From: an uncultured Rhodospirillales bacterium
GTDB lineage: Bacteria; Pseudomonadota; Alphaproteobacteria; Acetobacterales; Acetobacteraceae
Reading direction: 5' to 3'
DNA length: 43,311 nt
Assembly: GCA_903928895.1 (NCBI GenBank)
Contig: CAIYSR010000059.1
Location: 1-43,311, forward strand
Shown: positions 1 through 43,311 of the stretch, one piece after another
Layout: each line of letters opens with the position of its first letter
Position numbering within the stretch: position 1 is the stretch's first letter
Program-made: the position numbers and the translations under genes
Notes under the pieces: generated by a model
Told to the model about the DNA's origin: nothing
Seen by the model: the letters and a program-made list of their open reading frames with translations, nothing else
Database searches by the model: none

Positions 1-1
1 A

Positions 2-124
2 GCCAATCTGCCGAACTACCTAGGCTGGCGCAGAGCCATCGAGGCCCTCCCGACAGCGCCGGCTCCCAACCTCTGGATCATGGCAGCCGCTGGGTTGGGG
101 CCGTATCAACAAGCTATGCAATAA
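2..124 (+). CDS. C-terminal fragment of an unrecognised protein (gene enters from the left edge)
   Basis: An open frame enters from the window edge and ends at TAA 122-124, giving about 40 residues that begin ANLPNYLGWRRAIEAL. The run of Tyr, Leu, Gly, Trp and Arg followed by a Pro/Ala linker vaguely recalls transposase C-termini, but I cannot name a family. It stops 5 bases before a poly-T/poly-A hairpin unit, so it lies next to repeat DNA. Without the upstream sequence it could also be a gene relic. Frame use looks coding and no other frame is better. Confidence 0.4.
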   Translation, partial: ANLPNYLGWRRAIEALPTAPAPNLWIMAAAGLGPYQQAMQ

Positions 125-125
125 G

Positions 126-167
126 AGCGAAGTTTTTTGCTCCTTTTTTTCAAAAAAGAAGCGCCTG
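126..167 (+). repeat. U-family hairpin unit, single copy (A)
   Basis: This is a single unit of the form AAGTTTTTTGCT, CCTTTTTTTC, AAAAAAGAAGCGC. The T-run and A-run can pair around a two-base loop. It lies between the partial gene at the edge and the amino-acid binding-protein gene. It has no partner copy inside the window and no ATG where units B and D have one. The rest of the gap (168-285) holds only a small dyad, AACTCAA-TCA-TTGAGTT at 201-217, and the Shine-Dalgarno of the next gene. Confidence 0.75.
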
Positions 168-285
168 CCCTGACCTGCGCCTCCGCGACACCCTTCGCTC
201 AACTCAATCATTGAGTTTGCCCGCCCGGCACGGCATTAACCCCCCAGTGCCGGGCCTCTCCCGGCGCCCAAAGGGAGACAAAGCG

Positions 286-1314
286 ATGAAACTCACGACG
301 TCCCTCGGGGCCTCCGCCCTGACGGTTGGTCTGCTCTTCGCCGGCGCCGCGATGGCGCAGGGCTCGGGCTCGGCCACCATCGATGCCATCGTCAAGCGCG
401 GCGAGCTGGTCTGCGGCGTCGCCGGCGCCACCGCCGGCTTCTCGCTGCCGGACAGCCAGGGCGTGATGCGCGGCATCGACGCCGACAGCTGCCGCACCGT
501 CGCCGCCGCCGTTCTCGGCGACGCGAAAAAAATCAAATTCGTCCCCACCACCACGACCAACCGCTTCACCGCGTTGCAGTCGGGCGAAGTGGACATGCTC
601 TATCGCTCCACCACCTGGACCCTGGGCCGCGAGGGCAACCTCGGCGCGATGTTCGCCTCCATCAACTTCTACGACGGCACCGGCTTCCTGGTGAAAGCCT
701 CCACCGGCGTGAAGTCGGTCAAGGAACTCGACGGCGCCACCGTCTGCGTCCAGCCCGGCACCTCCACCGAGCTCGCCATCGCCGACTACTTCCGCGTCAA
801 CAAGCTGAAGTTCACCCCGATCCTCATCCAGGACCTCGCCGAGCTTCAGTCCGCCTACCTCTCCGGCCGCTGCGACACCTACTCGACCGACGCCTCGGGC
901 CTGGCCTCCTTCCGCTTCCAGCAGGGCCCCAAGGCCACCGAGCATGTCCTGCTGCCGGAAATCATCTCCAAGGAGCCGCTCGGCGCCATGGTCCGCAAAG
1001 GCGACGACAAGTTCTTCGACCTCGTCCGCTGGACCTATTTCGCCGGCCTGATCGCCGAGGAAAACGGCATCAACAGCCAGAACATCGATACCTTCATGAC
1101 CTCGACCATCCCCGAAGTCCGCCGCCTCCTCGGCCTCGAAGGCGACATGGGCAAGGCCCTCGGCGTCGATGCCAAATTCGCCTACAACGCGGTCAAGCAG
1201 GTCGGCAACACCGAGGAAATCTGGACCCGCAACATCACCCCGATGGGCATCCCCCGCGGCATCAACAACCTCTGGAACAAGGGCGGCCTGCAATACGCCC
1301 CCCCGATGCGCTAA
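286..1314 (+). CDS. Amino-acid ABC transporter periplasmic substrate-binding protein (AapJ-like), orphan
   Basis: This 342-residue protein matches the general L-amino-acid binding proteins (AapJ/BztA group, SBP family 3) in length and pattern. Residues 1-24 are a signal peptide ending AMA|QG. The mature part contains the GxxxxVCGV entry strand, the IDADSCRTVAAAV segment and the Trp-rich C-terminus typical of AapJ. The ATG at 286 is chosen because AGGGAGA lies 8 bases upstream and the signal peptide begins there; an in-frame ATG at 211 would add a non-signal leader. The expected function is capture of polar and other L-amino acids in the periplasm for an AapQMP-type importer, but no permease or ATPase gene is adjacent. 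It converges on the FAD oxidoreductase gene across a perfect palindrome. Confidence 0.85.
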   Translation: MKLTTSLGASALTVGLLFAGAAMAQGSGSATIDAIVKRGELVCGVAGATAGFSLPDSQGVMRGIDADSCRTVAAAVLGDAKKIKFVPTTTTNRFTALQSGEVDMLYRSTTWTLGREGNLGAMFASINFYDGTGFLVKASTGVKSVKELDGATVCVQPGTSTELAIADYFRVNKLKFTPILIQDLAELQSAYLSGRCDTYSTDASGLASFRFQQGPKATEHVLLPEIISKEPLGAMVRKGDDKFFDLVRWTYFAGLIAEENGINSQNIDTFMTSTIPEVRRLLGLEGDMGKALGVDAKFAYNAVKQVGNTEEIWTRNITPMGIPRGINNLWNKGGLQYAPPMR

Positions 1315-1321
1315 GCCTGTC

Positions 1322-1351
1322 GATGGGGTGCCGCCGCGGCGGCACCCCATC
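1322..1351. terminator. Perfect 30-bp palindrome between convergent genes
   Basis: A 14-base arm, GATGGGGTGCCGCC, a central GC and the exact reverse complement form an uninterrupted palindrome. It lies 7 bases after the stop of the binding-protein gene and 2 bases before the stop of the opposing FAD oxidoreductase gene. It can fold as a very stable hairpin in either transcript. There is no T-tract on either side, so if it ends transcription it is not a textbook intrinsic terminator; protecting 3' ends is an alternative role. Confidence 0.65.
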
Positions 1352-1353
1352 CG

Positions 1354-2469
1354 CTACCCCACGACCGCGGCGACATGCGCCGCAATCGCGATCCCGGCGG
1401 TCAACCCGGGACTCTCGATGCCGAACAAATTCACCAACCCGCCCACCCCGTGCACCGCCGGCCCTTGGATCACGAAATCCTGCCCCGGCGCCCCCTTCGG
1501 CACGATTTTCGGCCGAATGCCGGCGTAGCCCGGCTGCAACGCGCCATCCCTCAGATCCGGCCAGTACCGCCGCACCGCATCGTAGAAACTCTCGCACCGG
1601 CTCGGATCGACGGTATAATCGAGCTTCCCCTCCGCATCCGGCTCGATCCACTCCACATCTGGCCCGAACCTGGCCTGCCCTCCCAGATCGATCGTCAGAT
1701 GCACCCCCAGCCCGCCCGGCACCGGCACCGGATAGATCAGCCGCGAAAACGGCGAGCGCCCCTGCAACGTGAAGTAATTTCCTTTCGCGAAATACGCCTG
1801 CGGCACCATCTGAATCGGCATCCCCTGTATCCGCCGCGCCAGCGCCGGCGCCTCAAGCCCGGCGGAATTCACGAACAGCCGCGCCCGCAGCCGCATCGAC
1901 TCCACCCCACCAACCTCCAGTTCCACCCCCTCCCCGGTCACCCGCCCCGCCGCGATCGGGCTATGGAAGACAAACATCGCACCGGCGTGCTCGGCCTCGC
2001 CCTGCAGCGCCAGCATATAGGCGTGGCTATCGACCACCCCCGTCGTCGGCGAAAACAGCGCCGCGGTGCACTGCAAATTCGGCTCCATTGCCCGCGCCTC
2101 GGCCGCACCGAGCAGCCGCATCCCCTCGACCCCGTTGGCCTCCGCCCGCCCCTTGATCCCTGCCAACATCTCGTTCTCGGCCGCCGACGTGGCCACGATC
2201 AGCTTGCCGCAATTGTTGTGCGCCACCCCGCGCTCGGCGCAGAAATCATACAGCATCCGCCGCCCCTGCACGCAGAACCGCGCCATCAGGCTATCCTTCG
2301 GATAGTAGATCCCGGCATGGATCACCTCCGAATTGCGGCTCGACGTACCGGTGCCGATCCCCTCCGCGGCATCCAGCACCAGCACCTCACGGCCGGCCTG
2401 CGCCAGCGCGCGGGCCACCGCGATGCCGACCACCCCGGCGCCGGCCACCACGACATCAACATCTTCCAT
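1354..2469 (-). CDS. FAD-dependent oxidoreductase, L-2-hydroxyglutarate oxidase (LhgO)-like
   Basis: This 371-residue member of the DAO/LhgO family has the FAD-binding GAGVVG at residues 10-15. It also has the family block around residues 43-57 ([16 protein letters not shown]) and the C-terminal [18 protein letters not shown] segment seen in L-2-hydroxyglutarate oxidases. Such enzymes oxidise 2-hydroxy acids to 2-keto acids with FAD. The start ATG at 2469 lies 6 bases after GGAGG; a second ATG two codons upstream sits too close to that site. It is divergent from the acyl-CoA dehydrogenase gene with about 127 bases between them. Substrate is inferred from family only; other 2-hydroxy acids or amines are possible. 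Confidence 0.8.
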
Positions 2470-2596
2470 CGTCATCCTCCGTCTGCCGCACCCAAACCCG
2501 AGCCGACCGATCACGCAAGGGGGCCGGACGATCTGGCGCAACTGCGTCATGCGCGCGACAATGCCGCCGACATCACAACAGACGGAACCCGCGACC

Positions 2597-3817
2597 GTGG
2601 ATTTTGCTCTTTCGCCTGAGATCGAGGCCCTGTGCGGCCGCATCCGCGCTTTCGTCAACGACCGGCTGATCCCGCTCGAACAGGACCGTGCCAGCTACGA
2701 CGCGCATGAGAACATCGCCCCCGGCCTGCTCCGCACCCTGCGCGCCGAGGCCAGGGCGCAGGGCATCTGGGCGCTCAATGTACCCAAGGCGCGTGGCGGC
2801 ATGGGGCTCGGCATGGCCGAGATCGCGCCCTGCTACGAGGAGATGAACCGCTCGATCTTCGGTCCCGTCGTCTTCCTCGCCGCCGCCCCGGATGACGGCA
2901 ATATCCGCCTGCTCAACATGGTCGCGACCGAGGCGCAGAAGGACAAGTGGCTCCAGCCGATCATCGACGGCGAGGTCCAGTCCGCCTTCATCATGACCGA
3001 ACCGATGGACGAGGACGGCAAGGGATGCGGCTCCGACCCCTCGCTCACCTATACGCGCGCCACCCGCACCAATACCGGCTGGAAAATCCACGGCCGCAAA
3101 TGGTTCATCACGGGCGCCGAATCCTCCAAGCACTTCATCCTGATGGCCCGCACCTCGGACGATGACCGCAGGGGCCTGTCTGCCTTTCTTTTCCACGCCG
3201 ACACGCCGGGCTGGAAAATCATCCGCCGCATCGAGATCATGGGGCCCGAGGAACACGGCGGCCACTGCGAACTCGAATTCGACGGCCTCGAAATCCCCGA
3301 CGAGGATCGCCTGATGGAGGTCGGCGACGGGCTGCGCGCGACGCAAATCCGCCTCGGCCCGGCCCGCCTGACCCATTGCATGCGCTGGCTCGGCCTGGCC
3401 CGCCGCTGTCTCGAAATCGCCGCCGCGCATATCGAGCAACGTCGTTCCTTCGGCCAGCGCCTGGTCGACAAGGAAAGCGTCCAGGGCCTGATTGGCCAGG
3501 CCGCGATGGAAATCCAGATCGGCCGCCTGCTCACCATGCAGGCCGCCTGGAAGCTCGACCAAGGCGACCTCGCGCGCAAAGACATCTCGATGGCGAAAAT
3601 CGTCGTCGCCGACGCCTTGCAGAAAGCCGCCGACACCGCGCTCCAGCTCATGGGCGCCAAGGGCTACTCGAAGGACACCCCGGTCGAATGGATCTACCGC
3701 TACGCCCGCCAGGCCCGTCTGGTCGATGGCGCCAGCGAAGTCCATCGCATGGTGCTGGCCAATTTCCTGCGCCGGGAAAAAGTCGACTTCTTCAAATGGG
3801 GCCATGGCAAGGGCTGA
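2597..3817 (+). CDS. Acyl-CoA dehydrogenase (ACAD10/11-like)
   Basis: The product (406 residues from GTG) is a standard-length flavin acyl-CoA dehydrogenase. It begins [20 protein letters not shown], carries the FAD/substrate block AFIMTEP near residue 132 and the Trp-Phe-Ile-Thr-Gly segment, and ends with the C-terminal helix containing [15 protein letters not shown]. The order of motifs ([15 protein letters not shown], then RRSFGQRL) resembles the ACAD10/11 group. It introduces the alpha,beta double bond into an acyl-CoA. The GTG start is preferred because family N-termini begin with a xDFxLS motif here; in-frame ATGs upstream (for example 2561) would add a low-complexity leader. The last 14 bases overlap the MFS gene, implying co-translation. 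Confidence 0.85.
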
Positions 3818-4976
3818 ACCCGTGCCGGGGCATCGCCGCCTGACGATCGTGGTCGGCCTCAATCAGACGCTGACCTGGGGCATGAGCTTCTACCTCCCCG
3901 CGGTCATCGCCGGCCCCGCCGGCACGACGCTGGGGATGAGCCGCGCGGCGATCCTTGGCGCCTTCTCCTGCGCCCTGCTGATCAGCGGCTTCTGCGCGCC
4001 GCGCGTGGGCAAGCACATCGACCGCCACGGCGGGCGCGGCATCCTGGTGGCGAGCTGCGCGATCTCGGCGCTCGGCATGGTGCTGCTGGCGCTGGCGAGC
4101 GGGCCGGGCGGCTGGTACGCGGGCTGGCTGGTGCTGGGCGTGGCGATGTCGCTCGGGCTCTACGACGTCGCCTTCGCCACCGTCGGCTGCCTGCTTGGCC
4201 GCGCCGCGACGCCGGTGATCACCGGGATCACGCTGTTCGCCGGCTTCGCCAGTACCATTTTCTGGCCGATCGGGGCCAAGCTGGTGCCGCTGATGGGATG
4301 GCAGGGCACGCTGTTCGGCTACGCGGCGGTGCAGATCGTGTTCAACCTGCCGCTGGTGATTGCCTTCGTGCCGGGCGGCCTGCCGCGCGAGACGACGGCG
4401 GCCGCGGTGGCGGACGGCGCCGCGCCGGTGCGCCGGCTGGCGCTGGTTTGCCTCGGCAGTTTCTTCACGCTGCGCTGGTTCATCAGCTCGTCAGTGGCGG
4501 TGTTCATCGTGCCGCTGCTGCAAAGCCTGGGATCGAGCCTCGACGGCGCGATCCTGGTTGCCGCCCTGATCGGGCCCGGCCAGGTCGCCGGGCGGCTGGC
4601 GGAATGGGCGCTGAAGGACCGGACGGACCTGCTGACCCGGGCACGGCTGGCCGCCCTGGTCTCGCCGCTGAGCCTGCTGGTGCTGCTGTTCGGCGGGCCG
4701 GTCGCGGCGCCGCTGTTCGCGCTGCTCTACGGCATGAGCAACGGCATCCTGACCATCAACCGCGGCTCGCTGCCGATGGCGATCTTCGGGCCAGCGGGTT
4801 ACGCAAGCCTGCTCGGCTGGCTTGCGGTGCCGGTGCTGCTGGCCCAGGCGAGCGCGCCGACCCTGGCCGCCCCGGTGATGGACGCGCTGTCGCCACACGG
4901 CGTGGTGGCCGCCGCCGCTGTGCTCTGCGGGCTGGCCTCGCTGCTGCTGCTGCCGCTGCGCCTGCCACGGGGATGA
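3804..4976 (+). CDS. MFS transporter
   Basis: This 390-residue, strongly hydrophobic protein has the major facilitator pattern of about 12 membrane helices. A loop resembling the A-motif (GKHIDRHGGRG) follows helix 2, and a long cytoplasmic connection sits near residues 185-215. The ATG at 3804 lies inside the end of the acyl-CoA dehydrogenase gene, so the two are translationally coupled. The pairing suggests import or export of an organic acid linked to that dehydrogenase, but no substrate can be read. The stop codon is the first arm of an inverted repeat preceding the next operon. Confidence 0.8.
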   Translation: MARAEPVPGHRRLTIVVGLNQTLTWGMSFYLPAVIAGPAGTTLGMSRAAILGAFSCALLISGFCAPRVGKHIDRHGGRGILVASCAISALGMVLLALASGPGGWYAGWLVLGVAMSLGLYDVAFATVGCLLGRAATPVITGITLFAGFASTIFWPIGAKLVPLMGWQGTLFGYAAVQIVFNLPLVIAFVPGGLPRETTAAAVADGAAPVRRLALVCLGSFFTLRWFISSSVAVFIVPLLQSLGSSLDGAILVAALIGPGQVAGRLAEWALKDRTDLLTRARLAALVSPLSLLVLLFGGPVAAPLFALLYGMSNGILTINRGSLPMAIFGPAGYASLLGWLAVPVLLAQASAPTLAAPVMDALSPHGVVAAAAVLCGLASLLLLPLRLPRG

Positions 4977-5012
4977 TGCAACGCGGCGCCGCGCGGCCAT
5001 ATACGTTGCATC
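4975..5012. promoter_or_regulatory. Inverted repeat in the leader of the YnjBCD-like operon
   Basis: Perfect 9-base arms (GATGCAACG and CGTTGCATC) enclose 20 bases that themselves contain the palindrome GCGGCGCCGC. The left arm overlaps the MFS stop codon and the right arm ends 20 bases before the start of the substrate-binding-protein gene. It could be an RNA hairpin between two transcription units or an operator. I do not see the conserved CUGAGA/THI-box elements of a thiamine riboswitch. Confidence 0.4.
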
Positions 5013-5032
5013 CCCATCTGCGTGGAGACGAC

Positions 5033-6232
5033 ATGACCCTGACCCGACGCCGCCTGTTCGCCGCCGCCGCCGGGCTTGGCGCCGCGCGGCCCGCCGCCGC
5101 CGCGGCATGGGCGGAGATCGAACGGGCCGGGCGTGGGCAGACGGTGTTCTGGAACGCCTGGGGCGGCGACGAGCGCACCAACGCCTTCATCGCCTGGGCC
5201 GCCGGGCGCATGGCGGGCGATCATGGCGTCGAGGTCCGTCATGTCCGCCTGCGCGACACCGCCGAGGCGGTGACGCGGGTGGTGGCGGAGAAGGCGGCCG
5301 GGCGGAGCGCGGGCGGCTCGGTTGATCTGATCTGGATCAACGGCCCCAATTTCCTCGCCATGAAGCAGCAGGGCCTGCTGCACGGCCCGGTGCTCGACCT
5401 GTTGCCGCACGCAGCACTCGTAGATCGGGAGGGCAAGCCGGCGACCCTGGTCGATTTCACCGTGCCGACCGAGGGCTACGAAGTGCCGTGGCGGATGGCG
5501 CGGGTGGTGTTCGTGCACGACGCCGCCCGGGTGCCGGCGCCACCGCGCAGCATGGCAGCGCTCGCCGACTGGGCGGTGGTGCATCCGGGACGCCTGGCGC
5601 ATCCGAGCGTGCGCAATTTCCTCGGCGCCACGTTCCTCAAGCAGGCGCTGGCTGAGCTGGCGGCCGATGCCACGGTGCTGCAAGCGCCAGCCACGGATGA
5701 TAATTTCATGCCGGTGACGGCGCCGCTGTGGGCCTGGTACGGCGCAATGCGTCCGCATCTGTGGCGCGGCGGCCGCAATTTCCCTGACAGCGGGCCGTCG
5801 CTGCGGGGGCTGATGAACGATGGCGAGATCGACATCATGATCTCCTTCAACCCCTCCGAGGCCTCGGTTGCGATCGCCAACGGCACCTTGCCGCCGAGCG
5901 TGCGGACCTTCGTGCTGGCGGGCGGGACGATCGGCAATTGCAGCTTCAACGCGATCCCGTTCAATGCCGCGCACAAGGAGGGGGCGCTGCTGCTGTGCGA
6001 CTTCCTGCTGACGCCGGAGGCCCAGGCCAAGGCGATGGACCCGGCGATGATGGGCAGCCCGACCGTGCTGGCGCTGGACCGGCTGGCGCCGGCGGAGCGC
6101 AAGCGGTTCGACGATCTGCCGCGTCCGCCGGCGACGCTGTCGGACGGCGAACTCGGGCGGCCGCTGCCGGAGCCGCACCCGTCGTGGATGACGCGGATCG
6201 CGACGGCGTGGGAAACGCTGGTGAACGCCTGA
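5033..6232 (+). CDS. ynjB: ABC transporter substrate-binding protein, YnjB family
   Basis: The 399-residue product matches Escherichia coli YnjB in length and signature segments: TVFWNAWGGDERTNAF near residue 35, the DLIWINGPNF block near residue 98, and HPGRLAHPSVRNFLGATFL near residue 183. The N-terminus (TRRRLFAAAAGLGAA) has a twin-arginine-like signal, so it should be periplasmic. Family-2 binding proteins of this type capture small solutes; the YnjBCD substrate is not firmly known (thiamine or related compounds have been suggested). ATG 5033 follows GTGGAGA at 9 bases. The gene is first of a tight three-gene operon, 3 bases ahead of the permease gene. Confidence 0.85.
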   Translation: MTLTRRRLFAAAAGLGAARPAAAAAWAEIERAGRGQTVFWNAWGGDERTNAFIAWAAGRMAGDHGVEVRHVRLRDTAEAVTRVVAEKAAGRSAGGSVDLIWINGPNFLAMKQQGLLHGPVLDLLPHAALVDREGKPATLVDFTVPTEGYEVPWRMARVVFVHDAARVPAPPRSMAALADWAVVHPGRLAHPSVRNFLGATFLKQALAELAADATVLQAPATDDNFMPVTAPLWAWYGAMRPHLWRGGRNFPDSGPSLRGLMNDGEIDIMISFNPSEASVAIANGTLPPSVRTFVLAGGTIGNCSFNAIPFNAAHKEGALLLCDFLLTPEAQAKAMDPAMMGSPTVLALDRLAPAERKRFDDLPRPPATLSDGELGRPLPEPHPSWMTRIATAWETLVNA

Positions 6233-6235
6233 ACG

Positions 6236-7909
6236 ATGCTGCGGGCCGCGCCGTTCCTGCTGATGGCGATCCTGTTGCTGCCGGTGGCGGCCGGCGGGCT
6301 GGCGACGCTGTTGCCGGCGTTCGGCTATCTGCCGGCGCTGGGCGGGACGGCGCTGTCGCTCGATCCGTGGCGCGCGCTGCTGGCCTGGCCGGGCCTGGGG
6401 CGGGCGGTGGTGCTGACCGCCGGGACCGGGGCGGCGGCGACCGGGATCTCGCTCGGACTGGCGGTGGCGCTGGCGATCGCGGCGCGGCGGGCGGGGGTGC
6501 TGGCGGTGATCGAGGCGGCGCTGGCGCCGCTGCTGGCGACGCCGCATGCGGCGCTTGCGATCGGGTTCGGGTTTCTGGCCGCCCCGAGCGGTTGGATCGC
6601 GCGGCTGGCGGCCTGGGCCGTCACCGGGTGGCAGGTGCCGCCCGATATCGCGACCGTACAGGACCCGGCGGGCATCGCCCTGGTGCTGGCGCTGTGCCTG
6701 AAGGAGACGCCGTATCTGCTGCTGATGATCCTGGCCGCGCTGGCGCAGGTGCAGGCCCCGGCGCGACAGCTCATGGCGCAGGGGCTGGGCTACGGGCCGA
6801 GGCGGGCCTGGCTGTTCGGGGTGTTTCCGCTGGTGTGGCCGCAAATGCGGCTGCCCGTGATGGCGGTGCTGGCGTTCTCCCTGTCGGTGGTGGATGTGGC
6901 GATCATACTCGGACCGTCCAACCCGCCGACGCTGGCGGTTCAGGTGCTGCGCTGGTTCGGCGATCCCGATCTGGCGCTGTGGTTCGTGGCGAGCGCGGGG
7001 GCGATGCTGCTGGCAGGCATCGTGCTGGCGGCGCTGACGCTGCTGCGTGGGGCGGAGGCGGCGGTGGCATGGGCGGGGCGGCAGGTGGCCCGAACCGGGC
7101 GGCGCGGGGGCAGCGGGTTCGATGGCGTCACGCTCGGCGGGGGGGCCGTCGTCGCGATCGTGGCGCTGGCGGCACTGGCGGTGCTCGGGGTGTGGTCGCT
7201 GGCGCAGTCGTGGCGTTTCCCCGACCTGTTGCCGCGCGGCTGGACCCTGGCATCCTGGCAGGCGCAGGCGCCGGGGCTGGCGGGGACGGCCGGGGTGACG
7301 CTCGGGATCGGGGTGGCGGCGACGGCGATCGCGCTGCTGCTGGCGGTGGCGTGCCTGGAAAACGAGCGGCGGATCGGGCACCGGCCGCATGCCTCGCTGG
7401 CGCTGCTGTATCTGCCGCTGCTGGTGCCGCAGGTGGCATTCCTGTTCGGCATGCAGGCGCTGCTGGTGCGGCTGCGGCTCGACGGGACGCTGGCGGCGCT
7501 GGTGTGGGCACATCTGATTTTTGTGCTGCCCTATGTGTTCCTGGCGCTGGCCGATCCGTGGCGGGCGTTCGATACGCGGCTGTTGCGGACGGCTTCCTGT
7601 CTCGGGGCGCCGCCATGGCGGGTGCTGTTGCACGTTTCGCTGCCGCTGCTGGCGCGGCCGCTGCTGGCGGCGGCGGCGGCGGGGTTCGCGGTCTCGGCGG
7701 GGCTGTATCTGCCGACCCTGTTCGCCGGCGCGGGGCGGGTGGCGACGCTGACGACGGAGGCGGTGACGCTGTCCTCGGGCGGCGACCGGCGGGTGGTGGC
7801 GGTGATGGCGGCGGCGCAGGCGCTGCTACCGCTGCTGGCCTATGCGCTCGCGGTGGGGCTGCCGGCGTGGCGGGCGCGGCGGCGGGCGGGCTTGGCGGTG
7901 GCCGCATGA
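6236..7909 (+). CDS. ynjC: ABC transporter permease, fused two-domain YnjC type
   Basis: The 557-residue protein is two binding-protein-dependent permease domains in one chain, as in YnjC. Each half ends in an EAA-like cytoplasmic loop that contacts the ATPase: AQGLGYGPRRAWLFGVFPLV near residues 178-197 and TASCLGAPPWRVLLHVSLPL near residues 450-469. About 12 membrane helices are expected. It starts 3 bases after the binding-protein stop and overlaps the ATPase start by 4 bases (ATGA), which indicates coupled translation. The coding sequence is extremely rich in GCG/CTG codons, as is the downstream gene. Confidence 0.88.
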   Translation: MLRAAPFLLMAILLLPVAAGGLATLLPAFGYLPALGGTALSLDPWRALLAWPGLGRAVVLTAGTGAAATGISLGLAVALAIAARRAGVLAVIEAALAPLLATPHAALAIGFGFLAAPSGWIARLAAWAVTGWQVPPDIATVQDPAGIALVLALCLKETPYLLLMILAALAQVQAPARQLMAQGLGYGPRRAWLFGVFPLVWPQMRLPVMAVLAFSLSVVDVAIILGPSNPPTLAVQVLRWFGDPDLALWFVASAGAMLLAGIVLAALTLLRGAEAAVAWAGRQVARTGRRGGSGFDGVTLGGGAVVAIVALAALAVLGVWSLAQSWRFPDLLPRGWTLASWQAQAPGLAGTAGVTLGIGVAATAIALLLAVACLENERRIGHRPHASLALLYLPLLVPQVAFLFGMQALLVRLRLDGTLAALVWAHLIFVLPYVFLALADPWRAFDTRLLRTASCLGAPPWRVLLHVSLPLLARPLLAAAAAGFAVSAGLYLPTLFAGAGRVATLTTEAVTLSSGGDRRVVAVMAAAQALLPLLAYALAVGLPAWRARRRAGLAVAA

Positions 7910-8601
7910 GTCTGCGGCTGGAGCGGGTTTCGATCTGGGCCGGGGCGCGCCCGCTGGTGCGGGACCTGTCGCTGGCGGTGGCGCCGGGGGCGGTGGTGAC
8001 CGTGATGGGGCCGAGCGGGGTGGGCAAGTCGAGCCTGCTGGCCTTCGCCTGCGGCACCTTGCCGGTGGGGCTGCGGGGGGAGGGGCGCGTGTGGTTCGGG
8101 GCGGAGGACCTCGGCGGGCTCGCGCCGCACCGGCGGCGGCTCGGCATTCTGTTCCAGGACGATCTGCTGTTCCCCCATATGAGCGTGGCCGGCAATCTGC
8201 TGTTCGGGCTCGATCCGGCCGTGCGCGGGCGGGCGGCGCGGCAGGCGGCGGTGGCGGCGGCGCTGGCGGAGGCGGAACTGCCGGGGCTCGGGCCGCGCGA
8301 TCCGGCGAGCCTGTCGGGCGGGCAGCGGGCGCGGGTGGCGCTGATGCGGGTGCTGGTGTCGCGGCCGCGGGCGCTGCTGCTGGACGAGCCGTTCGGGCGG
8401 CTCGACGCGGCGCTGCGCGCGCGGTTCCGCGGCTTCGTCTTCGCGGCTGCGCGGGCACGCGGGCTGCCGGTGCTGCTGGTGACGCATGATGTCTCGGACG
8501 CCGAGGCGGCGGGCGGGACGGTGGTGGAGCTGGCAGGGCAATCGGGTGAAGGCAGGCAAGGCAATCAAGGCTCCGCCGGCAAAGGGCCGCGGGCCCTTTG
8601 A
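7906..8601 (+). CDS. ynjD: ABC transporter ATP-binding protein, YnjD type, with repeat-derived C-terminus
   Basis: This 231-residue ATPase has Walker A GPSGVGKSS (35-43), the Q-loop Gln84, signature LSGGQ (136-140), Walker B ending LLLDEP (157-162) and the THD switch. It powers the importer formed with the two preceding genes. The start ATG overlaps the permease stop. From about residue 210 the chain runs into a GC-rich interspersed repeat (see the repeat at 8534), so the last 22 residues (Gly/Arg/Lys-rich, ending KGPRAL) are encoded by repeat DNA. The native end was therefore probably replaced or lengthened. The ATPase core itself is intact. Confidence 0.88.
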   Translation: MSLRLERVSIWAGARPLVRDLSLAVAPGAVVTVMGPSGVGKSSLLAFACGTLPVGLRGEGRVWFGAEDLGGLAPHRRRLGILFQDDLLFPHMSVAGNLLFGLDPAVRGRAARQAAVAAALAEAELPGLGPRDPASLSGGQRARVALMRVLVSRPRALLLDEPFGRLDAALRARFRGFVFAAARARGLPVLLVTHDVSDAEAAGGTVVELAGQSGEGRQGNQGSAGKGPRAL

Positions 8602-8866
8602 ACCCGTTCCATTCAGCGGTTGGATCAGCGACCTTCAGTTGAAAACACCGGTCTTGCTTGCGCCGCAGGCCATCAATCCTGCGATCTAGGGACGATCTTG
8701 CCTGTGAAGAGAGAATTGATGGGCTTCGCCCGCCTCCGCACGCGAGATCGCTGGCTTCCAACTGAAGGTCAGTGATCCGGCCGCTTAAATAAGTGGGGTC
8801 CAGGGGCCTACGGCCCTTGGCCGGCGGAGCCTGTCTTGTTCGCTTCGCCTTCGCCCGATTGCCCTG
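8534..8866. repeat. R-family inverted-repeat element (R1 left arm, R2 right arm)
   Basis: The left arm (8534-8643) and right arm (8734-8866) are imperfect reverse complements. Shared landmarks include CAGGGCAATCGGG, GGCTCCGCCGGC, GGGCCC-type runs and ACCTTCAGTTG. About 90 bases of spacer separate them. The right arm, read in reverse, is nearly identical over its full 133 bases to 43179-43311, so this is an interspersed repeat and not a private hairpin. The left arm overlaps the 3' end of the ABC ATPase gene. The non-coding stretch 8602-8943 consists almost entirely of this element plus the leader of the next gene. Confidence 0.8.
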
Positions 8867-8943
8867 GTGGAGCTGGGGATGTGATTTCCGCCGTGGCAAT
8901 CCTGCTGTAGGCTCGCCGCATCCAACCCCGAAGGACACCCGCC

Positions 8944-9408
8944 ATGAGCGACGTCAAGCTTGCGCCCAACCTGCCGCAATGGATGCTGGATCATGTCGCC
9001 CGGTATCTGTCGAGCGGCGGCACCGACGGGCACATGTACACGATCAAGAACCCCAACGTGCCCGAGATGTCCGTCCCGTCGCTGCTGCTGACCACGACGG
9101 GGCGCAAGTCGGGCGAGAAATATCTGTTCCCGCTGTTCTACGGGCAGACCGGGAGCAGCTACTTCATCATCGCCTCCAAGGGCGGGGCGCCGGAGCATCC
9201 GGGCTGGTATCGCAACATCCTCGCCAACCCCGAGGTCGAACTTCAGGTCGGCACCGCCAAGCTGCACGCCCGTGCCCGCACCGCCGAGGGCGCCGAGCGT
9301 GCCGCGCTGTGGGAAAAGGCAGTGGTGATCTGGCCGCCGTTCGCGGACTACCAGCGCAAGGCCACCGGCCGCGAGATCCCGGTGGTGGTGCTCGATCCGA
9401 TGGGCTGA
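8944..9408 (+). CDS. Nitroreductase/deazaflavin-dependent (Ddn/DUF385-like) small oxidoreductase
   Basis: The 154-residue product shows the split beta-barrel pattern of the Ddn family: LLLTTTGRKSGEKYLFPLFY near residues 51-70, then FIIASKGGAPEHPGWYRNIL and a VELQVG strand. In actinobacteria this family uses coenzyme F420; here the cofactor is unknown and FMN or another deazaflavin is possible. The start ATG follows AAGGACACCCGCC. The TGA stop (9406-9408) is also the first three bases of a 221-bp palindromic element. It could act on a quinone or enone intermediate, but nothing nearby proves that. Confidence 0.75.
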   Translation: MSDVKLAPNLPQWMLDHVARYLSSGGTDGHMYTIKNPNVPEMSVPSLLLTTTGRKSGEKYLFPLFYGQTGSSYFIIASKGGAPEHPGWYRNILANPEVELQVGTAKLHARARTAEGAERAALWEKAVVIWPPFADYQRKATGREIPVVVLDPMG

Positions 9409-9626
9409 TACCGAGCCTGCTCGCGAGTGGGCTTCACGGATCGCAGAGAAGGAGCAGAGGAAGGAAGCGTTTCTTTTTTTGAAAAAAAAGAAACAAAAAA
9501 ACTTCATCCCGGGCTTCGCCGTGAATGAAACGACCGACTCCAAGGGATGAAAGTTTTTTGCTTCTTTTTTTCAAAAAAGAAGCGCTTCGATCCTGGAAGC
9601 GTCGGTCTTTTTCCGGGTCGGTACGA
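9406..9626. repeat. MITE-like element with terminal inverted repeats and paired U units (B)
   Basis: The element begins TGATACCGAGCC and ends GGGTCGGTACGA, which are 12-bp imperfect terminal inverted repeats. Inside are a reversed U unit (9464-9510) and a forward U unit (9544-9588), joined by a spacer with the conserved GACTCCAAGG. The inner arms, ACTTCATCCC and GGGATGAAAG flanked by an A-tract and a T-tract, have the layout of a bidirectional intrinsic terminator. The element aligns along its whole length with 18333-18560, including the purine-rich GAGAAGGAGCAG segment outside the hairpins. No transposase is encoded. Confidence 0.8.
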
Positions 9627-9681
9627 GCCGCTTGTCTCGCCCTCGCCGCGGCCGCATTCTGCGGCGAGGGAGAGCGCGCCG

Positions 9682-11634
9682 ATGAGCGAAACCGATATCG
9701 CCTGGACCCCCTCGGCGGAGGTGGTGGCGGCGGCGAACTGGACCGATTTCGTCCGCTATTGCGGCCTGCCCGATTATGCGGCGCTGGCGGCGAAATCCTC
9801 GGCCGAGCCGGAATGGTACTGGCGCGCGCTGGCGGGCTGGCTGGGCTTTCGCTTCCGCGCCACGCCGAACCGGATGATGGACCTCACCGACGGCATCGCC
9901 TATCCACGCTGGTGCACCGGCGGGACCGCCAATCTCTATGACAGCACGGTCGGCGCCACGGTGGAGCAGGCGCCGGAGCGGGCGGCGGTGATCTGGGAGG
10001 GCGAGGACGGCAGACGGCGGAGCCTGAGCTACGCGGACCTCGACCGTGACGCGGCGGCCTGCGCCGCCGGGCTCGACCGGCTCGGGCTGCGGCCGGGCGA
10101 TGTGGTGGCGTTCTATCTGCCGATGCTGCCGGAAACGGTGGTGGCATTCATGGCCTGCCTGCGGCTCGGCCTCATCACGCTGCCGCTGTTCTCGGGCTTC
10201 GGCGCCGAGGCGGTGGCGCAACGGCTGGAGCTGAGCGGCGCGCGCGCGGTGATCACGGCGGACGCCACGCGGCGGCGCGGGCAGACGGTGCCGATGAAGC
10301 AGGTGATCGACGCGGCGCTGCGCGGCAACGAAGAGGTGCAGCATGTCATCGTGCTGCGCGACCGAGGCGCCGAGGTGGCGATGGCGGCGCCGCGCGATAT
10401 CTGGTGGCACGACCTTGCCGCGGGACCGGTTGCGCCGCCCCGTGAGCTGGACGCCGAGCGGCCGGCGCTGCTGATGTACACTTCCGGCACCACCGGGCGG
10501 CCGAAGGGCGCGCTGCACACGCATTGCGGCCTCGGCCTCAAGCTCGGCCAGGATGTGCGCCTGACCCTCGACCTCAAGCCCGGCGAGCGTTTGTTGTGGC
10601 CGACCGATTTCGGCTGGTTCGGCGGCACCGTGACCATCCTCGGCTGCCTGCTCGCCGGCGCCACGCTGGTGATCGCCGAGGGGGCACCGACGTTTCCGGA
10701 CGCGGGCCGGATGTGGCGGATGATCGAGGACTACCGCGTCACCCATTTCGGCACGGCGCCGACGCTGGCGCGCATGCTGCGGCGCGAGGCCGATGGCCTG
10801 CGCGGCGGCTATGATCTCGCCTCGGTGCGCGCGGTGCCGTCAAGTGGCGAGGCCTGGGACCGGGAGAGCTGGAACTGGGTGATGCACCAGGTGTTCGGCG
10901 GACGGGCACCGATCCTGAATTTCTCGGGCGGCACCGAGATGTGCGCGATTGTCGCCTCCAACATCCTGTTCGCGCAGAAGCCGGGCAGTTTCAACGGGCC
11001 GGTGCCGGGCACCGGCGGCGATATCGTGGCGCTTGACGGCACTTCGGTCGCGGTCGGCGAAATCGGCGAGCTGGTGATGCGCGAGGCCTGCATCGGCACC
11101 ACGCGGGGGCTGTGGCGCGACGCGCAGCGTTACCTGGAGAGCTACTGGAGCCTGATTCCGGGCATGTGGGTGCAGGGCGATCTCGCCTCGCGCGATGCCG
11201 ACGGGTTCTGGTTCCTGCATGGCCGTTCCGACGACACCATGAAGATCGCGGGCAAGCGCATCGGGCCGACCGAGTTCGAGGATGTGCTGCTGGCGACCGG
11301 CACGGTGAGTGAGGCGGCGGTGGTGGGCATCCCCGATGCCGTCACCGGCTCGGCCGTCGTGGTCGTGGCGGTGCCCGCCCCTGGCCAGCCCGGCGACGCG
11401 GCGCAGGGGCGGATGCTGGCCGATGCGCTGGCCCAGGCGCTCGGCCGCGCGTTCCGGCCCAAGCGTGTGATCTTCGTTGCCGATCTGCCGAAGACGCGCT
11501 CGATGAAGGTGATGCGCCGGGTGGTGCGCACGACGCTGGCGGGCCAGCCCGGCGGCGATCTGTCGAGCCTGGTCAATCCCGAATCAGTACAGGAACTCGC
11601 CCGCAACGCGGCGGCACAGGACGTGACATCATGA
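9682..11634 (+). CDS. AMP-forming acyl-CoA synthetase (acetyl-CoA synthetase-like), paralogue 1
   Basis: The 650-residue enzyme has an N-terminal ACAS-type domain and the ATP-binding loop YTSGTTGRPKG near residue 265. It also has the GWFGG block and the hinge/C-terminal domain with GRSDDTMKIAGKRIGP and KTRSMKVMRR, in which Lys609 is the expected catalytic and acetylatable lysine. It activates a carboxylic acid to its CoA thioester via an acyl-adenylate. ATG 9682 follows GAGGGAGAG at 8 bases. An in-frame ATG at 9547 lies inside repeat B and is not a credible start. The stop overlaps the enoyl-CoA hydratase start (ATGA). A paralogue lies at 16403; the substrate is unknown. Confidence 0.87.
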   Translation: MSETDIAWTPSAEVVAAANWTDFVRYCGLPDYAALAAKSSAEPEWYWRALAGWLGFRFRATPNRMMDLTDGIAYPRWCTGGTANLYDSTVGATVEQAPERAAVIWEGEDGRRRSLSYADLDRDAAACAAGLDRLGLRPGDVVAFYLPMLPETVVAFMACLRLGLITLPLFSGFGAEAVAQRLELSGARAVITADATRRRGQTVPMKQVIDAALRGNEEVQHVIVLRDRGAEVAMAAPRDIWWHDLAAGPVAPPRELDAERPALLMYTSGTTGRPKGALHTHCGLGLKLGQDVRLTLDLKPGERLLWPTDFGWFGGTVTILGCLLAGATLVIAEGAPTFPDAGRMWRMIEDYRVTHFGTAPTLARMLRREADGLRGGYDLASVRAVPSSGEAWDRESWNWVMHQVFGGRAPILNFSGGTEMCAIVASNILFAQKPGSFNGPVPGTGGDIVALDGTSVAVGEIGELVMREACIGTTRGLWRDAQRYLESYWSLIPGMWVQGDLASRDADGFWFLHGRSDDTMKIAGKRIGPTEFEDVLLATGTVSEAAVVGIPDAVTGSAVVVVAVPAPGQPGDAAQGRMLADALAQALGRAFRPKRVIFVADLPKTRSMKVMRRVVRTTLAGQPGGDLSSLVNPESVQELARNAAAQDVTS

Positions 11635-12437
11635 GCAGCCCCTACGACACCTATCAGCGCCTGCGCTTCAACCGGCCGCACCCGCATGTGCTGCGGGTGA
11701 CGATGGACAACGGCAAAATGAACACCGCGGATGCGGTGATGCATGCCGAGCTGGTGCGGGTGTGGCGCGACATCGATGCCGATGACAGCGTCAACTGCGC
11801 GATCATCACCGGCGCCGGCACGACCTTCTCCGCCGGCGGGGATTTCGCCATGGTGCAGGAGATCACCGAGAGTTTCGAGGCCCGCACCCGGGTGTGGCGG
11901 GAAGCGCGGGACATGGTCTACAACATCATCAACTGCCGCAAGCCGGTGGTCAGCGCGATGCGCGGCGTGGCGGTGGGCGCGGGGCTGGTGTGCGGCATCC
12001 TGGCCGATGTTTCGATCGCCACGCCGGAGTGCCGCATCACCGATGGCCATACCAGGCTCGGGGTGGCGGCGGGGGATCATGCGGCGATCATCTGGCCGCT
12101 GCTGTGCGGCATGGCCAAGGCGAAATACTACCTGCTGACCTGCGATGTGCTCGACGGCGCCGAAGCCGAGCGGATCGGGCTGCTGTCGATGACGGCGCCG
12201 GATGCGGAGCTCGATGGCAAGGCGGTGGCGGTGGCGACGAAGCTGGCCGAAGGGGCGCAGAGCGCGATCCGCTGGACCAAGTATTCGCTCAACAACTGGC
12301 TGCGCCAGGCCGGGCCGAGCTTCGATGCGTCGCTGGCGATGGAGTTCATGGGCTTCACCGGACCGGAGGTGAAGGAAGGCCTGGAGTCGCACCGCGAGAA
12401 GCGCAGGCCTTCGTTTCCGCCTACGACGGAAGTATAG
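11631..12437 (+). CDS. Enoyl-CoA hydratase/isomerase family protein
   Basis: The 268-residue crotonase-fold protein has the oxyanion-hole segment GAGTTFSAGGDFAM near residues 62-75 and the second block AVGAGLVCGILADVSIATPECRI near residues 113-135. Its start overlaps the synthetase stop by 4 bases, so the CoA ester made by that enzyme is the likely substrate pool. In place of the usual Pro-Glu-rich catalytic loop it has LGVAAGDHAAIIWPLL. The acid/base pair of classical hydratases is therefore not obvious, and it may be an isomerase or hydrolase variant. The stop lies 10 bases before repeat C. Confidence 0.82.
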   Translation: MSSPYDTYQRLRFNRPHPHVLRVTMDNGKMNTADAVMHAELVRVWRDIDADDSVNCAIITGAGTTFSAGGDFAMVQEITESFEARTRVWREARDMVYNIINCRKPVVSAMRGVAVGAGLVCGILADVSIATPECRITDGHTRLGVAAGDHAAIIWPLLCGMAKAKYYLLTCDVLDGAEAERIGLLSMTAPDAELDGKAVAVATKLAEGAQSAIRWTKYSLNNWLRQAGPSFDASLAMEFMGFTGPEVKEGLESHREKRRPSFPPTTEV

Positions 12438-12447
12438 TTTCAGTTAA

Positions 12448-12576
12448 GGGAAGCGTTTCTTTTTTTTGAAAAAAAAGAAACAAAAAAAATTTATCCGTGG
12501 CTTCCCTGTAGATGAGACCACAGACTCCAACGGGTAGAAGTTTTTTGCTTCTTTTTTTCAAAAAAGAAGCACTTCC
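12448..12576. repeat. Inverted pair of U units between convergent genes (C)
   Basis: A reversed U unit starts at 12448 (GGAAGCGTTTC, T-run, A-run, AAAC, A-tract) and a forward unit ends at 12576. The spacer carries the conserved CAGACTCCAACGGG. The outer terminal repeats present in B and D are missing, so this is a core-only copy. It fills the gap between the stop codons of two converging genes and ends one base before the SDR stop codon. The inner stem with A- and T-tracts would suit a bidirectional terminator. Confidence 0.75.
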
Positions 12577-12577
12577 T

Positions 12578-13360
12578 TCAGAACGCTTTGCGCCGGTTGG
12601 CCATGCCGCCATCGACGGTGACGATGGTGCCGCTGGTGTAGCCGGACAGGTCGCTGGCGAGGAAGGTGGCGAGGGCGGCGATTTCGTCGACATCGCCGGC
12701 GCGGCCGAACGGCATACCGGCGAATGCTTCACGCCAGCGTTCGCCGTCGCCATGGGCGGCCACGGCGCGGCCGCGCATCAGGGTTTCCAGGCGTTCGGTC
12801 TGGATCGGGCCAGGATTGATGCCGACCACGCGCAGCCCGTCGGCGGGGGCGGCGCCGCCGAGGGCGCGGGTGAAGGCCATCAGGGCGGCGTTGCCGGTGC
12901 TGCCGGCGATGTAGGCGGCGTCGAGGCTTTCGCCGGCGGCGCCGATGATGTTGACGATCACGCCGCGGCGGCGGGCGCGCATCAGGGCGTAGAAGCGGCG
13001 GGCCATGTTGGTGTAGCCGAACACCTTGAGGTCCCACGCCGCGCGCCAACGGGCTTCGTCGATATCGTCGAGGGTGCCGCCGGGAATGGCGCCGGCGTTG
13101 TTGACGAGGATGTCGATGTCGGGGAAGTCGCGGGCGAGGGCATCGACGTTGGCGCTGTCGGCGAGGTCGGCGGCGCGGGTGACGACGCCGACATTGTGGG
13201 CGGCGCGCAGCGTGGCGGCGGCGGATTCCAGTTCGGTCGCGGTGCGCGCGACGAGAATGACATCGCAGCCCTCGCTCGCCAGGCGCTTCGCGCAGGCGAG
13301 GCCGATGCCCTTGGAGGCACCGGTGACGAGGGCGCGGCGGCCGGCGAGACCGAGATCCAT
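12578..13360 (-). CDS. Short-chain dehydrogenase/reductase family protein with atypical active site
   Basis: The 260-residue Rossmann protein has the cofactor motif TGASKGIG (13-20), NNAG (87-90), and the C-terminal TSGTIVTVDGG typical of classical SDRs. The catalytic region reads VNIIGAAGESLDAAYIAGSTGNAALMAF. The normal YxxxK pair is not present: Asn157 occupies the usual lysine place, and the usual serine is Gly/Ala. It probably binds NAD(P)H but may not catalyse a standard reaction. The ATG overlaps the TGA of the upstream binding-protein gene (TGATG), so these two are coupled. Confidence 0.82.
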   Translation of the reverse strand: MDLGLAGRRALVTGASKGIGLACAKRLASEGCDVILVARTATELESAAATLRAAHNVGVVTRAADLADSANVDALARDFPDIDILVNNAGAIPGGTLDDIDEARWRAAWDLKVFGYTNMARRFYALMRARRRGVIVNIIGAAGESLDAAYIAGSTGNAALMAFTRALGGAAPADGLRVVGINPGPIQTERLETLMRGRAVAAHGDGERWREAFAGMPFGRAGDVDEIAALATFLASDLSGYTSGTIVTVDGGMANRRKAF

Positions 13361-14592
13361 CAGAACCGCACCGTGCACTTGCTCTGCTCGATGGCGCGGA
13401 ACGCCTCCTTGGCGGGCACCGCGCCGACGACCTCGTAGTAGTCCCACGGGTAGCGCTGCTCGGACGGGGCCTTGATGCGCGCGGTCAGCATGTCGTGGAT
13501 CAGCCGGCCGTTGGGCAGCAGGCGGGCGTTGCGGGCGAAGAAATCCTCGAACGGGTTGTCCCGGATATGGGCGCGTACGGCTTCGGCCTTGGTGCTTCCG
13601 GTGGCTTTGACGGCCTTGAGATACTGGGTCATCGCCGAATAGACGCCGGCCTGGAACATGGTCGGCTGCTTCTGGCGAGTGGGGAAGAAGCGCTTGGCGA
13701 AGGCGCGGGTCTGCTCGTCGCGGTCCCAGTAGAAGGCGGTGACGAAGTTGAGGTTCTGCAGGGCTTCGAGGCCGATGGCATGCACGTCGGTGATGACGGT
13801 GAACATGGTGCCGATCTGCTGGCCGCGCTGGACGATGCCGAATTCGCGGACCTGTTTGAGCGCGTTGATGAGGTCGGTGCCGCCGGCGGTGAACAGGATG
13901 AACTTGGCACCGGAAGCCTGGGCCTGGAGCAGATAGGAGGAGTAGTCGGTGGCGCCGAGCGGATGGGCGACCGAGCCCAGCACCTTGCCGCCGGCCGCCG
14001 TCACCATCTCCTGCGCCAGGGTGGCCATGGTTTTGCCGGCGACATAGTCCTGGTGGATGATGAACCAGGTGTCGAGGCCGCGGCGGAGTTGCAGCAGGGC
14101 GCTGGAGCGGGCGACGGAATAGATGTCCCAGGTCCAGGAGATACCGTAGCCGTTGCAGTCCTCCTCGTTCAGCCGGTCGACGATGGCGGTGCTGAAGATG
14201 CAGAGCTTGCGCGACTTGCCGGCCACGGTGTTGACGGCGAGCGCGACGGAGGAGGTCGGGCAGTCGAAGATCGCGTCCACGCCCTGGTTGTCGTACCAGT
14301 CGGCGGCGAGGCTGGCGCCGACATCGGGCTTGTTGAGATGGTCGGCGGAGACCAGTTGCACGCGCTCGGCCATGCCCGCATCGGCGATCGCCATGCGCGC
14401 AGCCTCGACCGAGCCCTGGCCGGCGTAGTCGGCGTAGACCGAGCTCATGTCGGTCAGCACGCCGAGCTTGATCGGCGCGGACTGGGCCGAGACGATGGAC
14501 GGGGCGGCGAGGCCGGCGAGCGAGGTGGCGAGCACGGTGCGGCGGGCGAGGCCGGCGCGATGCGCAAGACTGGGGCCGGGGGCGCTGGTCAT
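13360..14592 (-). CDS. LivK-type ABC transporter substrate-binding protein, orphan
   Basis: The 410-residue protein belongs to the branched-chain-amino-acid/aromatic-acid binding family (periplasmic binding fold I). An RR-containing signal sequence spans residues 1-36, ending SIVSAQ. KLGVLTDMSSVYADYAGQGSVEAARMAI follows, with later the GATDYSSYLLQAQASGAKFILFT domain-2 strand. Family members often bind amino acids, benzoates or short carboxylates. ATG 14592 lies 7 bases after AGGAGG. No membrane or ATPase partner is adjacent; its only partner is the overlapping SDR gene. Divergence from the SDR/HIBADH/synthetase operon suggests the bound ligand feeds that pathway (inference). Confidence 0.85.
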   Translation of the reverse strand: MTSAPGPSLAHRAGLARRTVLATSLAGLAAPSIVSAQSAPIKLGVLTDMSSVYADYAGQGSVEAARMAIADAGMAERVQLVSADHLNKPDVGASLAADWYDNQGVDAIFDCPTSSVALAVNTVAGKSRKLCIFSTAIVDRLNEEDCNGYGISWTWDIYSVARSSALLQLRRGLDTWFIIHQDYVAGKTMATLAQEMVTAAGGKVLGSVAHPLGATDYSSYLLQAQASGAKFILFTAGGTDLINALKQVREFGIVQRGQQIGTMFTVITDVHAIGLEALQNLNFVTAFYWDRDEQTRAFAKRFFPTRQKQPTMFQAGVYSAMTQYLKAVKATGSTKAEAVRAHIRDNPFEDFFARNARLLPNGRLIHDMLTARIKAPSEQRYPWDYYEVVGAVPAKEAFRAIEQSKCTVRF

Positions 14593-14737
14593 GGAAGGTC
14601 CTCCTGGTTGCACGCCGTGATGCGCGCGCTTGACGCGATCCTACGGGGAGGGGGCGGGCGCCAGCAATCCCCGCGGCTGCTTGCCTCGCCCGGGCGGTGC
14701 CCCGATAGTCCGGGTCAACGACGGAGGAACAAGATCC

Positions 14738-15493
14738 ATGGCACGGCTCGACGGCAAGGTCGCACTCATCACCGGCGCGGGGACCGGCATCGGGCGCTGC
14801 ACGGCGGAATTGTTTGCGCGCGAGGGCGCCCAGGTGGTGATCGCGGAGATCGACACGCCGAGCGGCGAGGAGACCGCGCATCGCATCTCCGCCGCCGGGG
14901 GCGAGGCGATTTTCATCCAGACCGATGTCGGCGAGCCCGACAGCATCGCGGCCGCGATCGCGCAGACGGTGCGGCACTACGGGCGGCTCAATGTGCTGCA
15001 CAACAATGCCGGCGGTTCGACCAGCGTGGATTCGAATGTGATCGACGCGCCGCTCGAGGAATTCTGGCGTGCCATCCGGCTCGATCTGTTCGGCACTTTT
15101 CTTGGTTGCCGCTTCGGCATTCCGGAGCTGATCAAGGCCGGCGGCGGCTCGGTGATCAACATGGCCTCGGTGGTGGCGCTGATGGGCTTCCCCGGGCGCG
15201 ATTGTTATACCGCAGCCAAGGGCGGGGTGGTGGCACTGACCCGCTCGCTGGCGGTGGAATTCGCGCCGAAGAAGGTGCGGGTCAACGCGATCGCGCCGAC
15301 CATCACGCTGACGGAGCGGGTACGCGGCATCCTCGACGGCAACCCGGCGATGCGGGCGCTGGCGGAGACGCATCTGCTCGGGCTCGGCGAGCCGATGGAT
15401 ATGGCGCATGTCGCGCTGTATCTCGCCTCCGATGAATCGCGGATCACGACCGGCATCATCCTGCCCGTCGACAGCGGCCTGGTGACGGCATGA
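14738..15493 (+). CDS. Short-chain dehydrogenase/reductase (classical)
   Basis: This is a 251-residue classical SDR with TGAGTGIG (12-19), NNAG, and a complete catalytic set. The Ser of MASVVAL is followed by YTAAK, giving Tyr and Lys of YxxxK. The C-terminus has TTGIILPVDSG. It should oxidise or reduce a hydroxyl/keto group with NAD(P). The ATG at 14738 follows ACGGAGG at 10 bases. It overlaps the next gene by 4 bases (ATGA) and forms an operon with the 3-hydroxyacid dehydrogenase-like and acyl-CoA synthetase genes. Confidence 0.87.
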   Translation: MARLDGKVALITGAGTGIGRCTAELFAREGAQVVIAEIDTPSGEETAHRISAAGGEAIFIQTDVGEPDSIAAAIAQTVRHYGRLNVLHNNAGGSTSVDSNVIDAPLEEFWRAIRLDLFGTFLGCRFGIPELIKAGGGSVINMASVVALMGFPGRDCYTAAKGGVVALTRSLAVEFAPKKVRVNAIAPTITLTERVRGILDGNPAMRALAETHLLGLGEPMDMAHVALYLASDESRITTGIILPVDSGLVTA

Positions 15494-16401
15494 GCGCGCC
15501 CGGCATCACCCGGATCGGCTTTCTCGGTCTCGGCCAGATGGGCGCGCCGATGGCCGAGCGGCTGTTCGCGGCGGATACCGAACTGCATGTGTTCGATCCG
15601 CGGCCCGAGGCAATGGCGCCCTTCGTCGCGCGCGGCGCCATCGCCTGCGGCTCGCCGGCCGAGGTGGCGGATGCGGCGAGCATCGTGCTGGCCTGCCTGC
15701 CCAGCGCCGCGATCAGCGCCGAAGCCGCGCTCGGGCCGCGCGGGGTGATCCATGGCAGCGCGATCCGCATCCATGCCGAGATGTCCACCATCGGCCGCTC
15801 CGGCGCCGAACGCATCGCCGCGGGGCTGGCGGTGCGCGGGATCGCGATGGTCGATACCCCGATCAGCGGCGGGCCGCCGGGGGCGCGTGCGGGCACGCTG
15901 GCGCTGATGATGGCTGGCGCGCCCGAGGCGGTGGCGGCGCTGCGGCCGTTCCTGGAGCGGCTGGGCCGCAACCTCTTTGTCCTGGGCGAGACGCCGGGAC
16001 AGGGGCAGGTGATGAAGCTGGTCAACAACGTGCTGGTCGCAGCCAACATAGCCACCACCTTCGAGGCGATGGCGATGGGGGCCAAGGCCGGGCTCGATGC
16101 CGATGCGATGACCGTCGTGGTCAATGCCGGGACGGGGCGCAGCTTTGTCACCTCGGACATGATGCCGCGCGTGCTTGATCGCAGCTTCGGCTTCGGCGCC
16201 ACCATCGCGGTGATGGACAAGGACATGACGCTCGGGCTGGAGGAGGCGCGCGCCCTGGGGGTACCGATGTGGACGATCGAGCAGGCCGCCCGGGTGTGGC
16301 GCTTCGCCGCCAGCCATGGTGCGGCGGGGGAGGACATCTCGGAGCTGGCGAAGCTGCTGGAGGGCTGGGCCGGCACCGAAATCCGCGGCCGGGCGGGCTG
16401 A
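15490..16401 (+). CDS. NAD(P)-dependent beta-hydroxyacid dehydrogenase (3-hydroxyisobutyrate dehydrogenase family)
   Basis: The 303-residue protein starts with the N-terminal Rossmann motif GFLGLGQMGAPMAERL (residues 8-23). It contains the substrate-binding block DTPISGGPPGARAGTL near residue 120 and the catalytic helix GQVMKLVNN near residues 172-180, with Lys as expected catalytic base. The family oxidises 3-hydroxyisobutyrate, tartronate semialdehyde and similar beta-hydroxy acids. The start overlaps the SDR stop and the stop is 1 base before the synthetase ATG, so all three genes are in one operon. Confidence 0.85.
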   Translation: MSAPGITRIGFLGLGQMGAPMAERLFAADTELHVFDPRPEAMAPFVARGAIACGSPAEVADAASIVLACLPSAAISAEAALGPRGVIHGSAIRIHAEMSTIGRSGAERIAAGLAVRGIAMVDTPISGGPPGARAGTLALMMAGAPEAVAALRPFLERLGRNLFVLGETPGQGQVMKLVNNVLVAANIATTFEAMAMGAKAGLDADAMTVVVNAGTGRSFVTSDMMPRVLDRSFGFGATIAVMDKDMTLGLEEARALGVPMWTIEQAARVWRFAASHGAAGEDISELAKLLEGWAGTEIRGRAG

Positions 16402-16402
16402 T

Positions 16403-18313
16403 ATGGAAGCGGCCTGGACGCCGCCGCCGGCGCTGGTGGAGCGGGCCCAGGTGACCCGGCTAGCGCGCGAACTCGGCTGCGCCGATTTCGCCGCGCTCTC
16501 GCGCTTCTCGCACGCCGAGCCGGCGGCCTATTGGCGCCACCTGATGGGCTTCCTCGGCATCGCCTGGTCGCGCCCGCCCGAGGGCTACGTCGATCTCGCC
16601 GACGGTACGGCGTTCCCGAACTGGTTCCCCGGCGGTGAACTCAACTGGGTGGATACGGTACTGGCCTGGGGCCGCGATCCGGCGCGCCGCGACCGCCCCG
16701 CGGTGATCGGCGAGCGCGAGGATGGCAGGGTGGACAGCCTGACCTGGGCGGAGCTGGAGGACCGGGTGCTGCGCTTTGCCGCCGGGCTGCGGGCGCTCGG
16801 GCTCGGTCGGGGTGATCGCATCGGCCTGCTCATGGAGAACGGCATCGAGGCGACGGTTTCGTATCTTGGGATCTCGGCGCTGGGGGCGATCTGCGTGCCG
16901 CTGTTCAGCGGTTTCGGCGTCGATGCGATCCATTCGCGCCTGTCCGGCTGCGGCGCGGCGGCATTGATCGCCACGGCGGGGTTCCCCCGGCGCGGCCGCT
17001 TCATCGATATCGGCGCGCTGATCGCAGAGGTGCGGCCGGGGCTGCCGGACCTGCGTACGCTGATCGTCAAGGGGGGCGCGACGACGCCCGCCGACGCCGT
17101 CGCGTGGGAGGACGTCACCGCGCCGCCGGCGCCGGACCTGCCGGCACGGATGGGCGCCAATGATCCGATGATCGTGATCTATACCTCCGGCACCACCGGC
17201 AAGCCCAAGGGCGCGGTGCACACCCATGGCGGGTTTCCGCTCAAGATCGCCCATGACGCGGCGGTGCATTTCGACATCGCCCCGGATGACCGATTCTGCT
17301 GGCCCGCCGACATGGGCTGGATCGCGGGTTCGCTGATCCTGTGCAGCGCGCTGCTGCGCGGCGCCACCCTGGTTTGCTACGACGGAGCGCCCGATGTGCC
17401 GGATTGGGGGCGCATGAGCGGACTGATCGCGCGCCATCGGGTCACCCATTTCGGCGCCTCGCCGACGCTGATCCGCAGCATGGCGGCCAATCCGGCGCAG
17501 GCGCTGGCCGGCGATCGTTCGACTTTGCGCCTGCTGGTGACGGCCGGGGAGGGCATCGATCCGGAGCATTTCCTCTGGTACCAGCATCACATCGGCGGCG
17601 ACCGCTGCCCGGTGATCAACTACACCGGCGGCACCGAGGTTTCGGGCGGGCTGCTCGGCAATGTGCCGGTGCTGCCGATCGTGCCGGCCGGGTTCAATGC
17701 GGTCTCGCCCGGCGTGGCGGTGGATGTGCTCGACGACGATGGGCAGCCGGTGCGCGAGCGCCTCGGCGAGCTTGCCATCCTGGCGCCTTTCGTCGGCATG
17801 ACGCGGGCGTTCTGGCAGGACCCGGCGCGTTATCTGGAGACCTACTGGCAGCGCTTCCCCGGCATCTGGGTGCATGGCGACCTCGCGCTGCGGCGGGCGG
17901 ATGGCGTGTTTTTCCTGCGCGGGCGGTCCGACGACACGCTCAAGATCGCGGGCAAGCGGCTGGGCTCGGCCGAGGTCGAGGAGATCCTGCTGGAACTCCG
18001 GGGCGTCGAGGCCGCCGCCGCCATCGGCGTCGACGACGCGGCGAAGGGGCAGCGGCTGGTGGTGTTCATCATCCCGGCGCCGAACGCGCCTTCGGATCTC
18101 GCGGCTTTGGTGGTGCCGCACATGGACCAGCGGCTGGGGCGCGCGTTTCGGCCCTCGGCGGTGCATGTGGTGGCCGAGCTGCCACGGACGCGCAGCCAGA
18201 AGGTGATGCGCCGGGTGATCCGCAATCTCTACAACGGCCAGCCCGCCGGCGACCTGACGGCGCTGGACAACCCTTCCGCCCTGCCGCCGCTGGCTGAGCT
18301 CGGGAGAGGCTGA
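16403..18313 (+). CDS. AMP-forming acyl-CoA synthetase (acetyl-CoA synthetase-like), paralogue 2
   Basis: The 636-residue enzyme is colinear with the synthetase at 9682. It has YTSGTTGKPKG near residue 260, GWIAGSLILC, YTGGTEVSGG, GRSDDTLKIAGKRLGS and a final RTRSQKVMRR with Lys600 as predicted catalytic lysine. It differs from paralogue 1 in the acyl-pocket region (TGGTEVSGG against SGGTEMCAI), suggesting a different acid. It is the last gene of the SDR/HIBADH operon, 1 base after the preceding stop. Repeat D begins about 20 bases downstream. Confidence 0.87.
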   Translation: MEAAWTPPPALVERAQVTRLARELGCADFAALSRFSHAEPAAYWRHLMGFLGIAWSRPPEGYVDLADGTAFPNWFPGGELNWVDTVLAWGRDPARRDRPAVIGEREDGRVDSLTWAELEDRVLRFAAGLRALGLGRGDRIGLLMENGIEATVSYLGISALGAICVPLFSGFGVDAIHSRLSGCGAAALIATAGFPRRGRFIDIGALIAEVRPGLPDLRTLIVKGGATTPADAVAWEDVTAPPAPDLPARMGANDPMIVIYTSGTTGKPKGAVHTHGGFPLKIAHDAAVHFDIAPDDRFCWPADMGWIAGSLILCSALLRGATLVCYDGAPDVPDWGRMSGLIARHRVTHFGASPTLIRSMAANPAQALAGDRSTLRLLVTAGEGIDPEHFLWYQHHIGGDRCPVINYTGGTEVSGGLLGNVPVLPIVPAGFNAVSPGVAVDVLDDDGQPVRERLGELAILAPFVGMTRAFWQDPARYLETYWQRFPGIWVHGDLALRRADGVFFLRGRSDDTLKIAGKRLGSAEVEEILLELRGVEAAAAIGVDDAAKGQRLVVFIIPAPNAPSDLAALVVPHMDQRLGRAFRPSAVHVVAELPRTRSQKVMRRVIRNLYNGQPAGDLTALDNPSALPPLAELGRG

Positions 18314-18332
18314 AGTTGCCGGCGCCACCGGA

Positions 18333-18560
18333 TCATACCTACCCTGCTAAATGGTGACCTTTGCGGATCGAGGAGAAGGAACAGCAGGAAGGAAGTGTTT
18401 CTTTTTTTCGAAAAAAAAACAAAAAAACTTTATCATTGGCCTTTACAGAAATGGAAGGACAGACTCCAAGGAATGAAAGTTTTTTGCTTCTTTTTTTCAA
18501 AAAAGAAGCGCTTCCCTGCCCCGATCAATAAAGCGTCATTCTTTTCCGGGGTTGGTATCA
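18333..18560. repeat. MITE-like element with terminal inverted repeats and paired U units (D)
   Basis: The ends are TCATACCTACCC and GGGTTGGTATCA, matching those of element B. The reversed U unit is at 18390-18435 and the forward unit at 18470-18515, with CAGACTCCAAGG in the spacer. The segments outside the U pair (CGGATCG-GAGAAGGA on the left, AAGCGTC and TCTTTTCCGGGG on the right) also match element B. The last three bases on the plus strand (TCA) are the stop codon of hemW read on the minus strand. It lies between convergent genes. Confidence 0.8.
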
Positions 18561-19712
18561 GAGGACGAGGGCGGCGAGGAGGGAGTCGAGGCGTTTGCGG
18601 CCCTCGGGCGTGGCGGCGAGGCGGGTGTTGGTCTCGGTGAGATAGGCTTCGGACTTGGCCATGGCGAGGATTTCGGGGTCGATGGCGTCGTGCAATGGGG
18701 TGCCGGTTCGGGTTGCGAAGCGCGCGGGGTCGATGCCTTCGGTGAGGCGCAGGCCCATCAGCAGCATTTCGCGGGCGCGGTCGCGTTGGGAGACAGCGTC
18801 TTCGTGGGTGGTGCCGTGGCCGTCGCGTTCGACGCGTTCGGCCCAGGGTTCGGGGGCGCGGTGGCGGCGGGTGGCGAAGAGGGTGTGGTTCAAGGTGACG
18901 CGGCCGTGGGCGCCGGGGCCGATGCCGGCGTAGTCGCGGTAGCGCCAGTAGGCCAGGTTGTGGCGGCTTTCGGCGCCTGTGCTGGCGTAGTTGGAGACTT
19001 CGTAGGGGGCGAGGCCGAAGCGGTCGGCTTCCTCGGCGGTGGCGTCGTAGAGCGCGGCGGCGAGGTCGTCGTCGGGCAAGGTGAGTTCGCCGCGGCGGTG
19101 CATGGCTTCGTAGACGGTGCCGGGTTCGATGGTGAGCTGGTAGAGCGAGAGGTGGTCGGCGGCGAGCGTGAGGGCATCGCGGAGTTCGGCGCGCCAGGCC
19201 GGGAGGGTTTGGCCAGGGCGGGCGTAGATGAGGTCGAAGGACAGGCGGGGGAAGAGGGAGCGGGCGAGTTCGAGGGCGGCGATGGCTTGGGCGGCGGAGT
19301 GCTGGCGGCCGAGGCGGGTGAGGTCGGTGGCGTTGAGGGCCTGGATGCCCATGGAGATGCGGTTGACGCCGGCGTCGCGGAAGGCGTGGAGGCGGGCGAT
19401 TTCGACGGAGGTGGGGTTGGCTTCGAGGGTGATTTCGATGTCGTCGGTGGCGGCGAAGAGGCGTTTGGCGTCGGCGATGAGGGCGGCGACGGTGTCGGGG
19501 TTCATCAGACTCGGGGTGCCGCCGCCGAAGAAGATGGAGCCGAGGGGGCGGGACCCAAGACGGGCGGCTTCCCAGGCGAGTTCGCTCCGCAGCGCGGTGG
19601 CGAAGCGGGTCTGGTCGATGCGCTCGCGCACGTGGGAGTTGAAATCGCAGTACGGGCACTTGGCCAGGCAGAAGGGCCAGTGGATATAGAGGGCGATCGG
19701 TTCATCGGTCAT
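18558..19712 (-). CDS. hemW: Radical SAM heme chaperone HemW (oxygen-independent coproporphyrinogen oxidase-like)
   Basis: The 384-residue protein has the HemW-type iron-sulfur motif CLAKCPYC (Cys15, Cys19, Cys22), with Phe after the last Cys as is usual. GSIFFGGGTPSL near residue 58 and a SAM-binding barrel with NRISMGIQALN follow. HemW transfers haem to membrane-bound partners; many genomes still label it HemN. True HemN is longer and has an extra N-terminal segment absent here. The start is close to the divergent exporter gene. The TGA stop forms the outer end of repeat D. Confidence 0.9.
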   Translation of the reverse strand: MTDEPIALYIHWPFCLAKCPYCDFNSHVRERIDQTRFATALRSELAWEAARLGSRPLGSIFFGGGTPSLMNPDTVAALIADAKRLFAATDDIEITLEANPTSVEIARLHAFRDAGVNRISMGIQALNATDLTRLGRQHSAAQAIAALELARSLFPRLSFDLIYARPGQTLPAWRAELRDALTLAADHLSLYQLTIEPGTVYEAMHRRGELTLPDDDLAAALYDATAEEADRFGLAPYEVSNYASTGAESRHNLAYWRYRDYAGIGPGAHGRVTLNHTLFATRRHRAPEPWAERVERDGHGTTHEDAVSQRDRAREMLLMGLRLTEGIDPARFATRTGTPLHDAIDPEILAMAKSEAYLTETNTRLAATPEGRKRLDSLLAALVL

Positions 19713-19737
19713 GGCCTTCTATAGAGGATTTCGGGCG

Positions 19738-20361
19738 ATGCCGCCGACGTCGATGTTGGTTTCGGTTGCCGCGATGTGGCTGGTGGCCGTGGTGATCCCG
19801 GGGCCGAATTTTTTCGTGGTCGCGCGGATGGCGGCGTTGCGGTCGCGCCGCGCGGCGCTGGTGGTGGTGGGGGCGTTGGGGATCGGCAGCACGGTGTGGG
19901 GGTTGGCGGGGTTTTTCGGGGTGCATGCGCTGTTTGCGCTGGCGCCGCGGCTGTATGTGGCGTTGCGGCTGATCGGGGCGGGGTACCTGGTTTATATCGG
20001 CGTGCGGATCGTGTGGGGGAGTTTCGGGGCGCCGGCGGGAGAGGGCAGGGCACAGGATGGGGCGGCGTTTCGGCTGGGGTTGATCACGAGCCTGTCGAAC
20101 CCGAAATCGGCGATGCTGGTGGGGAGCCTGTTCACCGCGGTGATGCCGCCGGATGCGGCGGTTTCGGTGGGGCTGGTGACGGTGGCGGAGATGGTGGCGA
20201 TTTCGGTGGGGTGGTACGCGACGGTGGCGTGCGTGATTTCGGCGCGGCCGGTGGCATTGTTGTTCCAGCGCGGGCGGCGGTGGATCGACCGAGTGGCGGG
20301 GGTGATATTCGTGGGATTCGGGGTGCGGGTGGTGGCGGGGGTGGTGGGGGTGGTGGGGTAG
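19738..20361 (+). CDS. LysE/RhtB-family amino-acid exporter
   Basis: The 207-residue membrane protein has about six helices and the family segments VVIPGPNFFVVARMA near residues 18-32 and GLITSLSNPKSAMLVGSLF near residues 111-129. Such proteins export lysine, homoserine, threonine or related amino acids. The ATG at 19738 gives the normal family length; an earlier ATG at 19711 would overlap the hemW start. The C-terminus is an unusual Val/Gly run encoded by GTG/GGG repeats. It converges on the SGNH hydrolase gene with no spacer. Confidence 0.8.
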   Translation: MPPTSMLVSVAAMWLVAVVIPGPNFFVVARMAALRSRRAALVVVGALGIGSTVWGLAGFFGVHALFALAPRLYVALRLIGAGYLVYIGVRIVWGSFGAPAGEGRAQDGAAFRLGLITSLSNPKSAMLVGSLFTAVMPPDAAVSVGLVTVAEMVAISVGWYATVACVISARPVALLFQRGRRWIDRVAGVIFVGFGVRVVAGVVGVVG

Positions 20362-21651
20362 TCAGGCCTCGCCGACGCGCTGGCTGGTGCCAGTGCTGGT
20401 GCCAGTGGGGGGGATGAAGGCGCCGACGAAGGAGAAGGCGAAGTCGGAGAGTTCGATCGCGCCGGAGAGGTTTTGCAGCAGGGTATCGGCGGCGTAGCAG
20501 GCCTGCTGGTCGATGACCGGCGCCGGAAGGCCCTCGGTGGCGGCGATGACATCGCAGACCGCCTGGGCGAGGACACCGTAGCCCGGGATGGTCGGGTGGA
20601 GATTGTCGAGGCCGAACAGGCCGCCTTGTTTGAGGCTGCCGACAAAGGGGAATGCTTCGAGCGGCACGTTGTCGAGCAGCATCTCGCCGTTTGTGCCGTG
20701 CACGTTGACGCTGCGGGTGGCGATGCGGTTCTTGCGGTCATAGGCCGCGGTGGTGGCGTAGAGGTCGACGAAATGGGCGCGATCCGCGAGGGCGGCGAAG
20801 GCCTGGCGGATGCGCGGGTTGAGGTCGGTGTCGACGAATTCGTCCACTTCCCGCATGGTTGCGCCGTCGATGCCGCCGGACTGGATGCGGCGGCCGAGGT
20901 AGTGGTCGAAATAGCCATCCTCGGGGGCGACATCGTCCATCCGCGGCATCAGGTTGGCCAGGGCGCTCGGCTTGGGCAGGAGGTTGATGTAGAAATGCTC
21001 GGTGTTGTCGCACTGGTCCGCCAGCGCCCGGGCCAGGCCGGCCATGGCCACGGTGGGGTCAATGCGGGCGCGATAGTCGGTGGCGTCGCCCATCAGGGCG
21101 AGTTCCCACAGCCCGTCATTGATGCCGATGTTGATCGCGATCCGGCGGGGCTGGGCTTCGGCGAGGATGGCCACCGCATTGCGGCTGTCGCCCGGGGTGC
21201 GGGCGGGGTTGAGGATGAAGGCGGTGTTGAGGGCCTGATAAAGGGTGGCGAGATCGGCGAGGGCAAGTTGCCGGCCAGGGGCCAGGAGTTGCCGGGCGGT
21301 GGCCAGGGCGTCCGCGGCGTTCGCACGGGTGATGTCGGCGACGGTTTGCTGGGCGATGCTGAGGTTGTCGAAGCGGGCATGGGCGGACCAGGGCCCGGGG
21401 GCGAGCCACGCCGCTCCGTTGGCGCGGGCGTGGGCGGTGAGTTCGAGGAGGCCGGTCAAAGGGTGCCGGAAGAGGGATTGCTCGATATCTTCGAGGATTG
21501 GGCGCGGGTAGTCGGGCGCGATGAAGGGCCAGTTGAAGGCACGGGCGACCTGGAGGGGGACGGCGTGGGCGGCGAGGTCACGCGAGATGGTGAGGGAGCG
21601 GACGCCGTTGTAGATGGAGTCGCCGATTGCCATCAGCTCAGGTCGCGCCAT
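20362..21651 (-). CDS. SGNH/GDSL-family hydrolase
   Basis: The 429-residue protein carries the three readable SGNH blocks: GDS (residues 10-12, Ser12 nucleophile), INIGINDGLWE near residues 174-184, and DNLHPTIPGYG near residues 348-358 with the Asp-x-x-His dyad. It is therefore likely an esterase or lipase, longer than typical 200-residue members. No signal peptide is seen. ATG 21651 lies about 6 bases after GGAGGAGG. The C-terminal tail contains a short duplication (TGTSTGTS) from a 12-base tandem repeat at about 20388-20411. The upstream gap holds an 18-base-period direct repeat, probably regulatory. Confidence 0.75.
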   Translation of the reverse strand: MARPELMAIGDSIYNGVRSLTISRDLAAHAVPLQVARAFNWPFIAPDYPRPILEDIEQSLFRHPLTGLLELTAHARANGAAWLAPGPWSAHARFDNLSIAQQTVADITRANAADALATARQLLAPGRQLALADLATLYQALNTAFILNPARTPGDSRNAVAILAEAQPRRIAINIGINDGLWELALMGDATDYRARIDPTVAMAGLARALADQCDNTEHFYINLLPKPSALANLMPRMDDVAPEDGYFDHYLGRRIQSGGIDGATMREVDEFVDTDLNPRIRQAFAALADRAHFVDLYATTAAYDRKNRIATRSVNVHGTNGEMLLDNVPLEAFPFVGSLKQGGLFGLDNLHPTIPGYGVLAQAVCDVIAATEGLPAPVIDQQACYAADTLLQNLSGAIELSDFAFSFVGAFIPPTGTSTGTSQRVGEA

Positions 21652-21728
21652 CGGGGCCTCCTCCGTTTTGTCGGCGTCGCGCACCCGGGGCAAATTCGGG
21701 TGTGCACCGATGCCGATTAGATCGAAAT

Positions 21729-21763
21729 TGATACAATCATGTCAAGTGATACAACCGTGTCAA
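21729..21763. promoter_or_regulatory. Tandem operator-like direct repeat upstream of the SGNH hydrolase gene
   Basis: TGATACAATCATGTCAA (21729-21745) and TGATACAACCGTGTCAA (21747-21763) are 17-base copies spaced 18 bases apart. Read on the minus strand each begins TTGACA, so either could supply a -35 box for the SGNH gene. Each copy is also an imperfect dyad (TTGACA/TGTATCA), as seen for TetR-type operators. The second copy overlaps the end of the methyltransferase gene. No regulator gene is adjacent. Confidence 0.5.
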
Positions 21764-22605
21764 ATTGGGTCCTGCGCGGGCAGTGTGTCCGTGGCTGGCC
21801 GCCGTGCGCGCAGCGAGACCGCCAGCGGCAGCCATTCCTTGTCCGGCCAGCGGTAGAGGCCGTCCTTGTGCTCGACAAGCTGGGCGAACATGCGCCAGGG
21901 GACGGACGCGTGTTCGTGGAGGAATTCGAGGGTTAGGCCGGCGGACAGCAGGGCGGCAACGATGCGGCTGATGGGGTGGCTGTACTGGTAGGTCCGGGTG
22001 TTGGCGAGGCGGGCGGTGGGGTCGGCGTAGTCGCGCGGGTCGTCCTGGATGAGGGGGTCTTGGTGGAAATAGGGGCAGAAGTAGCCGGGGCGGCCGTCAG
22101 GGAGGGCGCATTCGTCGTCGAAGACGTAGGCGGTGGGGTGGCCGTCGGCGAAGTAGAAGGTGCCGCCGGGTTTTAGGAAGTGGGCGATGACGCGGGCCCA
22201 AGCGTCGATGTCGGGCAGCCAGTAGATGGTGCCCCAGGTGGTGAAGACGCGATCGAAGCTGGCGGGTTCGGGGAGGGTTTGGGGGGCGGCGTAGAGGTCG
22301 GAGAGGACGAAGCGGGCGTTGAGGTTCAGTTCGGCGGCGAGGGCTCGGGCGGCGGCGATGGCGGGTTCGGAGAAGTCGAGGCCGGTGACGTCGGCGCCCT
22401 GCTGGGCCAGTGTCAGCGTGTCCGAACCGATATGGCATTGCAGATGGAGGATGCGCAGTCCGGCGACGGGGCCGAGTTCGGCCTCCTCGATGGGATGCAG
22501 GCGGCCGCGGCCGGCGCGGAGGGGGGCAAGATTGTAGCTGCGGAGGTGAACGGGGACGCGTTCGTCCCAGTTGGCCCGGTTGGCGGTTTGCCAGGTTTCA
22601 GTCAT
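21760..22605 (-). CDS. Class I SAM-dependent methyltransferase
   Basis: The 281-residue protein has the Rossmann methyltransferase motif I as HLQCHIGSDTLTLA near residues 54-67. Acidic motif II is VTGLDFSEPAI and motif IV lies around FDRVFTTWGTIYWLPD. It is a soluble small-molecule-type methyltransferase; the acceptor is not deducible. The long insert with PYFHQDPLIQDDPRDYADP and aromatic residues probably lines the acceptor site. It is upstream of and parallel with the SGNH gene and divergent from the ThDP enzyme gene, with repeat E in the shared promoter gap. Confidence 0.8.
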   Translation of the reverse strand: MTETWQTANRANWDERVPVHLRSYNLAPLRAGRGRLHPIEEAELGPVAGLRILHLQCHIGSDTLTLAQQGADVTGLDFSEPAIAAARALAAELNLNARFVLSDLYAAPQTLPEPASFDRVFTTWGTIYWLPDIDAWARVIAHFLKPGGTFYFADGHPTAYVFDDECALPDGRPGYFCPYFHQDPLIQDDPRDYADPTARLANTRTYQYSHPISRIVAALLSAGLTLEFLHEHASVPWRMFAQLVEHKDGLYRWPDKEWLPLAVSLRARRPATDTLPAQDPI

Positions 22606-22622
22606 GGGGGACTCCCCCGCAA

Positions 22623-22706
22623 ATGGATGAAAGTTTTTTGGTTCTTTTTTTCAAAAAAGAACAGCACTCCCTTTTTGAAAAAAGGGAGCCAAAAACTTTT
22701 ATCCAT
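22623..22706. repeat. Inverted pair of U units in reversed arrangement (E), in a divergent promoter gap
   Basis: A forward U unit (ATGGATGAAAG, T-run, GGTTC, T-run, A-run, GAAC) is followed directly by a reversed unit ending CCAAAAACTTTTATCCAT. Outer arms ATGGAT/ATCCAT pair around two inner hairpins, giving a cruciform. This is the opposite order from copies B, C, D and F/G. It is also the only copy placed between divergent gene starts. Confidence 0.75.
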
Positions 22707-22771
22707 AAGAGTTGGGGTGCGTTGCCAAGGGGACGGGGGGACCGTAGCGTTCGCCGAGGGAGATCAAGTCC

Positions 22772-24457
22772 ATGACGCGTACCGTTGCCCGGCTGCTGGC
22801 CGAGAGTTTGCAGGCCCATGATGTCGATCTGGTCTATTGCGTGCCCGGCGAGAGCTATCTCGGGCTGACCGATGCGTTGGGCGATATGAACCGGATGCGG
22901 CTGATTGTCTGCCGGCACGAGGGCGGGGCCGCCTTCATGGCGGTGGCGGATGGGCGGATGCGGGATCGGGCGGGGGTGTGCGTGGTGTCGCGCGGACCTG
23001 GGCTGTCGAACGCGATGGTGGCGCTGCATACGGCGTATCATGATGCGACGCCGCTGGTGCTGCTGGTGGGCCAGGTGGAGCGGAAGGATTTCGGGCGGCT
23101 GGCGTTGCAGGAGCAGAACTACTCGCGGCTGCTCTCGGATGTGACGAAGCTGGTGATCGAGGTGAATGAGCCGGTGATGGCGTCCGAGGCGATCGCGCGG
23201 GCGTTCCATATTGCGGAGAGCGGGACGCCGGGGCCGGTGGCGGTGATATTGCCGGAGGATATTTTCGACGAGCCCGCTTCGGACAAGGGGGGAGAGTTCC
23301 CGGTGGATCAGCCGCGGCCGCGGCCGTTTGCGGGGCCGCGGGTGCAGGATGTGGAGCGGCTGGCCGAGATGATCGCGCAGGCGGAGCGGCCGCTGGTGTG
23401 GGTGGGGGCGGCGCTGCATTCGGATGCGGTGGATGGGGGGGCGGCGACGCGGGATTTGCAGCGGCTGTCGGAGGAGTGGGTGTTGCCGGTGAGCCCGACG
23501 CATCGGCGGCCGCATTTGTTCGATGGCAACCATCCGAACTACGGCGGGTATATGGGCATCCGGGTGCCGAAGCCGCTGATGGAGGAGATGCGGCGGGCGG
23601 ATCTGCTGATTTCGCTCGGGGAGCGGATCACCGATTCGGTCAGCCAGTCCTACACGTTCCCGACGGCGCCGCAGCCGCAGATTCCGCTGGTGCATGTGTG
23701 GCCGGATGCCAATGAGGTGGGCCGTGTGTTCCGGCCGGAGCTGGGGATGTCATGCGATCCGCATGCGGTGATCCAGGCGTTGCTGGCGCGGGGGAAGCCG
23801 GCGGGGGCGGAGCGGCGGCGGGAGTGGGTGGCGGGGCTCAATCGGATCCATCGGACATTGATGGAGCCGGTTTGGGAGACGATGGATGATGGGGTGAATT
23901 TCGCGGCTGTCGTTTGCGAGATTGGCAAGCATCTGGCGCCGGATGCGACGGTGACGTCGGACGCGGGGAATTTCTCGTCGTTCATTCATCGCTATATCGG
24001 GTTCAAGCCCGGCCAGATGTTCCTCTCCTCCGTGGTGGGCGCGATGGGGGCGGGGGTGCCGATGGCGGTGGCGGCCGGGCTGCGCCGGGTGGGGCAGCAG
24101 GCGGTCGCGTTTGTTGGCGATGGCGGGGCTTTGATGACGGGCAACGAGATCGCGACGGCGCGGATGTACGGGGTGAACCCGATCGTGGTGGTGAGCGACA
24201 ACGGGAATTACGGGACGATCGCGATGCATCACATCAACCGCTATCCGGGGCGGCCGTATCAGGCGGCGACGAAGCTGGAGAATCCGGATTTCGCACGCTG
24301 GGCCGAGTCGTTCGGGGCGGTGGGGATCACGATTGCCACGGAGGCGGAGGTGGGGCCGGGGATTGCGCGGGCGTTCGCGGTGGGCGATCGGCCGGTGGTG
24401 GTGCATGTTCGCAGTTCGGCGGAGCAGATGTCGGCCTGGCGCCGGCGGTCACAGTAA
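22772..24457 (+). CDS. Thiamine diphosphate-dependent enzyme, acetolactate synthase/benzoylformate decarboxylase-like
   Basis: The 561-residue enzyme has the three-domain layout of the acetolactate-synthase family. Catalytic Glu50 lies in RHEGGAAF, which activates thiamine diphosphate. The C-terminal cofactor motif starts GDGGALMTGNE near residue 449 and ends at SDN near 477. The family ligates or decarboxylates 2-keto acids. It is not the biosynthetic IlvB: no small subunit gene follows and the usual IlvB N-terminal signature is absent. GGGAGA precedes the ATG. A beta-lactamase-fold hydrolase gene follows after 28 bases, suggesting a two-gene unit. Confidence 0.82.
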   Translation: MTRTVARLLAESLQAHDVDLVYCVPGESYLGLTDALGDMNRMRLIVCRHEGGAAFMAVADGRMRDRAGVCVVSRGPGLSNAMVALHTAYHDATPLVLLVGQVERKDFGRLALQEQNYSRLLSDVTKLVIEVNEPVMASEAIARAFHIAESGTPGPVAVILPEDIFDEPASDKGGEFPVDQPRPRPFAGPRVQDVERLAEMIAQAERPLVWVGAALHSDAVDGGAATRDLQRLSEEWVLPVSPTHRRPHLFDGNHPNYGGYMGIRVPKPLMEEMRRADLLISLGERITDSVSQSYTFPTAPQPQIPLVHVWPDANEVGRVFRPELGMSCDPHAVIQALLARGKPAGAERRREWVAGLNRIHRTLMEPVWETMDDGVNFAAVVCEIGKHLAPDATVTSDAGNFSSFIHRYIGFKPGQMFLSSVVGAMGAGVPMAVAAGLRRVGQQAVAFVGDGGALMTGNEIATARMYGVNPIVVVSDNGNYGTIAMHHINRYPGRPYQAATKLENPDFARWAESFGAVGITIATEAEVGPGIARAFAVGDRPVVVHVRSSAEQMSAWRRRSQ

Positions 24458-24485
24458 GAAATCCTCAGAGAGACGGGAAAAGATC

Positions 24486-25667
24486 ATGTCAGCACTCGAA
24501 TTGCCCAAGGCGTCGCGGCCCGAGGACGTCGGGATGTCGGCATCGCGGCTGGCCACGATGTCGGCGGCGATCAAGGCACGCACCGATGCCGGGCATATCC
24601 CCGGCGCGGTGGCGTTGGTCGTGCGGGACGGGCGGGTGGCGTATTACGAGGCGTTCGGCAAGCGCGATCCGCTGGCGGCGGAGGCGATGAAGATCGACGA
24701 TATCTTCCGCATCTACTCGATGACCAAGGCCATCGTCTCGGTGGCGATCATGATGCTGTGGGAGGAGGGCAAGCTGTTCCTGTCCGATCCGGTGGCGAAA
24801 TTCATGCCGGAGTATGCCGAGCAGAAGGTGTTGCAGCATGATGGGGCTCTGGTGACGCCGGCGTCGCCGATGACGGTGCAGGACCTGCTGCGGCATACCT
24901 CGGGGCTGACGTATGAGTTTCGCGGCACGCGAGAGATCCACAAGGCGTATGCGGACGCCAAGGTGTTCCGGCGCAACCAGACCAATGCGGACCAGGCGGC
25001 GGCGCTTGCCGCGTTGCCGCTTGATTTCCACCCCGGGACACAGTGGGAATACAGCCGGGCCACGGATGTGCTGGGGCGGCTGGTCGAGGTGATTTCGGGG
25101 GAGAGTCTGGGGGTGCATCTGCAGCGCCGCCTGCTGGGGCCGCTGGGCATGGTGGATACCGGGTTCCATGTGCCCGAGGAAAAGCTTGGGCGGTTGGCGC
25201 AGTCCTTCGCCAAGGACCCGACGACGGGCGAGGCGGAGATGATGCTCGATGTCACACGGCCCGCACTGTTCGAGTCCGGCGGCGGCGGGCTGGTGTCGAC
25301 GACCATGGATTATGCCCGGTTTTTGCAGATGCTGGCCAACAACGGGCAGTTGAACGGGACGCGGCTGCTGGGGCGCAAGACGATCGAGTTGATGACGGCG
25401 GACCATCTCGGCGACATGCCGCGGCCGGCGGACATGATCGGGCCGGGGTTCGGCTTCGGCCTCGGCTTCGCGGTGCGGACCCATGCCGGGATGGGCACGA
25501 TGCCGGGCTCGGTCGGGCAGTACTATTGGGGCGGTGCTGCGGGGACGACGTTCTGGGTCGATCCGGCGGAGCGGCTGTTCGCGGTGATGATGATCCAGTC
25601 CCGGGTGCAGCGCGACGTGTATCGGGTGCTGTTCCGCGACATGGTGTATTCGGCGATCGTGGATTGA
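24486..25667 (+). CDS. Beta-lactamase-fold serine hydrolase (family VIII esterase-like)
   Basis: The 393-residue protein has the SxxK motif SMTK (Ser78, Lys81), a Tyr189-centred YSR in place of YxN, and a third motif around WGGAAGTTF (Trp348). This is the pattern of class C beta-lactamase-like esterases (EstB family). No signal peptide is present, favouring a cytoplasmic esterase over an antibiotic-degrading enzyme. The start ATG follows AGAGAGACGGGAAA. It is likely co-transcribed with the ThDP enzyme; the joint pathway is unknown. Confidence 0.8.
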
Positions 25668-25734
25668 GGGCGGCGGATCCGCCCCGGCGCGGGGGCGGGT
25701 CCGAAAAGCTTGAGTCTGTCATTCGAGAACGTCG

Positions 25735-25762
25735 TTGACAGGCCGGACACGGGCGGTATAAC
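25735..25762 (+). promoter_or_regulatory. Sigma-70 promoter for rplU-rpmA
   Basis: TTGACA (25735-25740) and TATAAC (25757-25762) are separated by 16 bases. The -35 box is a full consensus match and the -10 box has one mismatch. It lies about 75 bases upstream of the rplU start, in a gap with no other gene, and fits a strong housekeeping promoter for ribosomal-protein genes. The transcribed leader (about 25770-25836) has GC-rich segments but no structure I can name. Confidence 0.75.
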
Positions 25763-25836
25763 CCCCGCCTTCCTGGCGACCGGGGTCCGGCCGCCCCGCC
25801 GTGTTTGCGTGCGGTCATACTACAGGATCTAGATCG

Positions 25837-26148
25837 ATGTTCGCAGTCATCCGCACCGGCGGAAAACAGTATCGCGTTGCCCCGAACGACGTGCTCAAGG
25901 TCGAGAAGCTGGAGGCCGAAGCCGGCGCCACCATCACCTTCACGGACGTGCTCGCCGTCGGGCGGGATGGCAATCTGACGATCGGCGCCCCCGTGGTCGC
26001 CGGCGCGTCGGTCACCGCCACCGTGATTGCCCAGGATCGCCTGGACACGGTGATCATCTTCAAGAAGCGCCGCCGGCAGAACAGCCGCCGCAAGAATGGC
26101 CATCGCCAGCACGTGACCGTGCTGCGCGTCGGCGAAATCACCGGCTGA
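25837..26148 (+). CDS. rplU: 50S ribosomal protein L21
   Basis: The 103-residue protein begins [14 protein letters not shown], the L21 N-terminal signature, and has the basic [16 protein letters not shown] rRNA-binding segment near residues 75-90 and VLRVGEI at the end. Length is normal for the family. ATG 25837 is chosen over an earlier in-frame ATG because the conserved protein begins here. It is first in the rplU-rpmA-obg order typical of alphaproteobacteria. Confidence 0.97.
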
Positions 26149-26164
26149 GCAGGAGACACATCCC

Positions 26165-26434
26165 ATGGCACACAAGAAAGCCGGCGGTTCATCCCGCAAC
26201 GGTCGTGATACCGCCGGGCGCCGCCTTGGCGTCAAGAAGTTCGGGGGCGAAGCTGTCGTCGCCGGCAACATCATCATCCGCCAGCGCGGCACCAAGGTGA
26301 AGCCGGGCCGCAATGTCGGCCTGGGCAAGGATCACACGATTTTCGCGCTGATCGATGGCAAGGTGGAGTTCCAGCGCCGCGCCGACGATCGCGTGCAGGT
26401 GAACGTCGCGCCGCTGCCGGTTGCCGCCGAATAA
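26165..26434 (+). CDS. rpmA: 50S ribosomal protein L27
   Basis: The 89-residue protein begins [20 protein letters not shown], the L27 signature, and contains [28 protein letters not shown] lies 8 bases upstream of the ATG. Its N-terminal tail reaches the peptidyl-transferase centre in bacterial ribosomes. No N-terminal extension of the kind cleaved in Firmicutes is present. A terminator-like hairpin follows 30 bases after the stop. Confidence 0.97.
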
Positions 26435-26464
26435 TCGCGCCGCACCCCGGTCAGACACGCGTTT

Positions 26465-26497
26465 ACGGGGGTCGGCGCCAAGCCGGCCCCCGTTTTA
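26465..26497 (+). terminator. Intrinsic terminator after rpmA
   Basis: ACGGGGGTCGGC (26465-26476) pairs with GCCGGCCCCCGT (26482-26493) with one G-U type mismatch around a 5-base loop. It is followed by TTTTATTTT. It ends the rplU-rpmA transcript, with possible read-through into obg, which starts only 15 bases later and has a weak ribosome-binding site. Confidence 0.8.
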
Positions 26498-26512
26498 TTT
26501 TGAGTATCCGCC

Positions 26513-27523
26513 ATGAAATTTCTCGATCAGGCCAAGATCTACTGCCGCAGCGGCGATGGCGGCGACGGCGTCATCGCGTTCCGGCGCGAGCGGTTCATCG
26601 AGTTCGGCGGGCCCGATGGCGGCAATGGCGGCAAGGGCGGGGACATTATTTTCGAGGCGGTGCAGAACCTCAACACCCTGATCGACTTCCGCTACACTCA
26701 GCATTTCCGTGGCGCCAAGGGCGGCAACGGGGCGGGCGCGGACATGACCGGGGCGGGGGCGAAGGACGTTGTCATCAAGGTGCCGATCGGCACGCAGATT
26801 TTCGATGACGAGCGCGATGTGATGCTGGCCGACCTCGATGTGCCCGGTAAGCGGGTGGTGCTGCTGCACGGCGGCGATGGCGGGCATGGCAATGCGCATT
26901 TCAAGACCTCGACCAATCGCGCGCCGCGCCGGGCCGACAAGGGCTGGCCGGGGGAGGAGCGCTGGATCTGGTTGCGCCTGAAGCTGATCGCCGACGCCGG
27001 GCTGGTCGGGCTGCCGAACGCGGGGAAGAGCACGTTCCTCTCGGTGGTGTCGGCGGCCAAGCCGAAAATCGCGGATTATCCGTTCACCACGCTGCATCCG
27101 CAGTTGGGCGTGGTGCGGCTGTCGATGACGCAGGAGTTCGTGATTGCCGATATTCCGGGGCTGATCGAGGGGGCGCATGAGGGGGCGGGGCTCGGGGATC
27201 GGTTCCTCGGCCATGTCGAGCGCTGCGCGGTGTTGCTGCATCTGATCGATGGCGCGGCCGGCAAGGTGGTGGATCAGTATCGGACGATCCGCGGGGAATT
27301 GGCGGAGTATGGCGGCGGGCTGGCGGACAAGCCCGAGATCATCGCGCTCAACAAATGCGACGCGATGACGCCGCGGGAGATTTCGTCGCGCCGCGCGGCG
27401 CTGGCCAAGGCGAGCGGGGCGAAGGTGTTCGTGATTTCGGCCGTGGCCGGAACGGGCATGCCAGAGGTTTTGTCGGCGTTGTGGATGGAGGTTGCCAGCG
27501 CGCGTTCGGAACGCAGGACGTGA
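26513..27523 (+). CDS. obgE: GTPase ObgE/CgtA
   Basis: The 336-residue protein has the glycine-rich Obg domain (residues 1-158, with GGDGGDG-type repeats). The G domain carries G1 GLPNAGKST near residue 165, G3 [16 protein letters not shown] near residue 210 and G4 NKCD near residue 280. It binds the 50S subunit and couples ribosome assembly to stress signals. It ends soon after the G domain, without the C-terminal OCT domain of some Gram-positive members. The stop overlaps the GTG start of proB (GTGA). Confidence 0.95.
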
Positions 27524-28650
27524 TACAGCCGCACGGCATTCCGGCCCTCTCCTCGGCGCGGCGGCTGGTCGTGAAGATCGGCAGCGCGCTGGTGGTGGAT
27601 CCGGCCAAGGCAGCGCCGCGGATGGCGTGGTTGCAGGGGATGGCGGCGGATATCGCGGCGCTGCGGGCGCGCGGGACGGATGTGATCGTGGTCTCGTCGG
27701 GCGCGATTGCGCTGGCCCGGCGGTCGTTGAAGCTCACGCGCAAGACGTTGCGGCTGGAGGAGAAGCAGGCCGCCGCCGCGGTGGGGCAGATCCGGCTGGC
27801 GCAGGCCTGGACCGAGGCGTTGCAGGGGGTGGGGCTGACGGCGGCGCAGCTGCTGCTGACGCTGGAGGACACCGAGGACCGGCGGCGCTATCTGAATGCG
27901 CGGGCGACCCTGAACACGCTGCTCGGGCTGCGCTGTGTTCCGGTGATCAACGAGAACGACAGCGTGGCGACGGCGGAAATCCGCTTCGGCGACAATGACC
28001 GGCTGGCCGCGCGGGTGGCGGAGATGGTGCAGGCGGATCAGTTGATCCTGCTGTCCGATATCGACGGGCTCTATACCGCCGACCCGAGGCGCGATCCGGC
28101 GGCGGTGCATCTGCCGGTGGTCGAGGCGATCACGCCGGAGATCGAGGCGATGGGCGGGGAGCCGCTGCCGGGCTATTCCAGCGGCGGAATGCGCACCAAG
28201 TTGATCGCCGCACGGATCGCGACCGGGGCGGGATGTGCGATGGCGATCGCGGTCGGGCAGGTCGAGCGGCCGTTGCAGGCGCTGGCCGAGGGCGCGCGCT
28301 GCACCTGGTTCCTGCCGGCGCCGGAGGGGCGCTCGGCGCGGAAACTATGGATCCTCGGGACCTTGCAGCCGCTCGGCGTGCTCAGCGTCGATGCCGGAGC
28401 GGTGCGGGCCTTGGGGCAGGGGCGGTCGTTGTTGCCGGCGGGGGTGCGGGCGTTGGAGGGAGCGTTCGGGCGGGGTGACGCCATCGAGGTGCGCGGGCCG
28501 GACGGGCAGGCTCTGGCGCGCGGGTTGTCGGCCTATGGCAGCGCCGATGCAGCGCGGATCATCGGCCACCGATCCAGCGAAATCGAGGCCATCCTGGGTT
28601 GGCGCGGGCGGGACGAGTTGATCCACCGCGACGACCTGGTGTTGCTGTAG
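27520..28650 (+). CDS. proB: Glutamate 5-kinase
   Basis: The 376-residue enzyme has the amino-acid kinase domain ([12 protein letters not shown] at the start, [12 protein letters not shown] near residue 60, [19 protein letters not shown] near residue 143, [14 protein letters not shown] near residue 180). A C-terminal PUA domain covers about residues 285-360. It makes gamma-glutamyl phosphate for proline synthesis. The GTG at 27520 overlaps the obgE stop; no ATG exists near the conserved N-terminus. proA follows 40 bases later. Confidence 0.93.
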
Positions 28651-28690
28651 AGCCGGGTTTTCCGGCACACTCCCAGACAGGGAAACGCTC

Positions 28691-29962
28691 ATGCATATCG
28701 ACACCGATCGCGCGACTGACTGGCTCCGTTCCGCCGCGACCGCCGCGCGGGCGGCGACGTCGGCATTGGCGCGGCTGCCGGGCGAAACCCGCGATGCGGC
28801 GCTGCGTGCGGCGGCGCGGGCGTTGCGGGCAGCGAGCGACGAGATCGTGGCGGCCAATGCGCGCGATCTGGCGGCGTTCGATGCGGCCGGCGGGACCAAG
28901 GCGTTTCGCGACCGCCTGGCATTGACGCCGGCACGGGTGGCGGCGATGGCGCAGGGACTCGACGATATCGCCGATCTGCCCGATCCGCTGGCGCGCGTGC
29001 TGGCGGAGTGGACGCGGCCGAACGGGCTGGTGATGCGCCGGGTGGCGCAGCCGATCGGGGTGATCGGGATGATCTATGAGAGTCGGCCGAATGTGGGGGC
29101 GGATGCGGCGGGGCTGTGTCTGAAGGCGGGCAGCGCGGTGATTTTGCGCGGCGGGTCCGATAGTTTTCATTCGGCGCGGGCGATCCATGCGGCGTTGATC
29201 GCGGGGCTGGCCTCGGTCGGGGTGCCGGAGGCGGCGGTGCAGATCCCGCCCGAGACGGACCGGGCCTATGTGGCGGCGATGCTGGGGGCGGCGGGGTTGA
29301 TCGACATGATCATCCCGCGCGGCGGCAAGTCGCTGGTGGAGCGGGTGCAACGCGAAGCGCGGGTGCCGGTGCTGGCGCATGCCGAGGGGCTTTGCCACAC
29401 CTATGTGCATGCGGCCGCGGAGCCCGCGATGGCGCGACGGATCGTGGCGAATGCGAAGATGCGGCGAACCGGGATTTGCGGGGCGACGGAGACGCTGCTG
29501 ATCGATGCGGCGGTGGCCCCTGCCCTGCTGCCGCTGATCGTCGCCGATCTGCGGGCGCTCGGCTGCGATTTCCGGGCGGGACCGCGGGCGCGGGCGATCG
29601 TGCCGGATTTGCCCGTCGCGGAGCCTGGGACGTTCGATACCGAGTGGCTCGATTCGGTGCTTTCGGTGGCGGTCGTGGACGACGTCGATCACGCGATCCG
29701 GCACATTCTGGCCCATGGCAGCGAGCACACCGACGCCATCATCACCGAAGACGCGGCAGTGGCGGCGCATTTCATGAACGGGGTCGATTCCGCGGTGGCG
29801 ATGTGGAATGCCTCGACCCAGTTCTGCGATGGCGGGGAGTTCGGGTTCGGCGCCGAGATCGGGATCGCGACCGGGCGGGTGCATGCGCGCGGGCCGGTCG
29901 GGCTCGAACAGTTGACGACGTTTCGCTACCACGTTCTCGGCACCGGGCAGACACGGCCCTGA
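28691..29962 (+). CDS. proA: Gamma-glutamyl phosphate reductase
   Basis: The 423-residue enzyme is full length. It has PIGVIGMIYESRPNV near residue 119 (NADPH site), KMRRTGICGATETLL with catalytic Cys263, and the C-terminal ASTQFCDGGEFGFGAEIGI block. It reduces gamma-glutamyl phosphate to glutamate semialdehyde. GGGAAA precedes the ATG by 6 bases. Its TGA stop overlaps the probable CTG start of nadD. Confidence 0.95.
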   Translation: MHIDTDRATDWLRSAATAARAATSALARLPGETRDAALRAAARALRAASDEIVAANARDLAAFDAAGGTKAFRDRLALTPARVAAMAQGLDDIADLPDPLARVLAEWTRPNGLVMRRVAQPIGVIGMIYESRPNVGADAAGLCLKAGSAVILRGGSDSFHSARAIHAALIAGLASVGVPEAAVQIPPETDRAYVAAMLGAAGLIDMIIPRGGKSLVERVQREARVPVLAHAEGLCHTYVHAAAEPAMARRIVANAKMRRTGICGATETLLIDAAVAPALLPLIVADLRALGCDFRAGPRARAIVPDLPVAEPGTFDTEWLDSVLSVAVVDDVDHAIRHILAHGSEHTDAIITEDAAVAAHFMNGVDSAVAMWNASTQFCDGGEFGFGAEIGIATGRVHARGPVGLEQLTTFRYHVLGTGQTRP

Positions 29963-30570
29963 CCATAGCCTCGATCCCGCCCTACGGCGATCGCAGGGGC
30001 AGCCGGATCGGGCTGCTCGGGGGCTCGTTCAATCCGGCGCATGCCGGGCATCTGCATGTGGCGAAGCTGGCGCTGCGGCATCTGCGTTTGGACCAGGTGT
30101 GGCTCCTGGTGTCGCCGGGCAATCCGTTGAAGCCGGCGCGCGGCATGGCGCCGTTGGCGGAGCGGCTGGCCTCGGCGCGGGTGCTGGCGGATGGGCGGCG
30201 GATCGTGGCGACCGACATCGAGCGCGCGTTGGGCACGGTTTTCACCGTCGATACCGTGCATGCGCTGCGCATCAGGTTCCCCCGCGCGCGGTTCGTCTGG
30301 CTGATGGGGGCCGATAATCTGACCCAGTTGCCGCGCTGGCGGCGGTGGCGGGCGCTGGTGCGCACAATGCCGTTTGCCGTGGTGCCCCGTCCCACCTACA
30401 ATCATCGGGCGCTGGCCGGGCTCGCCGCGCATCGACTGTCCGCCGCACGGCTGGTTGCCCACCATGCGCCGTCGCTCGCCGGGCAGGCCGCGCCGGCTTG
30501 GGTGTTCCTGCCGGTGCCACAGAACAACGCCTCTGCCTCGGCCATTCGCGCCGCCCTCATGGGAGTCTAG
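29959..30570 (+). CDS. nadD: Nicotinate-nucleotide adenylyltransferase, start codon non-canonical
   Basis: The frame encodes RIGLLGGSFNPAHAGHLHVA, with the nucleotidylyl-transferase GxFxPxHxGH motif, then the SPGNPLKP loop, GADN and a C-terminal SASAIRAAL. All are typical of NadD, which adenylates nicotinate mononucleotide. From CTG 29959 the length is 203 residues, normal for the family. There is no in-frame ATG, GTG or TTG within at least 40 codons upstream of the conserved core. The CTG forms a CTGA overlap with the proA stop, the best coupling candidate; ATA 29965 and ATC 29974 are alternatives. Confidence 0.88.
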   Translation: MTIASIPPYGDRRGSRIGLLGGSFNPAHAGHLHVAKLALRHLRLDQVWLLVSPGNPLKPARGMAPLAERLASARVLADGRRIVATDIERALGTVFTVDTVHALRIRFPRARFVWLMGADNLTQLPRWRRWRALVRTMPFAVVPRPTYNHRALAGLAAHRLSAARLVAHHAPSLAGQAAPAWVFLPVPQNNASASAIRAALMGV

Positions 30571-30649
30571 GACCATCGCCAGAAAGCCATCCGCCCCGGC
30601 GGACCCGACCAAGAAACCCGCCGCACGCGTCCGCAAGGCGCCGGCCGGG

Positions 30650-31087
30650 GTGATCCCCGTTCCGCCCGGCACGCCGCGCAAGAAGGCGGCCGTCGCCGGT
30701 CCGCGCAAGCGCACGCGGGGCACGCCGCTCCCGTCCGAGCGGCTGGACGAGTTGCAGAAGATCATCGTCACCTGCCTGGAAGACGACAAGGCCGAGAACG
30801 TGGTGGCGCTCGATCTCGCCGGCCGTGCCTCGTTCGCGGATCGGATGGTGATCGCCACCGGCCTCGCGGATCGGCAGATTTCGGCGATGGCGATGCATCT
30901 GGAGGACAAGCTCTCCGCCGCCGGGCTGAAGCGCATCCAGATCGAGGGCTCCGGCGGTTCGGACTGGGTGCTGATCGATGCCGGCGATATCGTGATCCAT
31001 CTGTTCAAGCCCGAGGCGCGCGAGATGTACGCGCTCGAGCGGATGTGGGGCCCCGATCTCGACGAGGAGCCGGTCCCGCCTGGCTGA
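30650..31087 (+). CDS. rsfS: Ribosome silencing factor RsfS
   Basis: From GTG 30650 the product is 145 residues. The RsfS core is [37 protein letters not shown], then [17 protein letters not shown] and [10 protein letters not shown]. It binds uL14 and blocks subunit joining in starvation. The same frame stays open upstream with Lys/Ala/Pro-rich codons as far as the nadD stop but has no ATG, GTG or TTG there. Translation may start at GTG 30650 or at a non-canonical codon such as ATC near 30583. The ATG of rlmH is 1 base after its stop. Confidence 0.88.
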
Positions 31088-31088
31088 G

Positions 31089-31544
31089 ATGCTGCTCGTC
31101 GCGGTCGGCCGGATCGGGCGCGGACCCGAGGCGGAGTTGTTCGCCCGCTACAATGCACGGCTGCGACCCGGGTTCAGCGTGCGCGAAATCGCGGACGGGA
31201 CCGGCAGTCCGGTCGAAATCAAGCGGCGCGAGGCGTTGGCGATCCTCGCGGCGATCCCCGCCGGCGCGCTGGCGGTGGCGCTCGACCTGGGCGGCAAGGT
31301 GCCGGACAGCGAGAGTTTCTCCGCCCAGTGCACGCAATGGCGGGAGAGCGGCAAGCCGCTGTGCTTCGTCATCGGTGGTGCCGAAGGGCTCGATGCCAGC
31401 GTGATCGCGCGCGCGGACCGGATATTGTCGCTTGGCGCGCTGACCTGGCCGCATCTGCTGGTGCGGGTGATGCTGGCGGAGCAGTTGTTCCGGGCGCAGG
31501 CGATCGCGGCGGGGCATCCGTATCACCGCAGCGGGCGACCGTAG
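31089..31544 (+). CDS. rlmH: 23S rRNA pseudouridine-1915 N3-methyltransferase RlmH
   Basis: The 151-residue SPOUT methyltransferase has the trefoil-knot motifs CFVIGGAEG near residues 97-105 and [23 protein letters not shown] at the end. It methylates pseudouridine 1915 in helix 69 of 23S rRNA. It is the last gene of the ribosome-linked operon and directly follows rsfS, the common order in bacteria. A complex repeat (F/R4/G) follows the stop. Confidence 0.93.
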
Positions 31545-31595
31545 AGCAGGATGACCGCCGCCTTGTTCCTCGCTCTTGATCCTGGCAGGGACGCA

Positions 31596-31864
31596 GGAAA
31601 GCGCTTCTTTTTTGGAAAAAAGAAGCAAAAAACTTCCATCCTTTTGCGCGGCTGGATCGGTGGCCTTCAGCTGTGCAGCCGTGATGTTCTGTGCGGGGAC
31701 GCGGCGAAGCCATCAATCCGTGCTTCCGGAGAGACGGTGCTGGGGAGATGAATGAATGCCTGCGGCGCAAAAGAAGTACGGCGGTCTTACCTGAAGGATC
31801 GCCAGCAAAGCGCGAACGGATAAAGTTTTTTTGCTTCTTTTTTTCCAAAAAAAGAAGCACTTCC
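31596..31864. repeat. Compound repeat: U units F and G enclosing a decayed R-family element
   Basis: The stretch 31545-31907 has no convincing gene. A reversed U unit is at 31596-31641 and a forward one at 31818-31864. The 176 bases between them start GGCTGGATCGGTGGCCTTCAG and carry GCCATCAATCC. They end with CTGAAGGATCGCCAGC, the reverse of a similar arm. These match landmarks of the R element at 8534-8866 (GGTTGGATCAGCGACCTTCAG, GCCATCAATCC), so this seems to be an older R copy sitting inside a U pair. The remainder is the leader of the alcohol dehydrogenase gene. Confidence 0.65.
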
Positions 31865-31907
31865 TGCCTTCTGCCGCCGCGGGCCACAATCGATCGGGAG
31901 CACGTCC

Positions 31908-33038
31908 ATGCGCATGAAAGCCGCCATTCTTCGCGAGCAGGGCCGTCCGCGGCCGTATGCCGAGAGCATTGCGCTGTCGATCGAGGAGGTCGAGTTGATG
32001 CCGCCCGGGCCGGGGGAGGTGTTGATCGAGGTGGCGGCGGCGGGGCTGTGCCATTCGGATTTGTCGGCGATCGAGGGGATCCGGCCACGGCCGTTGCCGG
32101 TGATCATCGGGCATGAAGGGGCGGGGATCGTGCGCGAGCTCGGTGAGGGGGTAACTGATTTGCGCGTGGGGGATCATGTCATCACCGTGTTTGCCGCGAG
32201 TTGCGGGCACTGCCGCTGGTGCGTGAAGGGACGGCCGAATTTGTGCCCGGCGGGGAACGCGGCACGGGCGGCGGGTACCTTGCGCTCCGGGGCGCGGCGA
32301 CTGTTCCAGGATGGGCAGCCGATCAATCACGGCAGCGGGTTGTCGTTGTTCGCGCAATTCGCGGTGATCGAGCGGCGCTCGGCGGTGAAGATCGAGAAGG
32401 ATATTCCGCTCGATGACGCCGCGATTTTCGGCTGTGCTGTGATGACCGGGGCGGGGGCGGTGATCAACACGGCGGGGCTGCGGGCGGGGGAGGATATCGG
32501 GATCGTCGGGCTGGGCGGTGTCGGCATGAACGCGCTGTTCGCGGCGGTGGCTTCGGGGGCGGGGCGGATCGTGGTGGTGGACACGAGTGCGGAGAAGCTC
32601 GCCTTGGCGCGGCAATGGGGGGCGACGGATACGTTTCTGGCGAGCGATCCGGATTGTGCGCAGCAGGTGAAGGCGGCAACGGGGGGCGGGCTCGACAAGG
32701 TGGTGGAGGCGGCGGGGGCGATGAAGGCGGTGGAGCTGGCCTACGCCATCACCGGGCATGGGGGGTGCCTCGTGTGTGCGGGGCTGCCGGAGAGTTCGGG
32801 GCGGTTTTCGTATCCGCATGCGGACCTGGTGAGCAGCGAGCGGGAGATCAGGGGCAGCTACATGGAGAGTTGCATCGCCGAGCGGGATATTCCGCGGCTG
32901 CTGGGGCTGTATCGGCGGGGCAAACTGCCGGTGGATCGGTTGAAAAGCGGGGAATTGCCGCTGGAGGGGATCAACGCCGGGTTCGACCGGCTCGCGGAAG
33001 GCTCGGTGCTGCGGCAGATATTGCGGCCGAACGGGTAG
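31908..33038 (+). CDS. Zinc-dependent alcohol dehydrogenase (MDR superfamily)
   Basis: The 376-residue enzyme has the catalytic-zinc cysteine Cys48 (GLCHSD) and GHEGAGIV with His69-Glu70. Structural-zinc cysteines are at 99, 102, 105 and 113, and GLGGVGMNALFAA near residue 200 binds NAD(H). Spacing fits the class III-like/benzyl-alcohol branch of the family. It oxidises alcohols to aldehydes or the reverse. CGGGAGC lies 8 bases before the ATG. Its last 68 bases overlap the convergent membrane-protein gene. Confidence 0.85.
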   Translation: MRMKAAILREQGRPRPYAESIALSIEEVELMPPGPGEVLIEVAAAGLCHSDLSAIEGIRPRPLPVIIGHEGAGIVRELGEGVTDLRVGDHVITVFAASCGHCRWCVKGRPNLCPAGNAARAAGTLRSGARRLFQDGQPINHGSGLSLFAQFAVIERRSAVKIEKDIPLDDAAIFGCAVMTGAGAVINTAGLRAGEDIGIVGLGGVGMNALFAAVASGAGRIVVVDTSAEKLALARQWGATDTFLASDPDCAQQVKAATGGGLDKVVEAAGAMKAVELAYAITGHGGCLVCAGLPESSGRFSYPHADLVSSEREIRGSYMESCIAERDIPRLLGLYRRGKLPVDRLKSGELPLEGINAGFDRLAEGSVLRQILRPNG

Positions 33039-34389
33039 GCATCCAGCCGCTCAGCACGAGGTCGGTCAGCGCCCAGCCCCAGCCGCCGAACAACCATACC
33101 GAGGCCGCGCGCACCATGAACCAGGCATGGCGCCAGGTATGCTCGGGGAAGATCGCGACCCAGGCGAGGAACAGCAGCGCCGCGGCGCCATAGCCGGTGC
33201 CGTTCGCCAGCAGAGTGCCGAGGCGTCCGTCGCGCCAGGCACGGCGGGCGCGATCGGCGAGCCACAGCCAGCCCGCGAGGCCGGCCGCCACGATCATCGC
33301 CGAGGCCGGGCCGGAGCCGCCCGCGGTGTAGCCGAGGTTCGATGCCTCGTTGGCAAGCAGCAGGATGTCGCGGCCCACGGCGTCGGCCCAGCTTCCGGCG
33401 GCGAGTCCGGCTTGCGGGTCCGCGATCCCGGTGCGCAGGCGCAGCTGAGCGAGAAACGGGCCGAACACTGCCTCGCCCCCCAGCACCGAGGCGGTCAAGA
33501 GCAGCTTCAGCCCGAAGCTCCCGGCCAGCCCGAACCCCCAGGCCATGGCACGGGCGAACGTGGCGGCGGCGGCCCGCGCCAGGCCGGGCGGGCGGGCGGC
33601 GGCGAGGGACAACGTGCCGGCGACAATGAGGAACAGGCTGACCGCGAAGGGCTGGCCGATCATCATGTCGAAAAACGCCTCCAGCGCCCCCGCCAGCACG
33701 GCGAGGCGGCGGATTGTGGGCTCGCCCAGCCGGTCCCACCGGGCGATCAGCACCACCGCCATCGCCCAGGCCACGATCTGGCCGGGCGCATGGCTGACGA
33801 GTTGACCGAAGCCAAACTGGCCGCCGAGAACGAAGGAGGCGAGCAGCAGCGGCGCGAGGCAGACCAGCACGCGCCGGCCCCGCAGCGCCGCCAGCACCGC
33901 CGCCAGCGCGATCAGGCCCAAACCGAGGTCGAGCAGCAGCGCGCGGTAGCCATCGAGCGGCAGAACTTGCAGCGCGAGCGCCAGCAGGGTGGACTGGCCG
34001 TGCCAGAACCTTGTGTAGGTCGGCTCGCCCTCGATCCGCAGCGTGCCGTCCAGCGCCTCGCGCAGCTCGGCGCAGCGGTAGCGGGTCGGCGGCGCGGCTT
34101 CGCCGGGCAACGGCGACTCCCCGCTCGCCAGCCGCGGGGCGAGGGCGTTGCGCAGCGCCGGCGTGTTGCCGAGCACCGCGATCTGCATGCTGGTGCAGTC
34201 GGTGTACTGGTCGATGCCGAGGAGATGGCTGGTGCTGTAGTTGGCCGGGCCGAGCCCGCCGCTGGCGAAGCCCGCGCCCAAGGCGGCCTCGATGGCCGGG
34301 CGCGGCAGCAGCACATCGGCCACGCGGATCGCCAGGAAGACCGCGTTGGCGAGCAGCAGGACCGTCAGCCAGGCGGCAATCGCGCGCAT
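32971..34389 (-). CDS. Polytopic membrane protein of unknown function
   Basis: The 472-residue protein is mostly hydrophobic, with about 9-11 membrane segments. A first helix (AAWLTVLLLANAVFLAIRV) is followed by a ~90-residue external loop containing GIDQYTDCTSMQ and YTRFWHGQST. An acidic, aromatic loop straight after helix 1 and before a bundle recalls GT-C-type glycosyltransferases, but no diagnostic motif is certain. It starts 7 bases after the rsmI stop, so it is probably in that operon. The 3' end runs 68 bases into the alcohol dehydrogenase gene. Confidence 0.65.
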   Translation of the reverse strand: MRAIAAWLTVLLLANAVFLAIRVADVLLPRPAIEAALGAGFASGGLGPANYSTSHLLGIDQYTDCTSMQIAVLGNTPALRNALAPRLASGESPLPGEAAPPTRYRCAELREALDGTLRIEGEPTYTRFWHGQSTLLALALQVLPLDGYRALLLDLGLGLIALAAVLAALRGRRVLVCLAPLLLASFVLGGQFGFGQLVSHAPGQIVAWAMAVVLIARWDRLGEPTIRRLAVLAGALEAFFDMMIGQPFAVSLFLIVAGTLSLAAARPPGLARAAAATFARAMAWGFGLAGSFGLKLLLTASVLGGEAVFGPFLAQLRLRTGIADPQAGLAAGSWADAVGRDILLLANEASNLGYTAGGSGPASAMIVAAGLAGWLWLADRARRAWRDGRLGTLLANGTGYGAAALLFLAWVAIFPEHTWRHAWFMVRAASVWLFGGWGWALTDLVLSGWMPTRSAAISAAAPSLPRAGRTRR

Positions 34390-34396
34390 CGGGGGC

Positions 34397-35293
34397 TCAG
34401 CCACCCGCCAGGGCCAGCGCCCTGGCATAGACCTGCTTGCGCGGCAGTCCGGTCGCGGCGGTCACCCGGGCGACGGCTTCCTTCAGGCTGTGCGCCGCCA
34501 GTGCCGCGCGCAGCAGAGTGTCGAGGTCGGCGGAATCGGTCTCCTCGTCCTCGGCCGGGGCGACGACGAGGGTGATCTCGCCGCGCGGTGGTTCTGCCGC
34601 GAAGCGGGCGGCCAGGGCGGCGGCGGCGCCGCGGATGGTCTCCTCGAAACGCTTGGTCAACTCGCGGCCGACCGCGACCTGCCGATCGCCGAGCACCTCG
34701 GCGACGTCGGCCAGGGTTTCGGCGATGCGGTGGGGGGCCTCGTACCAGATCAGCGTGGCGCGCAGCCCGGCGCGTTCGGCTGCCCGCAGCCCGGCCAGGG
34801 TGGTCCGCCTTGCAGCCTGCCGGGGTGGCGGAAAGCCGAGGAACAGGAACGGATGGGGCGGCAGGCCGGACAGGATGAGGGCCAGGAGCGCGGCATTGGG
34901 GCCGGGCAGGGCATTGACCGGCAGGCCCGCTGCCAGCACCGCGCGCACGAGGCGGAACCCGGGGTCCGATACCAAAGGGGTGCCGGCGTCGGAGACCAGC
35001 GCGATCCGCTGCCCCTGCCGCAGCATGTCCAGCACCTGGACGATGCGGCCGTCCTCGTTGTGGTCATGCAGCGGAATGCTGCGGGCGCGGATGTCGAAAT
35101 AGGTGAGCAGCCGGGCGGTGACCCTGGTATCCTCGCACAGAATCAGATCGGCGGCCTTGAGCGCGGCCACGGCACGGCTTGTCATGTCGCCAAGGTTGCC
35201 GATCGGCGTGGGAATCAGCACAAGTCCATCTGGCGGCGCCGCTGCGCGGGCCGGGTTGTCTTGCGGGAGTGGATCGGATGCTGCGTCGGACAT
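34397..35293 (-). CDS. rsmI: 16S rRNA 2'-O-ribose C1402 methyltransferase RsmI
   Basis: The 298-residue protein has the RsmI signatures LVLIPTPIGNLGD near residue 24, CEDTR, SDAGTPLVSDPG near residue 92 and LPGPNA. It uses SAM to methylate C1402 in the decoding centre. ATG 35293 follows AAAGGCG. It is divergent from the LpoA/LppC-like gene and the two start regions overlap by 16 bases, so each promoter must lie in or beyond the other's coding start. The rsmI/lpoA divergent pair is a conserved arrangement. Confidence 0.93.
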   Translation of the reverse strand: MSDAASDPLPQDNPARAAAPPDGLVLIPTPIGNLGDMTSRAVAALKAADLILCEDTRVTARLLTYFDIRARSIPLHDHNEDGRIVQVLDMLRQGQRIALVSDAGTPLVSDPGFRLVRAVLAAGLPVNALPGPNAALLALILSGLPPHPFLFLGFPPPRQAARRTTLAGLRAAERAGLRATLIWYEAPHRIAETLADVAEVLGDRQVAVGRELTKRFEETIRGAAAALAARFAAEPPRGEITLVVAPAEDEETDSADLDTLLRAALAAHSLKEAVARVTAATGLPRKQVYARALALAGG

Positions 35294-36576
35294 TTTTCGC
35301 CTTTGCCTGCGGCCTTCTAGCACTGGCCGGCTGCGCTGGCGCCCCCCCCGCGCTGCGGATGCCGGGGCCGCCGCGCCCGGGGTTGCTGCCGCGGCCGTGG
35401 GTGGGCCAGCAGATGGGCGAGACGCCGGCCCCTGCCCTTTCGCGCTTCGCGCCGAACGGGCGGACGGTGGCGCTGCTGGCCCCGCTCAGTGGCGCCAACG
35501 CCGAACGCGGGCGGGCTCTGGAAGCGGCGGCCCGGCTGGCGCTGGCCGACCAGGGCAGCCCGCAGCTCGACGTGTTCGATACCCAATCCAACGCCGAGGG
35601 CGCCGCAGTGGCGGTGCGCCAGGCGCTGGCCGGCGGCGCCGGGTTGATCATCGGACCCTTGACCGCCGCCGAGACCGCCGCCGTCGCCGGCCCGGCGCAG
35701 GGGGCGGGTGTGCCGGTGCTCGCCTTCACCAACGATACCGCCCAGGCCCGGCCGGGCGTCTGGACGCTGGGGCTGACGCCGGCGCAGCAGGTCCGCCGCT
35801 TCGTCGCCAGCGTCGCCGGACAGGGCAAGACCCGCTTCGCCGCCGTGCTGCCCAATGACGGGTTCGGCCAGGCGATGGCCAGCGCGCTCACCGATACCTT
35901 GGCCGAGGCCAGCCTGCCGCTCGCCACGCTGCATTTCCACACCGGCAGCACCGCCTCGGTGAACCAGGTGATGCGCGAGGCCTCCGCCTATGGCTCCCGC
36001 CGCGGGCCGCTCGACGCGCAACTTCGCGCCGCGGCCGCGCTGCACACCGCCGAGGGCCGCAAGCGGGCGGCCGAGCTGCGGCGCGAACAGATCCCGCCGC
36101 CACCGATGGATGCGCTCCTGCTGGCCGATTTTGGCGACGTGCTGGGCACCCTGGCGAGCCTGTTGCCGTACTACGATCTCGATACATCGAAGGTGCGGGT
36201 GTTCGGCCCATCGCAATGGGCCGCGCCGCAGGTGACCGCCACCGCCGATCTCAAAGGCGCCTGGTATGCCGCCCCCGACCCGGCGCTGCGGGCCGACTTC
36301 ACCGCCCGCTACGCCGCGGTCAACGGAATCCCGGCGCCGGGCTTGGCGGATTTCGCCTATGACGCGGCCGGGATCGCACGGGCACTGGCGCTGACCGGCG
36401 AGGGCTACAGCATGGCGGCGCTGTGCCGGAGCGAAGGTTTCGCCGGCGTGAACGGCGTGCTCGGACTGCTGCCGGATGGGCGGGTCCGGCGCGGGCTGGC
36501 GCTGTTCGAGATCAATCGCGGCGGCGCGGCGATGGTCGAAGCGGCGCCGAACACTCTTGGTGAGCCGGGGATCTAG
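35278..36576 (+). CDS. Penicillin-binding-protein activator LpoA/LppC-like lipoprotein
   Basis: The 432-residue protein has a lipoprotein signal (MLRRTFFAFACGLLALAGC, lipobox Cys19). A periplasmic-binding-protein fold follows, with VALLAPLSGANAERGRALEAAARLAL near residue 63 and GLIIGPLTAAETAAV near residue 122. This is the C-terminal domain of LpoA/LppC, an outer-membrane activator of PBP1A; the long TPR-rich N-terminal domain of enterobacterial LpoA is absent. GGGAG lies 8 bases before the ATG. The kinase gene starts 4 bases after the stop. Confidence 0.82.
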   Translation: MLRRTFFAFACGLLALAGCAGAPPALRMPGPPRPGLLPRPWVGQQMGETPAPALSRFAPNGRTVALLAPLSGANAERGRALEAAARLALADQGSPQLDVFDTQSNAEGAAVAVRQALAGGAGLIIGPLTAAETAAVAGPAQGAGVPVLAFTNDTAQARPGVWTLGLTPAQQVRRFVASVAGQGKTRFAAVLPNDGFGQAMASALTDTLAEASLPLATLHFHTGSTASVNQVMREASAYGSRRGPLDAQLRAAAALHTAEGRKRAAELRREQIPPPPMDALLLADFGDVLGTLASLLPYYDLDTSKVRVFGPSQWAAPQVTATADLKGAWYAAPDPALRADFTARYAAVNGIPAPGLADFAYDAAGIARALALTGEGYSMAALCRSEGFAGVNGVLGLLPDGRVRRGLALFEINRGGAAMVEAAPNTLGEPGI

Positions 36577-36580
36577 CACC

Positions 36581-37945
36581 ATGTGGCGGGTCGCCGGCAC
36601 CACCCTGCTGCTCGCCGCGACGCCCCTGCTGTGTCTTGCCGCCCTCGGCGCACTCGGCTTCCTTACCGCCGCGCCGGCGTTGCCGGCCGCGCTGGTGTGT
36701 CTGATGGCGAGTTTCGTGGTGGCGCAACTGTGGCACCGCGACCTGGCGCGGTTGACCGGCGTGCTCCGCGCCCCGGCGATGCCGGCGGCCGGGCACTGGC
36801 CGGTGATCCCCGCACTCGGCCGGATTGCCAGCGATATCCAGCGCCTCGCCCGCGGCCTTGCCGCCCGCGCGGTCGAGACCGACACCGCGCGCCGGGCCAG
36901 CGAGGCGATCATCGAGCGGCTGCCCGATCCGCTGCTCCTGCTCGGGCCCGACCGGGCGCCCTCGCGCAGCAATGCCGCCGCCCATGCCGCCTTCGGCGAG
37001 GAGATGGCGGCCGTGCTGCGCCATCCCGGGCTGCGCACCGCGATCGATCGCGCCTTCACCAGCGGACGGGCACAAACCGCCGACCTCACGTTGCCGGTGC
37101 CGGTGGCGCGCGAGGTGCAGGCCACCGTCATCCCGCTCGACCCACGCCTGCCCGACGGCACCGCCGCCCTGCTCGTGCTGTCCGACCGGACCCGCGAGCG
37201 TGCGGTGGAGCGCACCCGGTCGGACTTCGTGACCAACGCGAGCCACGAACTGCGCACCCCGCTGGCCAGCCTGATCGGCTTCATCGAGACCCTGCGCGGC
37301 CCGGCGGCGGACGACCTGCCGGCGCAGCGGCGCTTTCTCGGCATCATGGCCGAGCAGGCCGCGCGGATGCACCGGCTGATCGACGATCTGCTCAGCCTCT
37401 CGCGCATCGAACTCAACGAACATCTGCCGCCGGGCGAGCGGGTGGACGTGGTCGACCTCGCGCGCAGCGTCGTCGCCGGGTTCGAGCCCAGGCTGGCCGA
37501 ACGCCGGGTGACGCTGCGCCTCGACCTCGCGGACGACCTGCCGTTGGTCGCCGGCGACGCCGACCAACTCGCCCAGGTGCTGACCAACCTGATCGACAAC
37601 GCCATGAAGTATGGCGGCGAACGGGGCGAGATCCGGCTCGCCGTGGCGCGGCCCGATGGCACCCGCTGGCCGGTGCGCCCCGGCGTGGTGATCGCGGTGG
37701 CGGACCAGGGGCCGGGCATCGCGCGCGCCCATCTGCCGCGGCTGACGGAACGGTTCTACCGGGTGGACAAGGCGCGCTCGCGGGGCGCCGGCGGCACCGG
37801 GCTGGGGCTGGCCATCGTCAAGCATATTGTCAACCGCCACCGCGGCCAGCTCGCCATCGACAGCGAGGAGGGCAAGGGCAGCATGTTTTCCGTGTGGCTG
37901 CCGGCCGAAACCGAACCGCCGCGGGGGGCGATCGTGGAAACGTGA
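36581..37945 (+). CDS. Sensor histidine kinase, PhoR-like
   Basis: The 454-residue protein has two N-terminal helices in the first 50 residues and a PAS-like region near 105-200 (IIERLPDPLLLLGPD). The phospho-acceptor His222 lies in NASHELRTPLASLIGF. N-box NLIDNAMKYG, G1 ADQGPGIA and G2 GAGGTGLGLAIV form the ATP-binding domain. The sequence around the H-box is close to PhoR. No response regulator or pst/phoU gene is in the window. Being 4 bases downstream of the LpoA-like gene suggests a link to the envelope, but phosphate sensing remains possible. Confidence 0.85.
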   Translation: MWRVAGTTLLLAATPLLCLAALGALGFLTAAPALPAALVCLMASFVVAQLWHRDLARLTGVLRAPAMPAAGHWPVIPALGRIASDIQRLARGLAARAVETDTARRASEAIIERLPDPLLLLGPDRAPSRSNAAAHAAFGEEMAAVLRHPGLRTAIDRAFTSGRAQTADLTLPVPVAREVQATVIPLDPRLPDGTAALLVLSDRTRERAVERTRSDFVTNASHELRTPLASLIGFIETLRGPAADDLPAQRRFLGIMAEQAARMHRLIDDLLSLSRIELNEHLPPGERVDVVDLARSVVAGFEPRLAERRVTLRLDLADDLPLVAGDADQLAQVLTNLIDNAMKYGGERGEIRLAVARPDGTRWPVRPGVVIAVADQGPGIARAHLPRLTERFYRVDKARSRGAGGTGLGLAIVKHIVNRHRGQLAIDSEEGKGSMFSVWLPAETEPPRGAIVET

Positions 37946-38077
37946 CTGGCCCGGTCCCGTTGCCATGCGCGAGGCGGGCGACGAAGTGCCGTAGTATGCG
38001 CCCGGATGGGGTGACTTCGGCCTCGAACCATGCCTAGTCTGCCGCCTCCATCGACTTCCACAGCAAGCGAGGCGCAG

Positions 38078-39478
38078 ATGTCGCTCACCAACACTCCTGA
38101 TCTCGAGGCACGGGCCAAGGTCGTCAAGCAGGACCTCGATTCGGTCCTGCATCCGATCGTGCAGCACCGCGCGCTGGAGAAGAGCCAGCTCGTGATCACC
38201 GGCGGCCAGGGCTCGACCATCGTCGACGCCGACGGCTCGACCTATCTCGACGCCATGGCCGGGCTGTGGTGCGTCAACATCGGCTATGGCCGCACCGAGC
38301 TGGCGCAGATCGCGGCCGAGCAGATGCAGCAGATCGCCTACTACCCGCACACCGCCATCAACTTCCCCGCCGCGCAGCTCGGCGAGCAGATCAACGGGCT
38401 GATGGGCGGCGACTACCATACCTACTTCGTGAACTCGGGCTCCGAGGCCAACGAGGCCGGCTTCAAGATCGCGCGGCAGTATGCCAAGCACGAATTCCCC
38501 GGCCAGTTCCGCTTCAAGACGATCAGCCGCCAATACGCCTACCACGGCACCACGCTGGCCACGCTGGCTGCTGGCGGCATGGGCGATCGCAAGGTCAAGT
38601 TCGAGCCCTATGCCGGCGAATTCACCCATGTGGTGGCGCCGACCTGCTATCGCTGCCCGCTCGACCTCGAATACCCGTCCTGCAAGGTGGCCTGCGCCAA
38701 GGCGTTCGAGAGCGCCATCCTCGGCGAAGGCCCGAACACGGTGGCCGAAGTCATCGTCGAGCCGATCATGTCGGGCGTCGGCATCGCGGTGCCGCCGGAC
38801 GAGTATCATCCGATGGTCGAGGCGATCTGCCGCAAGTATGACGTGCTGCTGCATGTCGACGAGGTCATCAACGGCTTCGGCCGCACCGGCAAAATGTTCG
38901 GCCACCAGCATTACGGCATCAGCCCGGACATCATGGCCGTCGCCAAGGGTATCGTCTCGGCCTACCTGCCGATCGCGGCGACGATCGTGAAAAACCGCGT
39001 GTTCCAGTCCTTCCTCGGTGAAGTCGCCGAGGAGAAGCAGGTCATGCAGGTCAACACCTATGGCGGGCACCCGGTGTCGGCTGCGGTGGCGGTGCGCAAC
39101 ATCGAGATCATGCTGGAGGAGAAACTGCCGCAGCGGGCCGCCGAAATGGGCGCCTACCTGATGGCGGGCCTGAAGGACCGCCTGTTCCGCCACGGCATCT
39201 GCGGCGACGTGCGCGGCAAGGGCCTGCTGATCGGCATCGAGCTGGTCACGGATCGCGCCAGCAAGGTGCAGCTCCCGTCGGCGCTGATGCAGGGCGTGAT
39301 CACGTTCTGCCGCAACAACGGCGTCATCGTCGGGCGTTCCGGCGGCGGCGTGCGCCACTCCAACACCATCACCCTCTCGCCGCCGCTGGTGATCACCCGC
39401 AGCGAGTGCGACACCCTGATCGAAGTGCTGGACAAGGCGCTCGAAGCCACCGTGGCGCAGATGGCGGGCAAGGCCTGA
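38078..39478 (+). CDS. Class III (omega) aminotransferase
   Basis: The 466-residue PLP enzyme has YFVNSGSEANE near residue 112 (phosphate binding), SRQYAYHGTT with the ring-stacking aromatic, HVDEVINGFGRTG with the PLP Asp, and the Schiff-base Lys290 in VAKGIVSAYLP. It resembles omega-amino-acid or taurine:pyruvate aminotransferases, which move an amino group from a terminal amine to pyruvate. ATG 38078 follows GCGAGGCG; an in-frame ATG at 38030 gives a low-complexity leader. A strong terminator follows, and a 130-base gap separates it from the kinase gene, so it is a single-gene unit. Confidence 0.87.
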   Translation: MSLTNTPDLEARAKVVKQDLDSVLHPIVQHRALEKSQLVITGGQGSTIVDADGSTYLDAMAGLWCVNIGYGRTELAQIAAEQMQQIAYYPHTAINFPAAQLGEQINGLMGGDYHTYFVNSGSEANEAGFKIARQYAKHEFPGQFRFKTISRQYAYHGTTLATLAAGGMGDRKVKFEPYAGEFTHVVAPTCYRCPLDLEYPSCKVACAKAFESAILGEGPNTVAEVIVEPIMSGVGIAVPPDEYHPMVEAICRKYDVLLHVDEVINGFGRTGKMFGHQHYGISPDIMAVAKGIVSAYLPIAATIVKNRVFQSFLGEVAEEKQVMQVNTYGGHPVSAAVAVRNIEIMLEEKLPQRAAEMGAYLMAGLKDRLFRHGICGDVRGKGLLIGIELVTDRASKVQLPSALMQGVITFCRNNGVIVGRSGGGVRHSNTITLSPPLVITRSECDTLIEVLDKALEATVAQMAGKA

Positions 39479-39505
39479 TCCGTCCCCGGATCGGCTGACG
39501 GATAC

Positions 39506-39536
39506 GGGGGAGGGCACAGGCCCTCCCCCCTTTTTT
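39506..39536 (+). terminator. Intrinsic terminator of the aminotransferase gene
   Basis: GGGGGAGGGC pairs with GCCCTCCCCC across a 4-base loop, giving a 10-bp stem. It is followed directly by C and six T. It lies 27 bases after the stop codon and is the clearest textbook terminator in the window. Confidence 0.92.
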
Positions 39537-39545
39537 GTCCGGAGG

Positions 39546-40028
39546 TTAGAGCGTTGAAGAAATAGGTTCGAAATCGTAACAAAATGGGCGTGACGAAACC
39601 AGGGATGGGTGGGCGTGAAATTTTCGGCGGGGAGGTTGGGTGATGGCGCGCGCTTCCGCGGGAGGTCGGCGGAGCGGTGGTGGGAACGGGAGGGAATGCC
39701 GGGCGCGCGGGATGGCGGCGCGGCCGTCGGGGCGCGGGGCGGGACAAGGGGGCGGTGCGACGGGGCAAGTGCGGCCGCGCCGGGACGCCATGCCGGGGCG
39801 CGCTGCCGGGACGCCCGGGCTGGGACCATCGGCGGGGTTGCAGGGTTCGGACAGGGTGCGGTTGCGCCAGTCGATGTAGAGGCGCTCAAAGCAGGCGATC
39901 AGGTGTTCGAGTTGGTCCGATGACAGCGGGGCCTCGGTGCGGCGCGCACGGCGCCGCGCCGGGGCTGGGGCGGCGACGGCCCGCAGTCCTATGAGCAGCG
40001 CGTTGAGGAAGCAGTGTAGAATTATCAT
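39546..40028 (-). CDS. Hypothetical protein (doubtful)
   Basis: This is a 160-residue open frame on the minus strand. The N-terminal 60 residues look protein-like: a hydrophobic MIILHCFLNALLIGLRAVA, a basic stretch, and SDQLEHLIACFERLYIDWRNRTL, which resembles an amphipathic helix found in small uncharacterised alphaproteobacterial proteins. The remainder is Pro/Arg/Ala low-complexity and may be non-coding readthrough or decay. The ATG at 40028 follows an AT-rich block with the palindrome GTTATATATAAC, which could hold a -10 box. Function unknown. Confidence 0.35.
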   Translation of the reverse strand: MIILHCFLNALLIGLRAVAAPAPARRRARRTEAPLSSDQLEHLIACFERLYIDWRNRTLSEPCNPADGPSPGVPAARPGMASRRGRTCPVAPPPCPAPRPDGRAAIPRARHSLPFPPPLRRPPAEARAITQPPRRKFHAHPSLVSSRPFCYDFEPISSTL

Positions 40029-40035
40029 GTTAGTC

Positions 40036-40185
40036 GTTATATATAACTATCCTTGCCGCGGTGCAAGTGGGAGGCGTTGCTTTTTCTAAGAAAACATCGC
40101 CTCCCCGCTTCCCTCTGCCGTCGCCGCGCAAGGGGGAAAGGTCCAGGGGCTTGGCCCCTGGCGGGTCCGGGCGGCGCCCGGCCTT
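40036..40185. repeat. Palindrome-rich intergenic block
   Basis: This stretch, upstream of the doubtful ORF and downstream of the hydrolase gene, carries no convincing gene. It contains the palindrome GTTATATATAAC (40036-40047). A hairpin with 8-bp arms GGGAGGCG/CGCCTCCC around T- and A-runs (40069-40105) looks like a distant relative of the U unit. A dyad CCAGGGGC-TTG-GCCCCTGG (about 40152-40170) precedes GGCGGG, and that segment resembles part of the R repeat (GGTCCAGGGGC, GGCCC, TGGC). Confidence 0.5.
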
Positions 40186-40221
40186 GCTTTTCCGATGCCT
40201 CACTATCAGCGACGGCTGGTT

Positions 40222-42342
40222 TTATGGGCCCTTGCGCACGCCGTTGGTTTCGGCCTCGGTGATGAGGCGGAAGGCGTCATCCTGCAGCAGCAGGCGCGCG
40301 CGCATCAGGTTATCGGCGGCCAGGCGGATCGCATTCACGTAGGCCTGCTTCGTCGGATAGCGCTCCTCCAGCGACAGGCGTGGATCGCCGGCCTTCTCGC
40401 GCTCGGCTTTGGTCGCGGCGAAGGGGACGAAGGCGCCGTTGAAGTTGCAATAGGCCTCGTCGAACAGGCCCGGCCGGAAGCTGTTCCAGGCGGTGTAGGT
40501 GCCGATCGGAACCTGTAGGAACAGCGAGCGCACGCCGCCGAGGTCATTGCCGTCGGCATCGACCTGCGGCACCAGCACGCCGTAGCTGGCGCTGCCACTG
40601 CGCGGCGGCTCGACGGTGATCACGCCCATGGTATCGCCGGGCTTGTAGCCATGGCCGCGATCGAGCACGTGCAGTGGATTGGGTAGCACCGTGTTGCGCA
40701 GCGCCGGACGGTCGGTGCCGCCATAGTTGTTGGCGGGGATGGCAGGAAAGCGGACCAGGTCCGCCGCAACCAGGGTGCCATCGGCGATCCGCGGCACGGC
40801 GGAGCTGGGCGGGCGCTTGTCGTCGCGCACCCAGGCGGTGAGCCCGTCAAGCAATGCGCGCATCGTCCAGATATGGGGATTGGGATTGCCGGGGAGCCGG
40901 CACAGCCCGAACGGGGCCGCGGTCGGCAGCGGCAGCGCGGCTGGGCCGTGCTGGGTCGAGGCCATGATGAAGGTGCGGACATTGGCCGGATCCGCCACGT
41001 CGCGCAGGCCGAGCGGGTCGGTCAGGCCCAGGGACTGGCGGCCTTCCCAGACTTCGAGCGCGGTCGCGGCGTGGAAGATGCGCGGACAGGTATTGTCCAG
41101 GGTGCAGCGGTCGAGCAGCCCCTGGGTGCGCCCGGTCAGCGGATCGGTCTGGCGCGCATAGCTGAACGGGAAATCATAGGCGGGATAGCTATGGTCGGGC
41201 TGCTCGCCCCAGGCGCGGCCGGGCTGTGCGAAGCGCAGCGAGAGCGGGAGCAGGCCGCCGCCGATATGGGGGAGCATGGCGTCGAACGCCTTGCCGCCGG
41301 CTTCGGCCTTGTTGAACCCGAGATGCAGGAAGGTCCGCATCATCCGGCCCGACTGGGACGAGCCCATCACCAGGGTCTTGATGTCCTTGCCATGCACCAC
41401 CGGATTCGCGACCCCGGCATCGTCCTTGTCGCGGTTCTTGAGGAAGTCAGCCAGGTCGCGCGCCGCGGCGAAGCCAAGCCCCATCACCAGCGGGTCCTGC
41501 CCGCGATAGACGAGCTCATACAGCTTGCCCGGCTCGAAACCGGCGGGGAGGCAGATTTTCTTGGGGTCGGGCCTGGCCGTGCCATCGCTGCAGTCGGCAA
41601 AACTCCACGCGCTGTTGGCGATGGCGACCCGCGGCGCCCTCTCGCTCGAACGCACCGTCAGCGTCGGCAGGAAGCCGTCGGAAAACGGCCTGGTGTTGTC
41701 GAGGCTCGCCGTCGGGTAGCTCGCCGTGGTGTCCGTGGTGAACCAACCGCCGCCGAGGTTCTGGGACTTCGAGGCAACCGGGGAGGCGAATTCAGCCCGT
41801 ACCACCCCCGTCAGCGGCGAGCCATCGGCATTGCGCGCGGCGGGAACGCGCAAAGTCATGCGGTTGTTGCCCGGCAGCACGTCGGCCTGCCAGCCGAACC
41901 AGACGGTGGTGAAGCCCTGCCGCTGCATCCAGCCGTCGCCGGCATCATCCGCGGCGTTGATATTGGTCAGCGTGCCCTTGACGTCGGCGTTGAACAGGGC
42001 GAGGCCGCCCTTGTTGCCGCGATTGAGGATGTTGAAGAACAGCACGCCGTTGCTGGCCGCCGGGTTGGCGGGGCGGATGATATCGATGTCGGTGTCGTAT
42101 TCGACCATCCCGCTTGCGTTGCGTGGCGCCAGCGCAAGATCCTGGATATTGGCGTTGGCGGGGGCCTTCGGATCAACCTCGCCATGCGCCCGCCCGGTGA
42201 CGCGCTCGAAAGCGCCGGTGGGAGAAAACACCTTGCCGCCGAACGCCGGGGTCACCTTGAGGTCCTCGAGTCGGGTGATCCGGGCCTCTGCCGCAGTGGT
42301 CAGCGCGCATAGCACCACAGTTGCCATCGTTATCCATCGCAT
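40222..42342 (-). CDS. Exported alpha/beta hydrolase domain protein (Abhydrolase_10-like)
   Basis: The 706-residue protein begins with a signal peptide (MRWITMATVVLCALTTAAEA, cleavage near residue 20). A beta-rich N-terminal region and a catalytic domain follow; the nucleophile elbow is VMGSSQSGRMMR near residues 325-336, aligned with the GYSQGG type. The HGPAALP and HVLDRGHGYKPGD segments may provide the catalytic His. Length and motifs match a large periplasmic hydrolase family of unknown substrate. ATG 42342 follows AGGAG at about 12 bases; open frame upstream lacks signal-peptide character. It is a single-gene unit. Confidence 0.78.
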   Translation of the reverse strand: MRWITMATVVLCALTTAAEARITRLEDLKVTPAFGGKVFSPTGAFERVTGRAHGEVDPKAPANANIQDLALAPRNASGMVEYDTDIDIIRPANPAASNGVLFFNILNRGNKGGLALFNADVKGTLTNINAADDAGDGWMQRQGFTTVWFGWQADVLPGNNRMTLRVPAARNADGSPLTGVVRAEFASPVASKSQNLGGGWFTTDTTASYPTASLDNTRPFSDGFLPTLTVRSSERAPRVAIANSAWSFADCSDGTARPDPKKICLPAGFEPGKLYELVYRGQDPLVMGLGFAAARDLADFLKNRDKDDAGVANPVVHGKDIKTLVMGSSQSGRMMRTFLHLGFNKAEAGGKAFDAMLPHIGGGLLPLSLRFAQPGRAWGEQPDHSYPAYDFPFSYARQTDPLTGRTQGLLDRCTLDNTCPRIFHAATALEVWEGRQSLGLTDPLGLRDVADPANVRTFIMASTQHGPAALPLPTAAPFGLCRLPGNPNPHIWTMRALLDGLTAWVRDDKRPPSSAVPRIADGTLVAADLVRFPAIPANNYGGTDRPALRNTVLPNPLHVLDRGHGYKPGDTMGVITVEPPRSGSASYGVLVPQVDADGNDLGGVRSLFLQVPIGTYTAWNSFRPGLFDEAYCNFNGAFVPFAATKAEREKAGDPRLSLEERYPTKQAYVNAIRLAADNLMRARLLLQDDAFRLITEAETNGVRKGP

Positions 42343-42503
42343 CGACGTTCTCGCTCCTGGAATTGTTGCCCGAAACCTGCCCCGATCGCACCGCCGCGGC
42401 AAGGGCAGCCGGTTCGCAAGTCGACGCGAAAACATTCCGATTCGCCTTGCAATCGGCGACGCCGGTGGGTTAGAGCCCGGCTTCCCTCGATAAGGACGCA
42501 GCG

Positions 42504-43163
42504 ATGTCAGGCGGCACCACCACGCGGCATGACTGGTACAAAGCCGTTCTGGATATCGTCGTCGCCCCCGCGGCGAGTACCGGGGCACCCGGACGTGGCG
42601 CGGCGGACCCGCAGGTGCAGGCGATCGAAGCCGAGATCGACCGACGGCTCAAATGGGCGCTGCGCGAAGCCGAACGGCTGGAAGAATCGAGCAGGAACTA
42701 TTCCGAGGAAGGAGCGGTGTCGGAGGCCTTCGGCGCTGCGGTGGACAAGGTGAACCTCGCCTTCGACAGGGTGGCCGATAAGATTACCGGCACCGATCCC
42801 GCCAAGGGACGAACGGCCGGCGACGAAGCGAGCATGGCCTGGGCGCGGGACCTTGCTGCGCTCTCGAAAGCAACCACCGGCTCCGAAATGGAAGGGGCGA
42901 AGCGGCTGCGGGCAGAGCATGATGTCATCGTGAAGGAGCGGACCAAGATCGCGGCACTGCCTGACGCTGCGGCCCGCCTGAAGGCCAACCAGAACATCGA
43001 AGCGCGCCTCGTCAAGCTGCACGATGAAGAGGAAAAGCGGTCTGCGGCCGGCAAGGCCGCCGGCAAAGCTTATTATGACGAGGGCATGGAGGAAGCCGCC
43101 AAGCGGAACGCGGCGAAACGCCAGCACGAGGAGGAGCAACGCAAACTCTTCGGAGGCCCCTGA
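42504..43163 (+). CDS. Helical protein of unknown function
   Basis: The 219-residue hydrophilic protein is not recognised. From about residue 35 to the end it is almost entirely charged helix: Glu/Lys/Arg/Ala-rich heptad-like stretches such as VQAIEAEIDRRLKWALREAE and, at the C-terminus, MEEAAKRNAAKRQHEEEQRK, suggesting coiled coil. No signal peptide or membrane segment is visible. ATG 42504 follows AAGGACG at 7 bases. Composition is less GC-extreme than its neighbours and it ends 15 bases before an R-family repeat, so recent arrival is possible. Confidence 0.65.
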   Translation: MSGGTTTRHDWYKAVLDIVVAPAASTGAPGRGAADPQVQAIEAEIDRRLKWALREAERLEESSRNYSEEGAVSEAFGAAVDKVNLAFDRVADKITGTDPAKGRTAGDEASMAWARDLAALSKATTGSEMEGAKRLRAEHDVIVKERTKIAALPDAAARLKANQNIEARLVKLHDEEEKRSAAGKAAGKAYYDEGMEEAAKRNAAKRQHEEEQRKLFGGP

Positions 43164-43178
43164 TCCGGCCCTCATGCC

Positions 43179-43311
43179 CAGGGCAATCGGGGGAAGGCGA
43201 AGCGAACAAGACAGGCTCCGCCGGCCAAGGGCCGTAGGCCCCTGGACCCCATTCATTTAAGCGGCCGGATCACTGACCTTCAGTTGGAAGCCCGCGATCT
43301 CGCGTGCGGAG
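43179..43311 (+). repeat. R-family repeat copy R3, continuing past the window end
   Basis: From CAGGGCAATCGGGGGAAGG to the last base this is nearly identical, over 133 bases, to the reverse complement of 8734-8866. It includes the segments GCGAACAAGACAGGCTCC, TTAAGCGGCCGGATCACTGA and GCGATCTCGCGTGCGGAG. It starts 15 bases after the stop of the helical-protein gene. The element is cut by the window end, so a second, inverted arm may lie just beyond. Confidence 0.88.

Follow-up and report, generated by a model that had tools for sequence, protein, structure and literature searches.

Stop-Codon-Associated Mini-Elements with Transposon-Type Ends and a Predicted Terminator Core in an Uncultured Rhodospirillales Bacterium

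The 43,311-nucleotide stretch of DNA analyzed here (the window), from an uncultured Rhodospirillales bacterium, carries members of an abundant repeat family built in two layers, an inner core and outer arms. Sequence comparison points to a model that, taken as a whole, we consider probable: the arms would be IS630-like transposon ends that duplicate TNA, the core would be a terminator carried as cargo, and copies would be retained after genes.

Two Arm-Bearing Elements in the Window

An earlier note on this DNA had described two elements with inverted termini, one terminus of each coinciding with the stop codon of a neighboring gene. We found both elements (Table 1) and confirmed the coincidence for the TGA of a Ddn-like gene and for hemW, whose stop reads TCA on the plus strand. 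The terminal inverted repeats are imperfect in these two copies (9/12 and 10/12) and perfect in the family consensus, TGATACCAACCC...GGGTTGGTATCA. BLAST gave a 77% match between the two elements over query positions 14-229 of 246.

The Ddn-like gene (8944-9408) encodes an F420H2-dependent quinone reductase with a match to PF04075, and alignment of the arms of element 1 with those of other copies yields termini of the form TNATACC...GGTATNA. The right TNA copy of this element, at 9624-9626, now reads CGA and offers no stop to the incoming gene. In element 2, TCA at either end forms a direct TNA repeat; one copy is the stop of hemW (18558-19712, identified by its Radical_SAM and HemN_C domains), and the other, at 18333-18335, gives no stop to the gene reading in. 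RNA folding of the core regions gave -56.5 kcal/mol with z -7.6 for element 1 (9460-9595) and z -3.8 for element 2 (18388-18520). Rfam returned 0 matches across the window at gathering scores.

Table 1. Members of the repeat family and associated stop codons in the window
Feature	Position	Strand	Remark
Lone module	126..164	+	Close to contig end
Arm-bearing element 1, MITE-like, 221 bp	9406..9626	+	3' of Ddn-like gene; arms alignable to other copies
TGA, stop of Ddn-like gene	9406..9408	+	Putative left copy of TNA target
Core of element 1	9466..9587	.	Two facing hairpin modules, 9469-9505 (-) and 9550-9583 (+)
Core without arms	12452..12573	.	Between convergent genes
Arm-bearing element 2, 228 bp	18333..18560	+	Between convergent AMP-ligase gene and hemW
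Core of element 2	18394..18513	.	Modules 18400-18431 (-) and 18476-18509 (+)
hemW stop	18558..18560	-	TGA on - strand, TCA on +; right TNA copy
Two modules	22625..22704	.	Abutting tail-to-tail
Heads-in module pair	31599..31861	.	176-bp spacer is part of another repeat family

An Abundant Core of Inverted Hairpin Modules

The inner core spans about 120 bp and consists of two AT-rich hairpin modules in inverted orientation, each conserved across about 40 bp with a one-sided T6 head. In a 795-kb sample of the bacterium's own genome (G000), the module density is 113/Mb. Eighty exact occurrences of a 23-mer from the right hairpin are present in the 5.57 Mb of this genome against 0 for the reversed control, so the family is not a product of chance. 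BLAST against the same genome gave at least 83 matches among those listed, the weaker ones often being the same place on the opposite strand, and 40 of 399 candidate places were scored. Of 55 units, 46 are intergenic, 8 were called inside genes, and 1 lies at a contig edge. All 35 close module pairs are inverted, with 26 arranged heads-in, 9 tail-to-tail, and none direct.

Cores without recognizable arms also occur in four genomes of the same genus (G001-G004). The armless core in the window begins 14 bp from the stop of an enoyl-CoA hydratase gene (11631-12437) and ends 4 bp from the stop of an SDR gene (12578). Comparison of orthologous core loci was usable at 2 of 40 places: at one, both genomes contain the core, the stretch having been chosen because it bears one, and at the other, the flanks lie apart in G000.

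In Neisseria and Haemophilus, inverted copies of DNA uptake sequences form terminators; that the module is a sequence of this type seems scarcely credible. A short conserved sequence found as inverted pairs after genes would fit, but the density is only about 113/Mb, conservation extends over some 40 bp, and most units are intergenic.

Outer Arms and Target Duplication

The outer arms terminate in TACCAACCC-N10-TGAC. This TGAC, at positions 23-26 of both arms, is common to an insertion sequence (IS) in a genome of another genus (G074) and to mini elements of other genera; the left arm was present in 1 of 150 family genomes. Ten elements in which both ends score at least 9/12 measure 221-234 bp, and both ends are TNATACCAACCC-like. 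The elements are thus short and non-coding with inverted terminal repeats, as expected of MITEs, and the earlier description of the family as mobile and non-coding, with inverted ends, is upheld.

A target site duplication, the other hallmark of a MITE, is seen at C43:1613-1836 in G000. Here the arrangement is TGA-element-TGA, and the relatives G003 and G004 have an empty site with a single TGA. In both relatives, the alignment of the left flank shares exactly 3 bp with that of the right flank; G003 and G004 are other species, and the right-flank alignments become gapped farther out. Only at C43 can an empty site be followed through each flank as far as the junction. The earlier note had looked to empty orthologous sites for target duplications: C43 provides one, of 3 bp, and the element-free hemW loci have their stop at the same codon.

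Other elements carry traces of the same duplication. In 7 of the 10 G000 elements with ends of at least 9/12, the outer trinucleotides carry the same middle base in direct orientation (chance 0.29, p = 0.009), and so do those of 10/15 at the looser threshold of 8/12 (p = 0.006). In other genera, 10 of 12 end pairs show this agreement (chance 0.38, p = 0.002), with 2/12 failing. All three bases match between the two ends in only 3/10 or 4/15 G000 elements at these respective thresholds, and the ends of C44 and C141 are palindromic, TGA...TCA, rather than direct. Together with the one insertion that has empty sites in two relatives, these sequences suggest that arm-bearing elements insert at TNA and duplicate 3 bp.

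Coincidence with Stop Codons

In 14 of the 29 arm-bearing elements with a recognizable end, that end falls exactly on a stop codon, and the coincidence thus extends beyond the two copies first noticed. The genes were called by a program trained on 18 window ORFs with Pfam matches, which overlooks short genes, the LysE-type gene at 19711-20361 among them. By comparison, stops make up 13.9% of 2874 non-coding TNA sites (p = 1e-5); after removal of the two window copies, 12/27 elements remain on a stop (p = 1e-4). Both TGA and TAA fit TNA, as do their opposite-strand complements, and an insertion into a stop codon therefore regenerates the stop.

The earlier note had weighed targeting of gene ends against elements that supply the stop and the terminator. 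Transposition machinery that specifically seeks out stop codons or gene ends would explain the excess over non-coding TNA sites, as well as C44, both ends of which are the stops of two convergent genes. We nevertheless regard such targeting as quite improbable. Among TNA sites at most 60 bp after a stop, 41% are stop codons, compared with the observed 48% (p = 0.27); the relatives' cores without arms also lie close after stops, and the arm-bearing elements C129:19505 and C186 are at least 97 bp from the closest called stop. As TNA duplication combined with retention downstream of genes approximates the observed frequency, dedicated targeting is not required.

Alternatively, TGA could be part of the terminal repeat, with the element supplying a stop to truncated or extended genes and no target being duplicated. 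TGA is the most frequent end (18 of 24 exact ends), the palindromic ends of C44 and C141 would fit, and in 4/29 elements the called stop of the incoming gene lies 19-22 bp inside the element, which may occasionally supply the stop. As a general account this is very improbable, being contradicted by the single TGA of the C43 empty site and by hemW; direct TGA...TGA and TCA...TCA ends, along with TAA...TAA in other genera, also argue against it. In orthologues lacking the element, a stop was already in place at that codon or within one codon of it: the position of the hemW stop is unchanged in G001-G004 (TGA in three, TAA in G004), and that of the Ddn-like gene is unchanged in G001 and G002. The Ddn-like stop comes one codon earlier in the G003 orthologue and one codon later in that of G004. 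The stops at C43, C12, C151, and C3 are likewise present in the relatives compared, and supplying the stop is therefore not the usual role of the element.

Terminator-Like Features of the Core

The placement of the core and its A- and T-tracts resemble those of a bidirectional intrinsic terminator. In the 795-kb sample, 17 of 26 heads-in cores lie between convergent genes and 1 between divergent genes, against 89 convergent gaps among 675 (p = 1e-9); without the two window copies, 15/24 are convergent (p = 2.5e-8). The 42 cores in G001-G004 comprise 17 convergent, 23 tandem, and 0 divergent cases, and all 40 with callable neighbors have a called stop no more than 40 bp away. An A-tract and a T-tract flank the inner stem, and the local hairpin stems covary (GCTTC/GAAGC, GGTTC/GAACC, GTTTC/GAAAC), with 0/2000 shuffles reaching the observed pairing. 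In G000, the two modules of one element form the stem between them no better than modules of different elements do (194/200 shuffles at least equal); in the relatives they form it better (0/200 shuffles). A standard terminator scan showed no enrichment (8 sites vs 5.9 +- 2.4). The tracts and the placement after stops and between convergent genes are both those of a bidirectional intrinsic terminator.

A REP/REPIN-like repeat with a different job, such as mRNA 3'-end protection, supercoiling, or protein binding, could share several of these properties, its position reflecting tolerance as for REPs. Short hairpin modules found singly or solely in inverted pairs, the conserved T6 head, strongly covarying local stems, and a between-module stem that does not exceed chance in G000 would all be in keeping with such a repeat. 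We consider it somewhat unlikely, as heads-in pairs strongly favor convergent gaps, A- and T-tracts surround the inner stem, and inspection by eye found no GTAG or CGTC head. A search for Y1_Tnp/RAYT (PF01797) gave 0 matches in G000, compared with matches in 5/14 control genomes, and a REP accompanied by RAYT was rejected on this basis. A predicted bidirectional terminator is the best reading of the core. The half of the earlier proposal in which the element supplies the terminator is plausible, as the core sits where such a terminator would be expected in each of five genomes.

A Candidate Parent in Another Genus

The G074 insertion sequence is 1182 bp long, has ends TACCAACCC-N10-TGAC, and is flanked by TAA on both sides. 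Its transposase frame is split into two ORFs, of which ORF A scores 111 bits against the NCBIfam IS630 transposase cut-off of 100 and ORF B falls just under it at 99 bits; the ORFs also match Pfam helix-turn-helix and DDE_3 models (58 bits, cut-off 28.6). The element thus carries the IS630-type transposase that characterizes the IS630 family. The author of the earlier note knew of no named family with this structure; this is superseded in part, as the terminal repeats also bound this IS630-like IS.

Members of the IS630 family duplicate TA on insertion. This typical TA duplication was not seen here: the empty site for G000 is TNA, 3 bp, and the G074 element is flanked by TAA. A search of G000 allowing up to 1 mismatch yielded no IS-sized pair of these ends, in an assembly of 191 contigs with some ends at contig edges. 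The transposase search covered 1.10 of the 5.57 Mb of G000. DDE_Tnp_1 (PF01609) was rejected as a parent, its five matches in G000 being broken or short and lacking element ends nearby. An IS5/IS1031-type parent was dropped because the G074 IS turned out to be IS630-like.

Proposed Model and Implications

We propose that the outer arms are transposon ends of the type bounding the G074 IS, probably mobilized in trans by an IS630-like enzyme, and that insertion at the trinucleotide TNA would duplicate it. A gene whose stop codon receives an insertion would keep a complete stop on its own side of the element. The core of facing AT-rich hairpins would be carried as cargo, a putative bidirectional intrinsic terminator whose activity we infer from its form and placement. 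Because the TNA rule regenerates the stop, insertion at a stop codon would be nearly scarless and would add a terminator to the gene end; such copies may be tolerated or kept, and enrichment at stops would then reflect retention rather than targeting. More tentatively, a TNA-duplicating branch of IS630-like elements could have taken up the genus's own bidirectional terminator and spread it, rewiring transcript ends without harming genes.

This arrangement joins two things that are usually seen apart: a repeat of terminator-like form fixed downstream of genes, and transposon-type ends with a target duplication evident from an empty site. The TNA target rule offers a simple, testable reason for harmless insertions into stop codons, which would be ready-made scarless landing sites if the elements are indeed mobile cassettes. 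If the core terminates transcription, transposition would be a way of passing terminators between genes, and termination assays could draw on the core's many near-identical natural copies.

Comparison with Known Systems

We found no description of this family in the open-licence PMC papers searched. RUP originates from IS630 and targets TA. Like RUP of Streptococcus pneumoniae, which is named in PMC3049150, and other IS630-derived mini elements, the present element is a non-autonomous mini element whose terminal repeats also bound an IS of the IS630/Tc1 type. It differs from RUP in its 3-bp TNA target instead of TA, its terminator-like cargo, and a candidate parent IS that was found in another genus only.

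SPRITE, also from S. pneumoniae, is described in PMC3049150 as an AT-rich, Rho-independent-terminator-like repeat that is significantly over-represented between convergent genes (15/30) and near gene 3' ends; it has only AAAA/TTTT ends, and a target duplication could not be demonstrated. By description only, the two share a short, AT-rich, terminator-like repeat located after genes and between convergent genes. Unlike SPRITE as portrayed there, the present element combines inverted hairpin modules with long arms of transposon type and shows a 3-bp duplication where an empty site is available.

REP, BIME, and REPIN sequences similarly consist of short palindromic modules, single or inverted-paired, outside genes. 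In contrast to these, no RAYT is present in G000 and the GTAG/CGTC tag was not found; CGTC repeats are reported as missing in Acetobacteraceae (PMC3733652).

Prokaryotic MITEs resemble the present elements in being non-autonomous and short with inverted ends. A review of MITEs deems it conceivable that Rho-independent terminators arise from them, citing SPRITE; the main text available names no MITE located on stop codons, the term "stop codon" occurring 0 times in it (PMC10969869). For MITEAba12 of Acinetobacter, PMC6382973 reports a 9-bp duplication, one copy that introduces a premature stop codon into a gene, and no Rho-independent terminator predicted by the authors. On that description, MITEAba12 is an IS-derived mini element with target duplications, as the present element probably is too; the duplication here is 3 bp rather than 9 bp. 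Overall, the element is probably a variant of known mini-transposons and not a new kind of thing.

Repeat Family of the Two Window Elements

Both window elements lie where the earlier note had placed them (table below) and resemble each other as described there, with 77% identity and 12-bp ends that pair at 9/12 and 10/12 positions. Each consists of outer arms (transposon-type ends) around an inner core of ~120 bp made of facing AT-rich hairpin modules, and one end of each is exactly the stop codon of the neighboring gene, as also claimed.

Features of the window and elements at other loci of its genome
Feature	Position	Remark
Element 1	9406-9626	221 bp; stop of F420H2-dependent quinone reductase (Ddn-like) gene; outer trinucleotides TGA...CGA
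Element 2	18333-18560	228 bp; stop of hemW
AMP-binding genes (acyl-CoA synthetase type)	9682-11634; 16403-18313	each adjoins an arm-bearing element
Second repeat family	31641-31822; 8618-8789	~150-170 bp, no AT hairpins
Heads-in module pair	31599-31861	spacer is second repeat family
Inverted repeat	8734-8867; 43178-43311	134 bp, 97% complementary; contig end falls within repeat
Element on C43	C43:1613-1836	empty site in two relatives
Element on C44	C44:12006-12239 (L024, L070)	both ends are stops (TGA...TCA)
55-bp hairpin	L068 1501-1555; also L061, L081 and other loci	TGATACCAACCC ends
55-bp hairpin beside AT-hairpin core	C43:24028	

The window's own genome, G000 (5.57 Mb in 191 contigs), carries the element sequence many times, with one exact 23-mer present 80 times. 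A profile search of a 795-kb sample (nine of the 191 contigs, namely that of the window plus eight long ones) gave 90 modules, or 113 per Mb, arranged as 26 heads-in and 9 tail-to-tail inverted pairs and 20 single modules, with no direct pairs. Only part of these bear arms. When the full-length profile was run over a 1.10-Mb G000 pool in which matching places were enriched, 192 non-overlapping matches resulted; 53 exceed 100 bits, and 29 of these are elements with at least one end at ≥9/12 (39 ends).

One 64-bp left arm, used as query, matched six places in G000, the sole matching genome among 150 of the family; this search took in G001 and G003 of the four same-genus relatives, G002 and G004 not being among the genomes listed. 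Queried whole, the element matched at least 10 of 40 genomes, G000 included: the core in all of G001-G004, where the alignments listed fall inside positions 34-192 of 221, the core in G005 and G008, a single module in G022 and G023, and, weakly, G028 of another family. The exact heads-in pattern occurs in 42 stretches of the named genome collection, where it is confined to contigs labeled Acetobacteraceae, Rhodospirillales, Acidiphilium, or Asaia, which points to an Acetobacteraceae origin of the window. An exact 32-bp module is present in 13 IMG/VR contig stretches (L336-L348), some with two or three copies.

In stretches of 231 and 102 nt, the two AMP-binding genes of the window share 72-73% DNA identity. 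The second repeat family gave 14 profile matches in the sequence searched (one place double-counted via L214); these include a match that follows hemW in G004 (L206).

Element Ends and Target Duplication

Read inward, both arms show TNATACCAACCC-N10-TGAC (24 left and 13 right ends, one of the latter, at C88, looking spurious). In G000, these ends also enclose a hairpin of 55 bp and a composite of 150-175 bp; elsewhere they occur on mini elements of other genera and on a 1182-bp IS in genome G074. The hairpin stands alone or within the composite. NCBIfam and Pfam both mark the G074 transposase as IS630-like, although it is split over two ORFs. The known IS630 target is TA; the 3-bp target TNA, which we infer here, is a departure from it, and the element is not classed as a plain IS630 member. 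This transposase had no tblastn match in the 1.10 Mb searched of G000, and no IS-sized end pair was found among 74 G000 places at ≤1 mismatch or in the 1.10-Mb pool.

The TNA middle base is directly repeated in 7 of 10 G000 elements with both ends at ≥9/12 (p = 0.009) and in 10 of 15 at the 8/12 threshold (p = 0.006), the full outer trinucleotide being identical in only 3 of 10 and 4 of 15, respectively, and palindromic in two elements (C44 and C141). Ten of 12 end pairs from other genera repeat it (p = 0.002), the pairs coming from 20 stretches picked among the matches listed and including three similar copies in G076. Two same-end mini elements, L362 (G022) and L364 (G008), are exceptions to the duplication, their outer trinucleotides not being direct repeats. 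The empty site corresponding to the C43 element holds a single TGA, and the flank alignments share exactly those 3 bp, the right flank being gapped. The double stop of two convergent genes at the C44 element is not accounted for by simple TNA duplication.

Stop Codons at Element Ends

Orthologues show that the stop codon predates the element. Against the earlier suggestion, the elements do not usually supply the stop: orthologues of hemW and the Ddn-like gene without the element stop at the same codon or at most one codon away. For hemW, all four relatives lack the element and stop at the same codon (TGA; TAA in G004). The stop of the Ddn-like gene occupies the same codon in G001 and G002; in G003 it comes one codon sooner, and in G004 it is shifted one codon 3′, with a core lacking recognizable arms directly behind it. 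In G003, the stop of the C151 gene, whose C-terminus we take to be that of rpoD, is kept, that of the C12 gene falls at the same codon as TAG, and a core without recognizable arms lies immediately 3′ of the stop orthologous to that at C3.

The coincidence extends beyond the window: 15 of 39 scored ends, in 14 of 29 elements, are exactly the stop codon of the gene reading in. The element count was tallied by hand and includes C3, whose stop now reads TAG; an intact TNA makes an end slightly likelier to be counted, which favors stops. In the 795-kb sample, 400 of 2874 non-coding TNA sites (13.9%) are stop codons, and the same 400 make up 40.9% of the 977 sites ≤60 bp after a stop. The coincidence is thus enriched over all non-coding TNA (p = 1e-5), but not over TNA ≤60 bp after a stop (p = 0.27), and the proposed targeting of gene ends is not required. 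Without the window copies (12/27), the corresponding values are 1e-4 and 0.43; for the 795-kb sample alone, they are 0.0014 and 0.33 (7/14), rising to 0.018 and 0.59 (5/12) once these two copies are removed.

Placement and Structure of the Core

Seventeen of the 26 heads-in cores in the 795-kb sample lie between convergent genes, seven between tandem and one between divergent genes, and one is called inside a gene; convergent gaps make up 89 of 675 in this sample (p = 1e-9 for the excess; 15/24 and p = 2.5e-8 without the window cores at 12452 and 18394). Forty stretches of G001-G004, chosen for holding the core, contain 42 heads-in cores: 17 convergent, 23 tandem, one inside a gene, and one at an edge, with zero divergent, which is not significant taken alone (p = 0.12). 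The convergent excess recurs (background 22/123; p = 3e-4), and none of the 40 cores with two neighbors is more than 40 bp from a called stop; a small number extend ≤16 bp into the call.

The local stems covary, with 97% paired in the 150 of 177 modules parsed, versus ≤91% in shuffles (0/2000 reach the observed value). The inter-module stem (62/68 parsed) is better than shuffles in the relatives (0/200 as good) and no better in G000 (194/200 at least as good). RNA folds of the cores of elements 1 and 2 are far stabler than shuffles (z = -7.6 and -3.8). Because an A-tract, stem, and T-tract follow in this order on both strands and the core is positioned after genes, it is best read as a probable bidirectional terminator; the main rival is a REP-like role.

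Comparison with Known Systems

No published account of this element family was found in searches of open-licence PMC papers. Nearest in behavior, likened by description rather than sequence, is the pneumococcal SPRITE, which is terminator-like and lies between convergent genes in 15 of 30 cases, with duplication not established (PMC3049150). That MITEs might form terminators was already deemed conceivable in a MITE review (PMC10969869). The present analysis adds a terminator-like cargo enclosed by ends of the transposon type, with 3 bp duplicated relative to an empty site, together with the consequence of TNA duplication for stop codons.
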